DNA of 64,000 nucleotides, taken from contig NC_021184.1 of NCBI RefSeq assembly GCF_000233715.2, positions 4,336,001-4,400,000 on the forward strand, written 5' to 3'. Under the pieces are notes generated by a model. That model searched no databases. It was not told where the DNA came from and was given only the letters and a program-made list of their open reading frames with translations. This DNA is from Desulfoscipio gibsoniae DSM 7213. Lineage in GTDB: Bacteria; Bacillota; Desulfotomaculia; Desulfotomaculales; Desulfallaceae. Made by a program: the position numbers and the translations under genes. Position 1 is the first letter of the stretch, and each line of letters opens with the position of its first letter. This document shows positions 1 through 64,000 of this stretch, one piece after another.

Positions 1-372
1 AACCGTCTCGTACTGGCCGGCAAAGGAAGCACCGGCCAGGTCCTCCGCTACCCCGGAGGATCGCACGGCTAGCGGAGCATCCCCAAAGGCAGCGAGGGCA
101 CGGTGGAGAGCTTCCTCAATGGGGGCCGGCAGCGGTTTTTTAACTATCACATCAGCAGCCTGACCGGGGTCGTTAAAGGTTGCAGCAACATGGGCTGCGA
201 AAGCCGCGGTGGTTACGACAATACCGTCAGGAACAGGAAACCCCGCGGCCAGCAGGCGTGACAAGTTCGTGGCTTTAGTTCCGACCCGGCCGGAAAGGGC
301 AGTTTCAGGGGCACGCAGTGGTAAAACGTATGGAATGGTTTCCTGCTGCCGCTTATCATCGCCCTTAACCAT
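1..372 (-). CDS. PEP synthase / pyruvate phosphate dikinase-like protein, N-terminal part (runs off window)
   Basis: Reading the minus strand from an ATG at 372 gives an uninterrupted 124-codon frame to the window edge. An AGGAGG ribosome binding site lies 9 bases upstream. The peptide has the hallmarks of the PEP/pyruvate-binding (PPDK_N) domain: an early GxKATNLSRLLAAGFPVPDG segment followed near residue 105 by VRSSGVAEDLAGASFAGQYE, which is the nucleotide-binding signature of PEP synthases and rifampicin phosphotransferases. These enzymes use ATP to phosphorylate pyruvate or, in relatives, a drug. The gene follows the TetR gene by 18 bases, so the two are probably one transcript. The truncation is the window boundary, not decay. 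Which subfamily it belongs to (PEP synthase or phosphotransferase of an antibiotic) cannot be settled from the N-terminus. Confidence 0.85.
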   Translation of the reverse strand, partial: MVKGDDKRQQETIPYVLPLRAPETALSGRVGTKATNLSRLLAAGFPVPDGIVVTTAAFAAHVAATFNDPGQAADVIVKKPLPAPIEEALHRALAAFGDAPLAVRSSGVAEDLAGASFAGQYETV

Positions 373-390
373 GTTTATGTGCCTCCTTTT

Positions 391-1020
391 TTATACATCA
401 GAATTTGCATTTGCGCCTTGCCGTTTAAGGTCACGTATTAATACTTCCAGCGCCCAGGTAAGTGCGGCCGAAGTATCCTCAGCATCAAGCCCGAACCGCT
501 GGCGGAGGGTTGCCCAGCCCAAAGAGCCGGCCAGGTAGCGAACTATGGCCGCTGACCGCCGGGCTACCTCAGGTGGTAAATTAGGGGCGCCTTCAGCCAC
601 AAGGCTGTCAATTATATCGTCCCGCTGCTGCCTGCTTTCCGGCTTAATATTAAGCGCCGCCAGAACGGATATAACGGCCTGAATTGCAGCCGTGTTCTGT
701 TCGAACACCGGAACAGACTTGGCTATCCAGGCGGGAATTTCATCAATTGTACTGGGGGTGGGCGGCATTTGCGAGCCGGCCACTTCGCTTGCCCACTCGT
801 ACATTTCTTCCAACAGCGCCTCCCGGGTTGGAAAGTGGCGGTAAACCGAGGCGTAGGAAATCCCGGCTCGGTCGGCTACGTCCTGCACGCTAAAGGTATT
901 GATGCGGCCTTGGGCAACAAATGAGGCGACCGCCTCCATGATTAGATTGCGGGTATATTCCCGCTGGCGATTCCGCAAGGGACTGGAGTATGATCGTGTT
1001 TCAGGTTTATTCTGAGTCAA
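391..1020 (-). CDS. TetR/AcrR family transcriptional regulator
   Basis: The product of about 209 residues has an N-terminal TetR helix-turn-helix around residues 45-75 (FSVQDVADRAGISYASVYRH, then FPTREALLEEM) and a helical C-terminal ligand-binding domain with no recognisable subfamily. I prefer the TTG start at 1020 because GGGAG lies 9 bases upstream; an in-frame TTG at 1029 is too close to it. The gene is first in a probable operon with the PEP-synthase-like gene 18 bases downstream. A near-perfect palindrome at 1041-1065 just upstream is a likely operator, suggesting autoregulation. The ligand is unknown. Confidence 0.9.
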   Translation of the reverse strand: MTQNKPETRSYSSPLRNRQREYTRNLIMEAVASFVAQGRINTFSVQDVADRAGISYASVYRHFPTREALLEEMYEWASEVAGSQMPPTPSTIDEIPAWIAKSVPVFEQNTAAIQAVISVLAALNIKPESRQQRDDIIDSLVAEGAPNLPPEVARRSAAIVRYLAGSLGWATLRQRFGLDAEDTSAALTWALEVLIRDLKRQGANANSDV

Positions 1021-1040
1021 TTTTTTCAACTCCCTCTATA

Positions 1041-1065
1041 TTGACTAAAGATATTGTTTAGTTAA
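1041..1065. promoter_or_regulatory. Palindromic operator, probably for the adjacent TetR regulator
   Basis: The 25-base site has arms TTGACTAAA and TTTAGTTAA around a 7-base centre, with one mismatched position between the arms. Size and position 20 bases before the regulator start fit a TetR dimer site. The left arm contains TTGAC, so it may overlap a promoter element. Binding is inferred. Confidence 0.6.
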
Positions 1066-1324
1066 TTTACAAATTATATTATACTTATTGGGTAGATATG
1101 TCAATAGATTCGACAGCCATCATATATACGAAGCACTGATTGACCGTAGTAGCAAACGTAAAAACCCTGAAGAATTGAGTGAGGCAGAAAAGTCTTTGGA
1201 ACGTCGGCTAGAGTGATGATGGGCGGTTTGGTAGGGCGCTGGCAGTTATGCAGGCTAAGAATAACCATATTGCCACAAAAATATTACTGTGATATTCTTG
1301 ATTTGGAAAAAATAAAAATTTGCA

Positions 1325-1446
1325 CAAGGGGAGCTTCTAGTTTGGAGCTGAGAGTGCGGGAAAGACTCGCTGACCCTGGAACCTGAGCGTTATTTGGCGC
1401 TGCCTGCAAAGTACAGGTACTGGATAATACCAGCGGAGGGATGTGA
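1325..1446 (+). promoter_or_regulatory. TPP riboswitch (THI element)
   Basis: The conserved thi-box parts are present in order: GGGGAGC, then GCTGAGAGTGCGGG, GACCCTGGAACCTGA and CTGGATAATACCAGCGGAGGGA. This is the standard TPP aptamer. It precedes thiM, and a hairpin with a T-run follows at 1465-1492, so control is most likely by premature termination when thiamine pyrophosphate is plentiful. Confidence 0.95.
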
Positions 1447-1464
1447 TATAAATATTTTTATTTT

Positions 1465-1492
1465 ACGCATTCTCTTTGGGAATGCGGTTTTT
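1465..1492 (+). terminator. Rho-independent terminator, expression platform of the TPP riboswitch
   Basis: GCATTC and GAATGC form a 6-bp stem around a short loop, followed by GG and five T. It lies between the aptamer and thiM, which is where an attenuator should be. Confidence 0.7.
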
Positions 1493-1546
1493 AATTTAAG
1501 CATGAACCATAAACAATGATTGAATTAGGAAGGCGGTTGACTACTG

Positions 1547-2365
1547 ATGACTGAAAAAATGCTAAAAGATATTGCTGATTATTTAATTAAAATAAGAGAA
1601 ACCATACCTTTGATACACAACATCACCAACATGGTGGCAATGAATGATACCGCCAATATCTTGCTACACATTGGCGCTTCCCCGGTAATGGCCCATGCCC
1701 GGGAAGAAGTTGAGGAAATGGTTGCCCTCTCCGGCGCCCTGGTTCTAAATATCGGCACCTTAACACCAGAGCTGGTAGAGAGTATGCTTTATGCCGGAAA
1801 GAAGGCTAACCAACTCGGTATTCCCGTGGTACTGGACCCTGTAGGGGCAGGTGCTACCAGTTTGAGAACCCAAAGTTCATTACGTATTCTCAATGAGGTA
1901 AATGTAACTATTTTACGTGGTAACGCTGCGGAAATAGCTATTTTAGGTGGTCTGGATGCCACCGTTAAGGGTGTGGACGCTGCCGGGGTATCAGCCGGAA
2001 GCGGAGAGATTGCCCGGCTGGTGGCTGAAAAATTTGGCCTGACTGTAGCTATTACCGGAAAAATTGATGCTGTGTCTGACAGCAGACGGAGTATTCTCAT
2101 AGAAAACGGACACTGGATGATGGGCGGGCTTACCGGAACAGGCTGCATGTCCACAGCCCTTACGGGCGCCTTTGCTGCTGTTTGCCCTGACCCGCTAACC
2201 GCTGCCGCCGGCGCCCTGATTTCCTTCGGTATCGCCGGTGAAGCAGCTGCGCTAGGAGCACCCTTGCGGCCTGGTTCCTACAGGGTAGCCTTGTTCGACC
2301 AAGTCTATGACCTTACTCCAGAGAAAATTATTTCAGGCGCCAGGATAACCATAAAAGGGGATTAG
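1547..2365 (+). CDS. thiM: Hydroxyethylthiazole kinase ThiM
   Basis: The 272-residue protein phosphorylates 4-methyl-5-(2-hydroxyethyl)thiazole with ATP, a salvage step to thiamine phosphate. Family marks include PLIHNITNMVAMNDTAN near residue 22, VVLDPVGAGATSLR near 95 and the active-site loop GGLTGTGCMSTALTGAF near 195 with its cysteine. Length is normal for ThiM. It stands alone here: thiE and thiD, the usual partners, are not in this window, so it serves salvage together with genes elsewhere. Regulation is by the upstream TPP riboswitch. An AGGAAGGCGG ribosome binding site precedes the ATG. Confidence 0.96.
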   Translation: MTEKMLKDIADYLIKIRETIPLIHNITNMVAMNDTANILLHIGASPVMAHAREEVEEMVALSGALVLNIGTLTPELVESMLYAGKKANQLGIPVVLDPVGAGATSLRTQSSLRILNEVNVTILRGNAAEIAILGGLDATVKGVDAAGVSAGSGEIARLVAEKFGLTVAITGKIDAVSDSRRSILIENGHWMMGGLTGTGCMSTALTGAFAAVCPDPLTAAAGALISFGIAGEAAALGAPLRPGSYRVALFDQVYDLTPEKIISGARITIKGD

Positions 2366-2533
2366 CTTTCGGCCGTAGTCTGTCCCTCCCCATGAAACAC
2401 AGCAGATCCGATCCGCATCGATCTCTCCATGGCTTCTGGCGATGGCTTCAATAGGCGTCCCCGGTATAATTCTGATATTATTCAATACGATGGCACCCAG
2501 ATCTCTCTTCGGTGTGTGAATCGATACAGTTGA
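2333..2533 (-). pseudogene. Relic resembling the C-terminus of a B12-binding radical SAM protein (bzaD-like?)
   Basis: The minus strand downstream of bzaC holds a 66-codon open frame with no start, bounded by stops. It contains IRIIPGTPIEAIARSHGEID and ends GRKLIPFYGYPGA. The pattern GIRIxPGTxLxxIAxxEGxI is typical of the C-terminal part of B12-binding-domain radical SAM enzymes. In known anaerobic benzimidazole operons bzaC is followed by bzaD, which I recall as such an enzyme. I infer a bzaD-like gene was here and only its tail remains. The last codons overlap the 3' end of thiM on the other strand. The identification rests on one short motif. Confidence 0.4.
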
Positions 2534-2547
2534 TCAATCAACGCCCG

Positions 2548-4080
2548 TCACTCCAATAACAATATAGCGAAATATTTTACATAATCATCTTTTTCCGGTA
2601 GTGTCTTCAAGGAAATTCCATTTCTCCGAAGAGTTTCAAAAACATCGATGCCGGCGGATTCCATGGAAGGCCGTGCATCTTTATGGTTCTTGCAATTTCC
2701 TCTGCCGCCGCATTTCGGGCAAATACTGCAGGGACCGGCCCAAAGAGAAAATGCTTTATAATAGCCCGTTTTAAAGGCTGTGCGCTCTGCTTGCAGCACC
2801 ATCCTCTGAAAATCACGGGTTGGCGGCACGCCTTGCAGCAGCAGGCATTTTGAATAATCCTTTAATAATGCCCGTGTTTTTTCAGGTTTGATGCTATTAG
2901 GGGGACAATGGGGAAGGTTGTAGCCGTCACAGCCGAATTCGCATTTGAGCCCTACCCACTCCGGTACGTGGATTGAATCCACCTCAATTGGCTTTACTAC
3001 TTGAAAGCCCAAGTTCTGTATCTGTACCGACAATTGCTGCAATGCACTAATGCACAAATCCGCCAGCTTTTTCGATTGCTTTGCCGCCACCAGAACAGCG
3101 GTATCTGATTCCAAAGGGATCCATTCCGTCGCTATAAAGCCTGCATCCCTCAGCTGCTGCCGCACCCAGGCAGCCGTATAGACCTTGCCGTTGTAAGTGT
3201 TCACCAGCATATTTAGATCTGACAAGGCCGCCTTTTCCGGTTTATGCTCCATGAAAAAATCATGAACGATCAGCAGCCCATCCTCTGCCAGGTGAGCAGC
3301 TGCTTCGGAAAGCACATGCCCGGTTTCTGCCTCAGCGAAGGCATGAACAATATTGGATAAAATTACCAAGCTGTATTGCTTTTTTTGTAATTCCCAGGGC
3401 TCCAATATATTGGTGGGTCGATATTGAATACGGTCCGCATAAGCCCTGCCGGCATGGGTTTCTTCCGCGTATTCCAGAACTTGAGCCATATCCAGCAGCG
3501 TAGCCTTGGTGTCAGGAAACTGCCTTAAAAATTCGGTAGAAAAGGCGCCCAAGCCTGAACCTACATCCAGAATATTTCCTTGCAGCTTAAGCTGGGAAAA
3601 AATCGGCAATATCTGTCCGATTTTATTCTTAACTATACAGTCCATCGCCCGGCAATAACGGCGAAAACGCTGTTTGACGGCTTCCTCCGGCTCATCCATA
3701 GGCGGAAGAAGCACCCGGGTGCCTTTTTCCAAGCATTGATGCAGACTTTTCCAATGCTCAACCAGGTATTTACGCCACAGGATGGAGTCGCCCTGATAAG
3801 CTTCAGTACCCTGAATCAGGTATTTTCGAGAGAGCTTTGTATTGGTACAATACCCGTCAGCTTCAAAGACCAGTCCCAAGGTAGACAGGATATGAATATA
3901 GCGTTTTAAACTTCCAAAGTCATATTTTAATTCCCTGGCCAGCTCCGCCACGGGTTTTCCACCGGGCTCCAACCGGTTAAAGAATCCCTGCTCCACAGCA
4001 GTAAAAAGCACCTCCGAGTACCAATAGCCTGTAGCCAGATCTTCCAGATATTGAGGATTCATATCCTGCGGATTATGCAT
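2548..4080 (-). CDS. bzaC: BzaC-like methyltransferase fused to DUF2284 (anaerobic benzimidazole O-methyltransferase)
   Basis: The N-terminal 330 residues are a SAM-dependent O-methyltransferase: a winged-helix dimerisation part, then the SAM motif ILDVGSGLGAFSTEFLRQFP and later LLIVHDFFME. The C-terminal 170 residues are a DUF2284 metal-binding domain, with CEFGCDGYNLPHCPP and CSICPKCGGRGNCKNHKDAR supplying many cysteines. This fusion beside cobT matches BzaC, which methylates 5-hydroxybenzimidazole for the cobamide lower ligand. I chose the ATG at 4080 because it overlaps the cobT stop by 8 bases (translational coupling); an earlier in-frame ATG at 4122 would overlap cobT by 50 bases. bzaA and bzaB, which make the substrate, are not in the window. 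The role of the DUF2284 part is unknown. Confidence 0.8.
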   Translation of the reverse strand: MHNPQDMNPQYLEDLATGYWYSEVLFTAVEQGFFNRLEPGGKPVAELARELKYDFGSLKRYIHILSTLGLVFEADGYCTNTKLSRKYLIQGTEAYQGDSILWRKYLVEHWKSLHQCLEKGTRVLLPPMDEPEEAVKQRFRRYCRAMDCIVKNKIGQILPIFSQLKLQGNILDVGSGLGAFSTEFLRQFPDTKATLLDMAQVLEYAEETHAGRAYADRIQYRPTNILEPWELQKKQYSLVILSNIVHAFAEAETGHVLSEAAAHLAEDGLLIVHDFFMEHKPEKAALSDLNMLVNTYNGKVYTAAWVRQQLRDAGFIATEWIPLESDTAVLVAAKQSKKLADLCISALQQLSVQIQNLGFQVVKPIEVDSIHVPEWVGLKCEFGCDGYNLPHCPPNSIKPEKTRALLKDYSKCLLLQGVPPTRDFQRMVLQAERTAFKTGYYKAFSLWAGPCSICPKCGGRGNCKNHKDARPSMESAGIDVFETLRRNGISLKTLPEKDDYVKYFAILLLE

Positions 4081-5164
4081 TTGCCATGCCCCCGGTATTT
4101 TCCGGTTCCGTAACTCCTGCATCCGTAAAAGTCAGCATTTTGTAAATAACCCGGGAAGCTGTTTCCACGATATGCATAGCCAAAGCTGCACCGGTACCTT
4201 CTCCTAAACGCAAGTTTAGATCCAGAAGTGGTTTGAGACCCAATTCTTCCAGCATGTATTGATGTCCCGGTTCCATGGATTGATGGGCTGCAATCATATA
4301 GTCAATGGCATTGGGTGCCAAGTTTTTGGCTACCAAGGCCCCGGCGGATGATATTAGTCCGTCTACTACCACCGGTATGCGATAGTAAGCCGCACCCAGA
4401 ATCAATCCGGCAATTCCGGCAATTTCAAAGCCGCCCACCTTGGACAATACATCCAAAGCATCTTTGGGATCCGGTTTATTTAAAGCAATAGCCTTTTCGA
4501 TGACCTGCACTTTGTTGTCCAAAGCACTGTCATTGATACCGGTTCCCCGACCGGTTACCTGCCGGGGGGATCGACCGGAAAACACCGCCAGAATCGCACT
4601 GCTTGGCGTCGTATTGCCGATCCCCATGTCTCCTGTGCCCAACAGTTCTATGCCGCTTTTTACCAGTAAGCCGGCAATTTCTATACCTGCTTCCAGACCC
4701 TGCACCGCCTGCTCCCGAGTCATTGCCGGACCCTTGGCCATATTCTGCGTACCATAGCCAACTTTATAAGAAAGTATCTTTTTTTGCTCCACCAGAACGC
4801 TTAGATCCACTGCAACCCCCATGTCTACCACGGTCACACCGGCACCTGCTGTTTCTGCCAGAACATTGATGGCCGCACCACCGGCAACAAAATTATTTAC
4901 CATCTGCCGGGTAACTTCCTGGGGAAATGCACTTACACCTTCAGCTGCAACACCATGATCCCCGGCCATGGTCACCACCATTTTCTTCGCTACAGAGGGC
5001 GTCATGCTTTCATTAATGGCAGCCAGTTGCTCTGCCAAGTCCAGCAAATCCCCCAGACTATTATGCGGAATGGCCAGATCATCCAGCCGTTTCCTGGCTT
5101 TTACCCGCCAGGCCTGTTCCACCGGTCGAATGCCGGATAATACTTGTTCCAAAGATAAATGCAT
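4073..5164 (-). CDS. cobT: Nicotinate-nucleotide--dimethylbenzimidazole phosphoribosyltransferase CobT
   Basis: The 363-residue enzyme transfers ribose phosphate from nicotinate mononucleotide to the benzimidazole lower ligand, giving the alpha-riboside phosphate for CobS. Family segments visible are AGDHGVAAEGVSAFPQEVT near residue 70, LLGTGDMGIGNTTPSSAI near 175, and LRLGEGTGAALAM near 320 with the catalytic glutamate. Length matches the family. It lies 16 bases after cobS and overlaps bzaC, so cobS-cobT-bzaC is one operon under the cobalamin riboswitch. An AAAGGTG site precedes the ATG. Confidence 0.97.
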   Translation of the reverse strand: MHLSLEQVLSGIRPVEQAWRVKARKRLDDLAIPHNSLGDLLDLAEQLAAINESMTPSVAKKMVVTMAGDHGVAAEGVSAFPQEVTRQMVNNFVAGGAAINVLAETAGAGVTVVDMGVAVDLSVLVEQKKILSYKVGYGTQNMAKGPAMTREQAVQGLEAGIEIAGLLVKSGIELLGTGDMGIGNTTPSSAILAVFSGRSPRQVTGRGTGINDSALDNKVQVIEKAIALNKPDPKDALDVLSKVGGFEIAGIAGLILGAAYYRIPVVVDGLISSAGALVAKNLAPNAIDYMIAAHQSMEPGHQYMLEELGLKPLLDLNLRLGEGTGAALAMHIVETASRVIYKMLTFTDAGVTEPENTGGMANA

Positions 5165-5180
5165 TATTTTTCACACCTTT

Positions 5181-5924
5181 CTAAAGTTTTAACAATGGTA
5201 AGAGAACCAGCATCACCAGAGTCAATATTTCTATACATTCACTGGCTGCACCCAGCGTATCACCGGTAATACCGCCAAGTTTGCCTTTGATGAACCCATG
5301 AAACAAAATCGTGCCGATAAGCGTGACCCCTAGAAGTATGAGTCCGGACAACTTCAAAAGCGCCAAGCTTAGTCCAAGAGCCACTAATGAGTTGGCACCC
5401 AGCTCCCGCCAACCCACGTAAGCGGTAAAGGAGCCGGTTCCTCCATTGCTTCTTGCATAGGGGTAGCGGGCAGCCCCATAGACCTGTGCCCAGCGACCCA
5501 GTGTCGGCGCCAGTACCAGCGCCATCATCTGTGATGTCTGATCCATCTCACCTAACAAAACAACCCTCAGCAAAACGACCAGTACACCCGCCATTACCCC
5601 ATGAGAACCAACCCGGCTGTCCTTCATGATTTCCAGCATCCGATCCCCGGGACGTCCGCTGAAAATGCCGTCGGCCGTATCCATCAGGCCATCGCCATGC
5701 AGATTGCCCGTCACGAAAATAACAAAAATAATGGCGCCCAGATTTGCCACCGTAGATGAAAAGCCCAAACCAAGCAAATAGTGCAATCCGGCAGCTGCTC
5801 CGCCAATCAATAAACCAATAAAGGAGAAATAGGACATGGAACGCGCCATAACCCGATCATCCCCTATACGGGCAATGGTAACGGGAATCCTGGTTAAAAA
5901 CTGTAATGCCAGTAGAAATTCCAT
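5181..5924 (-). CDS. cobS: Adenosylcobinamide-GDP ribazoletransferase (cobalamin synthase) CobS
   Basis: This 247-residue integral membrane enzyme joins the activated lower ligand to adenosylcobinamide-GDP, the last assembly step of cobamide synthesis. The start MEFLLALQFLTRIPV at 5924 is preceded by GGAGGGTGTG; the longer frame upstream would run through the riboswitch terminator. The polar signature GNLHGDGLMDTADGIFSGRP followed by DSRVGSHGVMAG is the family active-site region, and several hydrophobic segments follow. It heads the cobS-cobT-bzaC operon. Confidence 0.96.
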   Translation of the reverse strand: MEFLLALQFLTRIPVTIARIGDDRVMARSMSYFSFIGLLIGGAAAGLHYLLGLGFSSTVANLGAIIFVIFVTGNLHGDGLMDTADGIFSGRPGDRMLEIMKDSRVGSHGVMAGVLVVLLRVVLLGEMDQTSQMMALVLAPTLGRWAQVYGAARYPYARSNGGTGSFTAYVGWRELGANSLVALGLSLALLKLSGLILLGVTLIGTILFHGFIKGKLGGITGDTLGAASECIEILTLVMLVLLPLLKL

Positions 5925-5961
5925 ATATATCACACCCTCCTCTATCTTCATAAATAAATGC

Positions 5962-5994
5962 AAAAAATCCGCATCCCAAATGGGTGCGGATTTT
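5962..5994 (-). terminator. Terminator of the cobalamin riboswitch
   Basis: On the minus strand AAATCCGCACCC pairs with GGGATGCGGATTT around a 4-base loop, followed by a T-run. It lies between the aptamer and the cobS ribosome binding site, fitting transcription attenuation by adenosylcobalamin. Confidence 0.85.
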
Positions 5995-6044
5995 ACCATC
6001 ATCCTCACAACTGCCGGCTTATTCGCGAAGCCGATAACGTATGT

Positions 6045-6200
6045 TTACAGGCAGGTCTCCTGACTCAGGCTCATTGCAACTTTGTCCCTTCCCCCCAAAG
6101 GAGTGGTAATGACAATTGCTCCCCAATACAGTGGCGGGTCCGTCCGGGAATTTCACCCGGTTCCCTATTCTCCAACAAGTTATTGGCACCTGTAAAACTA
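6045..6200 (-). promoter_or_regulatory. Cobalamin riboswitch
   Basis: On the minus strand the B12-box core is plain: GGTGCCAATAAC at the 5' side, GGGTGAAATTCCCGGACGG, CCGCCACTGTATTGGGG, GGGGGGAAGGGACAAAG, and the 3' box TGAGCCTGAGTCAGGAGACC followed by TGCCTGTAAAC. It precedes cobS and its terminator, so vitamin B12 levels control the operon that attaches the lower ligand. Confidence 0.95.
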
Positions 6201-6627
6201 AATATGATTTTTAAAAAACATAGCCCAATTTCCCAGTTTTGTCAACCTAGGTTTTATGCCATCAGCGCTGAAGAATCAAAATACTTCGAGCATTACACCC
6301 TTACAACCTCTCCTCCAAAGTTTATCTATAAAAACCATTTGTTTGAATGTTTCTAATGTCTATATTAATAAAAAGTCTTCGTTTCCGGATGGATCATTAT
6401 GTACAGCTGGCCGTTACCGGGGTAAGATCAGCAGATTTTACTGTCCCTACAACACCTTGATTTTCATAAAAAAAGACAGGCTTATATTGATATGCTCCCC
6501 CTATGGTAGGCAGGTTAAATAATAAAAACCTGCTACTAGAGGAGGAGCATATTCATATACTACTTGTCTTGATATAAAGTTAGTTATTGAGGCAAATGAA
6601 AAAGTGGGCCAAACTCACTTTTCGCTT
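6201..6627. other. Intergenic stretch with no supported gene
   Basis: This stretch between the cobalamin riboswitch and the lipoprotein gene has only short frames without ribosome binding sites. Its one clear structure is the inverted repeat at 6488-6554, listed separately, which is partly repeated at 16201-16253. Confidence 0.6.
6488..6554. repeat. Dispersed repeat, copy A: imperfect palindrome with TGATATGCTCC ends
   Basis: The sequence TGATATGCTCCCCCTATGG is followed by TAGGCAGGTT, a 10-base AT spacer, then AACCTGCTACTAGAGGAGGA and GCATATTCA. The two halves form a near-perfect inverted repeat of about 26 bases each. The left half and spacer recur, in reverse orientation, at 16201-16253. 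It could be an insertion-sequence end or a small mobile palindrome. No transposase is attached. Confidence 0.6.
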
Positions 6628-8628
6628 TTAGTTTTCTAGATCCTTTTGTTTGTCAACCGGCATTCGTTCTCCCTTTGGGCCGCCCATACCGGGCTCGCCA
6701 CCGGGAGCACCAGGACCACCCATTCTGCCAGGACCGCCCATTTTGCTGATCTGGACACCAGTGTCTGAAATACTGGTGGCAGCTCCGGAAAGAGTAACGC
6801 TCACAACCTTAGTGCCGGCAGTGTAATTTCCATCTGTATACAGTCCATCAGTATTGTTTCCACTTGCGCTGCCGCCGGAGTATAGAGTGTAAGTTTTGCC
6901 CTGCTCCAGTTCGGGTGTGCTAATGACGATGGACTGATAGTCCTTGGCGGGGGCAAAGGTTAAGATCGTTTTTCCGCTCTCATCCATCAGGCTCACCAGA
7001 GTACCGGCCTTTTGAACAGATGAATAAGCTACCAGCAATGCGTTCTGGCTGGAAGAGTTGGAGAAGTTCTGGGTCATGCCGGAACTACCTGCTGCCACTA
7101 AAGTTCCGCCGGTAATTTCTGCGACACCGTTGTAGTCCAACGGGCCGTTGCCATTGTTGGTGGGACCGTTAACCAGCACCATACCGCCGTCCATATACAG
7201 CGAGCCGTTGGAGTCGATACCGTCGCCAGAGGCATTAACGACTACATAGCCGTCGGTGATACGGATAAAGGTGCTGTCGCTTCCATCAGTGCTATTCTCT
7301 TCAGTAAAGTGATTCTCCCCGGGTCTTCTGCCAAGAGCAGAACCGTCACTGCCGCCCGCAGCATTGAAGCCGTCATCCTTAGCGGTTACATGGATTTTAC
7401 CGCCGCTTACCGTGATGGTGGTTCCCTCCAGACCTTCATAACTCTGCGAAATGTCAATGGTACCACCGTCCACCACCAGATTAGAATCGGCATGAATACC
7501 GTCATCACCGGATGATATGTTCAGGATCCCCGCACTCATGATAAAGTCACCATTGGAATGAATCGAATCATCCGAAGAATCAATGTTCATCTTTCCGCCG
7601 GTTACATAGATAGCGGTTCCTGCCTTAATACCTTTAGCACTATCGGTACTATCTGAACTATCTGTACTGTCCTCTGTAGCTGTAGAAGTAGTTTGATTGT
7701 CCCATTTACCCCAACCGGGTCGCATATTGCCCTTATTGTCGGTACTGGCGTTGGCACTGCCTCCCCCAGTTTTGATGGTCGCTGTGCCGTTAGTAATTTG
7801 GAGTACCGTTGCCGCCTGAATGCCGTCATTACCCGCGGCAATATCAAATGTGCCGCCATCAATGGAGACCCAGCCCTTGTCAGCATCCTCATCATTGTTT
7901 GATTGGATGCCGTCTCCTTGCCCAGCATTAATTACAAATGCGCCGTCATAGATAGCGACTGAATCGCGCCCCCGCAGACCGTCATTAAAAGCGGTTACCT
8001 TAATAGTACCACCGGTAATGACCAGATCATCCTTAGAGGCGATACCATTGTTATATTTGGCGGTGACAATCAGTGCACCGGTGCCATTAATGATCAGGTC
8101 ATCCTTACTAAAAATAGCTGCATTTGGCTCATCTTCACCGTCGGCCAGGGTATAGGCTGCACCGTCGGTTATAGTATTGTTGGTATCGTCGGCCAAGGTC
8201 AGAAAGACCTTATCAGCCTGTTTAACATAGATGGGGGCGCTATCCGAGCAGGTAATAGACACATCGTTCAATACAATCTGTACTTTATCGGAGTCAGCAG
8301 CGTCCACGATGATCTGTCCGTCGGCCAGTGTGCCGGACAAAACATAGACGCCGGCAGCGGTGATAGTTAGCGTGCCGCCCGAAGCGGTTGCCCCCGAGCC
8401 CGAGACAGCCACAGACGAGCCATTTAGGGAAATTTTGGTTGCAGTTTCCGCATCCCAGGTTCCTGCCAGATCGCGGTCACTGTAGCCAGGATCGATGATA
8501 GCCATTGCATCAGCAGTAGTTGTGCCGGTGGATAAGGCAGCTGACGAGCTGGTCTTGCAACCACTAAGCATCGAGATGATGAACATAGTAATTAGCAATG
8601 TAATTAATTTACCGGATCTAAAGCGCAT
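6628..8628 (-). CDS. Lipoprotein with carbohydrate-binding DUF4353-type beta-helical repeats
   Basis: The 666-residue product starts at an ATG at 8628 behind AAGGAGG. It has a lipoprotein signal peptide (hydrophobic stretch ending ISMLSGC), so it should be anchored on the outside of the cytoplasmic membrane. The body repeats motifs of the type GGTIxVTAxxDGIxxxxxxxVxGG, with Asp-rich turns such as SSDDSIHSNGD and SGDDGIHADSN. This is the pattern of the carbohydrate-binding DUF4353 right-handed beta-helix family. The C-terminus is a low-complexity Gly/Pro/Met tail (GRMGGPGAPGGEPGMGGPKG). It is last in an operon with DUF4956 and VTC genes, a pairing known from other Firmicutes, often beside CotH-type kinases. 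Function is not established. Confidence 0.8.
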   Translation of the reverse strand: MRFRSGKLITLLITMFIISMLSGCKTSSSAALSTGTTTADAMAIIDPGYSDRDLAGTWDAETATKISLNGSSVAVSGSGATASGGTLTITAAGVYVLSGTLADGQIIVDAADSDKVQIVLNDVSITCSDSAPIYVKQADKVFLTLADDTNNTITDGAAYTLADGEDEPNAAIFSKDDLIINGTGALIVTAKYNNGIASKDDLVITGGTIKVTAFNDGLRGRDSVAIYDGAFVINAGQGDGIQSNNDEDADKGWVSIDGGTFDIAAGNDGIQAATVLQITNGTATIKTGGGSANASTDNKGNMRPGWGKWDNQTTSTATEDSTDSSDSTDSAKGIKAGTAIYVTGGKMNIDSSDDSIHSNGDFIMSAGILNISSGDDGIHADSNLVVDGGTIDISQSYEGLEGTTITVSGGKIHVTAKDDGFNAAGGSDGSALGRRPGENHFTEENSTDGSDSTFIRITDGYVVVNASGDGIDSNGSLYMDGGMVLVNGPTNNGNGPLDYNGVAEITGGTLVAAGSSGMTQNFSNSSSQNALLVAYSSVQKAGTLVSLMDESGKTILTFAPAKDYQSIVISTPELEQGKTYTLYSGGSASGNNTDGLYTDGNYTAGTKVVSVTLSGAATSISDTGVQISKMGGPGRMGGPGAPGGEPGMGGPKGERMPVDKQKDLEN

Positions 8629-8641
8629 ATCATTATCCTCC

Positions 8642-9319
8642 TTATAATTCCACCTTGGCTGTGGGCACCCGTCCACAAGTAAGGTTTAAATTACCGTTGC
8701 GGCAGCGGATCTCATCAAGGAATTTTTTTTCATTAGACTGGTTTTCCAAAACAATGTGATATTGCAGTTCATACAGACTTCCCATATTGGTAGTCTTTAC
8801 TTTGATGAGTTCAACGCTCTTTGTATATTTTTGAAACAGGTCATCGAAAATGCCGGAATAGTCCAGGCTCTCCGGAATGGTAATTTTAAGTTCCTTTTCT
8901 GTTTTTTTTCGCTCGCCAAAGCCCGTGGTGGATAGTAGAATTGTCATTGCCCCGATGATGACCAGAAATATCGCGGCAATGCCCAGATAGCCCATGCCGG
9001 TGGCCAGGCCAACAGCCATCGCCAGGAAAATACCGCTGATCTCCCGGGCGCTGCCGGGTACCGAGCGGAACCGTACCAGACTAAAGGCACCCATCACAGC
9101 CACGCCGGTACCAACATTGCCGTTAACCAGCATAATAACAAGTTGTACCATAGCCGGCAGCAGCGCCAGCGTCACCACAAAGTTTTTAGCATAAATGCTG
9201 CGGTACATATAAATATACGCCACACCAATGCCAAGGATGAGAGAGGCCAACGTACAAAGCAGCAGACCCTGTAATGTGATGGAGTTGGCTGCGTTGGTTG
9301 ATAAAATACTTTCAAGCAC
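8642..9319 (-). CDS. DUF4956 membrane protein
   Basis: The 225-residue product has four hydrophobic segments in its first 150 residues (for example LLCTLASLILGIGVAYIYMY and IIGAMTILL), then a cytoplasmic alpha/beta domain of about 80 residues. SLVRFRSVPGSAREI in a loop near residue 80 is typical of DUF4956. The GTG start at 9319 overlaps the end of the VTC gene by 8 bases, so the two are translationally coupled, which argues that the proteins act together. The family is regularly found beside VTC-type polyphosphate polymerases. Its biochemical role is unknown; a membrane partner or exit path for the VTC product is a guess. Confidence 0.85.
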   Translation of the reverse strand: MLESILSTNAANSITLQGLLLCTLASLILGIGVAYIYMYRSIYAKNFVVTLALLPAMVQLVIMLVNGNVGTGVAVMGAFSLVRFRSVPGSAREISGIFLAMAVGLATGMGYLGIAAIFLVIIGAMTILLSTTGFGERKKTEKELKITIPESLDYSGIFDDLFQKYTKSVELIKVKTTNMGSLYELQYHIVLENQSNEKKFLDEIRCRNGNLNLTCGRVPTAKVEL

Positions 9320-10034
9320 TTTGCATTCCCCCTAAATCAGCGGAATTAATCAAATAATATTTATAGCAGTTTCCATATTTAGAATAGGATCTGGGAAATA
9401 TCCCAAGTTTCGTAAGCCCCTGGCTTAGCCATAAAGGCATTGCCCCCGGGATCTTTATTTCCATCAAGTGTTGCCCTTCCCCTAAAAGTGTGTTTCCCCA
9501 CGCTCCCTTGGAAAGATCCAAAATGCTCTCCCGCCAGCGGATGTTCGTATCGAAGGTAATGCGCAGGTTCGCATTTTCACTACTGCACATCGCTATACGG
9601 TCGTAGGCAATATATACCCTGGGGATAGGCCGGTAAAAATCTAAAAACCAGTCAATCTCCTTTAAAATTTGACAAAAAGTGTGCGGTTGTTTTCGCTGCA
9701 GCAAATACTGTTCGGCTTCCCGCAGTGTCATCGGCACCCGCCGTTTGTAGACGATGCCCTTGTATTTCTTTTTCAATTCCACAAACACTGTATCTTCTTT
9801 CCTTGGCACGCCGTAGCTGCGAAGCCGAAGTTTTTCTTTGTAGACCGGCTTTTCTATTGATGCTCGGATTAACCGGTAATCCAGGGTATCGAAGTAAATA
9901 TTACAGATGGTATGACACCCATATTCATTTATTACCATCCTACCTTGCAATAATTTTGTTAATGCTTGATACTGCTGTTCATTCAATAAATACTTTTTCT
10001 CATATCGTTTAAATACGTTCTGATATTGTGCCAT
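9312..10034 (-). CDS. VTC-domain polyphosphate polymerase family protein
   Basis: The 240-residue product is a stand-alone VTC (triphosphate-tunnel) domain. Visible features are FKRYEKKYLL at the N-terminus, YKEKLRLRSYG near residue 75, VFVELKKKYKGIVYKRRV near 90, and LMEIKIPGAMPLWL with SYSKYGNCYKYY at the C-terminus. These supply the basic and acidic tunnel residues that bind phosphate chains. In yeast the Vtc4 relative makes polyphosphate from ATP; for bacterial versions next to DUF4956 the activity is presumed. The ATG at 10034 has TGGAGG upstream; 15 further in-frame codons lie before it. It heads the VTC-DUF4956-lipoprotein operon. Confidence 0.88.
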   Translation of the reverse strand: MAQYQNVFKRYEKKYLLNEQQYQALTKLLQGRMVINEYGCHTICNIYFDTLDYRLIRASIEKPVYKEKLRLRSYGVPRKEDTVFVELKKKYKGIVYKRRVPMTLREAEQYLLQRKQPHTFCQILKEIDWFLDFYRPIPRVYIAYDRIAMCSSENANLRITFDTNIRWRESILDLSKGAWGNTLLGEGQHLMEIKIPGAMPLWLSQGLTKLGIFPRSYSKYGNCYKYYLINSADLGGMQSA

Positions 10035-10088
10035 ATTTGATACCTCCAATCGGTGTTTTATCCTGATATGCTCTATCATACAGCGTTT

Positions 10089-10132
10089 AACTGAAATTAG
10101 TCTGAAAAAACCGTTTCAGACTAATTTCAGTT
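10089..10132. promoter_or_regulatory. Perfect 19-bp inverted repeat between divergent operons, built from 11-bp-phased CTGAAA repeats
   Basis: The left arm (10089-10107) and right arm (10114-10132) are exact complements around a 6-base loop. Inside each arm the hexamer CTGAAA occurs twice with start points 11 bp apart. OmpR-type regulators bind tandem direct repeats phased at about one helical turn, so each arm looks like one site facing one of the two divergent operons. The adjacent response regulator is the obvious candidate binder. A role as a bidirectional terminator is less likely, since no gene ends here. Confidence 0.6.
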
Positions 10133-10202
10133 TTCTTCATTAAAATGATTGCAAGGAAAATGTACCGCATTTATAATAAAAATCGACAAGGCGGGGATAT
10201 AT

Positions 10203-10880
10203 ATGCATGTGTTAATCGTGGAAGATGAAGTGCGGCTCGCAGATGCCCTGGGACAGATTATGTCTGAGCAGAAGTACGCGACGGATATTGTATATAACGG
10301 TGAAGACGGGTTGAATTACGCACTAAGCGGACAATATGATGTGATCGTGCTGGATGTGATGCTGCCAAAGCGCAGCGGCTTCGAGGTGGTACGGGAGTTG
10401 AGAAAGCAAAAAAACGCCACTCCGGTGCTACTGCTCACTGCAAGGGACGAAATCACCGACAAGGTCACGGGGCTGGACTGCGGCGCCGACGATTACATGA
10501 CTAAACCCTTTGCGCCGGAGGAGTTGCTGGCCCGCATCCGCGCCATTTCCAGAAGGCAAGGGGATGTAGTACTGGAGGAGTTGACTTTTGCGGATCTGAG
10601 GCTGAACCTGTCTACATATGATTTGCACCAGGGAGAAAAATCGGTGCATCTGGGCTTTAAAGAATTTGAAGTGCTGAAGATCCTGATGGCCAACCCGAAA
10701 ATGGTGGTTCCGAAAGAAGATTTACTAACTAAGGTTTGGGGTGTGGAATCCCACGCGGAGGATAACAATGTGGAAGCTTACATCTCATTTCTGCGCAAAA
10801 AATTCTTTTTTCTCGGCTCCAAAGTGAGTATCGGCACCATTCGGAAAGTAGGCTACCGGCTTGCGGCGGAAGAACTATGA
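10203..10880 (+). CDS. OmpR-family response regulator
   Basis: The 225-residue product starts at the ATG at 10203 behind AAGGCGGGG; the upstream in-frame ATG at 10149 is less likely. The receiver domain has acidic pair ED at 7-8, phosphoacceptor Asp51 (VIVLDVMLPKRSG) and the conserved Lys in MTKPF. The C-terminal winged-helix has the OmpR form, ending SIGTIRKVGYRL. It overlaps the kinase start by 4 bases. It sits divergent from the VTC operon with the phased repeat in between, so it probably regulates that operon and itself. Confidence 0.95.
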   Translation: MHVLIVEDEVRLADALGQIMSEQKYATDIVYNGEDGLNYALSGQYDVIVLDVMLPKRSGFEVVRELRKQKNATPVLLLTARDEITDKVTGLDCGADDYMTKPFAPEELLARIRAISRRQGDVVLEELTFADLRLNLSTYDLHQGEKSVHLGFKEFEVLKILMANPKMVVPKEDLLTKVWGVESHAEDNNVEAYISFLRKKFFFLGSKVSIGTIRKVGYRLAAEEL

Positions 10881-12112
10881 TTAAAAGGCTGCGCAGGAAA
10901 TTCATCCTTATCAATATGGCGCTGATCAGTCTGGTGCTGCTCATTGTCTTTGCCATCATCTTCATGTCAAACTACCAGCGGCTGCAGTCGGAAAGCCGCG
11001 ACGCCTTGCAACGGGCGATTGAGCAAAGAATAGATATGCCACCGCCGAAACCGGAAATAGGCAGGCTACACCCCAGGGAAAAACCATTTCCGATTACACC
11101 GGTTTTCTCTGTCGTGCTTGACGAAAACAATAACATTCTTTATACAATACAGCAAAATGTGTCTATATCCGATGATGTTCTAGCAAAAGCCGTAAAAAAA
11201 GCAATGGATTCCGAGTCCCCCGAAGGTATTCTGCATGACTTGAATCTACGCTTTCTCCGGAGAGACATTGGTAATGGGACAAAAATTGCATTTGCCGATC
11301 GGGGTCATGAGATCCACTCTATGCAAAGCCTTTTCCTTATATCGTTGGTGGTGGGTACTGGCGGCCTGGTAGCCTTCTTTTTCATCAGCATGTTCCTATC
11401 CGTTTGGGCACTGCGCCCGGCGGAAAAGGCCTGGGAACAGCAGCGACAATTTGTGGCAGACGCTTCCCATGAACTTAAAATGCCATTGACAGTGATTCTG
11501 GCCAACAGCAGTATTCTATTGGACCACCGACAAGATACCATTGCCCGGCAAATCAAATGGGTGGAAAACACACAGGTCGAAGCCATTCGAATGAAAAAGC
11601 TGGTGGATGATCTATTGTTTTTAGCTAAATCCGACGCAGCCCGGGTTCCCCCGGTCTATTCGGAATTAAATTTCAGTGATACGGTATGGAGTTGTCTGCT
11701 GCCCTTTGAACCAGTGGCGTTCGAGCAGGGTGTCACCATCAACGCCGACATCGAACCTGATATCGCTCTGACAGGTAACGAGAGTCAGCTTAAACAATTG
11801 GTGGCGATCCTACTGGATAACGCCTGTAAATATGCTGGTGATAAAGGTATCGTTTCGGTAACGCTGGTGCGGGAGCAAAAAAAAGTGTGCCTAACAGTAA
11901 ATAATACCGGCACTCCTATCCCAGCGATAGACCTGCCCCATATTTTTGAACGTTTCTATCGTACAGACAAGTCCAGGGCGCGTGAACAGGGCGGCTATGG
12001 TTTGGGGCTTGCAATTGCCAAAAGCATCGTAGAAAATCACCATGCCAAGATCACTGCAGAAAGCACGAAAGATCAAGGAACGACTTTTACGGTGCATTTT
12101 TCCGAGTTATGA
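10877..12112 (+). CDS. Sensor histidine kinase, partner of the OmpR-type regulator
   Basis: The 411-residue membrane kinase has a transmembrane segment at about residues 12-30, a roughly 120-residue extracytoplasmic sensor part, a second membrane segment near 150-170, then HisKA and HATPase domains. The H-box reads DASHELKMPLTVIL, with KM in place of the usual RT. The N-box LDNACKYAG and the G-box GYGLGLAIAKSIVENH are intact. The sensor part matches no domain I know. Start overlaps the regulator stop (ATGA). Confidence 0.94.
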   Translation: MIKRLRRKFILINMALISLVLLIVFAIIFMSNYQRLQSESRDALQRAIEQRIDMPPPKPEIGRLHPREKPFPITPVFSVVLDENNNILYTIQQNVSISDDVLAKAVKKAMDSESPEGILHDLNLRFLRRDIGNGTKIAFADRGHEIHSMQSLFLISLVVGTGGLVAFFFISMFLSVWALRPAEKAWEQQRQFVADASHELKMPLTVILANSSILLDHRQDTIARQIKWVENTQVEAIRMKKLVDDLLFLAKSDAARVPPVYSELNFSDTVWSCLLPFEPVAFEQGVTINADIEPDIALTGNESQLKQLVAILLDNACKYAGDKGIVSVTLVREQKKVCLTVNNTGTPIPAIDLPHIFERFYRTDKSRAREQGGYGLGLAIAKSIVENHHAKITAESTKDQGTTFTVHFSEL

Positions 12113-12164
12113 TAAGAGCATTCTTATTTACTCATCTAACTCCCAATGCCCAGTCAATTCCTCG

Positions 12165-12584
12165 TCAACCCAATATCAAATTTTCTTCATGTTCAATGGG
12201 GTGAAATTTCCCCACTACCGCCTTGGCAGTAATTGTAATGCCACCACGAGGTTTTTGGGTAACGGTAACCTTGCAGCCAAATGGTTTACACGCCGCATCT
12301 ACGTCTTCAGCGATCTGTGCTGCCAGGGCTTCGCAGAACACCCCTTCATTACGGTAACTCCACAAATACAGTTTAAGGCTTTTACTTTCGATACAAAATT
12401 TATTCGGCAGGTACTCTATCATAACCGTTTCCCAGTCAGGTTGACCAGTAACAGGGCAAAGACTTGTAACCTCGTCACTCTCCAAAATAACTTTTTGCAC
12501 ACCTACCGGTTTAGGGAAAACTTCAAGCTTGCGGCAAGGCTCTCGAACGCTTTTACCGAGTATTTCGAATTCAAACTGGCTCAT
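12165..12584 (-). CDS. queF: NADPH-dependent 7-cyano-7-deazaguanine reductase QueF
   Basis: The 139-residue YkvM-type enzyme reduces preQ0 to preQ1 in queuosine biosynthesis. TSLCPVTGQPDWETVMIEY near residue 40 carries the catalytic cysteine, and CIESKSLKLYLWSYRNEG is the QueF NADPH-binding motif ESKSLK. TTGGAGG precedes the ATG. It directly follows the remains of a queuosine-precursor transporter gene, so the two formed an operon. Confidence 0.96.
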   Translation of the reverse strand: MSQFEFEILGKSVREPCRKLEVFPKPVGVQKVILESDEVTSLCPVTGQPDWETVMIEYLPNKFCIESKSLKLYLWSYRNEGVFCEALAAQIAEDVDAACKPFGCKVTVTQKPRGGITITAKAVVGKFHPIEHEENLILG

Positions 12585-12585
12585 G

Positions 12586-12792
12586 TTACACCTCCAAGTT
12601 GAAAGGATTATATCTTACACCGTAATCAAACATATCAAGGCCTTCCTTGTGTTTTACCCATCTTACCAGCAGGTAGGTCAGCGGGATTGCGGCTATCTCG
12701 TAACTAACCTTCCACAGGTACTGAGCCAGGATCATGGAACCCGCGTTCGACAGTACCTGGATATAAAAAAGCCGCAACAAGGCTTCCCGCAA
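12586..12792 (-). pseudogene. C-terminal remnant of a queuosine precursor transporter (YhhQ/DUF165)
   Basis: The 68-codon frame ends YEIAAIPLTYLLVRWVKHKEG... DYGVRYNPF, which matches the end of YhhQ-family (VUT/DUF165) transporters, normally over 200 residues. The N-terminal two thirds are not present upstream: the sequence to 12915 has no continuing frame of that type. The context, abutting queF, supports the call. I infer a 5' deletion that left the tail and the queF ribosome binding site. Confidence 0.65.
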
Positions 12793-12948
12793 GGGCTACC
12801 GGACCATATTTCTTATTATCCGGTCAGGCAAGCAGCTACTTTCGACATATCGGATTTAACATAAATTTTTTTGTCCTAGTCTAAAACTTTTAAGAGGATA
12901 GATGGTTAATAAATAATGGAAGGCTTAATAAGGAGGATTCCCATAAGG

Positions 12949-14790
12949 ATGCGTAATTTTGATTTAAAAGAGTTGTTTGAATTCAAACCGGAGCAAGGTA
13001 TCGTTTTCTTGAAAGACAAACAAATGATTTTATTTCATGATATTGCCATAGACTTTTTAAAAGATGAATTAATACGAACCCTGGGTAAGGACCTCGCCCG
13101 TGGTGTATTGACTCGTTTCGGTTACCGCTGTGGTTATCATGATGCGAAGATTATAACTAAAACGTACGGCAAGGAAATCAGACTCCTCAATCTTGGACCC
13201 ATCTTGCATCGATGGAGAGGAATCGGTAATGTATTGATTGATAAAAAATTAGAATTTTGTAAGGAGACCGAACATTATCTTGTAAAAGGCAGATGGGAGA
13301 AATCGGTGGAGGCAGAGCATCACGTGGATAAATATGGTAAAGGCAAACAACCCGTCTGCTGGATTTCCGCGGGCTACGCCAGCGGCTTTGCAAGTGGTTT
13401 TACCGACTTAAATGTTATCTGTGATGAGTTGACCTGTGTGGGAAAAGGTGACGATTACTGCAGCTGGGAATTGCGCTCGGTTAAAAGCTGGGGAAATCTT
13501 GCGAATGAAAAAATCCAATATTATAAGGTAAACTATAATTTTAAAGATCTCCAGACAATGCTGGCGGAAGACAGATCTATAGATATCCACCGGCGGCTGA
13601 CACAATTAGTCCTTGCGGGCCACGGTGTGGACGTCATTGCCGGTACTTTGAGCGAAATCATAAAATGTCCGGTTATTATACTAAACAAAAATCTCGATGT
13701 GATTGCCGCCTGCAATAGTGAAAATATTGACCCGGACCAGCTTATTTCGTTAAAAAATTTTTTAAGTGAAATCCTTCAAAAGACTGGCTTTCTACAAACG
13801 GATGTAATATTACAATACCCTTTTTTTATTTCCCCCATCGTTGGCGGCGCAAAATTTTGGGGCTATATTGCCGTACACGAAACAGTGAACTTGTCCGAAC
13901 TGGAGATGGTGGCAATTGAGCATGCCTGCACGGTCTGTGCAATGGATAATTTGAAACGTGATGCTACGATAGAAACGGAACTACGCATTAAGGGGGATTT
14001 GCTGGACTATATTTTATCGTTGGATAAAGGGACAGATCCTGAACTGATTGATAAAGCTCTCCGGTTGGGATACAACCTGTCAAAACCACACCGGGTCATG
14101 GTAATAGACCTGGTTGGCGAAAACGAAAAAAACAGCAGTCAACTTTCTTCTGGATTTGTTGTGGAGATTGTCAAGTCCGGTGTTGGTACCCTTATCGAAA
14201 CAATGATTTCTGACAGCTTGGTAGCCGTTAGAAAGAATAGAATTGTAATTATCCTTTGTACAGACGGGACAGGCGTACATAGCGACATCGCCAAAAAGAT
14301 TCAAGAGTGGGTTGTCAGCAACACCCCGGAATGTTCTGTAAATGTGACCTGGGGACGAGAATGCCTTGAATTTGCCGATTACAGACCGTCTTTTGAAGAT
14401 GCATGGCAGGCAGCCGATATAATAAAAAATTTGGGCCAAAGCAACAAATGTTCAGGATATGACGAACTTGGCATTTATGCTTTATTGTGGGAATCAAATA
14501 ATAAGGAGAAAATAAGGGGGTTTGCCCTATCAAAGCTGGGGTGTTTGTTGGAATACGATGACAAAAATAATTCTAGTTTGCTAAAAACACTTGAAGTTTA
14601 TCTGAAAAAAAATTGCAACCTCAGGGAAACGGCTGCGGCGTTATATATTCACGTTAATTCGCTTAAATACCGACTTAAAAGGGTAAAGCAACTTACCGGC
14701 TTTGACTTTTCCAACGAAGAAGACCGTTTTCAAAGTCAGCTTAGCTTACGGTTATTGAAAACTTTAACCGGTAACCGGAAAGATAACTAA
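12949..14790 (+). CDS. XylR_N/V4R ligand-sensing regulator with PucR-type helix-turn-helix
   Basis: The 613-residue regulator has an N-terminal XylR_N plus V4R sensor (residues about 1-200; GYASGFASGFTDLNVICDEL and the zinc-site-like CVGKGDDYCSWEL), a middle region like PucR/CdaR regulators, and a C-terminal PucR helix-turn-helix (LRETAAALYIHVNSLKYRLK). XylR_N and V4R domains bind small aromatic or related ligands; the usual sigma-54 activator AAA domain is absent, so it acts on ordinary promoters. The ATG at 12949 has AAGGAGG at slightly long spacing; an upstream ATG at 12916 lacks a site. The dehydrogenase gene downstream is the likely target. Confidence 0.85.
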   Translation: MRNFDLKELFEFKPEQGIVFLKDKQMILFHDIAIDFLKDELIRTLGKDLARGVLTRFGYRCGYHDAKIITKTYGKEIRLLNLGPILHRWRGIGNVLIDKKLEFCKETEHYLVKGRWEKSVEAEHHVDKYGKGKQPVCWISAGYASGFASGFTDLNVICDELTCVGKGDDYCSWELRSVKSWGNLANEKIQYYKVNYNFKDLQTMLAEDRSIDIHRRLTQLVLAGHGVDVIAGTLSEIIKCPVIILNKNLDVIAACNSENIDPDQLISLKNFLSEILQKTGFLQTDVILQYPFFISPIVGGAKFWGYIAVHETVNLSELEMVAIEHACTVCAMDNLKRDATIETELRIKGDLLDYILSLDKGTDPELIDKALRLGYNLSKPHRVMVIDLVGENEKNSSQLSSGFVVEIVKSGVGTLIETMISDSLVAVRKNRIVIILCTDGTGVHSDIAKKIQEWVVSNTPECSVNVTWGRECLEFADYRPSFEDAWQAADIIKNLGQSNKCSGYDELGIYALLWESNNKEKIRGFALSKLGCLLEYDDKNNSSLLKTLEVYLKKNCNLRETAAALYIHVNSLKYRLKRVKQLTGFDFSNEEDRFQSQLSLRLLKTLTGNRKDN

Positions 14791-15045
14791 TAACGAAAAA
14801 AAGGGCATGTTATTGGTTAAATAAAAAAAATATAAATGTTAGAATGATATATCGAACCTTGAACCGAGTTTTTTTAAGACCATTGTTGATTCAGGACAAA
14901 ACGAGGCAAAACATTTAGTTTATTCTGAACAATTTAATTAATCAGATAGCGCAATTATAATAAATTTACAAAGCATAATGCAGTATAAGATCGGTTGGAT
15001 ATCCTAACCTGAATCAAATCTCTATATTTAATGGGGGGTTTTAAG

Positions 15046-16065
15046 ATGCTAAACATGCCCAAAGTTGTTAGCCTGGTACCAGAGGTAACTTTTAAAGCCA
15101 TCAACGTAAGCTTGACTAAGGGCTGGGAATTTAAATTTATGGAAAATTATACCGAGAATGATGTGATTTTGGGGTGCCGTGACGCAGACTTTTTGCTGGC
15201 TAAATCCGGTTTTTCTATAAAAATGAGCAGGAGGATTATAGAAAATATACCTTCTATTAAGCTTATTCAAATGGACGGTGTGGGCTACGACACCGTCGAT
15301 ATACAAGCCGCCGCCGAACATAAACTACCAGTGTCGAACAATGCCGGCCAAAATGCAGGTCCTGTTGCTGAACTTACAATAGCCACAATTGTCGCTTTGC
15401 AGCGCCAAATATTTGTATCCGATAGAGATATCAAAAATAATCGTTTTAAAAATATAAGAGAACAACTTCTGGCAAAGGGATTGGCGGAAATACAGGATTC
15501 AAGGCTGGGCTTGGTAGGGTTTGGAGCCATTGGACGTGAAGTCGCAAGATTTGCCACGATGATGGGAGCAAAGGTGAGCTACTATGATGTTTTTAGAGCC
15601 TCTCAAAATATAGAGGAAGAGTTTGCCGTCGAATATAAACCACTGGATGAAATCTTGGCCTTTAGTGACATAATTAGTATTCACGTACCTCTGACAGAAC
15701 GGACTGTAAATCTGATAGGTGAGCGTGAATTCGGATTAATGTGCCCGGGTGCACTTTTTATTAATACCTCGCGGGGTGAGGTAGTGGACCAGGAAGCTCT
15801 TGCTGCGGTATTGGAGAGTAATTACCTGGGTGGCGCAGCCATGGACTGCATCTCACCCGAACCGCCGCCCCCCGAACATCCCCTGCTCAACCTCTCCCCT
15901 GAGGCCCGAGATAGATTGTTGCTTACCCCCCACACTGCCGGTGTCACACGAGGAGCCTTTAGGAGAATGTTATTAAACGCCCTTGATAATATGAATCGTG
16001 TGGCCAAAGGGGAAGCGCCCAGGTTTGTGGTTAACGGTATCAAACAAAGTCGGATGATATCCTGA
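15046..16065 (+). CDS. D-isomer-specific 2-hydroxyacid dehydrogenase
   Basis: The 339-residue NAD(P)-dependent enzyme interconverts a 2-hydroxyacid and a 2-ketoacid. The Rossmann motif GLVGFGAIGREVARFATMMG is near residue 155, followed by HVPLTERTVNLIG and NTSRGEVVDQEAL; TPHTAGVT near 295 carries the catalytic His, and the Glu is in the SPEPPPPEHPL loop. ATG at 15046 has a GGGGGG site. Substrate is not predictable; the family includes phosphoglycerate, lactate and glyoxylate enzymes. It lies 255 bases downstream of the V4R/PucR regulator, in the same direction, and may be its target. Confidence 0.92.
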   Translation: MLNMPKVVSLVPEVTFKAINVSLTKGWEFKFMENYTENDVILGCRDADFLLAKSGFSIKMSRRIIENIPSIKLIQMDGVGYDTVDIQAAAEHKLPVSNNAGQNAGPVAELTIATIVALQRQIFVSDRDIKNNRFKNIREQLLAKGLAEIQDSRLGLVGFGAIGREVARFATMMGAKVSYYDVFRASQNIEEEFAVEYKPLDEILAFSDIISIHVPLTERTVNLIGEREFGLMCPGALFINTSRGEVVDQEALAAVLESNYLGGAAMDCISPEPPPPEHPLLNLSPEARDRLLLTPHTAGVTRGAFRRMLLNALDNMNRVAKGEAPRFVVNGIKQSRMIS

Positions 16066-16200
16066 TACAGATATAAATTCTAGTAAAAAACCGACCCGGC
16101 ATATTCCGGTGCTGCTGTCGTAATGGTCAAAGCCTTTCCTCCTGCTGAGCATTTAGTTTCCGGCATGTCCTTTGTCGGATCGGCCCTTTGGCTTTAGCCC

Positions 16201-16253
16201 TTCTGGTAGTAGGTTTTTATCATTACCTATCTACCATGAGGGGAGCATATCAT
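16201..16253. repeat. Dispersed repeat, copy B (partial, inverted relative to copy A)
   Basis: The reverse complement reads TGATATGCTCCCCTCATGG, TAGATAGGTAATGATAAAAA, CCTACTACCAGAA. It aligns with the left half and spacer of the 6488-6554 element with a few substitutions. The outer second TGATATGCTCC end is missing. Both copies are beside gene ends, which fits a mobile or IS-derived fragment. Confidence 0.55.
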
Positions 16254-16273
16254 AAGAATCCCCGGGGTTAATT

Positions 16274-16711
16274 TTAAACTAGAGATTTTTTCTTAGGTTT
16301 TACCCGTAATTGTATTAGCTTGAGCACGTCTTCCAAAACAGTCCTTTCCCTTACTTCAATCATAAGCCACTTTCCACCTGCGGAAAATGCTGTTTTAGAA
16401 AATAATCGTTGGACATATGCATTGCAAGACGGCATAATCAACTCTGAATCTATTTGCTCCTTTTTGCCAATGACGATAAGTGCAATAAAGTAGCCGTTCA
16501 TTGGATAAAGAGTGCATAGTGATTTACTACCCTTTTTATACTTTACATTCCAGCCTTTTTGCATTGAGCACTTGCTGTATTCTAATTTAGGTACTACATT
16601 ATAAGTACTTTCCAAAAATGAACAAAGCCCGGGCCATAGCTCACAATTCACATAATCGTTAATGTCTTGTAAGGTAGGTTGATTATCTTGATTATAAAGC
16701 TCACTCCACAT
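16274..16711 (-). CDS. DUF3788 family protein
   Basis: The 145-residue soluble protein has the DUF3788 pattern: LEYSKCSMQKGWNVKYKKGS, then SLCTLYPMNGYFIALIVIGK and a C-terminal GGKWLMIEVRERTVLEDVLK. The family function is not known; members are often beside AraC-type regulators with GyrI-like domains, as here. It lies 23 bases downstream of a decayed AraC gene. An AGGTG site is present but rather far from the ATG. Confidence 0.8.
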   Translation of the reverse strand: MWSELYNQDNQPTLQDINDYVNCELWPGLCSFLESTYNVVPKLEYSKCSMQKGWNVKYKKGSKSLCTLYPMNGYFIALIVIGKKEQIDSELIMPSCNAYVQRLFSKTAFSAGGKWLMIEVRERTVLEDVLKLIQLRVKPKKKSLV

Positions 16712-16734
16712 TATGTTTTTCGTTCACCTCGCTC

Positions 16735-17478
16735 CTAATTATTTGCTATTTTAAACCATATTTCCATGGAAGCATCCTCCGTTAAAGTGTTTGAATACAG
16801 TTCTACCATGAAGGGCTCAGTTTTTATTTTATTTTTTAAAAGACAAGTATCATACATATACTTCACCGCTTTATCAAGTGCATCTGTCGTGAGAAGATAA
16901 AAATCCTCCGCTTCGAAAGTACAAACTACATAATTTCCGGTAGGCATTTCAAAATAGGTAAATTCGTTTTTTGTTTTATTGCCATCTGTCTCTATACCAA
17001 CAAAATACCGTAGATAACCCTCTTTTTCACTTGGACTACCGACGCCTATTTCATTTTTCCATCCTGCTTTATATTGTCGATTCCACTTTTCCTGTTATGA
17101 AAGTTATGCCATAATTCCGCCAGGAAGTCTATACTTGGGTTATCAGGAAACTTAGTCTCAATTGATAGTCCTGCAAAATGGCGAGCAGTAAGTAAATTTC
17201 TGCGGCTCACTTCTAAAACAATTCCATTTGCTACAAGTGGTACGTTTTCGTCTATCAAGCGATACTGCAAAGATAAGTCAGGCTTGATGAAATGTGTTAA
17301 AGGTCTTGGCTGTTTACGGTAAGCATCGGGTGTTAAACCATATGCGTCCTTTAAATGATCGTGTAAAGGTTTCATGATTTTCAAAGCCAAAGGCCAAGCT
17401 AATGTCAATTATACGGTCACTCCCATTGATTAATGATGCCGCTGCATTTGCCAATCGGCGCAGCTTGACATATTCCAT
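16735..17478 (-). pseudogene. AraC family regulator with GyrI-like effector domain, truncated and frameshifted
   Basis: Three frames together spell one protein. 17478 onwards: EYVKLRRLANAASLING and IIDISLAFGFENHETFTRSF, the second AraC helix-turn-helix. A frame change near 17340 leads to AYGLTPDAYRKQPRPLTHF and the start of a GyrI-like domain. A second change near 17045 leads to YLRYFVGIETDGNK and MEIWFKI at the end. The first helix-turn-helix is missing, because the frame begins directly after azlD. Two frameshifts plus 5' loss argue for real decay rather than one sequencing error. Confidence 0.85.
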
Positions 17479-17486
17479 TACTTATT

Positions 17487-17825
17487 CTATATAGAATGTA
17501 TATTTTGAACCATTAACATATAGATGGCTGTTCCGGCACCAATGCTGAGAAGTGCATTGCTTTTCCAATAATGCAGCACCGTAATGCAGATAATGGCTAC
17601 TGTCTCCGGAAGCCCAAATGGTGGATTCATCAAATTGACGCCCTTAAGACAATATACCACCAAAAAACCGATTACGGAAAAGGGTAAAACTTTGCCGAGA
17701 TAAGTGATATATGGATGCTGTTCCTTGTTATCAGGAAATAAAATGAAAGGCAAAAACCTTGTTATAACCGTGCCAAGCGTTACCATGCAAATAATAGTAA
17801 AAGTTTGAATAGGGTCTAAAATCAT
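17487..17825 (-). CDS. azlD: Branched-chain amino acid export subunit AzlD
   Basis: The 112-residue membrane protein has three to four hydrophobic segments (FTIICMVTLGTVITRFLPFI near the N-terminus, VLPFSVIGFLVVYCL, TVAIICITVLHYW). AzlD works with AzlC as a two-component exporter of branched-chain or related amino acids. The ATG at 17825 overlaps the azlC stop by one base and has GGGAGG upstream, so translation is coupled. Confidence 0.92.
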   Translation of the reverse strand: MILDPIQTFTIICMVTLGTVITRFLPFILFPDNKEQHPYITYLGKVLPFSVIGFLVVYCLKGVNLMNPPFGLPETVAIICITVLHYWKSNALLSIGAGTAIYMLMVQNIHSI

Positions 17826-18529
17826 TATACTTCCTCCCATGCCAGTTTTTTTCGAAATAAAGTTAATACTACCAATATCGCAATCATGGAAGGAATAATG
17901 AAATTACCTTGCCCGAAAACAACCAAACAGATGATCGAGCATAATACACCGATTACAGCAGGTTTGTGGTTCTTTTGAGTTTTCCATTGTCCTATGAATA
18001 TTACAACAAAAAGTGCAGTTAAAACAAAATCAAGTCCTTTTGTATTAAAGGAAACCATATAGCTCAGCAACCCGCCAAGAGCTGACCCGAGCACCCAATA
18101 GCTATGATCAAGCAGAGTAATAAAAAACATAAACCAGTTTCGATTTACTCCCTCCGGCGGCTCTGTGGAGCAGATAATAGAGAATGTTTCATCGCACAAA
18201 CCAAAGATAAGATACGGTTTTAATTTGCCGGTACCTTTATACTTATCCAGCATTGAAATGCCATAAAATAAATGCCTGGCATTTACCATTAACGTTAATA
18301 GCAATGCGTATATGGGATCAAAAATTGATGTAAGTAAAGTAATCGCCACATATTGTGCAGAACCAGCAAACGCCAACAAACTCATTAACACTGTCCAGCC
18401 AAAGCCATAGCCCTTGCTATTCATTAAGATGCCATAGGCAATACCTAAGAAAATAAATCCGGTAAATACAGGAATGGTATAGGGAAAAGCCGCTTTTAAT
18501 GCTTTGGTTTTTTCTTTCGATTTCATCAC
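17825..18529 (-). CDS. azlC: Branched-chain amino acid exporter AzlC
   Basis: The 234-residue protein has multiple membrane segments and the AzlC features GIAYGILMNSKGYGFGW and LMSLLAFAGSAQYVAITLL, NARHLFYGISML and CDETFSI. It forms the large subunit of the AzlCD export pair. It starts 4 bases after the lrp stop, giving a three-gene operon lrp-azlC-azlD like azlBCD of Bacillus. Confidence 0.94.
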   Translation of the reverse strand: MMKSKEKTKALKAAFPYTIPVFTGFIFLGIAYGILMNSKGYGFGWTVLMSLLAFAGSAQYVAITLLTSIFDPIYALLLTLMVNARHLFYGISMLDKYKGTGKLKPYLIFGLCDETFSIICSTEPPEGVNRNWFMFFITLLDHSYWVLGSALGGLLSYMVSFNTKGLDFVLTALFVVIFIGQWKTQKNHKPAVIGVLCSIICLVVFGQGNFIIPSMIAILVVLTLFRKKLAWEEV

Positions 18530-18532
18530 CTA

Positions 18533-19006
18533 CTAGACTTCATCAATTGGCACATAGACAGTTCTTTTTTCTATTTTCATAACCATGCTTGTTTCAACCC
18601 TGCTGACTGCACAATCCTGCATTAATGAATCAATGATAAAATCCCGATAGCTCTCCATATCCTTTGCAACGACCTTAAGCAGAAAATCGTGACTTCCAGT
18701 AAGTGTGTAACATTCTTGAACCTGTGGCAACCCATTTATATGCTCTAAAAATGAATGGATAGTTTCTCTGTTCAGAGGTGTTAGGTTGACGAGAACAAAT
18801 GCAAGGGTTTCCATTCCCAATTTCTTTTCGTCAACAATAGTAGCGAATTTTTTGATAATACCCGTTTCTACTAAGTTTTTTGTTCTTGCAAGGCAAGCCG
18901 ATGGTGAAAGCCCAACTTTCTTTGATAAGTCCAAATTTGAAATTGAAGCGTCTTTCTGTAATTCTCGTAAAATTGCTTTATCGGTATTATCAAGCGTAAT
19001 TGCCAT
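18533..19006 (-). CDS. Lrp/AsnC family regulator (AzlB-like)
   Basis: The 157-residue product has an N-terminal AsnC helix-turn-helix (DKAILRELQKDASISNLDLS, then KKVGLSPSACLARTKNLVETG) and a C-terminal RAM ligand domain (VQECYTLTGSHDFLLKVVAK). The start at 19006 follows GAAGGAGG. As first gene of the operon with azlCD it probably responds to amino acids and controls their export. The upstream region 19020-19130 is very AT-rich with palindromic ATAATATATATTAT, a possible binding region. Confidence 0.92.
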   Translation of the reverse strand: MAITLDNTDKAILRELQKDASISNLDLSKKVGLSPSACLARTKNLVETGIIKKFATIVDEKKLGMETLAFVLVNLTPLNRETIHSFLEHINGLPQVQECYTLTGSHDFLLKVVAKDMESYRDFIIDSLMQDCAVSRVETSMVMKIEKRTVYVPIDEV

Positions 19007-19306
19007 ATTACATCCTCCTTCTTTCGCTTTGCCGTGAATTATATTTCGCACATAATATATATTATGACATTAAATTCGGTACGTCAACAATAATATTATA
19101 TTATATTTTTTTATATTAAATAAATGGAGAATATAATTCATGCTTTAACATTCCCTTAAAAATTTCATTTAGAGTACAAGTTTACTGAAAGGCCTTTCGA
19201 CGGCTCTGCAGAAGCCGCATTCATAGATGATCTAACACTTTACGTAAATATTATGGTATAAGAAGTTTTCCAACATTTTTATTTCAACAAAGCTAGCCGT
19301 TGGGCA

Positions 19307-19350
19307 TAAAAAAAGTTAATGCACCCACCGAAAACGGGGATGCATTAACT
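19307..19350 (-). terminator. Rho-independent terminator after the PHP gene
   Basis: On the minus strand AGTTAATGCATCCCC pairs with GGGTGCATTAACT and is followed by seven T. It lies about 95 bases past the end of the PHP gene at 19446. Confidence 0.8.
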
Positions 19351-19445
19351 GAGGTATTCTGTTGCCGTCTATCCTGTTTCCAACAGAAACGAATATACGC
19401 TGGTTCTATACCTTCCGAGCAGGAAATTATCATTTCATAGCATTC

Positions 19446-20201
19446 CTACGCCGGAAGTATCAGGTTTTGCTGAAGTTTCTTTTTGTGCAGATATAAATAA
19501 TCCTTTACCTTTTCCACACTCGTATTTATCACATGCTTATCTTCTAAACCATTTTCCATTGCCAAGTGAACAGCAACCTTGCATTTGCCTACTTCATCAA
19601 ATATATGCGCGTCACTGTTAATAACCACATTAGCATTATATTTTTTTATCAACCGGCTAAAATAGCTGCATCTTGCTGCACTACCCAGGCGACTGGTCGA
19701 AAGTGAGCTGTTGTTTATCTCAAACACTTTCTGTCTTTCTTTAGCAGCTAATATTACTTTATCAAAATCAACTGGAAAAGCCGGATTGCCAGGATGTACT
19801 AAAACATGTACATAAGGATTTCTAAGTACGGCAATCATGGCTGCTGTATAATCATCTATAGTAAGGCCATCAACACCGGTCCCGGCATGAAATCCTGCCA
19901 GTACGATATCCATATTATTAAGAAACTTATCAGACATGTCAAGGCATCCATGCACATTTATTATATTGGCCTCGACACCTTTTAATATTTCTACACCAAA
20001 TAAAACCGAAGGAATACGCTGTAAACTTTCATAAAAATATGCATGTGGCCCACCCGGCATTGCCAATCCATGCTCTGTTATGGCTATCATTTTAAGACCT
20101 GCATGTGCCGCCGCCTCGGCCATTTCTTTTACAGTACTGAACCCATGCCCGCACGCAATAGTATGCATATGCAAATCAGCTTCCAATTTAATAGAAATCA
20201 C
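19446..20201 (-). CDS. PHP-domain phosphoesterase, YcdX-like
   Basis: The 251-residue protein has the four PHP metal-binding motifs: DLHMHT at the start, ITEHG near residue 42, HPGNPAFP near 135 and NSDAH near 200. These bind three metals for phosphate ester hydrolysis; it resembles YcdX-type hydrolases. The start is uncertain: a GTG at 20201 lies inside the GGGAGGTGAT ribosome binding site, so a non-ATG codon a few positions further in (ATT or TTG) may be used. Substrate unknown. A second PHP protein is at 56691-57497. Confidence 0.9.
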   Translation of the reverse strand: MISIKLEADLHMHTIACGHGFSTVKEMAEAAAHAGLKMIAITEHGLAMPGGPHAYFYESLQRIPSVLFGVEILKGVEANIINVHGCLDMSDKFLNNMDIVLAGFHAGTGVDGLTIDDYTAAMIAVLRNPYVHVLVHPGNPAFPVDFDKVILAAKERQKVFEINNSSLSTSRLGSAARCSYFSRLIKKYNANVVINSDAHIFDEVGKCKVAVHLAMENGLEDKHVINTSVEKVKDYLYLHKKKLQQNLILPA

Positions 20202-20414
20202 CTCCCATTAGCTCCCAACCTTCACCGTCCAGCTTTATCATAATACCCTTTCTTTAAAGCAACGTTGAATATAAGTTAAAAAATTATTTTTTATCTAAAA
20301 TTTGAGTAAAAAAACTTTTTATATTCATAATGCAAATCATAAGAGTAAAAATTAGTATATATGGGAAGGTATTTACCCGGAAAGAATCAGAGTACACATT
20401 CAGAATTCTATGAT

Positions 20415-21737
20415 TTAAACCAGCAACTCAACAGCCAAGGATGCCAGCTGGCTGCGTTCCGTCTTTTGCAAAGTGATGTGAGCATAAAGTTCATTACCCA
20501 TGAACCTGTCTATTAGGGTAACAAAACCGTTGTTTTGTGCCGTAAGACGGTAATTGTCAATTTGTTGTATATCCCCCAAAATAACCAGCTTGGTTCCCGT
20601 ACCCGCCCGGGTAACTATTGTTTTAATATTTTCTTTAGTCAGGTTCTGGGCTTCATCTATAATGATCCACTGCTGGGGAATGGAGCGCCCTCGTATGTAT
20701 GTTAAGGCTTCCAATTCCAGGTAACCCTCCTGCATAAAGGATTTTAATTTTTCCCCCGGGGTAACATCTGTTCCATATTTTGTAGCAGTAAAATTACGTA
20801 TTAAAAAGTGCAGGTTGTCATAAATCGCCCCCATCCAGGGATTTAATTTTTCTTCTTTCGTACCCGGTAAAAATCCGATATCCTGGCCGCCGTGGGGAAT
20901 TAAAGCCCGGGTTATCACCAAATTACTATACCGGCGCAGGTTGACCACCTGGTGCAGCCCCGCTGCCAGAGCCAGCAAAGTTTTACCCGTTCCGGCAGGC
21001 CCCAGCAGGGTGACCAGGTGAATATCGGGATTTAAAAGCGCATCCACTGCAAATTGCTGCTGAAAGTTATTCTTTATCGGGCTGATGCCAAATATATTCA
21101 GGTCCCGGGCCAGAGGAAGTATGCAGCCCATCTGCCGGTCGTACCTACCCAGGTTACTGCCGCCGGTTTCATCTTGCATTACCAGGTATTGGTTGGGGAG
21201 TATGGAATCATCATTATATTCTATCTTGTTGAATTCATAGAGCTGCTGTACCTGTTCGCTGGAAATGTTAATAGTCAACCACCCCGGGTACAAAGTTTTC
21301 AGATTTACCTTTTCCGCGGCATAATTCTCGGCAGCGATACCCAGGGCATCCGCCAGTATCCGTACACAAATATCCTGAGTGACCAGGGATACCCCGTCTG
21401 TTTCCTCGCTTAAACCCTTGGCTACCCCGATAATGCGCGTATCAACTTTATCCTTGGACAAAAAATCGGGGAGGCTAACGCCGACATGATTCACTTCCAC
21501 ATTAATGATATGACCGGATTCCAGTAAAAACCCCTTATGCAGGTTGGGCCGCAGCGAATCTAAAAATCGTATAGCCTCGCGGGCACAGTAACCGCGGGAG
21601 TTATCCAGGTGTTTAAAACCGTCCAGTTCATTCACCACCGCCAGGGGTATCACTATCTTGCAGGGCTCCATGGATAACAGTATTTCTTCAATGGGTCTAT
21701 CCAATAGAACATTTGTGTCAAGTATTACGGTTCTCAT
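20415..21737 (-). CDS. PIN-PhoH fusion protein (PhoH2/YlaK-like RNA helicase-nuclease)
   Basis: The 440-residue protein starts at the ATG at 21737 behind GAGGGAGGG. The N-terminal PIN domain begins RTVILDTNVLLDRP, with the acidic residues of a PIN nuclease. The C-terminal PhoH ATPase has Walker A LLGPAGTGKTLLALAAG, then ITRALIPHGGQDIGFLPG and Walker B WIIIDEAQNLT. PIN-PhoH proteins (PhoH2) act as RNA-unwinding ribonucleases, in some bacteria as the toxin of a pair with a small upstream gene. A small open frame of unknown nature lies 34 bases upstream here. Confidence 0.93.
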   Translation of the reverse strand: MRTVILDTNVLLDRPIEEILLSMEPCKIVIPLAVVNELDGFKHLDNSRGYCAREAIRFLDSLRPNLHKGFLLESGHIINVEVNHVGVSLPDFLSKDKVDTRIIGVAKGLSEETDGVSLVTQDICVRILADALGIAAENYAAEKVNLKTLYPGWLTINISSEQVQQLYEFNKIEYNDDSILPNQYLVMQDETGGSNLGRYDRQMGCILPLARDLNIFGISPIKNNFQQQFAVDALLNPDIHLVTLLGPAGTGKTLLALAAGLHQVVNLRRYSNLVITRALIPHGGQDIGFLPGTKEEKLNPWMGAIYDNLHFLIRNFTATKYGTDVTPGEKLKSFMQEGYLELEALTYIRGRSIPQQWIIIDEAQNLTKENIKTIVTRAGTGTKLVILGDIQQIDNYRLTAQNNGFVTLIDRFMGNELYAHITLQKTERSQLASLAVELLV

Positions 21738-21770
21738 CGATAACCCTCCCTCATGCAAGCATTATTGACG

Positions 21771-21956
21771 CTAACCTTTCATGTAATTGGACATTTCAAC
21801 TAATACATCTTCGGGAACAGTAAGCGTCTGTCCCGAAGGAAAAACAAGGACATACTCCTTTTTGTTAAAAACAGGACAAACTGTAAAACCGTTGTTGCAT
21901 AGGTCTTCAAAGCAAATAGTAGGCTCCGGTGGGAAATCAAAGTTACATACCCCCCT
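21771..21956 (-). CDS. Unrecognised small open frame upstream of the PIN-PhoH gene
   Basis: A 61-codon frame on the minus strand ends 34 bases before the PhoH start. It encodes a protein-like sequence with regularly placed cysteines and strand-like segments (CFEDLCNNGFTVCP, KKEYVLVFPSGQTLTVPED). It has no good start codon: an ATG preceded by AAGGGGGG lies one base out of frame and meets TAA at once. Removing one T would give a 58-residue protein. It may be a decayed gene, an assembly error or chance. Confidence 0.35.
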   Translation of the reverse strand, partial: RGVCNFDFPPEPTICFEDLCNNGFTVCPVFNKKEYVLVFPSGQTLTVPEDVLVEMSNYMKG

Positions 21957-21962
21957 TCAAAC

Positions 21963-21993
21963 AAAAAAAACCCGCAACAGAACATGCGGGTTT
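21963..21993 (-). terminator. Rho-independent terminator-like hairpin upstream of the small frame and PhoH
   Basis: On the minus strand AAACCCGCA pairs with TGCGGGTTT around a short loop and runs into eight T. It follows a possible start ATGATGACTTTAAACTTTGC that has GGGAGGTG upstream (near 22050). This could be an attenuator in the leader of the PhoH transcript. Confidence 0.65.
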
Positions 21994-22427
21994 GAGTAAT
22001 ATAGCGAGCAAACTTCTTATTAACCTTTTCCGCAAAGTTTAAAGTCATCATAAGCACCTCCCAGTAACATTATAGTCTTAAAATATTAATCACAAGTATG
22101 ATTTATATAAATTTTAGGTTAAGTATCCATAACATAATTACAAAATCATAATACAGTTTTAGGATTTTAAATCCGGACGGCTTCTTTGATATAATCGGTT
22201 ATTTCATTTTACTAAAAAATTATTATCTTAACCAATGATTAACACATAATTAATTAGTTCTTAAAACAATGTTACTATTATATGTCTATAACAATTATGA
22301 AATTTTCACAACTACATCAGCAGTCATCAGCACCATACTAAGCAAGTACAACCAATAGGCTTCAGTTTGCGCTGGATATATAATGACCAGTGTACCTAAC
22401 AACCAATTCCCTCAATTTCCTTTTACA

Positions 22428-22452
22428 TCCCTCTGTAAGGAGGGTTTTTTTG
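22428..22452 (+). terminator. Rho-independent terminator, first of three
   Basis: CCCTC pairs with GAGGG around a 6-base loop and is followed by seven T. No annotated plus-strand gene ends here, so it would serve a non-coding transcript or block read-through towards the phosphatase gene. Confidence 0.65.
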
Positions 22453-22498
22453 TCCTAATTAAAATTCATTAATTGATACACTCTATTTAATTCCCCAA

Positions 22499-22535
22499 AA
22501 AAGACGCAGGGTATATTTCACCTTGCATCTTTTTG
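22499..22535. terminator. Bidirectional terminator-like hairpin, second of three
   Basis: AAGACGCAGGGT pairs imperfectly with ACCTTGCATCTT, flanked by A-runs on one side and T-runs on the other, so it could work in either direction. Confidence 0.5.
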
Positions 22536-22559
22536 AAATTTTTGTAATTAATATAATAA

Positions 22560-22596
22560 CCGGGAAAAGACAAATATCTTCCCGGTCTTTTTTTTG
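22560..22596 (+). terminator. Rho-independent terminator, third of three
   Basis: CCGGGAA pairs with TTCCCGG around a 12-base loop; TC and eight T follow. It ends 30 bases before the Pho-box array. Confidence 0.65.
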
Positions 22597-22626
22597 TCGC
22601 CTAGTATAAATTTACTGGGTTTGCAA

Positions 22627-22665
22627 TTTACAATATTTTTACCAATTATTCAACGAGCCTTTACT
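22627..22665 (+). promoter_or_regulatory. Pho box: four hexamers phased at exactly 11 bp upstream of alkaline phosphatase
   Basis: TTTACA (22627), TTTACC (22638), TTCAAC (22649) and TTTACT (22660) begin exactly 11 bases apart. The Bacillus PhoP box is made of TT(A/T/C)ACA repeats at this spacing, activating phosphate-starvation genes. The array is 140 bases before the phosphatase ATG, leaving room for a promoter; TAAGAT near 22697 is a possible -10. PhoP binding is inferred from pattern and from the target gene. Confidence 0.7.
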
Positions 22666-22805
22666 TAAATTAATCTCGAAATTAACATTAACGGTTTAAG
22701 ATAGTCCCTGGGAGGTGATATGCTTAGAAATTAATTTAAGTAATTTTGATTATTTACAATTGATTATTTCCGAAGATCTATCTGGAGAATGAAAGGAGTA
22801 TAAAA

Positions 22806-24173
22806 ATGAAATTTTATAATTTAAAAAAGAAAGCAACTTCCTTGATTCTATCTGGCAGTTTACTTTTAACCGCTGCAATGCCCAACGCAGCCCTGGCTAA
22901 AGACCTGGTGGCGCAGGATAAACCTCTGGCAAAAAATATTATTGTAATGATCAGTGATGGATGTGGTTATAATCAACTTGACACCGCCAGCATGTATCAA
23001 TACGGCAAAACTGGCGGTCAGGTGTACGAGCACTTCCCGGTTAAATACGGTATGAGCACTTACTCTGAAGGTTCATATGATCCTAACCTGGCTTGGGGCA
23101 GCTTTGATTATGTAAAAAGCGGCGCTACTGATTCAGCGGCTGCTGCCACGGCCATGTCCACCGGCGTAAAAACTTACGATGCGGCTATCGGCGTAGGCAT
23201 CGATGGTACTTCTTTAAAACACGTTGCCGAGCGGGCGGAAGAATTGGGCAAAGCTACCGGCGTAGTCACCAGTGTCCAATTAAGTCACGCTACCCCTGCT
23301 GGTTTTGTGGCACATAATGCTAGTCGTAATGATTATTCCGGAATTGCTAACGAAATGATCAAAGATAGTGCAACCGATGTTATTATGGGTGCTGGAAACC
23401 CATGGTTTGACAATAACGGGCAACAGATAACTGCTCCTAATACCTTTAAATATGTTGGCGGAGAAGCGACCTGGCAAGGTTTGGTAGATGGGACCCTTGA
23501 AGTTGCCGATGCTAACGGTGACGGTATTGCTGACCCCTGGACACTAATACAAACAAAAGATGAGTTTATTGATTTAATTGATGATAAAACCCCTGAGCGA
23601 GTCATTGGCGTACCCCAAGTCTTTACAACACTTCAACAAGGCCGTAGTGGCGATGACAAAGCTGAACCTTACGCCGTACCAATGAACCAAAATGCACCCA
23701 CCCTGGCTGAAATGACTAAGGGTGCCTTAAACGTGCTGGACAATGACTCTGACGGTTTCTTCCTGATGATAGAAGGCGGAGCGATTGACTGGGCCGGCCA
23801 TGCCAACCAGTCTGGCCGTGTTATTGAAGAAGAAATTGATTTTAATAAATCTGTGGAAGCAGTGGTAGATTGGGTTAAAGAGAACAGTAATTGGGGTGAA
23901 ACCTTATTGATAGTAACCGGGGACCATGAAACCGGCTACCTTACCGGCCCTGGATCAGACCCTACCTGGGAGCCCCTGGTAAACAATAACGCCGGAAACT
24001 TACCGGGTATGCAATGGAACAGCGGCAGTCATACCAACAGTCTAATTCCGTTCTTTGCCAAGGGTGATGCTGCCAGGTTATTTAAGAGTTATGCAGATGA
24101 AACTGACCCTGTCCGCGGCAAATATATTGACAACATTGAAATAGCTAAGGTTATATTTGAGATTATGAAATAG
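22806..24173 (+). CDS. phoA: Alkaline phosphatase, secreted
   Basis: The 455-residue protein has an N-terminal signal peptide (KKK, then a hydrophobic stretch to AALAK), so it is exported. Family motifs are NIIVMISDGCGYNQLDTAS near residue 44 (metal-binding Asp), SGATDSAAAATAMSTG near 105 with the nucleophilic serine, LSHATPAGFVAHN near 158, MIEGGAIDWAGHAN near 320 and VTGDHETGYLTG near 370. It hydrolyses phosphate monoesters outside the membrane to supply phosphate. GAAAGGAG precedes the ATG. The upstream Pho-box array fits induction by phosphate limitation. Confidence 0.95.
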   Translation: MKFYNLKKKATSLILSGSLLLTAAMPNAALAKDLVAQDKPLAKNIIVMISDGCGYNQLDTASMYQYGKTGGQVYEHFPVKYGMSTYSEGSYDPNLAWGSFDYVKSGATDSAAAATAMSTGVKTYDAAIGVGIDGTSLKHVAERAEELGKATGVVTSVQLSHATPAGFVAHNASRNDYSGIANEMIKDSATDVIMGAGNPWFDNNGQQITAPNTFKYVGGEATWQGLVDGTLEVADANGDGIADPWTLIQTKDEFIDLIDDKTPERVIGVPQVFTTLQQGRSGDDKAEPYAVPMNQNAPTLAEMTKGALNVLDNDSDGFFLMIEGGAIDWAGHANQSGRVIEEEIDFNKSVEAVVDWVKENSNWGETLLIVTGDHETGYLTGPGSDPTWEPLVNNNAGNLPGMQWNSGSHTNSLIPFFAKGDAARLFKSYADETDPVRGKYIDNIEIAKVIFEIMK

Positions 24174-24239
24174 TAAGCAACAAGATTAATAGCCAAAGCA
24201 GCTAAAGTTTTAGATTTTAACTCCTGTAGATTTTGGTTG

Positions 24240-24428
24240 AGTAGACCTCGGGAATTTCACCCCCAGTCTCTCACATAACCGAACGTGAAAGTCTCCCTTC
24301 ATTCGGCTCTTGTTATCCAATCGCGGGCAATAGCCCTATCTACAAGTGGTAAAAGATATTCGGGTTGCTCATGGCAATGCGTTTCAGAAATCGCATTGCC
24401 TTCTTCATGCTCCCTTTGGAGTTTACAC
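24240..24428 (-). mobile_element. Group II intron 3' relic (domains V and VI)
   Basis: On the minus strand the 34 bases at 24309-24276 fold as a textbook domain V: GAGCCGAA pairs with TTCGGTT, a CG bulge, and an inner helix capped by a GAGA tetraloop. A domain VI-like hairpin follows (CTGGGGGTGAAATTCCCG). The intron would end near 24240. No reverse transcriptase or complete 5' part is present. The 5' junction may be at GTGTAAAC near 24428, which is where the neighbouring kinase frame stops. A 9-bp hairpin (GGCAATGCG/CGCATTGCC) at 24372-24399 lies inside the relic. Confidence 0.7.
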
Positions 24429-25949
24429 AAAAAGGTTGACAGACCCATTAATTTTGAATCGGACAAGAAAGGTAGTACCATTAGGACCGGTTTGTATATT
24501 TATTATAGCATTATGCCGCGCAGCGATACTGTAACACAAAGCAAGCCCTAAACCTGTACCGTTATCTTTGGTAGTGAAAAAAGGTGTGCCAATTTTCTCT
24601 ATATTTGCATTGCTTATTCCCAAACCCTGGTCCTGCACCGATAATACTACTTCATCATCATCAGTGAATGTTCTTATTGTTAGGTGTCCACCAGGAGACA
24701 TCGCTTCCAACCCGTTTCGAACAAGATTAATAATCAGTTGGCGAATATCTTTTTCGTCCAAAAGTAAATCCGCAATCTCCGACAGTTCTAATTGAATATA
24801 CTTGTTCGAGTTTATGGCGTCAGCTTGAATTAACGGCAACAAGGTCTCCACGATTTGATTAAAGTTATGGAGCTTTAAATCTGCAGATTTGCTCTTGGCC
24901 ACAGACAGGTATTCCGTGATTATTGAATTAGCCCTGTCTAGTTCTTCGATCATGAGATCAAAATGTTCCCTATTCTGCTCAAATTCTTTTTTACTTTTAT
25001 AATACTGCAAAAAACCGCGTACAGTGGTCATCGGGTTTCTAATTTCGTGAGCAATCCCAGCAGCCATTTCTCCTATTAATTTCAACCGGTCAAGGCGAAC
25101 GATTTCCTTTTCCATTTGCTTGAAATCTGTAATATCCGTTATGGATGCCACACTTTTCTTTGTTCCCGGAATCAGGGCAACATTTATTAGGATATTTCTA
25201 ATATTGCCCTGTCTGTCAATAAACCGAGATTCATAGCTATTAGGAACTTGATTCGGAGCAACCCTTCGCAAACGATGATACTTCTCAACTCTTATAAGAT
25301 CATCGTCAACAAAGAATTCTCTGAACTTTTTCTTATCATTTATTTCTTCCTTAGAATAACCGGAGATCTTACAAAATCCTTCATTAACCAATGATATGGT
25401 TGTATCTTCCTCAATAATTGCTGTAGCGGAACCGGTGGTTTCAAAAACGGTCCGGTACTTTTCTTCCGATTCCTGAAGCGCTTTCTCCATCTGCTTGCGC
25501 CAGGCAATCTCCTGTCGCAGTTGAATATTTCGCTCTTCTAATTGCCTTTGCAAACGACGTAATGACAGGTGTGTTTTAATCCTGGCCAACACCTCTTCTG
25601 CCTGAAAGGGCTTGGTGATGTAGTCAACTCCTCCAGCATTAAAACCGTGGACTTTGTCGGTAACATTGTCAAGGGCGCTGATGAATATTACCGGTATATT
25701 ACGGCTCCGTTCGTCGGCTTTGAGATGCCGGCAAACTTCATATCCATTCATTTCCGGCATTTTAACATCAAGAAGGATAAGATCCGGTAACTCCACCGCC
25801 ATAAATCTCATTGCCAATTTTCCGCTGTTGGCGGGACGCACTTGATAGCCATGGTTGGTAAGAATATCCGTAAGCAGATTGAGGTTAGCCAGCACATCGT
25901 CAACAACAAGAATACGGGGTAAATCTTTTTTCCCTAAATCATAATACAT
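24423..25949 (-). CDS. Hybrid response regulator / PAS / histidine kinase
   Basis: The 508-residue soluble protein has an N-terminal receiver domain with phosphoacceptor Asp61 (LILLDVKMPEMNGYEV) and Lys in TKPF, a coiled coil near 135-165, a PAS domain (about 170-275; IIEEDTTISLVNEGFCKISG), and a kinase core with H-box GIAHEIRNPMTTVRG, N-box LVRNGLEAMSPGG and G-box GTGLGLALCYSIAARH. It resembles cytoplasmic signalling kinases fed by another kinase. It lies downstream of the 774-residue kinase and probably forms a phosphorelay with it. The last residues (NGSVNLFV) are unlike the family end and may come from the adjoining intron relic. Confidence 0.92.
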   Translation of the reverse strand: MYYDLGKKDLPRILVVDDVLANLNLLTDILTNHGYQVRPANSGKLAMRFMAVELPDLILLDVKMPEMNGYEVCRHLKADERSRNIPVIFISALDNVTDKVHGFNAGGVDYITKPFQAEEVLARIKTHLSLRRLQRQLEERNIQLRQEIAWRKQMEKALQESEEKYRTVFETTGSATAIIEEDTTISLVNEGFCKISGYSKEEINDKKKFREFFVDDDLIRVEKYHRLRRVAPNQVPNSYESRFIDRQGNIRNILINVALIPGTKKSVASITDITDFKQMEKEIVRLDRLKLIGEMAAGIAHEIRNPMTTVRGFLQYYKSKKEFEQNREHFDLMIEELDRANSIITEYLSVAKSKSADLKLHNFNQIVETLLPLIQADAINSNKYIQLELSEIADLLLDEKDIRQLIINLVRNGLEAMSPGGHLTIRTFTDDDEVVLSVQDQGLGISNANIEKIGTPFFTTKDNGTGLGLALCYSIAARHNAIINIQTGPNGTTFLVRFKINGSVNLFV

Positions 25950-26077
25950 GTATTCTCCTCCTGACTCGTTCCCTTTATCTCAATCAATAAGATATTCAAG
26001 TTCCTTTTTTCGTTTTTCTCAGTTTTCGATAGCTTCTTGCAGTTGGCAGGTTCTTTCCTCCACAATATTTATCGCCA

Positions 26078-28399
26078 CTAATTTTCAAGTACCGTCAATA
26101 TCCTATCATAGTCCAATTGTTCAGCATTTTTTTTGAATATACTACCAAGAACAGCATCTTCCATGATAATTTTATCAATCACTTCTTCTATTTTATTGGC
26201 ATTCAGTCGCAAAACCGCATCATGTAATTCGTTATAAAGCGCAGGAGACAAGGATTTAATGAGTTGCTCAACATTGTAATCAACTTCCATAGGCTCTTCC
26301 CCGGATAATCCTTCATAAACATATTTGATCCCTAGATACCTAGCCATAGCTTCAAAAATATCCTGTTCACGGTAAGGCTTCCGTACAAAATCAGTACAAC
26401 CATCTTTTAGAATAGGTTGTATTTCTTCTTCCAACACACTTGCCGAAAGTATGACAATTGGAACGTATGCGCCCTCTTGCATAGCACGAATTTTTTTAGT
26501 TGCTTCAAGCCCGTCCATTATCGGCATGCGAAGGTCCATCCAAATAAAATGAGGTTGCCACTGCGCGAAAACCTCTATCGCTTCCAAGCCATTATCGGCT
26601 TCCCGCACTTCAAAACCAATTCTCCTGAGAAGACGAACAAGTAAACTCCGGCTATCAGAATCATCTTCCGCAATCAGTATACGGGGCTTTCCTTGCCCAG
26701 CCTCCAAGCCAATTACACGGTATTTATCAGATATTCCTGCAACATCGGCAGCCCTTCCCTCCTTGGCAACTATCTCCAAACGAAAAATGCTGCCTTTGCC
26801 AAATTGGCTTCTTACAGTGATATCACCGTCCATCATCCGGGCGTACTCTCGGCTTATAACCAACCCCAAACCAGTTCCACCTTGCATTTTCCTACCACTG
26901 GCTGTTTGTTCAAAATATTGAAATAATTTGTCCTGCTCACTTTCTTCGATTCCCATACCCGTATCTTCAACTTCTACTGCCAAATGTATTTTATCTTGTT
27001 CATGAATTGCCGCCACCCGTACGTTAATACCGCCTTCCCGGGTAAATTTAACTGCATTTCCCAGTAGATTGATTAATATCTGACGCAACTTATTCTCATC
27101 AGCTATTATATAACGCGGGATTTCATTAATACCATTCAAATTAAACTGTAAATCCTTGGCATTAGTTCTGATCCGAAACATCTTTTCCAAGTCATAAAGA
27201 AGGATATGAATGTCAGATGTAATAGGTTTTAAACTAATACGCCGGGCTTCAATTTTGGATATCTCCAACACATCATTAATCAAAGCCAAAAGATGTTCTC
27301 CGCTGCGATTGATGATATTTAAATACTCTCGGTGTTCGGCTTGCAAGCCCTCTTCTCTTTGCATCAACTGTGAATACCCTAAAATAGCATTCATCGGCGT
27401 ACGAAGTTCATGGCTCATATTGGCAAGAAAAACGCTCTTAGCTTGATTGGCCGCTTCAGCAGCTTCTTTCGCCTTCCGCAATTCCTCTAAAACCAGCTTT
27501 TTCTCGGTAATATCTTCAAAGATAATAATACCGCCAAGGAAAGTTTTACTTACATCTACCCTTCTCGATAACTTAATGCTAAAATATTGAACTCCCTTAT
27601 TTGTTTCCACCTTCATCTCTAAGCTGACGGAGGACTCATTACCGGCGATAAAAGCATTAAGATCATCGGTCAGCCAGGGAAAGAAACAGGTAATCTTTTT
27701 GCCAATAATCGGATTAGCATTTTCAACCGGGGCGTCCGGAGGGTTCTCCCCTGAATAGTAATATTGATCGCCATGACTTTCGGCAGCATTTATCATTACC
27801 GCTGCGGCAAAATTAAAATTAACGATTTTGTGTTCATCGTCTATAATAAATACCGGGTTAGGCACGCTTTCAAAGATTGTTAAAAATCTGTTTTTTTCTA
27901 CTATTATTCTTCGATTCCGAATTTGCAGTTCTTCTATTTGCCCGCTTTGCTCAGTCTCAGACCATTCGGAGCAAAATGCAATCATAAAATGGTCGAACAT
28001 GCGGGTAACTATATGCAAGCATTCATTTTCATACGCTTTATCGAATTTAGCATATCTGACCAAATCCAGCCAAGCTTCTTTATAATAGACCATCAGTCCA
28101 TGAAACATCTGCAGACTGACGCCTCTTTCCCGGTGTCTCTTGGCTGTATCCACAATAAAACGACATAATGGATCCTTCCTAAAATTATGCTCGGGTCCAA
28201 ATTCGAAGTTAGGGTATTTTGTATCAATGCCTTCTAAGATGGCGCCGGAAAGTCCGGCGACACAATTGCGCCATGCCTCTTCAAGCGCAGCCGAACCCTC
28301 TGCATAATTGCGTTTAATAGCATAGTGAAACAGCCTTTTCATCAACCAGTCTTCGTGGCTTCCAATCAGTTGTTTTAACGCTGACATTTCGAAATTCAT
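26078..28399 (-). CDS. Large hybrid sensor histidine kinase with PAS, kinase core and receiver
   Basis: The product of about 773 residues starts at an ATG at 28399 behind GAGGGG. The first 170 residues are an all-helical region, perhaps an RsbR-type sensor. A PAS domain follows ([20 protein letters not shown]), then HisKA with [20 protein letters not shown], HATPase with [15 protein letters not shown] and [18 protein letters not shown], and a C-terminal receiver with [11 protein letters not shown] and the Lys of VRKPY. The final 70 residues are helical and may be an Hpt-like tail. No membrane segments, so it senses a cytoplasmic signal. The 128 bases before the next gene still encode a coiled-coil-like stretch with a stop in it. 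Confidence 0.92.
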
Positions 28400-29143
28400 C
28401 TTGCCCCTCACCTATCCTTTTATCAAATGATAGTCTCGCGGTTCACCCGAGTGTTGGCAAAATTTCAGCTTGGCAAAGCTATCCAGTACGCCCCGCGCTA
28501 TAACTAGATACGATTAATATTTTCTCCCGTAGAACATGGCTCTCGCACACTTCTTTTAGTAAACGGAGAAGGCTATTCATTTAACATATACTACCTAATC
28601 TTACACAAAAAGTAAAGATAAAGAACATCTCTACTTTTAGAGTTGATTTGCCTACCTATTTCGGTGATAAATCAATTTGTATTTTAATATATCTTTAAGC
28701 CTGCTATTATCAGTGTTTTCCTACGAGTTCAGCCAGCAATGTACCTTACAATTTAGCATAATCTTTTCATGTAAATACTCTACTTCCGGTTACGAATGTT
28801 GAGCTAATTTGAGTGTGTAAAATAAAGTGTGCTTTTATCCTTCCTAAATTACACCAACTAACAAGTTCCGCAAGTCTTCATCATGATCAAAATCAAAACC
28901 AATAAAAGCCCTTTTTTTGCAATAAACTATTAGGGATATAATTCTCCACTTATTGCCAATATACCTCTAAAGTAACAGAATTAAGTAGGTTATTTTTTAA
29001 CTATCCCATGCTCTGACTGGCTAAGTAAGATGAAATAATTGTTGTTATAAAGCCTAATGGTATATTGTGAAAGAATTATTTAATTTCATAAATTAAATTC
29101 GCGGTGGAGAGCCCATGATGTCTTTAAAAAAATTGACAATGAT

Positions 29144-29291
29144 TTGAAAAATAAAATTTTATGACGTATAATGCCAACAACAGTTATAATGAAAGTATCA
29201 AATAAGTCCTACCCGAACAGTAACCGAATATTAGATTTTATGGTAACAGAGACGTCAAAGCCGCAAACACTAACAATCAAGAGTTTGCGGC
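29144..29291 (+). promoter_or_regulatory. Orphan promoter with a downstream 9-bp hairpin (possible small RNA)
   Basis: TTGAAA (29144) and TATAAT (29167) are separated by exactly 17 bases. About 90 bases past the predicted start, GCCGCAAAC and GTTTGCGGC form a perfect 9-bp stem with a 14-base loop. No T-run follows, so termination is uncertain. A segment GACGTCAAAGCC is weakly like cyclic-di-GMP riboswitches, but the rest does not fit. Confidence 0.3.
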
Positions 29292-29338
29292 CACCCCATC
29301 TACCAAGATTATAACTGTTTATAACCATTGCTTACAAA

Positions 29339-29353
29339 TTTTGGTGGAAGCGG
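29339..29353 (+). repeat. Near copy of the ssrA 3' end (possible attachment site relic)
   Basis: TTTTGGTGGAAGCGG matches TTTTGGTGGAGGCGG at 35891-35905 in 14 of 15 positions and the same orientation. The second copy covers the 3' end of ssrA, a known target of tyrosine integrases, and a truncated integrase lies next to it. Together they would bound a 6.5-kb island. A 15-base match can also be chance. Confidence 0.35.
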
Positions 29354-29532
29354 ACCACTTGTCAACGTATGCACAGTCATAGGCTTTCCTTTTATATCCT
29401 TGTATTACAGCGATCCACGGCCTTAATCCACTTTAATCCATCCTTTTTTTTGCTGATCCGTACCGTCTTAACCCTGGTTTATTGGAGGACAGTCCGATAT
29501 TATAATTAGATCTATAACTTGACTATTTAATG

Positions 29533-29847
29533 CTATTGCGTAATCACGTATCTTTTAACCATATCCTGGCCATTTTTATCAAGCATCTCAAGCATTCTTA
29601 AAGAAGACCCTTTAGGTATATTTCTTCCGCTCTCCCAAGCCTCTACTGTCTTTTTTGAAACCCCTACGATATTTGCAAACGCAACTTGAGATAAGTTCAA
29701 ACTTATACGTATTTTCTTGATTTCCTTTGCCTTATAAAGAGGCAAAGGTGATATTTTTACTGTATGGGTTTTGACACCTTTCAGATTATCCCTTTCATAC
29801 TCAATAGCCTCGTTAAGCCCTCTAACAATGCTATCGTATACGCCCAT
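29533..29847 (-). CDS. HigA-type antitoxin, XRE family
   Basis: The 104-residue protein has a short N-terminal part (VYDSIVRGLNEAIEYERDN) and a C-terminal XRE helix-turn-helix (LNLSQVAFANIVGVSKKTVE) ending in WESGRNIPKGSSLRMLEML, the HigA/RelB-like pattern. It neutralises the RelE/HigB toxin encoded immediately upstream and binds the operator. The toxin gene is broken here, while this gene is intact. AAAAGGGAAGTG precedes the ATG. Confidence 0.88.
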   Translation of the reverse strand: MGVYDSIVRGLNEAIEYERDNLKGVKTHTVKISPLPLYKAKEIKKIRISLNLSQVAFANIVGVSKKTVEAWESGRNIPKGSSLRMLEMLDKNGQDMVKRYVITQ

Positions 29848-29869
29848 AGTATCACTTCCCTTTTTAGTA

Positions 29870-30210
29870 TTACTTATTTTTTAATTCCTGCTCTAAAATT
29901 TTTATTAACCTTTTAATTTCCGCCTTTTCAGTTTCAGATAAATTAATTTTCACGCTTTTGGGATATACACCTAGTAGATAGATTTTTTCATAATATGCAA
30001 AATCAACATATATTACCCTAGCGCCACCTCTTTTGCCTTTTCCTGTGCACTCCAGCGTAACTTTCTTAATCCTCCTGTACCTGGAACAACATCACCGTTT
30101 TCAGGATGTAAACAAAGATAAATTTCAAGCTCCCTTAAATTCTCGGCAGTTAAACCCATTTTATTCCAAGACTTTTCAAACTCCGGCAAAATCACAAATT
30201 CCCTTGTCAT
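29870..30210 (-). pseudogene. HigB/RelE-type toxin, frameshifted
   Basis: The first frame, from an ATG at 30210, encodes TREFVILPEFEKSWNKMGL... GTGGLRKLRWSA and then runs into a stop near 30013. The next frame continues with GKGKRGGARVIYVDFAYYEK and YLLGVYPKSVKINLSETEKA to a stop at 29870. Joined, they make a typical RelE-fold toxin of about 112 residues with the KGKRGGARVIY core. The break is a single base near 30050. This inactivates the toxin unless it is a sequence error. Confidence 0.85.
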
Positions 30211-30231
30211 GTAAACACCTTCTAAGGTCAT

Positions 30232-30279
30232 GCCCTACTGGATAGGATTATTATACCCTATTCAATAGGGTTCTTGCAA
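30232..30279 (-). promoter_or_regulatory. Promoter and double operator of the toxin-antitoxin operon
   Basis: On the minus strand TTGCAA and TATAAT are 18 bases apart. The perfect palindrome ACCCTATTGAATAGGGT (30271-30255) lies in the spacer and touches the -10. A second, imperfect copy (CCTATCCAGTAGGG) follows at 30246-30232. Two such sites are typical of HigA-bound autoregulated promoters. Confidence 0.65.
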
Positions 30280-30304
30280 TAAATACCTGGATGAATTATT
30301 GTGA

Positions 30305-30456
30305 CCTCCCCCCCTCACTAAGTGAGGGGCATCCAAGTTAACCCAAGATAGTCAACTTAGAGCCGGGAGCTTTTTTCAGCATCCCAAAGATTTCCGTATT
30401 GCTACGGCACATACCTTTCGATATGGCCCGGCCACAAGAGGCAATAACTTTTAGGT
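30305..30456 (-). ncRNA. Probable omega RNA of TnpB (right end of the element)
   Basis: TnpB proteins use a guide RNA from the 3' end of their own gene to the right end of the element. Here the minus strand after the tnpB stop runs to CCCCTCACTTAGTGAGGGG (a near-perfect 8-9 bp hairpin) and GGGGGAGGTCAC, with CTAAGTTGACTATC and GGGTTAACTTGG in between. The guide would be the flanking DNA beyond about 30305. Location is inferred from family knowledge; ends are approximate. Confidence 0.45.
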
Positions 30457-31767
30457 TTAGCCAACCTTCTTATAGGCCACATACCACTGACCACTTAGGG
30501 TACGGCTATATATCTTCTTACGATAGTCCCTGTAGTTCACTTTCGGCCTGTAGAAGCTGGTTAATAAGTTATTCAGCAGGTTGATTGCGGCGTTATCGTC
30601 CCTACCTAGCACCATAGTGCATTTGGGGCATTTGTAGGTGCGTATCGTGGGCTTGAGTTTCTGCCGGTTGCCGCAATTAGAGCACGTCTGGGTGCTATAC
30701 CGTTCGTCGGCTTTGTGAGTATACTTACCGCGGCTTTCTGTCTTATAGCCGAGGTAGCCGAGGAACTTCTTATGGGGCCAGTTATTCTGTACGGCACGGT
30801 TGATACGTTGGTTGCCTTTACCTTTGACCGGGTCGCTTGATACCATCCCCAGTTTGTTGGGACTACCAACGGAAATAATATCGTGACGGCTGTTAGCCAG
30901 TAGTTTTGCTGTGGCGTGCAGGGTACCGTTAACCTGGCCCGCACGACGCTGATAAAGTGTGCTTAGCGCTTTTTTTAGTCTCTTCCAGCGCCGGGAACCT
31001 TTCTTGCACCGGTCGAGCTTGGATTTTACGAGGTCGATTTCTTTGTCGAAGTACCTGGTGCTGCGATTAACGGTAGAGTGTACCTCTATAAGGCACCCGC
31101 TGTCGGTGGCCCCGGTCAGGAACGTCTTAACGCCGGGGTCAAAGGCGACAACCTTTAGGGGGCGTTCGCTGCCCAGCTTGGCAGGGGTTATTTCATACAC
31201 CAGGTTGGCATAATATTTGCCCTTCTCGTAGGAGATGGTCAGACTATGGATATTGTCCGGCAGGTTACGGTAGCCTTCGATCTTGATGCGTTCTTTATAC
31301 TGACGACGCTTTGTTTTGCCTTTGCTGGTTTTATAAGACTCCATGCCGCCGGAAACTACCAAATATTCACCGTCCAGCTCAAAACCGCTTTGAATATAGG
31401 GTAGCGTAAAGTATTTAAGTGCACTTTTGAACCAGGGTGGCCGTGCGGTAACCTCATCGCCGTTTAGCCGCTGGTTTTTTAAACGGCCCCAGAATGAACG
31501 ATAGTCTTTGTTAACTAGCCTCAGGACCTCTTGGGCGACCAGGCTGTAAAGTTGTTTGAAGCAAGGGAACGCTTTTTTTAACTCTACCAGTTGGCTGTTC
31601 TGGTAGGTATAACTTAGGCTTTGGGCGGTGCCGTGATGCCGGTAAAAGTGCCACCTGCGCTGTTGCAGGGCGATATTATACAGCTCTGTGGCGGCCATGC
31701 TCATTTGCCAGAGCCACTGTTCCTGTTTTGGGGTCGGTGAAAGGACGACCTTCTCAGTAAGCAGCAC
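30457..31767 (-). CDS. tnpB: TnpB, RNA-guided nuclease of the IS200/IS605 element
   Basis: The 436-residue product has the RuvC-like core and the zinc ribbon: FDPGVKTFLTGATDSG (RuvC-I Asp), TCSNCGNRQ and CPKCTMVLG (zinc ribbon), GRDDNAAINLL (RuvC-III Asp). At the RuvC-II position, where IVIEDL is usual, this protein has IISVGSPNKLGM, without the glutamate. A glutamate occurs in KADERYSTQTCSNCG just before the zinc ribbon, as in a subgroup with relocated active sites. I chose the GTG at 31767 because AAGGAAGG lies 8 bases upstream; the frame extends to 31830, overlapping tnpA either way. Confidence 0.9.
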   Translation of the reverse strand: MLLTEKVVLSPTPKQEQWLWQMSMAATELYNIALQQRRWHFYRHHGTAQSLSYTYQNSQLVELKKAFPCFKQLYSLVAQEVLRLVNKDYRSFWGRLKNQRLNGDEVTARPPWFKSALKYFTLPYIQSGFELDGEYLVVSGGMESYKTSKGKTKRRQYKERIKIEGYRNLPDNIHSLTISYEKGKYYANLVYEITPAKLGSERPLKVVAFDPGVKTFLTGATDSGCLIEVHSTVNRSTRYFDKEIDLVKSKLDRCKKGSRRWKRLKKALSTLYQRRAGQVNGTLHATAKLLANSRHDIISVGSPNKLGMVSSDPVKGKGNQRINRAVQNNWPHKKFLGYLGYKTESRGKYTHKADERYSTQTCSNCGNRQKLKPTIRTYKCPKCTMVLGRDDNAAINLLNNLLTSFYRPKVNYRDYRKKIYSRTLSGQWYVAYKKVG

Positions 31768-32182
31768 CGGCTTCACCGCCTTCCTTTTGGGTTTCGATAT
31801 AGCGCTGGATAGTCTCTTTGGACATGTCACCGGCGGTACCCACGTAATAGGACGGGTTCCACAGGTGACCGCCCCATAGTTTCTTCTTTAGCTCCGGGTG
31901 CTGGGTGAATAGCATCCTGGCACTGGCTCCTTTGAGTATTTTAGCAATTACCGCCGGGGCTATCTTCGGGGGCGCGGATAGGAAAATATGCACATGATCC
32001 GGCATCACCTCCATTGTGATTAGCTCATATCCGTGCCCCTCGCAAAGGTCAATGATAACCGCCTTTAGGGTTTCTTCGATGGGCGGTGTTAGCGCTTTTT
32101 TGCGATACTTGGTTGACCATACAAAGTGATAGTTGATGTTGTAAACTGCTGTGCCTGTTGACTTCCAAGTTTGGTTTTTCAT
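31754..32182 (-). CDS. tnpA: TnpA, Y1 transposase of the IS200/IS605 element
   Basis: The 142-residue HUH endonuclease has the histidine motif MPDHVHIFLSAPP near residue 62 and the catalytic tyrosine in NPSYYVGTAG near 115. The start YNINYHFVWSTKYRKKAL is typical of the IS200/IS605 family. It cuts and joins single strands at the element ends. The -10 element TATAAT is only 7 bases before the ATG and there is no ribosome binding site, so the message is probably leaderless. Confidence 0.96.
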   Translation of the reverse strand: MKNQTWKSTGTAVYNINYHFVWSTKYRKKALTPPIEETLKAVIIDLCEGHGYELITMEVMPDHVHIFLSAPPKIAPAVIAKILKGASARMLFTQHPELKKKLWGGHLWNPSYYVGTAGDMSKETIQRYIETQKEGGEAGAAY

Positions 32183-32227
32183 ACCATTATTATATCACAG
32201 CAAACCTGTGTTTGCGAGGGGAAATTG

Positions 32228-32303
32228 CCGGGCTTACGCCCGGACGAGGGGGTCCGTGCTCGGGGAGGTTCTGGAAAGCCTAACCGGCTTTCCAGAACCT
32301 CCC
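32228..32303. repeat. Left-end hairpins of the IS200/IS605 element
   Basis: The outer hairpin (32263-32280 with 32286-32303) is a perfect 18-bp stem with a 5-base loop. The inner one is CCGGGC-TTAC-GCCCGG at 32228-32243. TnpA recognises such imperfect or perfect subterminal hairpins on single-stranded DNA. An 18-bp perfect stem is longer than usual for TnpA sites and could also act as a terminator or translation block. Confidence 0.75.
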
Positions 32304-32353
32304 AAAGGGGGCCTGTCCCTCATCACGTTACATCCCAAAAAGGGTGGGAGATT

Positions 32354-32482
32354 ATGACTTCGGCGGAATACATGTTATGGGATACACTGGAAAGTATAAA
32401 ATACTTTTTCTGGGGGATTAACCTGGGGCTTTTCGTGGGGACTATTCACATTTACTTCAAAATAAGTGGAATGAAAAAGTAA
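32354..32482 (+). CDS. Small membrane protein, 42 residues
   Basis: Starts at an ATG 6 bases after GGGTGGGAG and ends just before a good terminator. Residues 14-36 (SIKYFFWGINLGLFVGTIHI) form one membrane segment, preceded by an acidic, amphipathic N-terminus (MTSAEYMLWDTLE). The ribosome binding site, single helix and terminator argue that it is real. Function unknown. It sits right at the left end of the IS element, so its original promoter may have been cut off. Confidence 0.55.
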   Translation: MTSAEYMLWDTLESIKYFFWGINLGLFVGTIHIYFKISGMKK

Positions 32483-32485
32483 AAA

Positions 32486-32509
32486 GCGGGGGCTTTATTC
32501 CCCCGTTTT
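32486..32509 (+). terminator. Rho-independent terminator after the small membrane protein
   Basis: GCGGGGG pairs with CCCCCG around a 7-base loop; TTTT follows. It lies 4 bases after the stop codon. Confidence 0.8.
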
Positions 32510-32656
32510 GCTATATTTGTCAATAATCCGGCCTGATTTACTGTCTCCTTGTTAGCAATTATATGAGTTTTAGGGCGATCTATTTCTTCCCTGCCCAGTA
32601 TTTTAAGGCCAGCAATCGACTTGTCAATACCAATATTTGCAAAAGGTTGCGGTTAA

Positions 32657-33172
32657 TCAAAAATACATTTTTAATTCATACACTCCGTGCGATCTAAGTG
32701 TTTTTTCAAAAGTACCAAAACCCATTGTTGCGCATATGTGTAGTATTGACCTGTTGTTCGTCAGTACAATGCCCTCAAAGCCTTTCAGTCCCCTATTTAT
32801 TGCAAGTTGCATCATGTATGTTAATAATTCCCTGCCAATTCCTTTGTTCTGATAATTATCACTTACGACAAGGGCAACTTCGGCTAAAGAATCATCTGAA
32901 TCTATATGAAACTGTCCGATTCCTACAAGTTCTTCCTTTTTATTTCTCTCAATTAAGACCAAAATTTTTATTTCTAAGTTAAAATTAAAAATAAAAAATT
33001 TTGACAAAAAGTCATCTAACATATTATTTAATAATGATAAAAAACGGTAGCGTAGGCTTTCTACTGAAAGATTATTTAAAAAATCTTTAACTAACAATTT
33101 ATCTGTTTCTTCAACTGGCCTAAGCAAAATTTTGAGGCCGGTTCTCGTAGTTCTAATAACGCTTATTTTCAT
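32657..33172 (-). CDS. GNAT family N-acetyltransferase
   Basis: The 171-residue protein (ATG at 33172 with GAAGGAA) has the GNAT fold: IKILVLIERNKKEELVGIGQ, EVALVVSDNYQNKGIGRELL with the acetyl-CoA loop NKGIG near residue 115, and FEGIVLTNNRSILHICATMG near the end. FLNNLSVESLRYRFLS near residue 30 resembles the acetyltransferase domain fused to acyl-CoA synthetases (Pat-like). Acceptor unknown. Confidence 0.88.
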   Translation of the reverse strand: MKISVIRTTRTGLKILLRPVEETDKLLVKDFLNNLSVESLRYRFLSLLNNMLDDFLSKFFIFNFNLEIKILVLIERNKKEELVGIGQFHIDSDDSLAEVALVVSDNYQNKGIGRELLTYMMQLAINRGLKGFEGIVLTNNRSILHICATMGFGTFEKTLRSHGVYELKMYF

Positions 33173-33377
33173 CGGAATATTTCCTTCATTCACAAACTAA
33201 GCACCTAATGAATGGTTAATAACATGCTTTACATCGTGCCTTTTCCTAATATGGGTTAGTCCATTATTTATAATAGAGTAAATAAATTTAGTATCTTCTT
33301 TGCTCTAATTACCCGTGGATATGTATGTGTTGTTCGCCCACAAATTCAAATTGATTTAATTATTACAATCATCTTTG

Positions 33378-34019
33378 TTATATCTTTTCCAATACTAGCT
33401 TAAATGCAAAAATAATCAATATTCCACCTAAGACACGTTGAATAGTAGTTATGATAATAGGTTTTTTGAGCCAGACTCTGACAAGGTCAAGAAGAAAGGT
33501 CAAAATAAAGAACCATACCATAGCAAAAATTATTAGAATGCTTGCAAGAAATACAAGTTGTGTAAAATAATTTTTATTTGTTTCAATAAATTGTGGAAGG
33601 AAAGTGAAATAAAAAACAAAAGACTTCGGGTTTAAAACGTTTGAAAATAAACCTTGTATATAACTGGATTTGTTTTGGCTATAGTCAATATCAGTTACCA
33701 CTTCATTGCTTGTCGTGGCAATTGTGGAAGCCAACCCACGCTTAGTGGAAACCAGCGTGGTAACACCAAGATAAAATAGATATGCCACGCCTGCATATTT
33801 GATTATTTCAAACAATAGAGGCGAGCTTGATATAATTGCAGAAAGTCCCAATATTGCCGTCATTGTATGCACAACAAGTCCTGAAGCAATTCCAAGAGTA
33901 GTTGCCTGACCGCCTTTAACTCCTTTTGCCAAGGTATTTTTAACCACCATCGTAGTATCTGTACCGGGCATCATAACCATCACTGTTGTAATCGTTAAAT
34001 AAGAAACAATATTTTGCAT
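33378..34019 (-). CDS. LysE/RhtB family amino-acid exporter
   Basis: The 213-residue membrane protein has about six hydrophobic segments; the N-terminal VMVMMPGTDTTMVVKNTLAKG is the LysE-family signature (PGPD region), with SNVLNPKSFVFYFTFLPQF near residue 125. It probably exports amino acids or similar small molecules. It is divergent from the GntR gene at 34196, which may regulate it. GGGAGGGGG lies about 20 bases before the ATG, a long spacing. Confidence 0.9.
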   Translation of the reverse strand: MQNIVSYLTITTVMVMMPGTDTTMVVKNTLAKGVKGGQATTLGIASGLVVHTMTAILGLSAIISSSPLLFEIIKYAGVAYLFYLGVTTLVSTKRGLASTIATTSNEVVTDIDYSQNKSSYIQGLFSNVLNPKSFVFYFTFLPQFIETNKNYFTQLVFLASILIIFAMVWFFILTFLLDLVRVWLKKPIIITTIQRVLGGILIIFAFKLVLEKI

Positions 34020-34195
34020 ATTTTACAATTAATGACCCCCTCCCGCCCCAAAAAATATATGGAAATGTAATGGTTTGATTGTAGCACACTATTTGGCAGT
34101 ATGCAATATATTACATGCTACATATTTGCATTAAATATTTAGATGTAATATACTAGAAATTACAATTAACCTATTAAAGAAAGGTGTGAGCTTCT

Positions 34196-34864
34196 ATGCC
34201 AGTACCTGAAAACTTTGAGACACCTGCTCGATTATCCGCCAAAGACCGTGCTTTCTCTCAACTGCAAGCATGGATTATAGATGGTACTCTTCACGCAGGA
34301 GAAAAGCTAAATGATACAGAACTATCCAGGGCTTTAGGAATAAGTCGCACACCTGTTCGTGAAGCATTACAACTACTTGCGACTCAAGGCTTTGTAGAAA
34401 TGTATCCTGGCAAGGAAACAAGAGTCACCGTAATTGAGCCGAAGGATATTTCAAAAGTACTACCGCCGTTGGCTGTGTTGCAGGCTTTATCTGCTGAGTT
34501 GGCTACTTCTATCATTGATGAAAAAACATTTGAACAGTTACGGAGTATTAACAAGGCTTTTGCGGATGCATTATCTATCTCCGATTATTATTCTGCTCTA
34601 AAACTCGACGAGCAGTTCCATGAATGTATTGTTAAAATAATCAATAACCCATATATGATGAATATTATTGCAATGCTCCAAGCCCATGTTCGCCGTTTAT
34701 TTTTCTATAAGACTATCATATTATCAAAAACTTCTATTGAGGAGCATGAGGTAATTATTAAAGCATTTGAAAATAGAGATAAAGAGTTAGCCTCTAAGGT
34801 TATGAAAAACAACTGGTTAAGACCTATTGATGATTTTTTTCAATATAACAATAGCTTAAAATAA
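34196..34864 (+). CDS. GntR family regulator (FadR/FCD type)
   Basis: The 222-residue product has an N-terminal GntR winged helix (LNDTELSRALGISRTPVREA) and an all-helical FCD ligand domain with the metal-binding pattern (LDEQFHECIVKI, MLQAHVRRLFF, EEHEVIIKAF). It faces the LysE exporter gene across a 175-base AT-rich intergenic region and is likely to control it. GAAAGGTGTG precedes the ATG. Confidence 0.93.
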   Translation: MPVPENFETPARLSAKDRAFSQLQAWIIDGTLHAGEKLNDTELSRALGISRTPVREALQLLATQGFVEMYPGKETRVTVIEPKDISKVLPPLAVLQALSAELATSIIDEKTFEQLRSINKAFADALSISDYYSALKLDEQFHECIVKIINNPYMMNIIAMLQAHVRRLFFYKTIILSKTSIEEHEVIIKAFENRDKELASKVMKNNWLRPIDDFFQYNNSLK

Positions 34865-35085
34865 TAGACATTAGTTAACTACATTAACTTAATGTCGTGA
34901 TAATACCGTGTCTTCCCTCAATGTTAGTGTCAGGGTAACCCTATCTGTGTGAATGATGCAAGCAGCCATGCTTATCACCCGGTATTAGTGATTGCAACCT
35001 AGAAATATAAAAGTATAAATCATTTAATATAGATTATATGAATGTAATAGCTAGAATTTATCATATATATGAAAGGAAATGCACA

Positions 35086-35763
35086 TTAACTGATTTCGGA
35101 ATTACTGTAATATAACCAAAAACAAAATCCCCTTTGGGCGACTATTAATTTCTGGATTGCTTTGGCCGTAATTAGGCTTATTGGCAGTGTCCGGGCAATT
35201 CTTGTTTTAGCATTTTCCGCCCTTACATAAACCTCCAACGAGTTAAAGTTTATGTCTGTAACAAGTAATGATAATGCCTCTTTAGGTCTGATACCAGTAT
35301 CAAGTTGAAGCAATATAAGTGAATAATCGCGTAGTCCTGGAAAAGTTTTTTGGTCAGGCAATGATAGTAATTTTTTTATAAACTCCGGCTCAATCTGTAC
35401 AATCCTGGAATCTGCCTTCCGCCGTTTAAAATCATTTAGGGGGTTTCCCGACAAATATTTTTTCTTAACACACCAGCCAAAGAATGTTTTCAAATATACC
35501 AGCTTGTTGTTGTAATAGGCCGGTTTAACGTCTTCGGCCATATATTCAATTATATTTCTTTCAAGTAATTCATAATCGGATAACGGGTTGCCAGTAAAAC
35601 GGGTGAAAAATATTTTTACATGGAAGCCGTAATCTTTTAAAGTCCGTTCTGACCTTCCTTCAGCTTTTTTCCATAATAAGTATTCTTTGAGAGCCTCTTC
35701 CCAGGTTGTTTCATGGTCTTCAACCAGTTTTATCACCCTGGTTTTTTTCTTGGAAACGGACAT
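35086..35763 (-). pseudogene. Truncated tyrosine recombinase (integrase) next to ssrA
   Basis: The 225-residue product has the core-binding domain (EALKEYLLWKKAEGRSERTL) and the start of the catalytic domain with the first Arg (LDTGIRPKEALSLLVTDI) and Lys region (AENAKTRIARTLPIS). It ends after AIQKLIVAQRGFCFWLYYSN, so the HxxR and nucleophilic Tyr are lost. Its start is inside the terminator hairpin downstream of ssrA. It probably integrated an element at the tmRNA 3' end and then decayed. Confidence 0.8.
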
Positions 35764-35800
35764 GAAAAAACACCCCTTCTTCACATTTAACCGGGGTGTT
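35764..35800 (-). terminator. Terminator downstream of ssrA, overlapping the integrase ribosome binding site
   Basis: On the minus strand AACACCCC and GGGGTGTT form an 8-bp stem around a 16-base loop, followed by TTTT. The AAGAAGGGG ribosome binding site of the integrase is partly in the 3' arm, so read-through from ssrA would hide it. Confidence 0.65.
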
Positions 35801-35890
35801 CGAATGACTAAAATTAGGTTTTTTTACTCCATCGAACTCGGCAATTTTTGCCTCGTATTGGAAACCCTGAAACCCTTGATATTACTAGGT

Positions 35891-35905
35891 TTTTGGTGGA
35901 GGCGG
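35891..35905 (+). repeat. Putative attachment-site core at the ssrA 3' end
   Basis: This is the ssrA 3' end plus three flanking T, the counterpart of 29339-29353. tmRNA 3' ends are common targets for tyrosine integrases because the crossover restores the gene. Confidence 0.4.
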
Positions 35906-36251
35906 GGGGAGTTGAACCCACCGTCCGAAAGAAGAGCCACAAGACCTTCTACGAGCATAGATTGTGTTTTAAACTTCGCTCCGTTGGCGCCCACAACCAG
36001 GCTTCGCTGGAGCTATCTCGATGAATGTCCTCTTTAGCCTCCGAGAATTGGCTAAAGAGTAAGCCTGCTAATATGACACCCCATGATCCGCTCCACAGGC
36101 AAGTGCGGGTGGGATGCTAGCTGCAATTAGGCAGCTAGAGCGTAATTTTCTTCGTTGGCAGTTATATTAACTGTCCACCGTTTAACGGGCTGATGGAACC
36201 CCGGCTCGCTTATCCTGCCACAACTTCCCCCGTCGAAACCATTTCGCCCCC
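35894..36251 (-). ncRNA. ssrA: tmRNA (transfer-messenger RNA)
   Basis: On the minus strand the RNA begins GGGGGCGAAATGGTTTCGAC and ends with the acceptor arm GTTCAACTCCCCCCGCCTCC and ACCA encoded. The 3' CCCCGCCTCC region pairs with the 5' GGGGGC. The tag codons at 36159-36127 read GCC AAC GAA GAA AAT TAC GCT CTA GCT GCC TAA, giving ANEENYALAA. Length is 358 bases. It rescues stalled ribosomes together with SmpB, encoded just upstream on the same strand. Confidence 0.97.
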
Positions 36252-36365
36252 ATAATTAAAATATCAAATATGCATAAATTTGTTAAATTAGGTTGCATTA
36301 CTATTATATAAAACTTGCACAGCTAAGCTTGTGCAACCAAGTTTCACGTAGCTAAATCCACACAA

Positions 36366-36824
36366 CTACTGCCTCTGCCGGTCCTTCATAGCCCGGTCCA
36401 TTTCCCTTTTGGCGTCCCGGGCCGCGATGTCTTCCCGCTTGTCAAACTTCTTTTTGCCCCTTGCCAGAGCCAGCTCGATTTTAGCCCACTTACCATTTTT
36501 AAAATATACCTTAAGGGGAATTAGAGAAAGACCTTTTTCCCTGGTCTGACCGTACAATCGCATGATTTCTCGCTTGTGCATCAGTAACTTGCGCGGCCGC
36601 TTGGGCTCGTGATTAAACCGGTTGCCCTGTTCATAAGGACTGATATGCATATTATACAACACCAGTTCGCCATTTTCAATCCGGGCATAGCTGTCCTGCA
36701 AATTGGCCTTGCCGGCTCGGATGGACTTAATTTCCGTACCAGACAGGGCAATACCGGCCTCGTAGGTTTCATCAATATGATATTCATGGCGTGCCTTGCG
36801 GTTAACTATGGCTTTGGCCGACAT
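36366..36824 (-). CDS. smpB: SsrA-binding protein SmpB
   Basis: The 152-residue protein binds tmRNA and brings it to stalled ribosomes. Signature segments are [55 protein letters not shown], and a basic C-terminal tail ([20 protein letters not shown]). The ATG at 36824 follows TCGAGGTG. It lies about 115 bases upstream of ssrA on the same strand; the spacer has the near-palindrome TTGCACAGCTAAGCTTGTGC at about 36315-36336, near the ssrA promoter. Confidence 0.97.
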
Positions 36825-36972
36825 GATAATCACCTCGATAATCAAAGCCCTGCCGATTTTTAAAGGCTAGGGCTTGTTAATCCGCTTAATGTTTCAATGA
36901 TACCTTACATATATCATCTAATGATATCAGGTAATTATTAATTATATCATTATCTGTTTATTTGTCAACCGG

Positions 36973-37524
36973 TTACAACCCCATTTCATCTGCAATACCC
37001 TGCATAGCTTCCAGCCCCAGAGCAAGAAACTCCTCAAGTTCCAGGCCCATTTCCGAGCAGGCGGCAATTATTTCACGGTTTGCACCACGAGCGAAAGCCT
37101 TTTCTCCAAACCTTTTTCTCAGGAATTCCACATCTACAGCCGTCAGCTTTTTCTCCGGCCTAATCAGCGCTCCCGCTACGATTAATCCCGTTAGCGGATC
37201 GGTGGAGTACAAAGCCTTGTCCATAAGCGTATTGCGGGGCAAGCCATGCGCTTCGTTATGTACCCGTACAGCATAAACTATATCTTCGGACAGACCTTGT
37301 TCCGCCAGTAAATCCGCGCCCTCCATGCTATGTCTTTGCGGGTCGCCTTTCGTACGGTCGTAGTCAATATCATGCAACAGTCCTGCCAGGCCCCACTTTT
37401 CCACGTCTTCGTTAAAATGCTTGGCCAGGTGCCGCATTACGGCCTCCACAGCCAGTGAGTGTTTAATTAAATTTTTATTCTTCAAATGCTGCTTTAAAAG
37501 TTTGTATGCCTCTTCTCTGGTCAT
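36973..37524 (-). CDS. HD-domain metal-dependent phosphohydrolase
   Basis: The 183-residue protein has the HD motifs: HSLAVEAVMRHLAKHF near residue 22, LLHDIDYDRTKGDPQRHS near 50 and VHNEAHG near 88. Such HD proteins hydrolyse nucleotides or cyclic dinucleotides; the substrate here is not known. The ATG at 37524 follows TTGGAGG. It may share a transcript with the thioesterase gene 20 bases upstream. Confidence 0.88.
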   Translation of the reverse strand: MTREEAYKLLKQHLKNKNLIKHSLAVEAVMRHLAKHFNEDVEKWGLAGLLHDIDYDRTKGDPQRHSMEGADLLAEQGLSEDIVYAVRVHNEAHGLPRNTLMDKALYSTDPLTGLIVAGALIRPEKKLTAVDVEFLRKRFGEKAFARGANREIIAACSEMGLELEEFLALGLEAMQGIADEMGL

Positions 37525-37545
37525 ACTGATTACCTCCAACCATAT

Positions 37546-37962
37546 TTATATTTGCTTCGGATCAACTCTCATAAACTTGGCGCTGGCTTTAACGGCCACT
37601 TTACCGTCTGGCAGCACTATCCGCCCGGCCATTAAAAATAAGCGTCCTTTTTTCTCCTCTTCGCACCACGATTCAATTACTAGCTTGGTTTTTATAGGCA
37701 CCCCAATGCTGTAGCGGGTGTTCATTTCCACCGTCATAATTGAAATATCCTTCAACCATAGCCACCAGACCATTGTTTCATCCAGCAAAGCAGTAATTAG
37801 ACCACCATGCATATAGCCTGTCCAGCCCTGATGCTCTTCCCCTGCTTCGAACTCAGTACGACACAAGTCGCCATCCATTTTAAATTTTAGCTTAAGGCCA
37901 ATCGGATTAGCCGGGCTACAGCCAAAGCACATATGATCGCTGCCCCTGACTCTACTTTGCAA
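37546..37962 (-). CDS. Hotdog-fold acyl-CoA thioesterase (PaaI-like)
   Basis: The 139-residue protein has the hotdog pattern: CFGCSPANPIGLKLKFK near the start, EEHQGWTGYMHGGLITALLDE near residue 45 (general base Glu), then RYSIGVPIKTKLVIE and FMRVDPKQI. PaaI-type enzymes hydrolyse acyl-CoA thioesters; substrate is open. The start is uncertain: a TTG at 37962 has GGGGG 8 bases upstream, and the frame reaches back to 38013. Confidence 0.85.
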   Translation of the reverse strand: MQSRVRGSDHMCFGCSPANPIGLKLKFKMDGDLCRTEFEAGEEHQGWTGYMHGGLITALLDETMVWWLWLKDISIMTVEMNTRYSIGVPIKTKLVIESWCEEEKKGRLFLMAGRIVLPDGKVAVKASAKFMRVDPKQI

Positions 37963-38192
37963 AAGCTTCACCCCCAGGACACTATCATTACATATTATAC
38001 CCCACTGTGGCAATAGTTACCTGCAAGGCGAAACTTATAAAATAGCCAGTCATTCTTTCCTGCACCGAAGATCCTGGCGGGCGTAAGGCATATATATTCT
38101 CCATAAGCAGTTTCACGGTACACATGGCATAGCCCTTAACGAGTCAATTTTTTCCATATATCAATACTTTTATTATAATCACCGTAACAAAA

Positions 38193-38214
38193 CAAAAACC
38201 CGGCAAAAGCCGGG
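38193..38214 (-). terminator. Rho-independent terminator after the coiled-coil protein gene
   Basis: On the minus strand CCCGGC-TTTT-GCCGGG is followed by TTTTTG, about 40 bases past the stop at 38252. Confidence 0.8.
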
Positions 38215-38251
38215 AACGGGCAACCACAGTTTGCAACTCCACAGCTGGCAA

Positions 38252-38476
38252 CTAAAGCCTGTGGATATCGTTTTGCACATCCTGCAGCAGTTTTTCACTT
38301 TTTCTAATGCGTTCTTCCAAATCTTCTATACGTTCATCATCTTCAACGTGTTCTTTTAGCCCGGCAAGCTCTTCTTTGTTTTCCACAATCTCTTGTTCCA
38401 GCTCGTATGAAAAGTTAATTTTTTCATCATAGCTCATACCCTTATTGTAACGCTGTCCGGGATCACTATAATCCAA
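38252..38476 (-). CDS. Small coiled-coil protein, unknown function
   Basis: The 75-residue product is highly charged and helical in its last 50 residues (ELEQEIVENKEELAGLKEHV, DDERIEDLEERIRKSEKLLQ), predicting a coiled coil. I start it at the TTG at 38476, 6 bases after GGAGGGGG; the frame extends further to 38506. A terminator follows. I do not recognise the family. Confidence 0.6.
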   Translation of the reverse strand: MDYSDPGQRYNKGMSYDEKINFSYELEQEIVENKEELAGLKEHVEDDERIEDLEERIRKSEKLLQDVQNDIHRL

Positions 38477-38708
38477 AAAAACCCCCTCCGCTCTTGTATT
38501 TATCATTATTGTGCCCGGGTTATAAATAAGTATACAAATATCTTAATGTTTTCCGTTTAACATCAAAGGCTGGTATTTCAAAACAAAAAGTTTTATAATC
38601 ACTTTAACAAAGCGGTGAGGCATGCATGCTTTTACCGACCTTGAAAACCTGATATAATTTTACATTTATAATTTTGACATGATCATCAATTTTGGGGGAG
38701 GATATTCA

Positions 38709-38888
38709 GTGGAAAACAGCTTGACATTAATCGTCGCTTTAATTGCCTTTGTTTTTGCAGCCAGCCTGATACCCATGAGTAAGAGAAAAATACGCACAAG
38801 GGGTGTGCGCATTTGGCGCATTATTACTTTGGCACTACTGGTCTTGGCGGCTTTTTTATCTATGTTTGCACCTCTGGGCGGTAAGTAG
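38709..38888 (+). CDS. Small two-helix membrane protein, unknown function
   Basis: The 59-residue product starts at a GTG at 38709 behind GGGGGAGG. Two hydrophobic segments (SLTLIVALIAFVFAASLIPM and IITLALLVLAAFLSMFAPLG) flank a very basic loop (SKRKIRTRGVRIWR). Family unknown; the loop would lie in the cytoplasm by the positive-inside rule. Confidence 0.65.
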   Translation: MENSLTLIVALIAFVFAASLIPMSKRKIRTRGVRIWRIITLALLVLAAFLSMFAPLGGK

Positions 38889-39130
38889 CTGACCGGCTAA
38901 TGCAACAACGTATCCGCCGTATTAAATCATCATGCCGCGATGCTTTGTTTCTAACGCTCAAAATACCTCCGCCTGCACCCCGAATTTCTAACTGAAGGTT
39001 TCATTATCAACTTGATATCATCTGATTATAAAATTATAAAACAATATTTTACGTAACATATTGCTTTTGTTATTTCAATTACCATTACAAAAGCTTATAA
39101 AAACCAATTACCATTAAGCAGCAAAGGGCA

Positions 39131-39163
39131 AAAAAAAACCGGGCACAAAGCCCGGCTTTTTTT
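39131..39163 (-). terminator. Rho-independent terminator after hppA
   Basis: AAGCCGGGC-TTTGT-GCCCGGTT with T-runs on both sides; it lies just after the hppA stop on the minus strand and can work bidirectionally. Confidence 0.85.
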
Positions 39164-39168
39164 GCTTA

Positions 39169-41307
39169 TTACAATCTGGTGAGCAGGGGACCAAGGATCA
39201 GGGAAATGGTACCTGCCACTTTGATCAGCGGGTTCATAGCGGGACCGGAGGTGTCTTTACAGGGGTCACCAACGGTGTCACCGATAACAGCAGCTTTGTG
39301 CGGCTCGCTCTTCTTACCGCCCAGTGCGCCGCCTTCAATGTATTTCTTAGCATTGTCCCAAGCACCGCCGGCATTGGCCAGGAACAGGGCCAGCAGCACA
39401 CCGGTGGTGGTCAGGCCGCCCAGGAAACCGGCCAGAGCCATGGCACCAAGGCCAAAACCTACGATAGGAGGAACGATAACGGCTACAACGCCGGGGAAGA
39501 TCATTTTACTGATAGCGGAACGGGTAGCGATGTCCACGCAGCGAGCGTAGTCAGGCTTGCCGGTACCTTCCATAATGCCGGGGATTTCACGAAACTGGCG
39601 GCGAACTTCTTCCACCATTCCGAAAGCAGCTTCACCCACAGCACGCATGGTGCGGGCACCGATCAGGAAGGGAACTGCGCCACCGATGAACACACCCACC
39701 AGAACCATGGGGTCGGTCAGGTTAACGATAAAGTTTCCGCCGGTAGCTGCAAGACCTTCTTGCATGTTGGGATTATGCTTAACGCCGTCAACGAAAGCGC
39801 TGAACAGAGCCAGAGCGGTCAGAGCGGCGGAACCAATGGCGAAACCTTTGGCAATAGCGGCAGTGGTGTTACCCACGGCATCCAGTTTATCAGTTTTCTC
39901 ACGAACTTCGGGGGGCAGCTCGGCCATTTCGGCGATACCACCGGCGTTGTCAGCCACAGGACCAAAGGAGTCCATAGCCACAACCATACCGGCGGTGGAG
40001 AGCATACCCATAGCAGCCATGGCGATACCATAGATGGACCACAGAGCGGCTTGGCCTTCAGGAGAGTTCGACAACACAGCCCAGAAGGAGAAGTAAATAG
40101 CACCGGCAAATACCAGCATGGGGATAAATGTAGATTCCATACCCACTGCCAGACCATGAATTACGTTGGTAGCCGGGCCGGACTTGGAAGCTTCGGCAAT
40201 TCTCAACACCGGAGGTTTATTGTTGGCTGTGTAGTATTCAGTAAGCCAACCAACAGCTACGTTAACGATCAAACCGGCTGCAACAGCCATAAAAATACCG
40301 AACGAAACATTGCCGAAGGCCACGCCGGTCGGTTCAGCAATACCGTCAGCCGGGAAAATAGCCTTGGCCACAAACCAAGTGCCAATCAAAGTCATAATAT
40401 TAGTGCTCCACAGGCCTACGTTCAAAGCAGCCTGCGGGTTGCCGCCTTCACTGGTGCGTACGGTAAAGGTACCGAGGATAGCAGCGATAATACCAACAGC
40501 ACCAACCAGCAGCGGGAAGATAACACCGGAGAAACCAAACAGTGTGTTACCAATCAGCATGGCAGCAATGGTAGTGGCAGCATAGGATTCAAATAAGTCA
40601 GCCCCCATACCGGCGGTGTCACCAACGTTGTCACCAACGTTGTCAGCGATGGTAGCGGGGTTACGCGGGTCGTCTTCCGGAATACCGGCTTCAACTTTAC
40701 CCACGAGGTCAGCACCCACGTCAGCGGCTTTGGTGTAGATACCACCGCCGACCCTGGCGAAGAATGCAATAACAGATGCACCAAAGGCGAAGCTGTTAAT
40801 AATCAGCGGGCTTTGGAAAATAATAAATAACACGGAAACACCCAGCAAACCCAGACCGGCCACGGACAGACCCATAACAGCGCCGGCGCGGAAGGAAACC
40901 TGCAGTGCTTTGCCCAAACCGGAGCTACGGGCAGCTTCAGCGGTACGGGCGTTTGATTTGGTAGTACTGTTCATGCCGATATAACCGGCGATGGCGGAGC
41001 AAATTGCACCCACCGCAAAAGAAATAGCGGATGCCGCACCTACGGGTAGGTGGGAACCTGGTTTTTGTTCAACAAATAACTCTGCGGCCCATAATAATAC
41101 GAAAATTGCAATTGCAAATGGTGCAAGTGTTTTGTACTGGCGGTTCATGTACGCCATGGCACCCTCTTGAACAGCTTCGGAAAGCTGCTTCATTTTGGGT
41201 GTGCCCATGCTCTCTTTGAGCACCTGGGACATCGTGAAAAGGGCGAACAAGAGCGCAAGGGCGCCTGCTCCAGCGGCGTAATACGCCAAAGTTAAATTAA
41301 AATCCAC
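39169..41307 (-). CDS. hppA: Membrane-bound ion-translocating inorganic pyrophosphatase HppA
   Basis: The 712-residue, many-helix protein couples pyrophosphate hydrolysis to H+ or Na+ pumping. The substrate site is visible as [49 protein letters not shown], and the second site [39 protein letters not shown] carries alanine where K+-independent enzymes have lysine, so this is the K+-dependent type. Whether it pumps H+ or Na+ cannot be decided from sequence by eye. GTG start at 41307 with GAGGAGGG. Single transcription unit with its own promoter and terminator. Confidence 0.97.
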
Positions 41308-41454
41308 TTATAATTACCCTCCTCTTCCCCTAAAATAACATTTTTACAAGACCACAATAAAACTACTAACTAAACCTACTTTACGCCATTAGGCTATATA
41401 ATTCACCTCCTTCAAATGATTTTTTGTAACAGCTTACCCATTGTCCACACAAAA

Positions 41455-41483
41455 ATTATAGCATAGTGTGTAAAATTTAACAA
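41455..41483 (-). promoter_or_regulatory. Sigma-A-type promoter for hppA
   Basis: On the minus strand TTGTTA and TATAAT are separated by 17 bases, about 150 bases before the hppA start. The long leader (about 140 bases) contains no structure I recognise. Confidence 0.6.
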
Positions 41484-41543
41484 TTCGTAATTAATACTAT
41501 TCATAAGCATAACGTTCATTTCGCTGGCATTAAATTTAAGCGA

Positions 41544-41574
41544 ATAAAAAATCCGGGACTATCCCGGATTTTTT
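41544..41574 (-). terminator. Rho-independent terminator at the end of secG and the glycolytic block
   Basis: AAAATCCGGGA pairs with TCCCGGATTTT around a 3-base loop with T-runs both sides. It overlaps the secG stop codon. Confidence 0.85.
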
Positions 41575-41809
41575 ATTTTGAAATAACTACAAGTATTAAT
41601 GAGGTGGCGGCAAATCCAATTGCTACAAAGACAGTAATTTTAGCTAAAAAATCGTCCAGGCCCTTTTTTTTGCCAAAAAAGGTTTCAGCCCCACCGGCAA
41701 TAGACCCGGATAAACCGGCGCTCTTACCTGATTGCAGCAAAACCACCGCTATAACACCCAAACATAGGATTACTTGTAAAATAGTTAGAATTATTTCGGC
41801 AACAGCCAA
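41573..41809 (-). CDS. secG: Preprotein translocase subunit SecG
   Basis: The 78-residue protein has two membrane helices (ILTILQVILCLGVIAVVLLQ and ITVFVAIGFAATSLILVVI) around SGKSAGLSGSIAGGAETFFG, the SecG signature. It is an accessory subunit of the SecYEG channel. Its place after eno is the usual one in Firmicutes. Confidence 0.95.
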   Translation of the reverse strand: MAVAEIILTILQVILCLGVIAVVLLQSGKSAGLSGSIAGGAETFFGKKKGLDDFLAKITVFVAIGFAATSLILVVISK

Positions 41810-42049
41810 TTTTACTCCCCCTTATTAACTTAAAAACATTTTAATATACCGGGGTAGATAAAGCAACACCATTGTACCAGTTAAAATGTGTATCGATTTT
41901 ACTTCTGGCAGTATTAAAACCAATATATTCCCATCAATTTATTGTTAACTATCATACCTTAATTATATATTGCCTTGATTGCATAATGACTTGGAAAATT
42001 ATACAAAACTACTGTGGTAGCATTAGGCAACAACATAACCTTATTATAT

Positions 42050-42071
42050 GGTGTCCCCGGTCGGGGACACC
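42050..42071. repeat. Perfect 10-bp-arm palindrome downstream of eno
   Basis: GGTGTCCCCG-GT-CGGGGACACC. No T-run follows on the minus strand, so it is not a standard terminator. It lies in the 310 bases between eno and secG, which otherwise show nothing. It could be an mRNA-stabilising hairpin or protein site. Confidence 0.5.
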
Positions 42072-42118
42072 AGTTTTATGGAAAGTAAGGGTTAGCTAGT
42101 TTAAGAACGGCTTGAAAC

Positions 42119-43405
<1,287 letters not shown>

Positions 43406-43612
43406 TTAAAAACCTCCTCGGAACATAATAACATTTTATTAACTTGTATTAACGTTGCATTTAATAGCATGTCCTAAAATCCAGCAATTAGTTATTTGCG
43501 CAATCTGTACCACCACTTGTTTTGCCAAACCCTCCAACTTTCAACCTTTCAACACCCGGCACCAAAGCGAAGTAGTGACAGCACCCGACGCGGCACCATT
43601 AGCTTACCGCCG

Positions 43613-45160
43613 CTAATTTGCTTCCAGCAGGCTGTGCCCCGTCATTTCGGGTGGCTTTTCAATATTGAGCAGCTTCAGTATTGTGGGCGCCACGTCTTCC
43701 AAACGCCCGGGGCGCAGTTTGGCGTCTTGGTGTTCCCGGCTGACTAGTATAAAGGGCACGGGGTCTGTTGTATGGGCGGTGAACGGTTCACCGGCATCAC
43801 CGATCATCGTCTCAGCGTTGCCATGGTCAGCGGTAATCAGAACCAGGCCGCCCGCCTGCTGCACTGCCTGTACCGCCCGGCCAATGCACCGGTCCACCGT
43901 TTCCACGGCTTTAATGGCCGCGGGCAGTATCCCGGTATGTCCCACCATATCCGGGTTGGCATAATTGACGATAATCACATCATATTCCTGCTCCATTACT
44001 TTATCCAGCAAAGCATCGGTTACTGCCTCCGCGCTCATTTCGGGCTGTAAATCGTAGGTAGCCACCTTAGGTGAAGGGATTAATACCCGGTCCTCACCCT
44101 TATTCGGTTTTTCCACACCTCCGTTAAAAAAGAAGGTGACATGGGCGTACTTTTCAGTTTCAGCTAAACGCAGCTGTTTGAGATTATAATAACTTATTAC
44201 TTCGCCCAGGGTGTTGACCAGCACCTGGGGACGGTAGGTCACCGGCGCATTGATTGTTTTATCGTACTGGGTCATACAAACATAATGCACCCCGGGGCGG
44301 TCGGCAGGCCGCTCAAAGCCATCGAAATCCTCGTCCACAAAGGCTCTGGTGATTTGCCTGGCCCGGTCGGGCCGGAAATTAAAGAAAATTATAGCGTCGC
44401 CATCGGCTACACGGCCGACGGGATTGCCCTGCCCGTCTACCACCACGGTGGGCTTGACAAATTCATCGGTCTCCTGGCGCCCGTAAGCCTGCTCCAGCGC
44501 ATCCAGTGCCGATGAAGCCCGGTATCCCTCACCCCGCACCATAGCATAGTAGGCATCTTTGGTTCGCTCCCAGCGGCGATCCCGGTCCATGGCATAATAA
44601 CGCCCCATTACTGTGGCCACCTGCCCGGTCTCAATCTTGCGCATGCGTTCAACAAGTGGCACTATGTAATCCCGTGCATTGGCCGGGGGCACGTCCCGGC
44701 CGTCTAGAAAAGCATGCACAAATACCCGTGACAAACCCTGGTCACGGGCCAGCTCCAAAAGGGCATATAAATGTTCAATGTGGCTGTGCACACCACCATC
44801 GGATAACAAACCCATCAAATGCAGTGCGGATTTGCGATCCCGCACTTTATCCATCGCCTCCAGCAGCACCGGGTTGTCGTAAAATGAGCGATCCCGGATA
44901 ACCCGGCTGATTCTGGTCAATTCCTGGTAGACCACCCGCCCGGCACCCATGTTTAAATGTCCCACCTCGGAATTGCCCATTTGACCTTCGGGCAGCCCCA
45001 CATCTTCACCGGAGGTACCCAGCACAGTGTGGGGATACTGCGCCAGCAGCTTGTCCATGTTGGGCGTCTCAGCCAGGGCAATGGCATTGCCCTCTTTCTT
45101 TTCACTCAGGCCCCAGCCGTCCAAAATAAAGAGCGCCAGGGGCCGTTTATTGGCAGCCAA
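43613..45160 (-). CDS. gpmI: 2,3-bisphosphoglycerate-independent phosphoglycerate mutase GpmI
   Basis: The 515-residue Mn-dependent enzyme interconverts 3- and 2-phosphoglycerate. PLALFILDGWGLSEKKEGNA holds the first metal Asp, GLPEGQMGNSEVGHLNMGAG the phosphorylated serine, FVHAFLDGRDVPPANARDYI the substrate loop, and VLITADHGNAETM the second metal site. I start at the TTG at 45160, 7 bases after GGGAGG; the frame goes back to 45190. Confidence 0.97.
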   Translation of the reverse strand: MAANKRPLALFILDGWGLSEKKEGNAIALAETPNMDKLLAQYPHTVLGTSGEDVGLPEGQMGNSEVGHLNMGAGRVVYQELTRISRVIRDRSFYDNPVLLEAMDKVRDRKSALHLMGLLSDGGVHSHIEHLYALLELARDQGLSRVFVHAFLDGRDVPPANARDYIVPLVERMRKIETGQVATVMGRYYAMDRDRRWERTKDAYYAMVRGEGYRASSALDALEQAYGRQETDEFVKPTVVVDGQGNPVGRVADGDAIIFFNFRPDRARQITRAFVDEDFDGFERPADRPGVHYVCMTQYDKTINAPVTYRPQVLVNTLGEVISYYNLKQLRLAETEKYAHVTFFFNGGVEKPNKGEDRVLIPSPKVATYDLQPEMSAEAVTDALLDKVMEQEYDVIIVNYANPDMVGHTGILPAAIKAVETVDRCIGRAVQAVQQAGGLVLITADHGNAETMIGDAGEPFTAHTTDPVPFILVSREHQDAKLRPGRLEDVAPTILKLLNIEKPPEMTGHSLLEAN

Positions 45161-45472
45161 AACATTTCCTCCCTCTATAACCTGGTTCAATATAGCATTT
45201 TAACCGAATACCATATCCAATCATTAATTGTTTTTATAAGATCAAATACCACACGTAAATACTTACTTTTGAAAGTGGCCAATCACCATGTCTAAACTTT
45301 CATCTTTACATATCCATATGGCATTAAATTGCTAGAACTCAATCATCTAACAAAAACCGGCACTAATCTAACACCCGGCGAAAATCACCCGGTATCAAAA
45401 TTAAAGTCCTGTGGGGTTTTTAGTGCAGCATTTGTGATACCACAATAGCCTCAATTTTCAAGGCCAAGTTAA
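45161..45472. other. Intergenic stretch between tpiA and gpmI, nothing recognised
   Basis: About 310 AT-rich bases without gene, terminator or repeat. An internal promoter for gpmI is possible but I cannot point to one. Confidence 0.5.
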
Positions 45473-46258
45473 TCACTGACACCCCGCGCCGGAGTTCCCC
45501 ACAGCGTTTTTAATAATACCGGCAAAGCTGTCAGCCTGCAGGCTGGCACCGCCCACCAGAGCTCCGTCAATATCGGGCTGGGCCATCAACTCGGCGGCGT
45601 TGCCCGGCTTTACACTGCCCCCGTATTGAATGCGAACTGCCCCGGCCGCGGCTTCATCAAACAGGTCGCTGAGCAGTCCCCGGATGAACATGTTCACCTG
45701 CTGGGCGTCAGCCGCCGAGGCCGTGCGCCCGGTGCCGATGGCCCATACCGGCTCGTAGGCCACCACCAGCCCTGCAACCTGTTGGGCGGTTAATCCCGCC
45801 AGGGAGCCCTGCACCTGCCCGCGCACAACTTCTTCTGTGGTGCCCGACTCCCGCTCCTCCAGCCGCTCGCCCACACATACAATGGGCAGCAAATTATGAG
45901 CCAGCGCGGCGTGCACCTTTTTATTCACTGTCACGTCAGTTTCCCCGAAATACTGCCGGCGCTCCGAGTGGCCCAGAATAACATAGCGGCAGCCGGCTTC
46001 CTTAAGCATACCCGGGGCAATTTCCCCGGTGTACGCGCCCTCATTCTCCCAGTACATATTTTGAGCCCCCAGGGCGATATTGCCTCCCTGGCTGTGCAAC
46101 TGAGCGGCCACCACCGCCAGAGCTGTAAAGGGCGGACAGACCACTATTTCCACACCGCTCACCCCGGCCACCAAGCCGGCCAGTTCGCGCACAAAATTGA
46201 CCGCCTCACCGACGGTCTTGTACATTTTCCAGTTACCCGCTATGATGGGTACACGCAT
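45473..46258 (-). CDS. tpiA: Triosephosphate isomerase
   Basis: The 261-residue enzyme interconverts dihydroxyacetone phosphate and glyceraldehyde 3-phosphate. [10 protein letters not shown] at the start holds the catalytic Lys, [17 protein letters not shown] the His, [17 protein letters not shown] the catalytic Glu and flexible loop, and [12 protein letters not shown] the phosphate site. ATG at 46258 follows GAGGAG. Confidence 0.98.
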
Positions 46259-46339
46259 GGCACACACTCCTCTTTATACCGCAGAAGACCCCGCCCCGGG
46301 CATATGCCCGAAATGGGGTTTTCCACCTGTATAGCAAGC

Positions 46340-47524
46340 CTATTTATCCTGCAAAGCCGCCACCCCGGGCAATTCTTTGCCCTCCAAAAACTCGAGCGAC
46401 GCTCCGCCGCCGGTGGAGATATGCGTAATTCTGCCTGCCACCCCGGCCTTTTCCACCGCGGCCGCTGAATCACCACCGCCGATGACAGTGACGGCCTTGC
46501 TATCCGCCAGCCCCCGGGCAATGCCCATGGTACCTTTAGCAAATGGTTCCATTTCAAATACGCCCAGGGGGCCGTTCCAAACTACCGTAACGGCATCTTT
46601 AAGCAAATTACCGAACTTCTGCACTGTTTCCGGCCCTATATCCAGTATCATACAATCTCCGGGCACAGCACTTACCGGCACCACGCGGGCATCAGCGTCG
46701 GGCGATGCCGCCGGGGCCACCACCACATCCACTGGCAGCTGCAGGTCTACACCTTTTTCCCGGGCCTTTTTCATCAACTGCCCGGCCAGCTCCACTTTAT
46801 CAGCCTCTAATAATGACTTGCCTATGGTAAGGCCGCCGGCTTTGAAAAAAGTATTCGCCATACCGCCGCCAATTAAAAGGGCATCTACCTTGTTTAAAAG
46901 GTTGTCGATGACACCTATTTTATCGGAAACCTTGGCTCCGCCCATAATGGCCACAAAGGGGCGGCCAGGGGAGCCCAGCACCTGGCTCAGCATGGTAATT
47001 TCCTTTTCCATTAAAAAACCGGCCACCGCAGGGAGTAACTGCGCAACGCCCTGGTTGGATGCATGGGCCCGGTGAGCTGTACCAAAGGCATCATTTACAA
47101 GCACGTCGCCCAGAGCCGCCAGCTGGCGGGCAAAATCGGCATCGTTTTTTTCTTCCCCGGGATGAAACCGCAAATTCTCCAGCAGCAGCACATCCCCTTC
47201 TCCCAACTGTTCCACCGCCTGCCGGGCCTGCTCTCCAATACAGTCGTCCGCTTTTCGCACCGGAACCCCCAGCAGCTGCTCCAGGCGGGCGGCTACGGCA
47301 TCCAGCCGGTAACTTTCATTAACCTGCCCTTTGGGCCTGCCCAGGTGCGACATCAGTATAACCCTGGCTTTTTCTCCGGCCAGATACTTGATGGTGGGCA
47401 GCGCTGCTTTGATACGGGTATCATCGGTTACATGGCCCTCCTTATCCAGAGGTACGTTGAAATCCACCCGTACCAGCACCCGTTTACCGGATACATCCAC
47501 ATCCCGGACGGTCTTTTTCGCCAT
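46340..47524 (-). CDS. pgk: Phosphoglycerate kinase
   Basis: The 394-residue enzyme makes ATP from 1,3-bisphosphoglycerate. Typical segments: [65 protein letters not shown] and the nucleotide loop [20 protein letters not shown], then [20 protein letters not shown]. Not fused to tpiA. Second glycolytic gene, 43 bases after gapA. Confidence 0.98.
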
Positions 47525-47567
47525 AAGATCCCCCCTACGGAAATACTAACCACGTCTTATGATAATA

Positions 47568-48599
47568 TTATAATCCTCTTTTAGCAATGTATTCTACTAA
47601 ATCTACCACCCGGTTGGAATAACCCCACTCGTTATCGTACCAGGCCAGCACCTTGACCATGTCATCCTGAATCACCATTGTGGAAAGAGCATCCACAATA
47701 GAGGCATGGGGGTCACCGTTATAGTCGATGGAAACAAGGGGTAGTTCGCTGTAACCCAGTATACCCTTTAACTCGCCCTCGGATGCATTTTTAAAAGCCT
47801 CGTTTACTTCCTCACGGGTTACCTTTTTCTGCAGCTGCACCACTAAATCAACCACTGATACATTGAGGGTGGGCACCCTCATGGCCATACCATTGAGCCG
47901 TCCCTGCAGCTCAGGCAGCACCAGCGCCACCGCCCGGGCCGCCCCGGTGGTGGTGGGAATAATAGAGTTAAAAGCCGCCCTGCTACGGCGCATATCTTTG
48001 CTGGGCATATCAAGAATTTGCTGGTTATTGGTCACCGCGTGCACCGTGGTCATCAGACCTTTGACAATGCCGAATTTTTTAAGCAACACCTTGGCCACCG
48101 GTGCCAGGCAGTTGGTGGTGCAGGAGGCGTTACTCACCACATGATGCACGGCGGGGTCATATTTTTCCTCATTAACCCCCATCACTAATGTTAAACATTC
48201 TCCTTTGGCCGGTGCGGATATAACTACTTTTTTAGCCCCTGCCGCCAGGTGAGCCGAAGCCTTCTCAGAGTCATTAAACTTACCGGTGGATTCCACCACT
48301 ATATCCACGCCCAGTTCTCCCCAGGGCAGCGCGGCAGGATCCCCTTCGGATAACACTTTAAATTGCTGGCCATTAACGGCAATCGTATCATCATAACCCT
48401 TTATATCGTCATTCAACCTGCCGTGAATAGAATCATACTTTAGCGTGTGGGCAAGCGTACTGGCAAATAAATCGTTTGCCGGCAGCCTTCGGGATTTATG
48501 ATTAACGGCCACCACCTCAATTTCCGGATGGCTCAATGCTGCTCTCAATACTAAACGTCCAATTCTGCCAAAACCGTTAATCCCCAATTTCACCGCCAT
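47568..48599 (-). CDS. gapA: Glyceraldehyde-3-phosphate dehydrogenase, unusual cofactor region
   Basis: The 343-residue enzyme has the Rossmann start GINGFGRIGRLVLRAAL, catalytic Cys in SNASCTTNCLAPVAKVLL, and NDEWGYSNRVVDLV at the end. After strand two it reads VAVNHKSRRLPANDLF: the residue equivalent to the NAD-selecting Asp (VND in most GapA) is His34, with two Arg just after and extra residues in the loop. That pattern suggests relaxed or NADP preference. Its glycolytic gene neighbours argue it still serves glycolysis or gluconeogenesis. AAAGGAG precedes the ATG. Confidence 0.96.
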   Translation of the reverse strand: MAVKLGINGFGRIGRLVLRAALSHPEIEVVAVNHKSRRLPANDLFASTLAHTLKYDSIHGRLNDDIKGYDDTIAVNGQQFKVLSEGDPAALPWGELGVDIVVESTGKFNDSEKASAHLAAGAKKVVISAPAKGECLTLVMGVNEEKYDPAVHHVVSNASCTTNCLAPVAKVLLKKFGIVKGLMTTVHAVTNNQQILDMPSKDMRRSRAAFNSIIPTTTGAARAVALVLPELQGRLNGMAMRVPTLNVSVVDLVVQLQKKVTREEVNEAFKNASEGELKGILGYSELPLVSIDYNGDPHASIVDALSTMVIQDDMVKVLAWYDNEWGYSNRVVDLVEYIAKRGL

Positions 48600-48723
48600 T
48601 ATTACTACCCACTCCTTTCAATAGTATACATTACTACTGTTTTATTTATTAAATATGCTATACTCTATTCGCTAATCCATAAATTATTTCCTCCTTTTTT
48701 GTATACAAGAATACAAAAAAAAT

Positions 48724-48750
48724 AAAAAAAGGAACCGCTGGGCAGTTCCT
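48724..48750 (-). terminator. Rho-independent terminator after rpoN
   Basis: On the minus strand AGGAAC pairs with GTTCCT with a CCAGCG loop region and a run of seven T. It separates rpoN from gapA, so the glycolytic genes have their own promoter; TTGTATACAA at 48699-48708 is a possible control site there. Confidence 0.8.
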
Positions 48751-48766
48751 CCTTAAAATGCGTGCG

Positions 48767-50173
48767 TTAGTATCGTTTTCTTTTTCTTATGGGCGGTATA
48801 TTCATTTCATCACGATATTTGGCCACCGTGCGCCGGGAAATTTTAACGCCCCGCCCGTTAAGTATATCCGCAATCTGCTGGTCGTTGAGCGGTTTTTTGG
48901 GATCCTCCCCGTCAACAATCTCCCGCAATGTTTTTTTGATGCTTTCAGCGGAAACTGCGGACCCTCCCGCATTTAAACCGGAAGAGAAAAAGTATTTCAT
49001 TTCAAAAACACCCTGGGGAGTCTGAATATACTTATTCGAAGTGGCCCTGGACACTGTGGACTCATGCAGTCCCACAATATCAGCCACTGTTTTAAGATTG
49101 AGCGGTTTTAAATGTTTAACCCCATAATCCAGAAAGTCCCGCTGCAGATCAACCAAACATTTAGTAACCTTGTACAGGGTCAGGCGTCGCTGCTCAATAC
49201 TTTTTATCAGCCAGGCCGCAGCATTCAATTTATGCTCCACAAATTTTTTAGTCTGGCTGTCTCCCTTATCCTGACCCAGCACAGCACGATAGGTGTTATT
49301 AATGGTCAAGCGGGGCACGGAAGTATCATTGGTGATAATTACATACTCACCATCCACTTTATTTAACACAATATCGGGTACAATATACCGGTTATCGTTA
49401 AAATTGCTAAAATTGCGACCGGGTTTAGGGTCCAGGGTTTTCAGCAAGTCGGCCACCCGCTGAATCTCTTGCACCGGTACGCCCAGCACCTGGGCCATAC
49501 GGCTGTACTTACCGTCAGCCAGGTCCATAAGATGCCTTTCCACCACCACATGAGCCAGGGGGTCATCAATTCCCAAGTAAGTCAATTGCAGCAGCAGGCA
49601 TTCCTGCAGCGAGCGGGCCCCCACTCCCGGCGGGTCAAAGGCTTGCACAATCTTCAATGCATCCAGCACCTCATCAGCCACCGCATCTACTTGTTTAGCT
49701 ATTTCATCAATTGAACAGCCGAGATAGCCATGATCATTGATATTACCAATAATATATTCAGCAATGTCCCTTTTACGCTTGGCACATCTGATCAGACCCA
49801 GCTGCAGCATCAGGTGTTCTATTAAATTGGGTGCACGGGTGACATAATGTTCATAACTGTATTCATTTTGTTCCCGGCGCACCTCGGACCGGGACATGCC
49901 CAGGTCACTGCTGTCATGAAAATAATCCTGCCAGTCTATATCGTATTCCTTTTGTTTTTCCCCGGCGCCTGATTCGTCAGGTAAGTGTTCTTCTACGCTC
50001 ACCTTTTCGAAATCCTCCCCGATTTCCAGCAACGGGTTCTCCTGAAGCTGCTGCTCCACATACGTGCCCAGTTCCAGGGAAGAGAGCTGCAAAACGGTAA
50101 TGGCCTGGCGCAATTCGGGAGTCATAATTAGTTTCTGAGTTTGCACGATGTTGAGACCATAACCCATGCGCAT
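48767..50173 (-). CDS. rpoN: RNA polymerase sigma-54 factor RpoN
   Basis: The 468-residue sigma factor has region I glutamine- and leucine-rich (QTQKLIMTPELRQAITVLQL), an acidic region II, the core-binding part (FDPPGVGARSLQECLLLQL), a helix-turn-helix (VADIVGLHESTVSRATSNKY) and the RpoN box ISRRTVAKYRDEMNIP near the C-terminus. It needs AAA activators for transcription; none is in this window. It is located next to gapA as in several Firmicutes. Confidence 0.98.
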   Translation of the reverse strand: MRMGYGLNIVQTQKLIMTPELRQAITVLQLSSLELGTYVEQQLQENPLLEIGEDFEKVSVEEHLPDESGAGEKQKEYDIDWQDYFHDSSDLGMSRSEVRREQNEYSYEHYVTRAPNLIEHLMLQLGLIRCAKRKRDIAEYIIGNINDHGYLGCSIDEIAKQVDAVADEVLDALKIVQAFDPPGVGARSLQECLLLQLTYLGIDDPLAHVVVERHLMDLADGKYSRMAQVLGVPVQEIQRVADLLKTLDPKPGRNFSNFNDNRYIVPDIVLNKVDGEYVIITNDTSVPRLTINNTYRAVLGQDKGDSQTKKFVEHKLNAAAWLIKSIEQRRLTLYKVTKCLVDLQRDFLDYGVKHLKPLNLKTVADIVGLHESTVSRATSNKYIQTPQGVFEMKYFFSSGLNAGGSAVSAESIKKTLREIVDGEDPKKPLNDQQIADILNGRGVKISRRTVAKYRDEMNIPPIRKRKRY

Positions 50174-50362
50174 AGCCAGATAACTCCTCCTAGCAAATTT
50201 TCAATAAGTTGCAATAAAATTTGAAATACTTTAAATATATATATTCTACACACACCTGCAAAAATCCTGCCTGCAATTTTTTAATGCAAATATATTCTGC
50301 AAACCGGGAAACGATGACAATAGCCAACAAAAATCATCCCCCGCCCAACAATAAAAATCCGT

Positions 50363-51316
50363 TTAAAAACCCGGCGGCATATCACCGGCCCGCAGCTTTT
50401 CCGCCATCTGGTCCAGTTTGCGCAGGCGGTGGTTAACCCCCGATTTACCTAGCGGCGGGTTGGCCATTTCACCCAGTTCTTTCAAGCTGGCATCCGGAAA
50501 ACTCAAGCGCAGTTCAGCTATCTCCCTCAGCCCCAGGGGCAGTTTATCGATGCCGATAACCCTGGCTACCTGGGCAATACTTTCTATCTGGCGCAGCGAA
50601 GCATCCACTGTTTTATTCAAATTTGCGGTTTCACAATTGACCAGCCGGTTAACCTGGTTACGCATACCCTTAAATATCCTGGTGTTCTCAAACTCCAGCA
50701 GCGCGGAGTGAGCACCCATAAGGTTAAGGCACTCCACAATCTGTTCACTATCCTTTAAATAAACGACAAACCAGGCTTTACGCCTGCTGATTTTGGCTGT
50801 CAGTCCAAACTTTTGCATCAAACGACAGAGATCGGCGGCATGCCGCCCCTTGCTAGTAATAATTTCCATATGGTAATTGCCACCCGGGCTGTTTACTGAC
50901 CCGCCCCCCAAAAAAGCACCCCTCAGGTAAGCACGCCGGCAGCAGTTACGACTCACCATATCCTGCAGTAAATCTTCGCGCAGGGACCCATCAAACCTTT
51001 GCAAGCCCAACCGCACCAGCATATCCCGCAAGCCCTCCTGGGGCGGTATGCGTACCCAATAAACATTATTCTTACGCAGGCGGACCTTTTTTTTAACCAG
51101 CACCTCGGCCTGCATGCCAAAAAGCTCTTTAACCAGCTTGAAAACTTTACGGGCTACGGCAGCATTATGGTTTAATATATTTAGCGACATCTGCCGCCCG
51201 CTCACCTGGAGGGAACCGTCCATTTTAATTAATGCAAGCAGCTCGGCCATTTTACAGCACTGCCGCGAGCCCATCACCCTGGCCAGTTCATTTTTTGTCA
51301 GTATGGAAAAACTCAA
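50363..51316 (-). CDS. whiA: WhiA, DNA-binding regulator
   Basis: The 317-residue protein has two LAGLIDADG-like N-terminal domains ([20 protein letters not shown]) and a C-terminal helix-turn-helix ([20 protein letters not shown], then [16 protein letters not shown]). WhiA affects cell division in Gram-positives. TTG start at 51316 with GGGGGTGG. Its usual neighbours rapZ and yvcK are upstream but iscS and thiI lie in between. Confidence 0.95.
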
Positions 51317-51440
51317 TCAGGCCACCCCCAAAGGAAAAACCGGTACAACCGCGCATTACTCATTGACCAGCTTCATCTTATGAGTTATGAAACACCAATG
51401 GCAATCAATATGTCTATAATACCTACAAATGCCCCACTGT

Positions 51441-52625
51441 TTACTGAATAATTTCTTCCATCACTGTCCGCTCCAGCGCCCCGGCCAGCAGACCCTCTAT
51501 ATCCAACCCCTGCTCGGCATCCAGCGCTTGCTCCAGGCGGGGTCTAGTCGCCGGATGTTTAGGCAAAAATAAAGTGCAGCAGTCCTCATATGGCAGCACC
51601 GATGTTGCGTAAGTTCCGATAGCTTGCGCCCGGCTGACAATCTCTAGCTTATCCATACCCACCAGCGGGCGCAGCACGGGAATATCGATAACCTGGTTAA
51701 TCACCCGCATGCTTTCCAGCGTTTGGCTGGCCACCTGCCCCACACTTTCCCCGGTTACCACTGCCAGCGCCCTCTGTTTATCTGCAATCCGCGCAGACAG
51801 GCGGAACATCATGCGCCGCATAATAGTCACCCGCAGTTCCTCGGGACAGTTTTTTTGAATTTCCTTTTGAATGTCGGTAAAATGTACTACATGCATTTTA
51901 ATTCGCGCTGTGTATCCCGTTAAAATGCGGCACAGGTCACGTACCTTTTCCAGAGACTTTTCACCGGTAAAGGGAAAACTATAAAAGTGCACCGCTTCAA
52001 TTTCAATGCCCCGCTTCATGGCCATCCAGCCGGCCACCGGGCTGTCAATTCCCCCGGAAAGCAGCAGCATCGCCTTGCCGCTGACCCCCACGGGCAGACC
52101 GCCCACACCCGGTATATCATCGGCATAAACAAAAGCGTTTTTTTCACGAATTTCAACGCCCACCCTGATCCGAGGGGTATGCACGTCCACCTGCAGGCCA
52201 GGAAAATGATCCAGCAAATATCCTCCAATAAGACCGTTAAGCTCCGGAGAGGTACGGGGGAATTGTTTATTGGAGCGCCTGGCCTCTACTTTAAAAGTCA
52301 GCGGCGTACCGGCAGGCAGCGAAACGCGGGCCGCGGCATCTTTAATAGTAGCCAGCGCCCCGTCACAAATGGCTTGCTCGTCCAGGGGCAGACGAAGGGC
52401 CGGGCTGATTCCCACAATGCCAAAAACCTTGCTTAATATATCCAACACCCGGGCCGGCTCGGCTTCGCTTTCCACCAAAATGCGGCCATACACCCGCAGT
52501 ACCCGGGACCAGCCCAATTTGTTGAGCGCCCGGCTGATATTATCCATCAACTTGCGTTCGAAAGCCGGCCTGTTTTTGCCCTTGAGCCCGATTTCCCCGT
52601 AACGAATCATATATGTATTATACAT
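51441..52625 (-). CDS. thiI: tRNA 4-thiouridine synthase ThiI
   Basis: The 394-residue protein has an N-terminal ferredoxin-like and THUMP part (MIRYGEIGLKGKNRPAFE) and a PP-loop adenylation domain with LLLSGGIDSPVAGWMAMKRG. It activates U8 of tRNA for sulfur transfer from IscS. It lacks the C-terminal rhodanese domain of the Escherichia coli form, like Bacillus ThiI. EDCCTLFLPKHPATRP is the family C-terminal signature. It follows iscS by 34 bases, so the pair works together. Confidence 0.97.
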   Translation of the reverse strand: MYNTYMIRYGEIGLKGKNRPAFERKLMDNISRALNKLGWSRVLRVYGRILVESEAEPARVLDILSKVFGIVGISPALRLPLDEQAICDGALATIKDAAARVSLPAGTPLTFKVEARRSNKQFPRTSPELNGLIGGYLLDHFPGLQVDVHTPRIRVGVEIREKNAFVYADDIPGVGGLPVGVSGKAMLLLSGGIDSPVAGWMAMKRGIEIEAVHFYSFPFTGEKSLEKVRDLCRILTGYTARIKMHVVHFTDIQKEIQKNCPEELRVTIMRRMMFRLSARIADKQRALAVVTGESVGQVASQTLESMRVINQVIDIPVLRPLVGMDKLEIVSRAQAIGTYATSVLPYEDCCTLFLPKHPATRPRLEQALDAEQGLDIEGLLAGALERTVMEEIIQ

Positions 52626-52659
52626 GGTCCATCGTCCCTTTCATCATCAAAAATACATC

Positions 52660-53838
52660 CTATTTATACAAGTCATACAATTCCCGGACCACCTCTGCCG
52701 TTTGCTCCACTGCGTATGCAATTTCCTCTTCCGTGGTCAAAGACGACAGGCTGAACCGCACCGCCCCTTCCAGCAGCTCGCTATTAACGCCCATAGCCTT
52801 TAGTACATGGCTGCCCGGATTTTTTCGGCTGGCACAGGCCGACCCGGTGGAAACATAAATACCCCGCTCCTCCAATGAGTGCAGCAGTATCTCGCCCCGC
52901 AACCCGGGAAAGGAAATGTTGGCAATATGCGGAGCACAGCGCTGGTTCTCCTCCCAGCATGGGGGACCGTTTAAAACCGCGCGGGGCACAGCTGCCAGTA
53001 CGCCCTCAACCAGCTTTTTTTTTAAGGGAAATATTTTCTCCGCCGTCCCCCTGATCTCCCGGTTAATTACTTCAGCCGCAGCGCCAAAGCCTGCAATACC
53101 GGGCACGTTTTCAGTGCCCGAGCGCCGGCCATTTTCCTGTCCACCTCCGGCCACCAGGGGTCGCAGCTGGATGTGCTGTGCCGCATATAGCGCCCCCACC
53201 CCCTTGGGACCGTGCGCCTTGTGGGCACTCACCGACAGCAAATCCACACCCAGCTCCCCGGGCCGCACGGACAGCTTACCAAAAGCCTGCACTGCATCGA
53301 CATGCCATAGTAACTTGCGCCCGCCCTTACGAAAATCGGCCAGCACCCCGGCGATTTCATCCAGCGGCTGCACCGCTCCCACTTCGTTGTTCACATACAT
53401 TACCGTTACCAGATAAGTATCATCCCGCAAGGCCTCCCGCAGCTGCAGGGGGTCCACCAACCCCTGCCCATCGACGGGCAGCACCGTTACCTCGATATTC
53501 TGCTCTTTTAACTGCCCGCAGGCATTTAAAACGGCGGGGTGTTCCACCACCGTGGTTATCACATGCCTCCCCCGCCGGCCGGGCGGCGCTCCCTTAATGG
53601 CTAAATTAATAGCCTCGGTACCCCCGCCGGTGAACACAATTTCACCGGGACTCACGCCCAGACTAGCGGCCACCGCTTCTCGCGCCCGGCTCAGCACCCG
53701 GCCGGCCTCCACACCCTTTTTGTGCAGCGAAGAGGGGTTTCCGTAATGTTCTTCCATCGCCTCCACCACAGCCCGGACCACTGCGGGGTATGGGCTGGTG
53801 GTAGCACTGTTATCCAGATATACTTGTCGCCCTGTCAT
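52660..53838 (-). CDS. iscS: Cysteine desulfurase (IscS/NifS family, NifZ-like)
   Basis: The 392-residue PLP enzyme removes sulfur from cysteine. YLDNSATTSPYPAVVRAV at the start, GGTEAINLAIKG, HVDAVQAFGKLSVR with the PLP Asp, LSVSAHKAHGPKGVGALY with the PLP lysine, and the active-site Cys in GSACASRKNPGSHVLKAMG. The short cysteine loop and pairing with thiI suggest a thiouridine-dedicated NifZ-type enzyme. ATG at 53838 with AGGAAGTGG. Confidence 0.95.
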   Translation of the reverse strand: MTGRQVYLDNSATTSPYPAVVRAVVEAMEEHYGNPSSLHKKGVEAGRVLSRAREAVAASLGVSPGEIVFTGGGTEAINLAIKGAPPGRRGRHVITTVVEHPAVLNACGQLKEQNIEVTVLPVDGQGLVDPLQLREALRDDTYLVTVMYVNNEVGAVQPLDEIAGVLADFRKGGRKLLWHVDAVQAFGKLSVRPGELGVDLLSVSAHKAHGPKGVGALYAAQHIQLRPLVAGGGQENGRRSGTENVPGIAGFGAAAEVINREIRGTAEKIFPLKKKLVEGVLAAVPRAVLNGPPCWEENQRCAPHIANISFPGLRGEILLHSLEERGIYVSTGSACASRKNPGSHVLKAMGVNSELLEGAVRFSLSSLTTEEEIAYAVEQTAEVVRELYDLYK

Positions 53839-53847
53839 AATGGCCAC

Positions 53848-54224
53848 TTCCTCAAAGATTTCTTAATTAAGTCATACGGCATTTCATATTATTCCATAGT
53901 ATACCGCAAACCAAACAGCGTCAAGCAACAGTAAGTCAACAGAAAAACCGGCCTATAAGTATTAAATATACCCGACCGGTTTACTCCACATTTGGTCGTA
54001 TCCCATCCGACTGTTTATAATAATTCAAGACCAACAGCAATGGTATTGAATAAAAAAGCTTGTGAAACAAGGCAAATCGCTCAGCAGGCCAACAAATGTC
54101 CATATACAGCAGCTAATCATAAGTCAAGGCACCGGAAGCTTTCCCCGGTGCCTTTTCGACATAACCTAAGCAGGTTATTTAACTATAATCCGTCAATAAT
54201 ATATACCACTATATCTCGCCTGGT
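53848..54224. other. Intergenic stretch between yvcK and iscS
   Basis: No gene is supported in about 380 bases. It has a terminator-like hairpin at 54126-54156. The gap shows iscS-thiI probably has its own promoter and is not simply co-transcribed with yvcK. Confidence 0.55.
54126..54156 (+). terminator. Hairpin with T-run between yvcK and iscS
   Basis: GGCACCGG pairs with CCGGTGCC with a 9-base loop and TTTT on the plus strand. On the minus strand, where the neighbouring genes run, it lacks a T-run but may still act as a weak yvcK terminator. Confidence 0.5.
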
Positions 54225-55604
54225 TTATTTTTTAAACCCAGTTCCGCCCCCCTGATTGCCTTTACGGCACATCGCACTTTCCAACCCGCTATTGCCCTTT
54301 TTGGGCTGAAGATAATTGTTTATATAAACCACCCGATCCGGATGGCGACGCTCACCATATACTAGATTGATAAGCAAATGAGCCAGCCTGTCGGGGTGAT
54401 GGCGCACCACTTCACCCTCCTGCAGCAGCTTGCCGGTAACAGGTGTTACCCCAAGTTCTTGAATAACTTCAAGATCTGCCTCAACCGGCGCGGCACCCTC
54501 TTTGCGATACCGTCCCGCCAACCGGTTCGGTACGCTTGCCGTGTTAACCACTATATAATCAATTATTGCACCGGCGTGTTCAATGATAGCCTGTAAGTGG
54601 CGGGAGGCCGGGTAGCCGTCGGTTTCGCCGGGCTGGGTCATGACATTGCATACATAAATTTTCGCGGCCCTGGACCTGGCTATGGCCTCGGGAATACCCT
54701 GCACCAAAAGCCCCGGTAGAATGCTGGTATAAAGGCTCCCCGGCCCCATAATAATTGCATCGGCCTCCCAGATAGCTTTCAAAGCCTCCTCCGTAGGACG
54801 GCAGTTACCCGGATCTAAAAATACACGCCTGATCTTCTTACCGCTTTTAGGTATCTTGGATTCCCCGCAAACCACTGTACCGTCTTCCATTTCCGCACAC
54901 AACCGGACATCAGCCAAGGTAGCCGGAAAAACTTGACCCCGCACCGCCAGCACCCGGCTGAGACCGCGGACTGCCCGGTCAAAGCCGCCGCTAATTCCAC
55001 ACAGGGCGGCAAGCAAAAGATTGCCCAAATTATGCCCCTTGAGCTCCCCCGCAGCAAAACGATACTGCAGCAACTCCTCCATCAGCGGTTCCCGGTCGGC
55101 TAGAGCCACCAGGCAATTACGGATATCGCCGGGGGGCAGTATACCCAAATCGCCACGCAGCCGGCCCGAGCTGCCGCCATCGTCGGCCACTGTGACAATG
55201 GCCGTCAGATTGCCGGTGTATTGCTTAAGGCCGCGCAATAAAACCGGAATACCCGTGCCGCCGCCGATGACCACCACCCGTGGTCCCCTCTCCAGGCAGC
55301 GCCGGTTATAGATCACATCCACCAGCCTGTCTCCGCCGGGCATAACGGCGTTAACCACTGAATGCAAGGCCCGGCGCAGCCCATATACCAGTAAAGCAGC
55401 CCCGGCGGCCATAAAAACAAGGCCGGGTAACTGCAAACGGCTTTGGCTCGTGATAGTATTGAACAGCCTTTCCCACAGCGATACCGTGACCGGGGAAAAA
55501 GAAAATATCGCTAGCACAACACCGGCTGATAGCAGCATCCCCCCCAGCAGTGCCAGGAAGAGCCAGCGCTTGATAAACATGCCCGGGTACAGCCATTTAG
55601 TCAT
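54225..55604 (-). CDS. yvcK: YvcK/CofD-like gluconeogenesis factor
   Basis: The 459-residue protein has two N-terminal membrane segments (WLFLALLGGMLLSAGVVLAI and LVFMAAGAALLVYGL) followed by a CofD-like domain: VVVIGGGTGIPVLLRGLKQY, IVTVADDGGSSGRLRGDLGI, PPGDIRNCLVALAD, and LNLG-type FAAGELKGHNLGNLLLAAL. YvcK binds UDP-sugars and is needed for growth on gluconeogenic carbon and for cell-wall precursor flow. The membrane anchor is a feature of some clostridial forms. The Gly-rich tail is of no known use. Confidence 0.95.
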   Translation of the reverse strand: MTKWLYPGMFIKRWLFLALLGGMLLSAGVVLAIFSFSPVTVSLWERLFNTITSQSRLQLPGLVFMAAGAALLVYGLRRALHSVVNAVMPGGDRLVDVIYNRRCLERGPRVVVIGGGTGIPVLLRGLKQYTGNLTAIVTVADDGGSSGRLRGDLGILPPGDIRNCLVALADREPLMEELLQYRFAAGELKGHNLGNLLLAALCGISGGFDRAVRGLSRVLAVRGQVFPATLADVRLCAEMEDGTVVCGESKIPKSGKKIRRVFLDPGNCRPTEEALKAIWEADAIIMGPGSLYTSILPGLLVQGIPEAIARSRAAKIYVCNVMTQPGETDGYPASRHLQAIIEHAGAIIDYIVVNTASVPNRLAGRYRKEGAAPVEADLEVIQELGVTPVTGKLLQEGEVVRHHPDRLAHLLINLVYGERRHPDRVVYINNYLQPKKGNSGLESAMCRKGNQGGGTGFKK

Positions 55605-55755
55605 ATGTTATTAGCTCCCCTCATATGCCTTCCGCAAAGTAAAACCCGGCTGCTATACTGAATAAAGATAATAACAGTAACATTCTTAAAAGCAACAATT
55701 CCAAACTAATTGAATTAATATCTTCTACCAAGCTATGGACGCAAATGGACAAAAC

Positions 55756-56628
55756 CTACCCTACCCGGCCAATATCCCGGTGACTTACCGTAACCCGGTA
55801 TTCCTTACCCCGCAGTATCTCCCCCAAATGGTTGGCCAGGGCCACGGAGCGGTGCATGCCGCCGGTGCAGCCGATGGCGATCATTAATGTGGTTTTGCCT
55901 TCATCGATATAGCAGGGGATGAGAAACTCCACCAGGTCGGTAAATTTATTCATAAATTTGGTAGTAACCGGCGAGTTAAATACAAAATCACGCACAACCG
56001 GATCATTACCGGACAACGGCCGCATAGCCGGGTCATAATAGGGGTTGGGCAGGAAACGTACATCAATTACCAGGTCACTATCCAGAGGAATACCATATTT
56101 AAAACCAAATGAAATAACGGTAATCAGCAGCTGGTAACTAGCCCCGTCGCTGCCGAACAAGTCTACCAGCTTACCTTTGAGCTGCTGAGGCTTTAAATTT
56201 GAGGTATCAATGATTTTGTCAGCACGGCCCCTGATTTCCTCCAACAACACCCGTTCCTCCCGAATGTTGCGCAGCACTTCGCCGTGAGTACCAAGGGGAT
56301 GGCGGCGGCGCGATTCTTTATATCGCCTTACCAGCACCTCATCCGATGCTTCCAGAAAAAGTATCTCGTAGGCAATGTCACATTGTTCCAGCTGCTCCAG
56401 CACTTCGGAAAGTGCCTGAAAAAACTCCCCACCTCGTATATCTACCACTAACGCTATATTATTAATCCCCCGGTCAGTTTGTGCACAAAGTTCGGCAAAT
56501 TTGGGGATTAAGGTGGGCGGCAAATTATCCACACAAAAATAACCCATATCCTCCAGGCAGCGCAAGGCCTGGCTTTTCCCGGCACCGGACAGCCCGGTGA
56601 CGATAACCATATGTGCAGGCAATGACAC
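55756..56628 (-). CDS. rapZ: RapZ/YvcJ family nucleotide-binding protein
   Basis: The 290-residue protein has Walker [21 protein letters not shown], the conserved [51 protein letters not shown] and the C-terminal [17 protein letters not shown] phosphate-sugar site. In Escherichia coli RapZ controls glmS small RNAs; in Bacillus YvcJ affects competence. The GTG at 56628 is used with GGGTGG nearby. Adjacent to yvcK as usual. Confidence 0.96.
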
Positions 56629-56690
56629 CCACCCTTTCTATAATGAATTCAGCCACGACTAAATGATTAAACCACTGTCCCTAAAAAGCA

Positions 56691-57497
56691 TCACGATACC
56701 GGAGGTACCAGTCGCCCGGGCAATCCGGCAGCACCAGGCAGATACCCCGACCCTGATTTTGGCTCAACCGGGCGGGCATTTAGTACCTTTTCGGGGGGCA
56801 CCCGGTACTTGTCCAATAACTGGATACCGGTGGACAGCTCACCCACTGTTGAGGGAAAATGAGCGTCGCTGTTCACCACCAGCTTTGCCCCCCAGCGCAG
56901 CGCGGCCTGCACCACATTATCCCGGTTATAATGGTGACCGGTGTTTATCTCCATGGCACAGCCGGCGGCGGCACAAGCCCTGGCTACCTCGTCCAGATCC
57001 ACATCCATCACCAAATCAGGGTGAGAGATAAAAGTCAGCGGGTTATTGCGCACCGCGGCCACCAGTGCCATGGTATTGGCCTCGCGCATCTTTTCTCGCA
57101 CCCATCTGATCGTTTTGCCTATCCGGTTGGGCAATATCCAGGTCAGCGTTTCCCACCAGGGCCGGCACCACACCTGGGGATGCAGACCGGCAATCAGTAT
57201 GTCCAGTTCATTAATTACGGCCTCCGGCACATCGATCTCACCACGCAGGCTGATCACATTCGCTTCGGCGCCCACCAGCACCCGTACCGGGTAAAGCTCA
57301 GATAGCCGGGCCGCCTGCTCCTTAATCTCCCGGTATACCCCGGCATTTCGAACACCGATAAACATGCCCCGGGGACCATGATCGGTAATCGCTACCTCTG
57401 TCAGGCCGCGCCGGACCGCCGCCGCCACCATTTCCTCCGGCGTGGCGTGCCCGTCGCTGTAGTGGGTATGCACATGCCAATCAGCAAACAGCTGCAT
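56691..57497 (-). CDS. PHP-domain phosphoesterase upstream of rapZ
   Basis: The 268-residue protein has the PHP motifs DWHVHTHYSDG at the start, ITDHGPRG near residue 40, ISHPDLVMDVD near 160 and VVNSDAHFPS near 205. It is the YcdX-like phosphatase often found ahead of rapZ-yvcK-whiA in Clostridia. Substrate unknown. GGAGAAAAAT precedes the ATG. The C-terminal 25 residues are Gly/Pro-rich and beyond the domain. Confidence 0.92.
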   Translation of the reverse strand: MQLFADWHVHTHYSDGHATPEEMVAAAVRRGLTEVAITDHGPRGMFIGVRNAGVYREIKEQAARLSELYPVRVLVGAEANVISLRGEIDVPEAVINELDILIAGLHPQVWCRPWWETLTWILPNRIGKTIRWVREKMREANTMALVAAVRNNPLTFISHPDLVMDVDLDEVARACAAAGCAMEINTGHHYNRDNVVQAALRWGAKLVVNSDAHFPSTVGELSTGIQLLDKYRVPPEKVLNARPVEPKSGSGYLPGAAGLPGRLVPPVS

Positions 57498-58114
57498 TAT
57501 TTTTCTCCTGTTTAAATTCCTTCAGTTATAGTCAGGAAAGCCTGGTTCTATCATTTTATATTTTTATATAGTCCCTGCGATGCTATTCACTCCGCGTAGG
57601 CATTATTTAGAACCAACTTTTCCCCCGGCAATTTTATTTGCCGGTCTTGATCTGCAGCCTGATCCGACAGCCGTGCCAATTTAATACAATATAATATAAT
57701 GTTTATGCACACTGATAATATTCTACCATATCGCAGCCCAAATACAATTTTTATCATAAACTCACCCAGAGGACTATTACCTCTCCACCCTAACACCATG
57801 CCATGTTAACTATAGCAGAAAGCTCCTCTCCTGACTGTAATATTTTTTACAGCCACAACATAAATTTAACTTGTCTTACCAATCTTATGTAGAAAAATGC
57901 AAATCCCTGCCTATCCACTTTAAATATTTTATAAAAACAGTTATACTGGTAAATAAAACCTTTTTCGCATTTTGCAATACAATTGTTCGGCGGTCGCATA
58001 ACCCCACGGTGCAACGCCGTTAACTTGTACCCTGAACAATTGGAGCAAATAACCTACCGGCATGCGGATATACTAAAAAATAACTATTAGAATCTATTAG
58101 AAGGATGTGATTTT
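57498..58114. other. Intergenic region between divergent PHP and pgi genes, with a structured element
   Basis: About 600 AT-rich bases. A minus-strand frame at 57587-57799 has no convincing protein features. A hairpin CCGGCAA/TTGCCGG lies near 57627-57646. The main structure is the element at 57980-58042, listed separately. Confidence 0.55.
57980..58042 (+). ncRNA. Candidate structured leader RNA upstream of pgi
   Basis: A perfect 9-bp outer stem (CAATTGTTC at 57980-57988 with GAACAATTG at 58034-58042) encloses a 5-bp inner stem (CGGCG with CGCCG at 58015-58019) and conserved-looking unpaired GTCGCATAACCCCACGGTGC. It ends about 70 bases before the pgi start, in the same direction. It does not match a riboswitch class I know. 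Could be a regulatory leader, a protein site or chance. Confidence 0.4.
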
Positions 58115-59512
58115 ATGCATGAATTGATGAATATTGACATAGGACACCTGATAAGCGATCAAGACCAGGCCGGTTTTATTTCCCGGGCTGACTTCAATAA
58201 CTTTGCCGCTAAATACGGGCAAGGATTTGAAGAATTTCAGGCCCCCCTGAGGGATAAAAAGTCACCTATTACACTTTCCCTGGGAGAGGCAAGCGCCATT
58301 ACCGGGATCAAGGAGTTGGCCCAAAAGCTGCGCGAAAAATACGACAACATACTGCTTTTGGGTATTGGCGGTTCAGCACTGGGGGCCAAGGCAGTATTAC
58401 AGTTTTTGCATGGACCTTTTTACAACCTGGAAAAGCACGGCAATCCGCGGATGTTCATACTGGATAACCTGGATCCCGTATTGGTAACCAAAGCACTGGG
58501 TGTTGTTGATATTACCAGGACCGCCCTCATTTACACCAGCAAATCAGGCTCCACCCCGGAAACAGCGGCCCAGTTTATTTTTTACTACAACAAATACAAA
58601 GAAGCAGGCGGCCGCCTGGAGGATATTGTCATCATCTGCGACCCCGGTGACAACGGCATCAATCACATCGCCCGGCAGCTGGGCTGCCACCTGTTGCATA
58701 TCCCCCGGGACCTGCCCGGACGGTATTCCGTTTTATCCTCGGTGGGCTTTCTACCAGCTGAAATCACCGGCATTGATAGTGCCCGGCTGCTTGCCGGCGC
58801 GGCGGCGGCCCACCAATCCATCATTGATACCCCTTTAGAGCAAAACGCCATCTTTGCCCTGGGCACCTGTCTTTATGAGCTGGCCATGAAGGGTAAATCA
58901 ATTCATGTGCTGTTTAATTACAGCAGCCTGTTGTTTGAATTTGGTTTGTGGTTCGTGCAACTTTGGGCTGAAAGCCTGGGCAAAAAATTGTCCCTGGACG
59001 GCCAGGTGGTCCACGCCGGCACTACGCCGCTGGCCAGCCTGGGGGCCACGGACCAGCACTCCATACTGCAGCTGTTCAAAGAAGGCCCCGCTGACAAGGT
59101 GCTGGGATTTGTGACAATAAACAGCCTGCCCATAGATGTCACGTTGCCCGAAGCATTCCCCGCGGAAAAAGAATACTCCTACTTTACAGGGCACACCATG
59201 GGTGAGCAGCTGGCCATTGAACAAATGGCCACCGAAATGAGCCTGGTGGGAGCAGGCAGGCCCTGCTACCGGCTCACCCTGCGGGATATATCCCCGGAGG
59301 TGTTGGGCGCACTGCTATATTTCTACGAAGCACTGGTAGTATACACAGCCAAATTGTGGCACATCAACCCCTTCGACCAGCCCGGCGTAGAAGAGGGCAA
59401 AAACATCACCTATGCCCTTATGGGACGCCAGGACTACAGCCAGCGCCGTCCGGATTACGAACAAGCTGTAGCACAGTTCAAACAACAAGGGGTCAGGCTT
59501 AAACTTTCTTAA
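58115..59512 (+). CDS. pgi: Glucose-6-phosphate isomerase
   Basis: The 465-residue enzyme interconverts glucose 6-phosphate and fructose 6-phosphate. LLLGIGGSALGAKAVLQFLH and YTSKSGSTPETAAQFIFYYN are the sugar-phosphate (SIS) sites; HAGTTPLASLGATDQHSILQ and LWHINPFDQPGVEEGKNIT match the Pgi C-terminal signatures. It belongs to the short Firmicute form. AAGGATG precedes the ATG. It is separate from the lower glycolytic block, which is on the other strand. Confidence 0.96.
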   Translation: MHELMNIDIGHLISDQDQAGFISRADFNNFAAKYGQGFEEFQAPLRDKKSPITLSLGEASAITGIKELAQKLREKYDNILLLGIGGSALGAKAVLQFLHGPFYNLEKHGNPRMFILDNLDPVLVTKALGVVDITRTALIYTSKSGSTPETAAQFIFYYNKYKEAGGRLEDIVIICDPGDNGINHIARQLGCHLLHIPRDLPGRYSVLSSVGFLPAEITGIDSARLLAGAAAAHQSIIDTPLEQNAIFALGTCLYELAMKGKSIHVLFNYSSLLFEFGLWFVQLWAESLGKKLSLDGQVVHAGTTPLASLGATDQHSILQLFKEGPADKVLGFVTINSLPIDVTLPEAFPAEKEYSYFTGHTMGEQLAIEQMATEMSLVGAGRPCYRLTLRDISPEVLGALLYFYEALVVYTAKLWHINPFDQPGVEEGKNITYALMGRQDYSQRRPDYEQAVAQFKQQGVRLKLS

Positions 59513-60009
59513 ACTAACTGCATTTTTGTAATATAACATTATATAAATATGGTCTTCTAAGCAACCCATACATGCATTGCCCGCCTAAACTCCATCTGTT
59601 AGATCACCTTTGGGGCAGGGAGTGTCTATTGGCACAACCCTGCCCCGGCGTCACCTATTTAGCTAAAAAACTTGGATTTCGAGCAATCGGACCATTGCCA
59701 TTTTAAAAATTACCGGCACTTAGCAAAGAATAAACGGTGTTATGCAATACATTGTTACACACGCTGGCCTTACGATGCAACACCCATGATCATTTAATCA
59801 AGACGAACATGAAAATTGATTTTCAACCACCATTACCTGTAACTGTTAATGACTGGTAACCATTTTCTTATCAAACTCATTCCGGTCGCTGCCTGATTAG
59901 AATAAAAATAGCTAATAGCCAGCGCAAATCAAATTTTTCTCTTATCAAAATAAGCTTCACCAATTAAGAAGCAGACACTGAGTGCAGGTACTAAGTTAGA
60001 TACGCACCA
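59513..60009. other. Intergenic stretch between pgi and the HAD gene, nothing recognised
   Basis: About 500 bases where two convergent genes end. I see no gene and no strong terminator hairpin. Confidence 0.5.
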
Positions 60010-60831
60010 TCAAGATTCAGCTAAAATAAACTTCTCCACCACCTCAGCCACTCCGCACTCATCATTGGTGCGGCAGACGTAATCAGCCCGCTCCCTGATT
60101 TCCGGGCGGGCATTGCCCACCACCACACCTAACCCGGCATAATCAATCATTTCCAGGTCGTTATAGCCGTCCCCCACCGCAATAATCTCCTCCCTGGCTA
60201 CGCCATAATGCTCGGCAATTGCAGTCAAAGCATCCCCCTTGTTTCCCAGCGGGTGGGAAAACTCCAGAAAGTGAGGTTTAGACTTGGTAATATGCAATTT
60301 ATCCCCGAACAAGGGCCGCACCTCAGCCAGCAGGCTATCAATTAACTCCTCCCGGGTAACCACCACTATCTTGGTGGGGTCCTGCTTCCGCTCCCGTAGA
60401 AAAGCCGTCAAATCCCCCACCTCTTCCATGGGAATGCGGGAAATGGCTGTGTACAGCTCGCTTTCCTTGGTTTGCCGTGCTATGTAGGGAATGTCATCCA
60501 CGTAAATATTAATATGATAGCCATAACGGTTCACCAGTTCAATAACCTCCAGTGCCAGATCAAAAGGTACCGGCCGGTGGAATAAAACATCACCGGTCAC
60601 GGCATGTTTCACCAGGGCCCCCTGGTAAGTCATTAAATACTCCTGCACTCCCAACTCCCGGGCAAAGGGCAGCGCCGAGCAAAACATCCGGCCCGTAGCC
60701 AGAGTTACCCGCACCCCCGCCTCCCGAGCCTGCTCAACTGCCCGGCGTGAACCTTTGGGCACCATTAAACGGGAATTCAGCATAGTATCATCCAGGTCAA
60801 CAGCTAACAATTTATATTTGCGTTTACTCAA
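60010..60831 (-). CDS. Cof-type HAD-IIB family phosphatase
   Basis: The 273-residue protein has HAD motif I LLAVDLDDTMLNSRL, motif II VTLATGRMFCSALP, a C2-type cap in the middle (VNRYGYHINIYVDDIPYIAR), and motifs III/IV in GNKGDALTAIAEHYGVA and IIAVGDGYNDLEMIDYAGLG. These enzymes dephosphorylate sugar phosphates or cofactors; the substrate is not known. Confidence 0.94.
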   Translation of the reverse strand: MSKRKYKLLAVDLDDTMLNSRLMVPKGSRRAVEQAREAGVRVTLATGRMFCSALPFARELGVQEYLMTYQGALVKHAVTGDVLFHRPVPFDLALEVIELVNRYGYHINIYVDDIPYIARQTKESELYTAISRIPMEEVGDLTAFLRERKQDPTKIVVVTREELIDSLLAEVRPLFGDKLHITKSKPHFLEFSHPLGNKGDALTAIAEHYGVAREEIIAVGDGYNDLEMIDYAGLGVVVGNARPEIRERADYVCRTNDECGVAEVVEKFILAES

Positions 60832-61330
60832 TTTATAGACCTCCCAGCGGTATTGCCGTTTTTGCAGTCAACATCCATAAGTTAAATTATGCCACAATTT
60901 CGCCAACTACTCCAATAATTTTAAAAAGAACTACCCCCAACGAAGCCAATAATTAATGCTTTTAGGTTAACTCATAATTACTTCTAAATTTTATTAAGTT
61001 AAGCCATGACAAATAAAATAACTGGCTGTACAATGAATTAAACAGCAACAACCGTTAATGGCATTAGCAATTTTATAAACATAACTATTTGATTAAATTT
61101 TCTTAATCTTTGTTAATTTCTGTATCTATATAAAATATATAAGCTTAATCAATTAGAGAACAAATGTACTCTTGCATTAGCTTATTATCCCTTATTTGTT
61201 GAATTCGCTAATTTGCCAGAGCATGTGACGTTAGACATGGTTCTTTACCAATTAAGGTCCGCGATAATGATTATTCGCCCAAAATCAATTCTTGATTGAA
61301 AAAGATTAAACTGGAGTGGGGGTAATAAAT
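60832..61330. other. Long AT-rich region upstream of the CoA-transferase, nothing recognised
   Basis: About 500 bases between divergent genes. It is a likely regulatory region. I looked for a sigma-54 promoter (GG-10-GC type) and did not find a convincing one. Confidence 0.5.
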
Positions 61331-62956
61331 ATGCCTAAAGTTATCAGATCAGATGAAGTAGGAAATTATATTAAAGATGGTGCTGTAATTTATTCACCTG
61401 GCTTCGGGTTAGCGGGCTTCGCGGAAGAAGTAGCTGTCGGCATTAGACAAAGTTTCCAGGAAACAGGCCATCCTCGCGATTTGACACTTTATTACGCTAC
61501 AGCTAATGGCAATTTCAAAGACCGTGGCGTAGCTCATTACGCCCTTGAAGGACTGCTAAAAAGATTGGTAGGGGGACACTTTGCGGTTCCCGGTCCCGCC
61601 ATACAAAAGCTCATCATGGAGAATAAGGTGGAAGCCTATAATTTGCCCCAGGGCATATTTGTTACCATGTGTCGTAACATAGCCAGTAAGCGACCGGGGA
61701 TCATTACAAAGGTCGGATTGGGTACTTTTGTTGATCCCCGGATAGACGGGGGTAAGCTCAACCAAAAAGCCAAGGAAAGCGACGATCTTGTTGAAATCAT
61801 TCAGCTTGACAACGAGGAGTGGCTCTATTACAAACTCCCGAAACTCGACGTTGCTCTTGTCCGGGGTTCGGTGGCGGACGAACGCGGTAATATCAACGAT
61901 TATCGTGAAGGCTTAGTTGTAGATGGTTTATCTGCGGCCATGGCAGCCAAAGCTAGTGGCGGTATTGTTATAGCTCAGGTGGAACATATAGTGCAAGCGG
62001 GAACGCTAAACCCCAAGCAAGTAATTATTCCGGGAATACTTGTTGATTACCTGGTCGTTGCCAAGCCGGAGTGGCATTATCAAACCAAGGGTACTTATTT
62101 TAACCCGGCCTTTACCGGCGAACTGAAACTTACTGTTGATTCGATCAAACCAATGGAACTAAATGAGCGGAAAGTCGTTTGCAGAAGAGCCGCTATGGAA
62201 TTATCCCCTAATATTGTTGTTAACCTGGGGTTTGGAATGCCGGATGCTATTTCCAATGTGTGCGCGGAGGAAAAGGTTTCGGAACATTTGTACCTGACCA
62301 CAGAAGCGGGCGCAATTGGCGGCATACCAGCGCGACATCTTGATTTTGGTCATGCCGTTAATGCCGATTGTATTATTGAAACGGGTTATCAATTTGATTT
62401 TTATGACGGGGGCGGGCTTGATATAGGATTTCTAGGTTTAGGTGAGGTCGACCGTTTTGGTAATGTCAACGTCAGCAAGCTCGGTGGGCGACCGATTGGC
62501 TGCGGCGGATTTATCAACATAACACAAAACGCTAAAAAAATAGTGTTTTGCGGGACGTTTACTAACGGAGCTGTTTTGGAGGCTGCGAATGGGAAACTAA
62601 ATATTGTGCAAGAGGGAAAAAGGAAAAAGTTTGTAACAGATGTAGAACAAATAACCTTTAGCGGAAAGTATGCCGCTGCTATTGGCCAGCCGGTTTTATA
62701 TGTAACCGAAAGAGCTGTTTTCCGGCTTACGCAGGAAGGACTGGAATTAATTGAAATTGCTCCGGGAGTTAATCTGGAAAATGACATTTTAAGGCACATG
62801 GATTTTAAACCCATTGTTAAAAATGTTAAATTAATGCCCCGTGGAATTTTTGAGAAAAACTGGGGTGGTTTGGCTAAAATACTTAAATCCCGTAGCAAGC
62901 AAAAAAAGCTAAATATTTTATCGGGCACCGTAAAGACCAAGGCCAGCAACTATTAA
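61331..62956 (+). CDS. Acyl-CoA:carboxylate CoA-transferase, fused alpha-beta subunits
   Basis: The 541-residue protein joins the two CoA-transferase halves: the N-terminal half with VIYSPGFGLAGFAEEVAVGI and VALVRGSVADERGNINDYRE, and the C-terminal half with VNLGFGMPDAISNVCAEEKV and LTTEAGAIGGIPA, where the catalytic glutamate is in TTEAG. The fused form resembles propionate CoA-transferases and acetoacetate CoA-transferases of anaerobes. It moves CoA between acyl-CoAs and carboxylates. ATG at 61331 with GAGTGGGGG. Confidence 0.92.
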   Translation: MPKVIRSDEVGNYIKDGAVIYSPGFGLAGFAEEVAVGIRQSFQETGHPRDLTLYYATANGNFKDRGVAHYALEGLLKRLVGGHFAVPGPAIQKLIMENKVEAYNLPQGIFVTMCRNIASKRPGIITKVGLGTFVDPRIDGGKLNQKAKESDDLVEIIQLDNEEWLYYKLPKLDVALVRGSVADERGNINDYREGLVVDGLSAAMAAKASGGIVIAQVEHIVQAGTLNPKQVIIPGILVDYLVVAKPEWHYQTKGTYFNPAFTGELKLTVDSIKPMELNERKVVCRRAAMELSPNIVVNLGFGMPDAISNVCAEEKVSEHLYLTTEAGAIGGIPARHLDFGHAVNADCIIETGYQFDFYDGGGLDIGFLGLGEVDRFGNVNVSKLGGRPIGCGGFINITQNAKKIVFCGTFTNGAVLEAANGKLNIVQEGKRKKFVTDVEQITFSGKYAAAIGQPVLYVTERAVFRLTQEGLELIEIAPGVNLENDILRHMDFKPIVKNVKLMPRGIFEKNWGGLAKILKSRSKQKKLNILSGTVKTKASNY

Positions 62957-63063
62957 TCGCAAGCCAGGCGGAGCAAAATTAAAAGGAAAAGAGATAGTTG
63001 GCTGGTTAGAAAAACCAGCTAATGACAAGGAAAGAAAGGGTAATTTTCGCTGTATCATTTAAG

Positions 63064-63094
63064 GCTAGGGTAAGCTTGCTTAGCTTACCCTAGC
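63064..63094. repeat. Perfect 12-bp stem hairpin between CoA-transferase and uvrC
   Basis: GCTAGGGTAAGC and GCTTACCCTAGC are exact complements around a 7-base loop. No T-run follows on either strand. It lies where two convergent genes end, so it may still stop or stabilise both messages. Confidence 0.55.
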
Positions 63095-63155
63095 TGATAC
63101 CTTACCCAACCTTAGATTTTCGACTGCACGAATTATTGCCTTACCCTCTACTCCC

Positions 63156-64000
63156 TCAGTCTCGAAAAAAATCATACACCGCCCGGGCCGCCCGGTGATT
63201 CATACCCGGTACCGCGGCCAGATCATCCAATTCGGCTGCCCGGATTTTTTCCACAGAACCGAAAGCTTTAAGCAGCTCCCGGCGGCGTACCGCACCGATA
63301 CCATCAATTTCTTCCAGCATGGACTTGAGATTACGCTTGCCCCGTAGCTGGCGGTGGTAAGTCACGGCAAACCGGTGCGCTTCGTCCCTCAGCCGCTGCA
63401 ACATTTGCAGAGCCGGAGAACCTTCGAGCAAGCGCACAGGCTCTGACCGGCCCGGCAGAAACACCAATTCTTCCTCCTTGGCCAGCCCGCAAACGGGTAG
63501 ATGCCCGAAGCCCTGCTCCTCCATGGCCGCCACCGCCGAAGAAAGCTGCCCCTTGCCGCCGTCCACCACCAACAAATCGGGAAGCCGGTGAAACTTGGCG
63601 TCCCGGCTCGACATCTGCCCGGTGTTCACCAGCTCCCGTTCCTCCCGCCCCCGGGCCAGGCGGCGGCTGAGCACCTCCCGCATTGAGGCAAAATCATCCG
63701 GCCCGGTGACGGTTTTTATCTTAAACCGGCGATACTGCTGGGGTGCCGGTTTGCCTTCCTCGAATACCACCATGGAAGCCACCGGTTCCGCGCCCTGGGT
63801 ATTGGAGATATCGTAGCATTCCAAACGCAGGGGCGGCCCCTTTAAGCCCAGAACGTCAGCCAACTGTTCCAGAGCCTTCCGCAAGTCATCCTTGCGTGCC
63901 GCCCGTCCGGTCTCCACTTCCTGCAACACCAGCAGGGCATTGCGGCCCGCCAGATCCACCAGCTGCTTTTTATCCCCCCGCCGGGGCCGGGCCAGGTAAA
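63156..64000 (-). CDS. uvrC: UvrABC system protein C, C-terminal part (runs off window)
   Basis: The open frame continues to the window edge. The RNase H-like nuclease domain shows ECYDISNTQGAEPVASMVVF and LLVVDGGKGQLSSAVAAME; the C-terminal double helix-hairpin-helix is IDGIGAVRRRELLKAFGSVE and AVPGMNHRAARAVYDFF. UvrC makes the two incisions in nucleotide excision repair. It is upstream of the PHP-rapZ-yvcK block, a common arrangement in Firmicutes, though here three unrelated genes intervene. Confidence 0.95.
   Translation of the reverse strand, partial: YLARPRRGDKKQLVDLAGRNALLVLQEVETGRAARKDDLRKALEQLADVLGLKGPPLRLECYDISNTQGAEPVASMVVFEEGKPAPQQYRRFKIKTVTGPDDFASMREVLSRRLARGREERELVNTGQMSSRDAKFHRLPDLLVVDGGKGQLSSAVAAMEEQGFGHLPVCGLAKEEELVFLPGRSEPVRLLEGSPALQMLQRLRDEAHRFAVTYHRQLRGKRNLKSMLEEIDGIGAVRRRELLKAFGSVEKIRAAELDDLAAVPGMNHRAARAVYDFFRD

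Follow-up and report, generated by a model that had tools for sequence, protein, structure and literature searches.

A VTC-DUF4956 gene pair with an exchangeable exported partner and its own double operator in Desulfoscipio gibsoniae: a candidate membrane-coupled polyphosphate polymerase

Polyphosphate in bacteria is usually ascribed to PPK enzymes. The available part of a 2023 review on its bacterial synthesis names only PPK1 and PPK2. In the yeast VTC complex, the tunnel-fold polymerase domain of Vtc4 is tied to a membrane channel; R264, R266, and E426 are the residues altered in a catalytically impaired yeast complex, and K458 has been called catalytic in the parts of the reports consulted (PMC9911596, PMC4641920). 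A bacterial set with related components has been described next to pel genes: CotH-PPP-DUF4956-DUF4832 (PMC7112168), represented by SIR_1591-1594 in Streptococcus intermedius (PMC12345266), which according to the sections at hand comprises a VTC (polyphosphate polymerase) domain, a DUF4956/MgtC-ACT protein, and an exported partner. Both the VTC-DUF4956-CotH set adjoining pel genes and the MgtC reading of one DUF4956 member are already in print. The same sections report the three-gene synteny as not found outside pel (PMC7112168; PMC12345266).

The locus considered here lies in a window of 64,000 nucleotides from the sulfate-reducing bacterium D. gibsoniae DSM 7213. The first-pass annotation had assigned a set of five genes to positions 9312-12112. 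All five were found in the order it gave, with domains VTC, DUF4956, Cthe_2159, OmpR-type regulator, and histidine kinase, and the head-to-head arrangement of VTC and regulator is seen in the sequence. The range is right for VTC, regulator, and kinase and misses the genes of the DUF4956 protein and the lipoprotein, both of which lie outside it. On the minus strand, the VTC gene (9312-10034, 240 aa) overlaps the DUF4956 gene (8642-9319, GTG start, 225 aa) by 8 nt; 13 nt containing an AAGGAGG Shine-Dalgarno sequence separate the stop of the latter from the start of the lipoprotein gene (6628-8628, 666 aa). The plus strand carries the genes of the response regulator (10203-10880, 225 aa) and the membrane histidine kinase (10877-12112, 411 aa). 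The true VTC start is likely the ATG at 10034, since the alternative at 10079 lies inside the gene's own -10 box and, when the longer protein is modelled, its residues 1-4 and 6-16 fall below pLDDT 50. Likewise, ATG 10203 is the likely start of the regulator and ATG 8628 that of the lipoprotein, the longest open reading frames beginning at TTG 10149 and at 8676, respectively. Compared with the pel-linked set, the locus has a Cthe_2159 protein instead of CotH as partner, a two-component system and operator of its own, and a genome in which PelG gave no match; judged by PelG, it is not a member of the pel accessory set.

The regulator is of the OmpR/PhoB type, with a receiver (PF00072) and a Trans_reg_C domain (PF00486; alignment of 15 relatives), and its cognate kinase (PF00512, PF02518; alignment) has two membrane segments with some 110 extracytoplasmic residues between them. 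Between the divergent genes lies a 19-bp perfect inverted repeat, the longest in 500 shuffles being 10 bp. It belongs to a predicted 40-bp double operator (10091-10130), CTGAAATTAGTCTGAA-N8-TTCAGACTAATTTCAG, the two inverted arms of which each consist of paired CTGAA repeats with an 11-bp period. A -10 hexamer is located exactly 10 nt away on either side: TATGAT (10075-10080, minus strand) for the VTC operon and TAAAAT (10141-10146, plus strand) for the regulator-kinase operon. Judging from this geometry, the two-component system and the VTC operon share a bidirectional promoter with a double OmpR-type operator, to which binding of the regulator is predicted. As in known PhoB/OmpR systems, 11-bp direct repeats stand beside a -10 box without a clear -35; the difference is that here two inverted repeat pairs serve two divergent promoters and that the operator is module-specific. 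Because it lies between divergent genes, is AT-rich, and is flanked on either side by a -10 box at a constant distance, the inverted repeat was ruled out as a terminator.

Among related, hence not independent, genomes, TANNNT at 10-nt spacing was present on the VTC side of all 18 sites counted (TATGAT in 16) and on the regulator side of 16, the two exceptions lacking a divergent regulator gene. These counts rest on 18 of 21 sites, the second or displaced sites L149:4754, L152, and L158:12 having been dropped and the pairs L158/L119, L162/L053, L153/L055, and L149/L054, which are the same DNA, having been counted once. When about 85,000 genomes were scanned blind, the operator turned up in 14 stretches, all of them at the VTC-DUF4956 module, for which it is specific. 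By exact matching, CTGAAA-N5-CTGAAA is confined to this one site in the D. gibsoniae genome, which also rules out a mobile repeat there. A single operator common to all loci was ruled out: 13 of the 21 divergent loci lack it, which weighs against the reading preferred below. Other subclades carry different repeats, and some of the loci show 11-bp repeats of another sequence, e.g., TTAAGATTCATTTAAGA.

VTC and DUF4956 form a near-obligate pair. Of 398 Bacillota genomes, 69 carry VTC and 70 carry DUF4956; 69 carry both. Of 94 VTC places, 81 (the window and 80 regions) were read at length, the 13 left out being mostly weak, fragmentary, or close to contig ends; VTC and DUF4956 occurred together at 80 of these 81 loci and on the same strand in 80, with the 8-nt overlap in 13. 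The proposal of a conserved set could have failed if the genes were unlinked in nearly all relatives, which they are not. A regulator and a kinase are nearby in 40 of the 81 loci, in keeping with the dedicated, regulated module that had been suggested. PPK1 was present in 20 of 75 VTC genomes and in 10 of 80 other genomes, which were not a random sample (p = 0.04, Fisher, PPK1 only, kinship ignored). The idea of VTC as a PPK1 replacement is unsupported, the difference being in the opposite direction, and the retention of PPK1 alongside VTC weighs against the preferred reading.

The third gene of the set exists in two unrelated versions. Over the 81 loci it encodes a CotH kinase in 45, a Cthe_2159 protein in 27, both in one, and neither in eight; these eight loci without a recognised partner again weigh against the preferred reading. 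On the VTC+DUF4956 tree, partner type changes four times, against a shuffled mean of 21.8 and minimum of 15. VTC is present in 41 of the 47 genomes that have Cthe_2159 and in 52 of the 59 that have CotH. The window lipoprotein is of the Cthe_2159 type (PF14262, E 4.1e-106, 354.5 bits, cut-off 25.8) and matches the solved Cthe_2159 of Clostridium thermocellum (4peu/4phb, E 2.3e-45), a member of the same beta-helical surface family. Its lipobox LSGC, paralleled by lipobox-like motifs in 25 of 30 Cthe_2159 ORFs, bears out the earlier assumption of export, and it ends in a tail rich in Gly, Met, and Pro. All 47 CotH ORFs have a hydrophobic N-terminal stretch. Genome-wide, VTC and DUF4956 are also present in other phyla, with Cthe_2159 in Bacteroides ihuae and with CotH in Corynebacterium glutamicum and Methanosarcina acetivorans. 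The gene set recurs in many distant bacteria, and its exported partner can be exchanged: the position is taken either by a lipoprotein of this type or by CotH. A perfect repeat longer than any obtained by shuffling and the recurrence of the gene set in other members of the phylum are together more than chance. The literature searched yielded no mention of the Cthe_2159 version, of its link to VTC-DUF4956, of the partner exchange, or of the operator.

Pairing, partner exchange, export of the partner, conserved tunnel residues, and regulation together suggest a polyphosphate polymerase/exporter that is split, coupled to the membrane, and supplies a surface partner, a reading given a probability of about 45 %. 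The cytosolic VTC enzyme and DUF4956 would together correspond to the yeast VTC complex, divided over two proteins in the prokaryote. From a nucleoside triphosphate, VTC would make a chain of polyphosphate or of a similar phosphoanhydride; DUF4956 would dock this product to the membrane and pass or present the chain outward; and the exported partner, Cthe_2159 here and the kinase-fold protein CotH elsewhere, would receive it at the cell surface, the beta-helix by binding polyanions in a cation-dependent manner. The kinase may sense an extracytoplasmic cue, upon which the phosphorylated regulator would bind the double operator and activate, rather than repress, both operons, its own and that of VTC, from the two symmetric -10-only promoters. 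If true, this would be a second class of polymerase, membrane-coupled, regulated, and with a surface receiver; it would account for the passage of polyphosphate or phosphoryl groups out of bacteria and assign a function to DUF4956 as well as to many Cthe_2159 and CotH proteins. The promoter-operator could be used to search for the inducing signal.

An extension of the preferred reading, speculative and on balance unlikely, is that VTC-DUF4956 is a general prokaryotic machine for polyphosphate secretion with interchangeable outside receivers, either CotH kinases, which would have no ATP there, drawing phosphate from the secreted polymer or Cthe_2159 beta-helices holding it via cations. The presence of the set in B. 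ihuae, C. glutamicum, and M. acetivorans would fit, and the Cthe_2159 family, so far seen as binding plant polysaccharides, would turn out to receive a phosphate polymer made by the cell itself.

VTC, DUF4956, and the partner might instead tune or decorate an exopolysaccharide or envelope glycan, with polyphosphate being internal or a phosphate donor only. Streptococci and clostridia in which VTC-DUF4956-CotH accompanies pel genes (PMC7112168, in the part available) point this way, as does S. intermedius, where, in the accessible text, the DUF4956 and CotH genes, two of the three, altered Pel level and aggregation (PMC12345266). No aggregation effect is reported there for deletion of the VTC gene SIR_1593, which counts against the polyphosphate exporter. 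In Desulfoscipio geothermicus, the operator is also found upstream of a GtrA-type glycosyltransferase and a phosphodiester glycosidase, and the solved Cthe_2159 is, as far as the source consulted goes, known only as a binder of cellulose and pectic acid, not polyphosphate, which also counts against the polyphosphate exporter. Set against the glycan proposal, PelG scored above the cut-off in just three of 75 VTC genomes and lay near VTC in two, so that pel linkage as a general context is unsupported, and among the neighbour clusters listed no family of glycan synthases came up repeatedly. The three-gene synteny occurred without PelG nearby in 43 CotH loci. A glycan role is considered rather unlikely.

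The DUF4956 protein (PF16316, E 2e-16) consists of an MgtC-like membrane part followed by a C-terminal ferredoxin/ACT-like domain. Its family profile aligned with that of MgtC at 97.0 % (hhalign, E 1e-10, 198 columns), a motif script having picked up the MgtC sequences at 19 of 23 loci; the membrane half alone gave 86.0 %, the C-terminal half alone 15.8 %, and seven control profiles at most 1.1 %. PF02308 was matched at E≤10 by 55 of 78 family members and gave no match at this threshold in the window protein itself. At the profile level, DUF4956 is an MgtC-like membrane protein that shares with MgtC/SapB a soluble ACT-like C-terminal domain and differs in falling below Pfam recognition in the window and in being always paired with VTC. 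Foldseek with the model (pLDDT 77.9) gave no solved homologue at E≤0.001, a PDB search gave no match with the protein sequence, and one with the profile gave chance-level rows only. The VIA-align rows span residues 138-224 only, with MgtC not among them; ribosomal S6 was best (Z 9.4, rmsd 2.7, 85 aligned), and the ACT chain 5fii reached Z 8.3 (rmsd 2.3, 74 aligned). The resemblance of DUF4956 to Vtc1-type membrane domains is too slight for a common pore to be claimed, a further point against the preferred reading.

This kinship with MgtC would also suit phosphate/ATP homeostasis, in which VTC stores cytosolic polyphosphate, DUF4956 regulates polyphosphate or ATP synthase, and the same regulon includes the lipoprotein as an independent adhesin. 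In Salmonella, ATP synthase and PhoR are targets of MgtC, as cited in the available part of PMC12345266, and the catalytic part of the kinase has PnpS and PhoR as its nearest profiles, below the cut-off. Such a function is doubtful, however: an exported partner accompanies 73 of the 81 loci, Cthe_2159 and CotH co-occur with VTC genome-wide, and the operator is at no other gene of D. gibsoniae (exact matches).

VTC itself matches PF09359 (E 1.3e-38, 133.3 bits, cut-off 23) and, by profile, Vtc4 (E 1.3e-20). The polymerase residues checked are conserved: R264, R266, E426, K458, and nine further Vtc4 positions (13 checked) are kept in 50 of 50 members, K458 in 49. The window protein is predicted to be a polyphosphate polymerase. 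PF09359 is the only domain at E≤0.01 in these proteins of 240-255 aa; unlike the yeast complex, window VTC has neither an SPX domain nor the three-helix VTC membrane domain at this threshold, its partner being the separate MgtC-like protein. The acidic-patch residue E27 is invariant in these members, where yeast has T198, and this weighs against the preferred reading. That the domain is some other triphosphate-tunnel enzyme, a polyphosphatase or nucleotide enzyme, is nevertheless very improbable, for although activities differ among such enzymes and E27 probably maps onto an acidic-patch position (PMC4641920, in the part consulted), the bacterial proteins retain the remaining basic residues of the polymerase side together with the counterpart of K458, and the model is closest to Vtc4. 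In the Foldseek search with this model (pLDDT 89.8), ranks 1-13 were all yeast VTC proteins, followed by triphosphatases and cyclases.

In the window, the genes for VTC (9312-10034), a DUF4956 membrane protein (8642-9319) and a Cthe_2159-type lipoprotein (6628-8628) lie on the minus strand, head to head with those for an OmpR-type regulator (10203-10880) and a kinase (10877-12112) on the plus strand. The VTC and DUF4956 reading frames share 8 nt. At 1.0 Mb, the D. gibsoniae genome containing the window (one contig of 4,855,529 bases) has another VTC-DUF4956 locus (L046, region G000:C1:1003671), which is followed by CotH, a regulator and a kinase, all in one direction; one D. gibsoniae cell thus holds a module with CotH beside one with Cthe_2159. 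VTC was present in 12 of 85 genomes in a class-level survey and in 69 of 398 genomes sampled across the phylum. Within this phylum sample, DUF4956 occurred in 70 genomes, including all 69 with VTC. Reading 81 of the 94 VTC places at length revealed DUF4956 in the VTC cluster, on the same strand, at 80 loci, with VTC first in 74 and DUF4956 first in 6; in one of these (L112), CotH lies between the two. The sole exception, L052, is an additional copy from a sister species.

The third recognised gene of the 81 loci encodes CotH in 45, Cthe_2159 in 27, both in 1 (L059) and neither in 8. Per locus, the two are nearly mutually exclusive, while one genome may carry both, as D. gibsoniae does. Only four partner changes were counted on the VTC plus DUF4956 tree, whereas 500 shuffles never gave fewer than 15 (mean 21.8), so that CotH and Cthe_2159 mark two clades with a few exchanges. 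Genome-wide, and in counts that ignore kinship, VTC accompanied Cthe_2159 in 41/47 genomes and CotH in 52/59, and only 1/69 VTC genomes had neither. The window lipoprotein is related to the Cthe_2159 structure 4peu (E 2.3e-45). Cthe_2159 has been described as a β-helix that binds cellulose and polygalacturonic acid, and domains of this type and of CotH, its alternative in the module, reportedly both occur in anaerobic gut fungi (PMC6712302). The Cthe_2159 proteins of module loci are acidic, with tails rich in Gly, Met and Pro. At L059 (4107-8174), CotH and Cthe_2159 stand in tandem behind DUF4956, the only such case among the 81. The Cthe_2159 gene of L055 (5951-7932) appears as two ORFs, probably a single gene split by a frameshift or an assembly error.

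Yeast Vtc4 was matched by VTC in a profile search (E 1.3e-20), and 13 of its positions map to R25, K29, R85, R87, K103, K112, Y159, R161, R173, E207, K209, S233 and K234 of the window's long ORF. All were kept in 50/50 members, save K234 (49). E27 is invariant among the bacterial members, where yeast has T198. The predicted model (pLDDT 89.8) retrieved yeast VTC proteins at PDB ranks 1-13, ahead of cyclases and triphosphatases. Of the 13 Vtc4 residues, R264, R266 and E426 were altered in an impaired yeast complex and K458, equivalent to K234, was termed catalytic (PMC9911596, PMC4641920). The Clostridium thermocellum VTC gene Clo1313_1989 has been reported as a weak convergent-mutation target in ethanol adaptation (PMC10503014).

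The DUF4956 profile matched MgtC proteins of relatives at 97.0 % (E 1e-10, 198 columns), while seven control profiles reached at most 1.1 %. The membrane half alone gave 86.0 % and the C-terminal half 15.8 %. Pfam MgtC was found at E<=10 in 55/78 DUF4956 members (best 7.7e-6; next family, 6), the window protein not being among these 55. R83 and R85 are invariant (78/78). A reading as MgtC plus ACT has already been published for one streptococcal member (PMC12345266).

The simplest account of the module is a split VTC complex: the VTC enzyme would work in the cytosol with MgtC-like DUF4956 as its membrane partner, an exported receiver would take over the product, and an externally sensed cue would turn on the whole module. 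The product, for which the first-pass annotation had suggested polyphosphate or another phosphate-rich material made or placed at the cell surface, is probably polyphosphate (probability about 0.65). Its passage outward through DUF4956 has slightly less than even odds, and its binding by the Cthe_2159-type lipoprotein is a more doubtful proposal.

Regulator and kinase both lie near VTC at 40/81 loci (divergent upstream in 21, upstream in the same direction in 14, downstream in 5); 7 further loci have one of the two and 34 none. These genes were called when they resembled the pair in the window, a criterion that would also pick up unrelated nearby OmpR-type systems. Between regulator and VTC, an operator is predicted at 10091-10130 (CTGAAATTAGTCTGAA-N8-TTCAGACTAATTTCAG), with two arms in inverted orientation; each arm consists of paired repeats at an 11-bp period, as is usual in OmpR/PhoB-type sites. 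The exact repeat pair is unique to this site in the D. gibsoniae genome.

A 24-base palindromic pattern was scanned against a GTDB-based collection of 84,980 species genomes, from which the window genome's own records may be absent. It yielded 16 sites in 14 stretches, every one with module genes. Thirteen sites lie directly upstream of VTC, including those of L152 (truncated VTC start) and L151, where an intact VTC frame was found by translation; at L156, whose stretch starts with the site, only the regulator side is visible. The other two, in L149 and L158, are second sites. On the VTC side, all 18 aligned sites have TANNNT exactly 10 nt from the operator (16 of them as TATGAT); on the regulator side, 16/18 have it, the exceptions (L149:2198 and L052) being without a divergent regulator gene. 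This geometry is that of one regulator for two -35-less promoters, at which it would act as an activator. The operator is absent from 13/21 divergent loci, which counts against its generality; other groups have different 11-bp repeats beside a similar -10.

In Desulfoscipio geothermicus BM5, one operator site lies upstream of genes for a GtrA-domain glycosyltransferase, a phosphodiester glycosidase and a small protein; these three genes (L149:2312-4671) are flanked by two operator copies. A Peptococcaceae genome (L119/L158) has a second site upstream of a gene for an exported DUF2680 protein, with TATGAT again at a distance of 10 nt. The extra operator-linked genes all point to the envelope. 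At L152:1100-2250, an operator copy and the truncated VTC start are followed by genes for an exported protein, rich in Gln and weakly similar to DUF2680, and for a lipoprotein, with MacAB-like genes upstream; this region is a decayed duplicate of the module.

CotH, a polyphosphate polymerase, DUF4956 and DUF4832 have been linked to pel (PMC7112168), and a C. perfringens locus with VTC and CotH has been described (PMC2879425). In S. intermedius, deletion of the DUF4956 and CotH genes altered aggregation and Pel level, while that of the VTC gene reportedly did not; the same paper states that this synteny was not found outside pel (PMC12345266). PelG was above the cut-off in 3/75 VTC genomes and near VTC in 2, so that most CotH loci (43/45) are without PelG nearby. 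A search of the open literature yielded no paper that links Cthe_2159 with VTC or describes this operator.

Elsewhere in the window, 12916-14790 encodes a regulator with XylR_N, V4R, GGDEF-like and PucR-type domains, which fits the aromatic degradation reported for the species, and a tmRNA gene lies at 35894-36251 on the minus strand.
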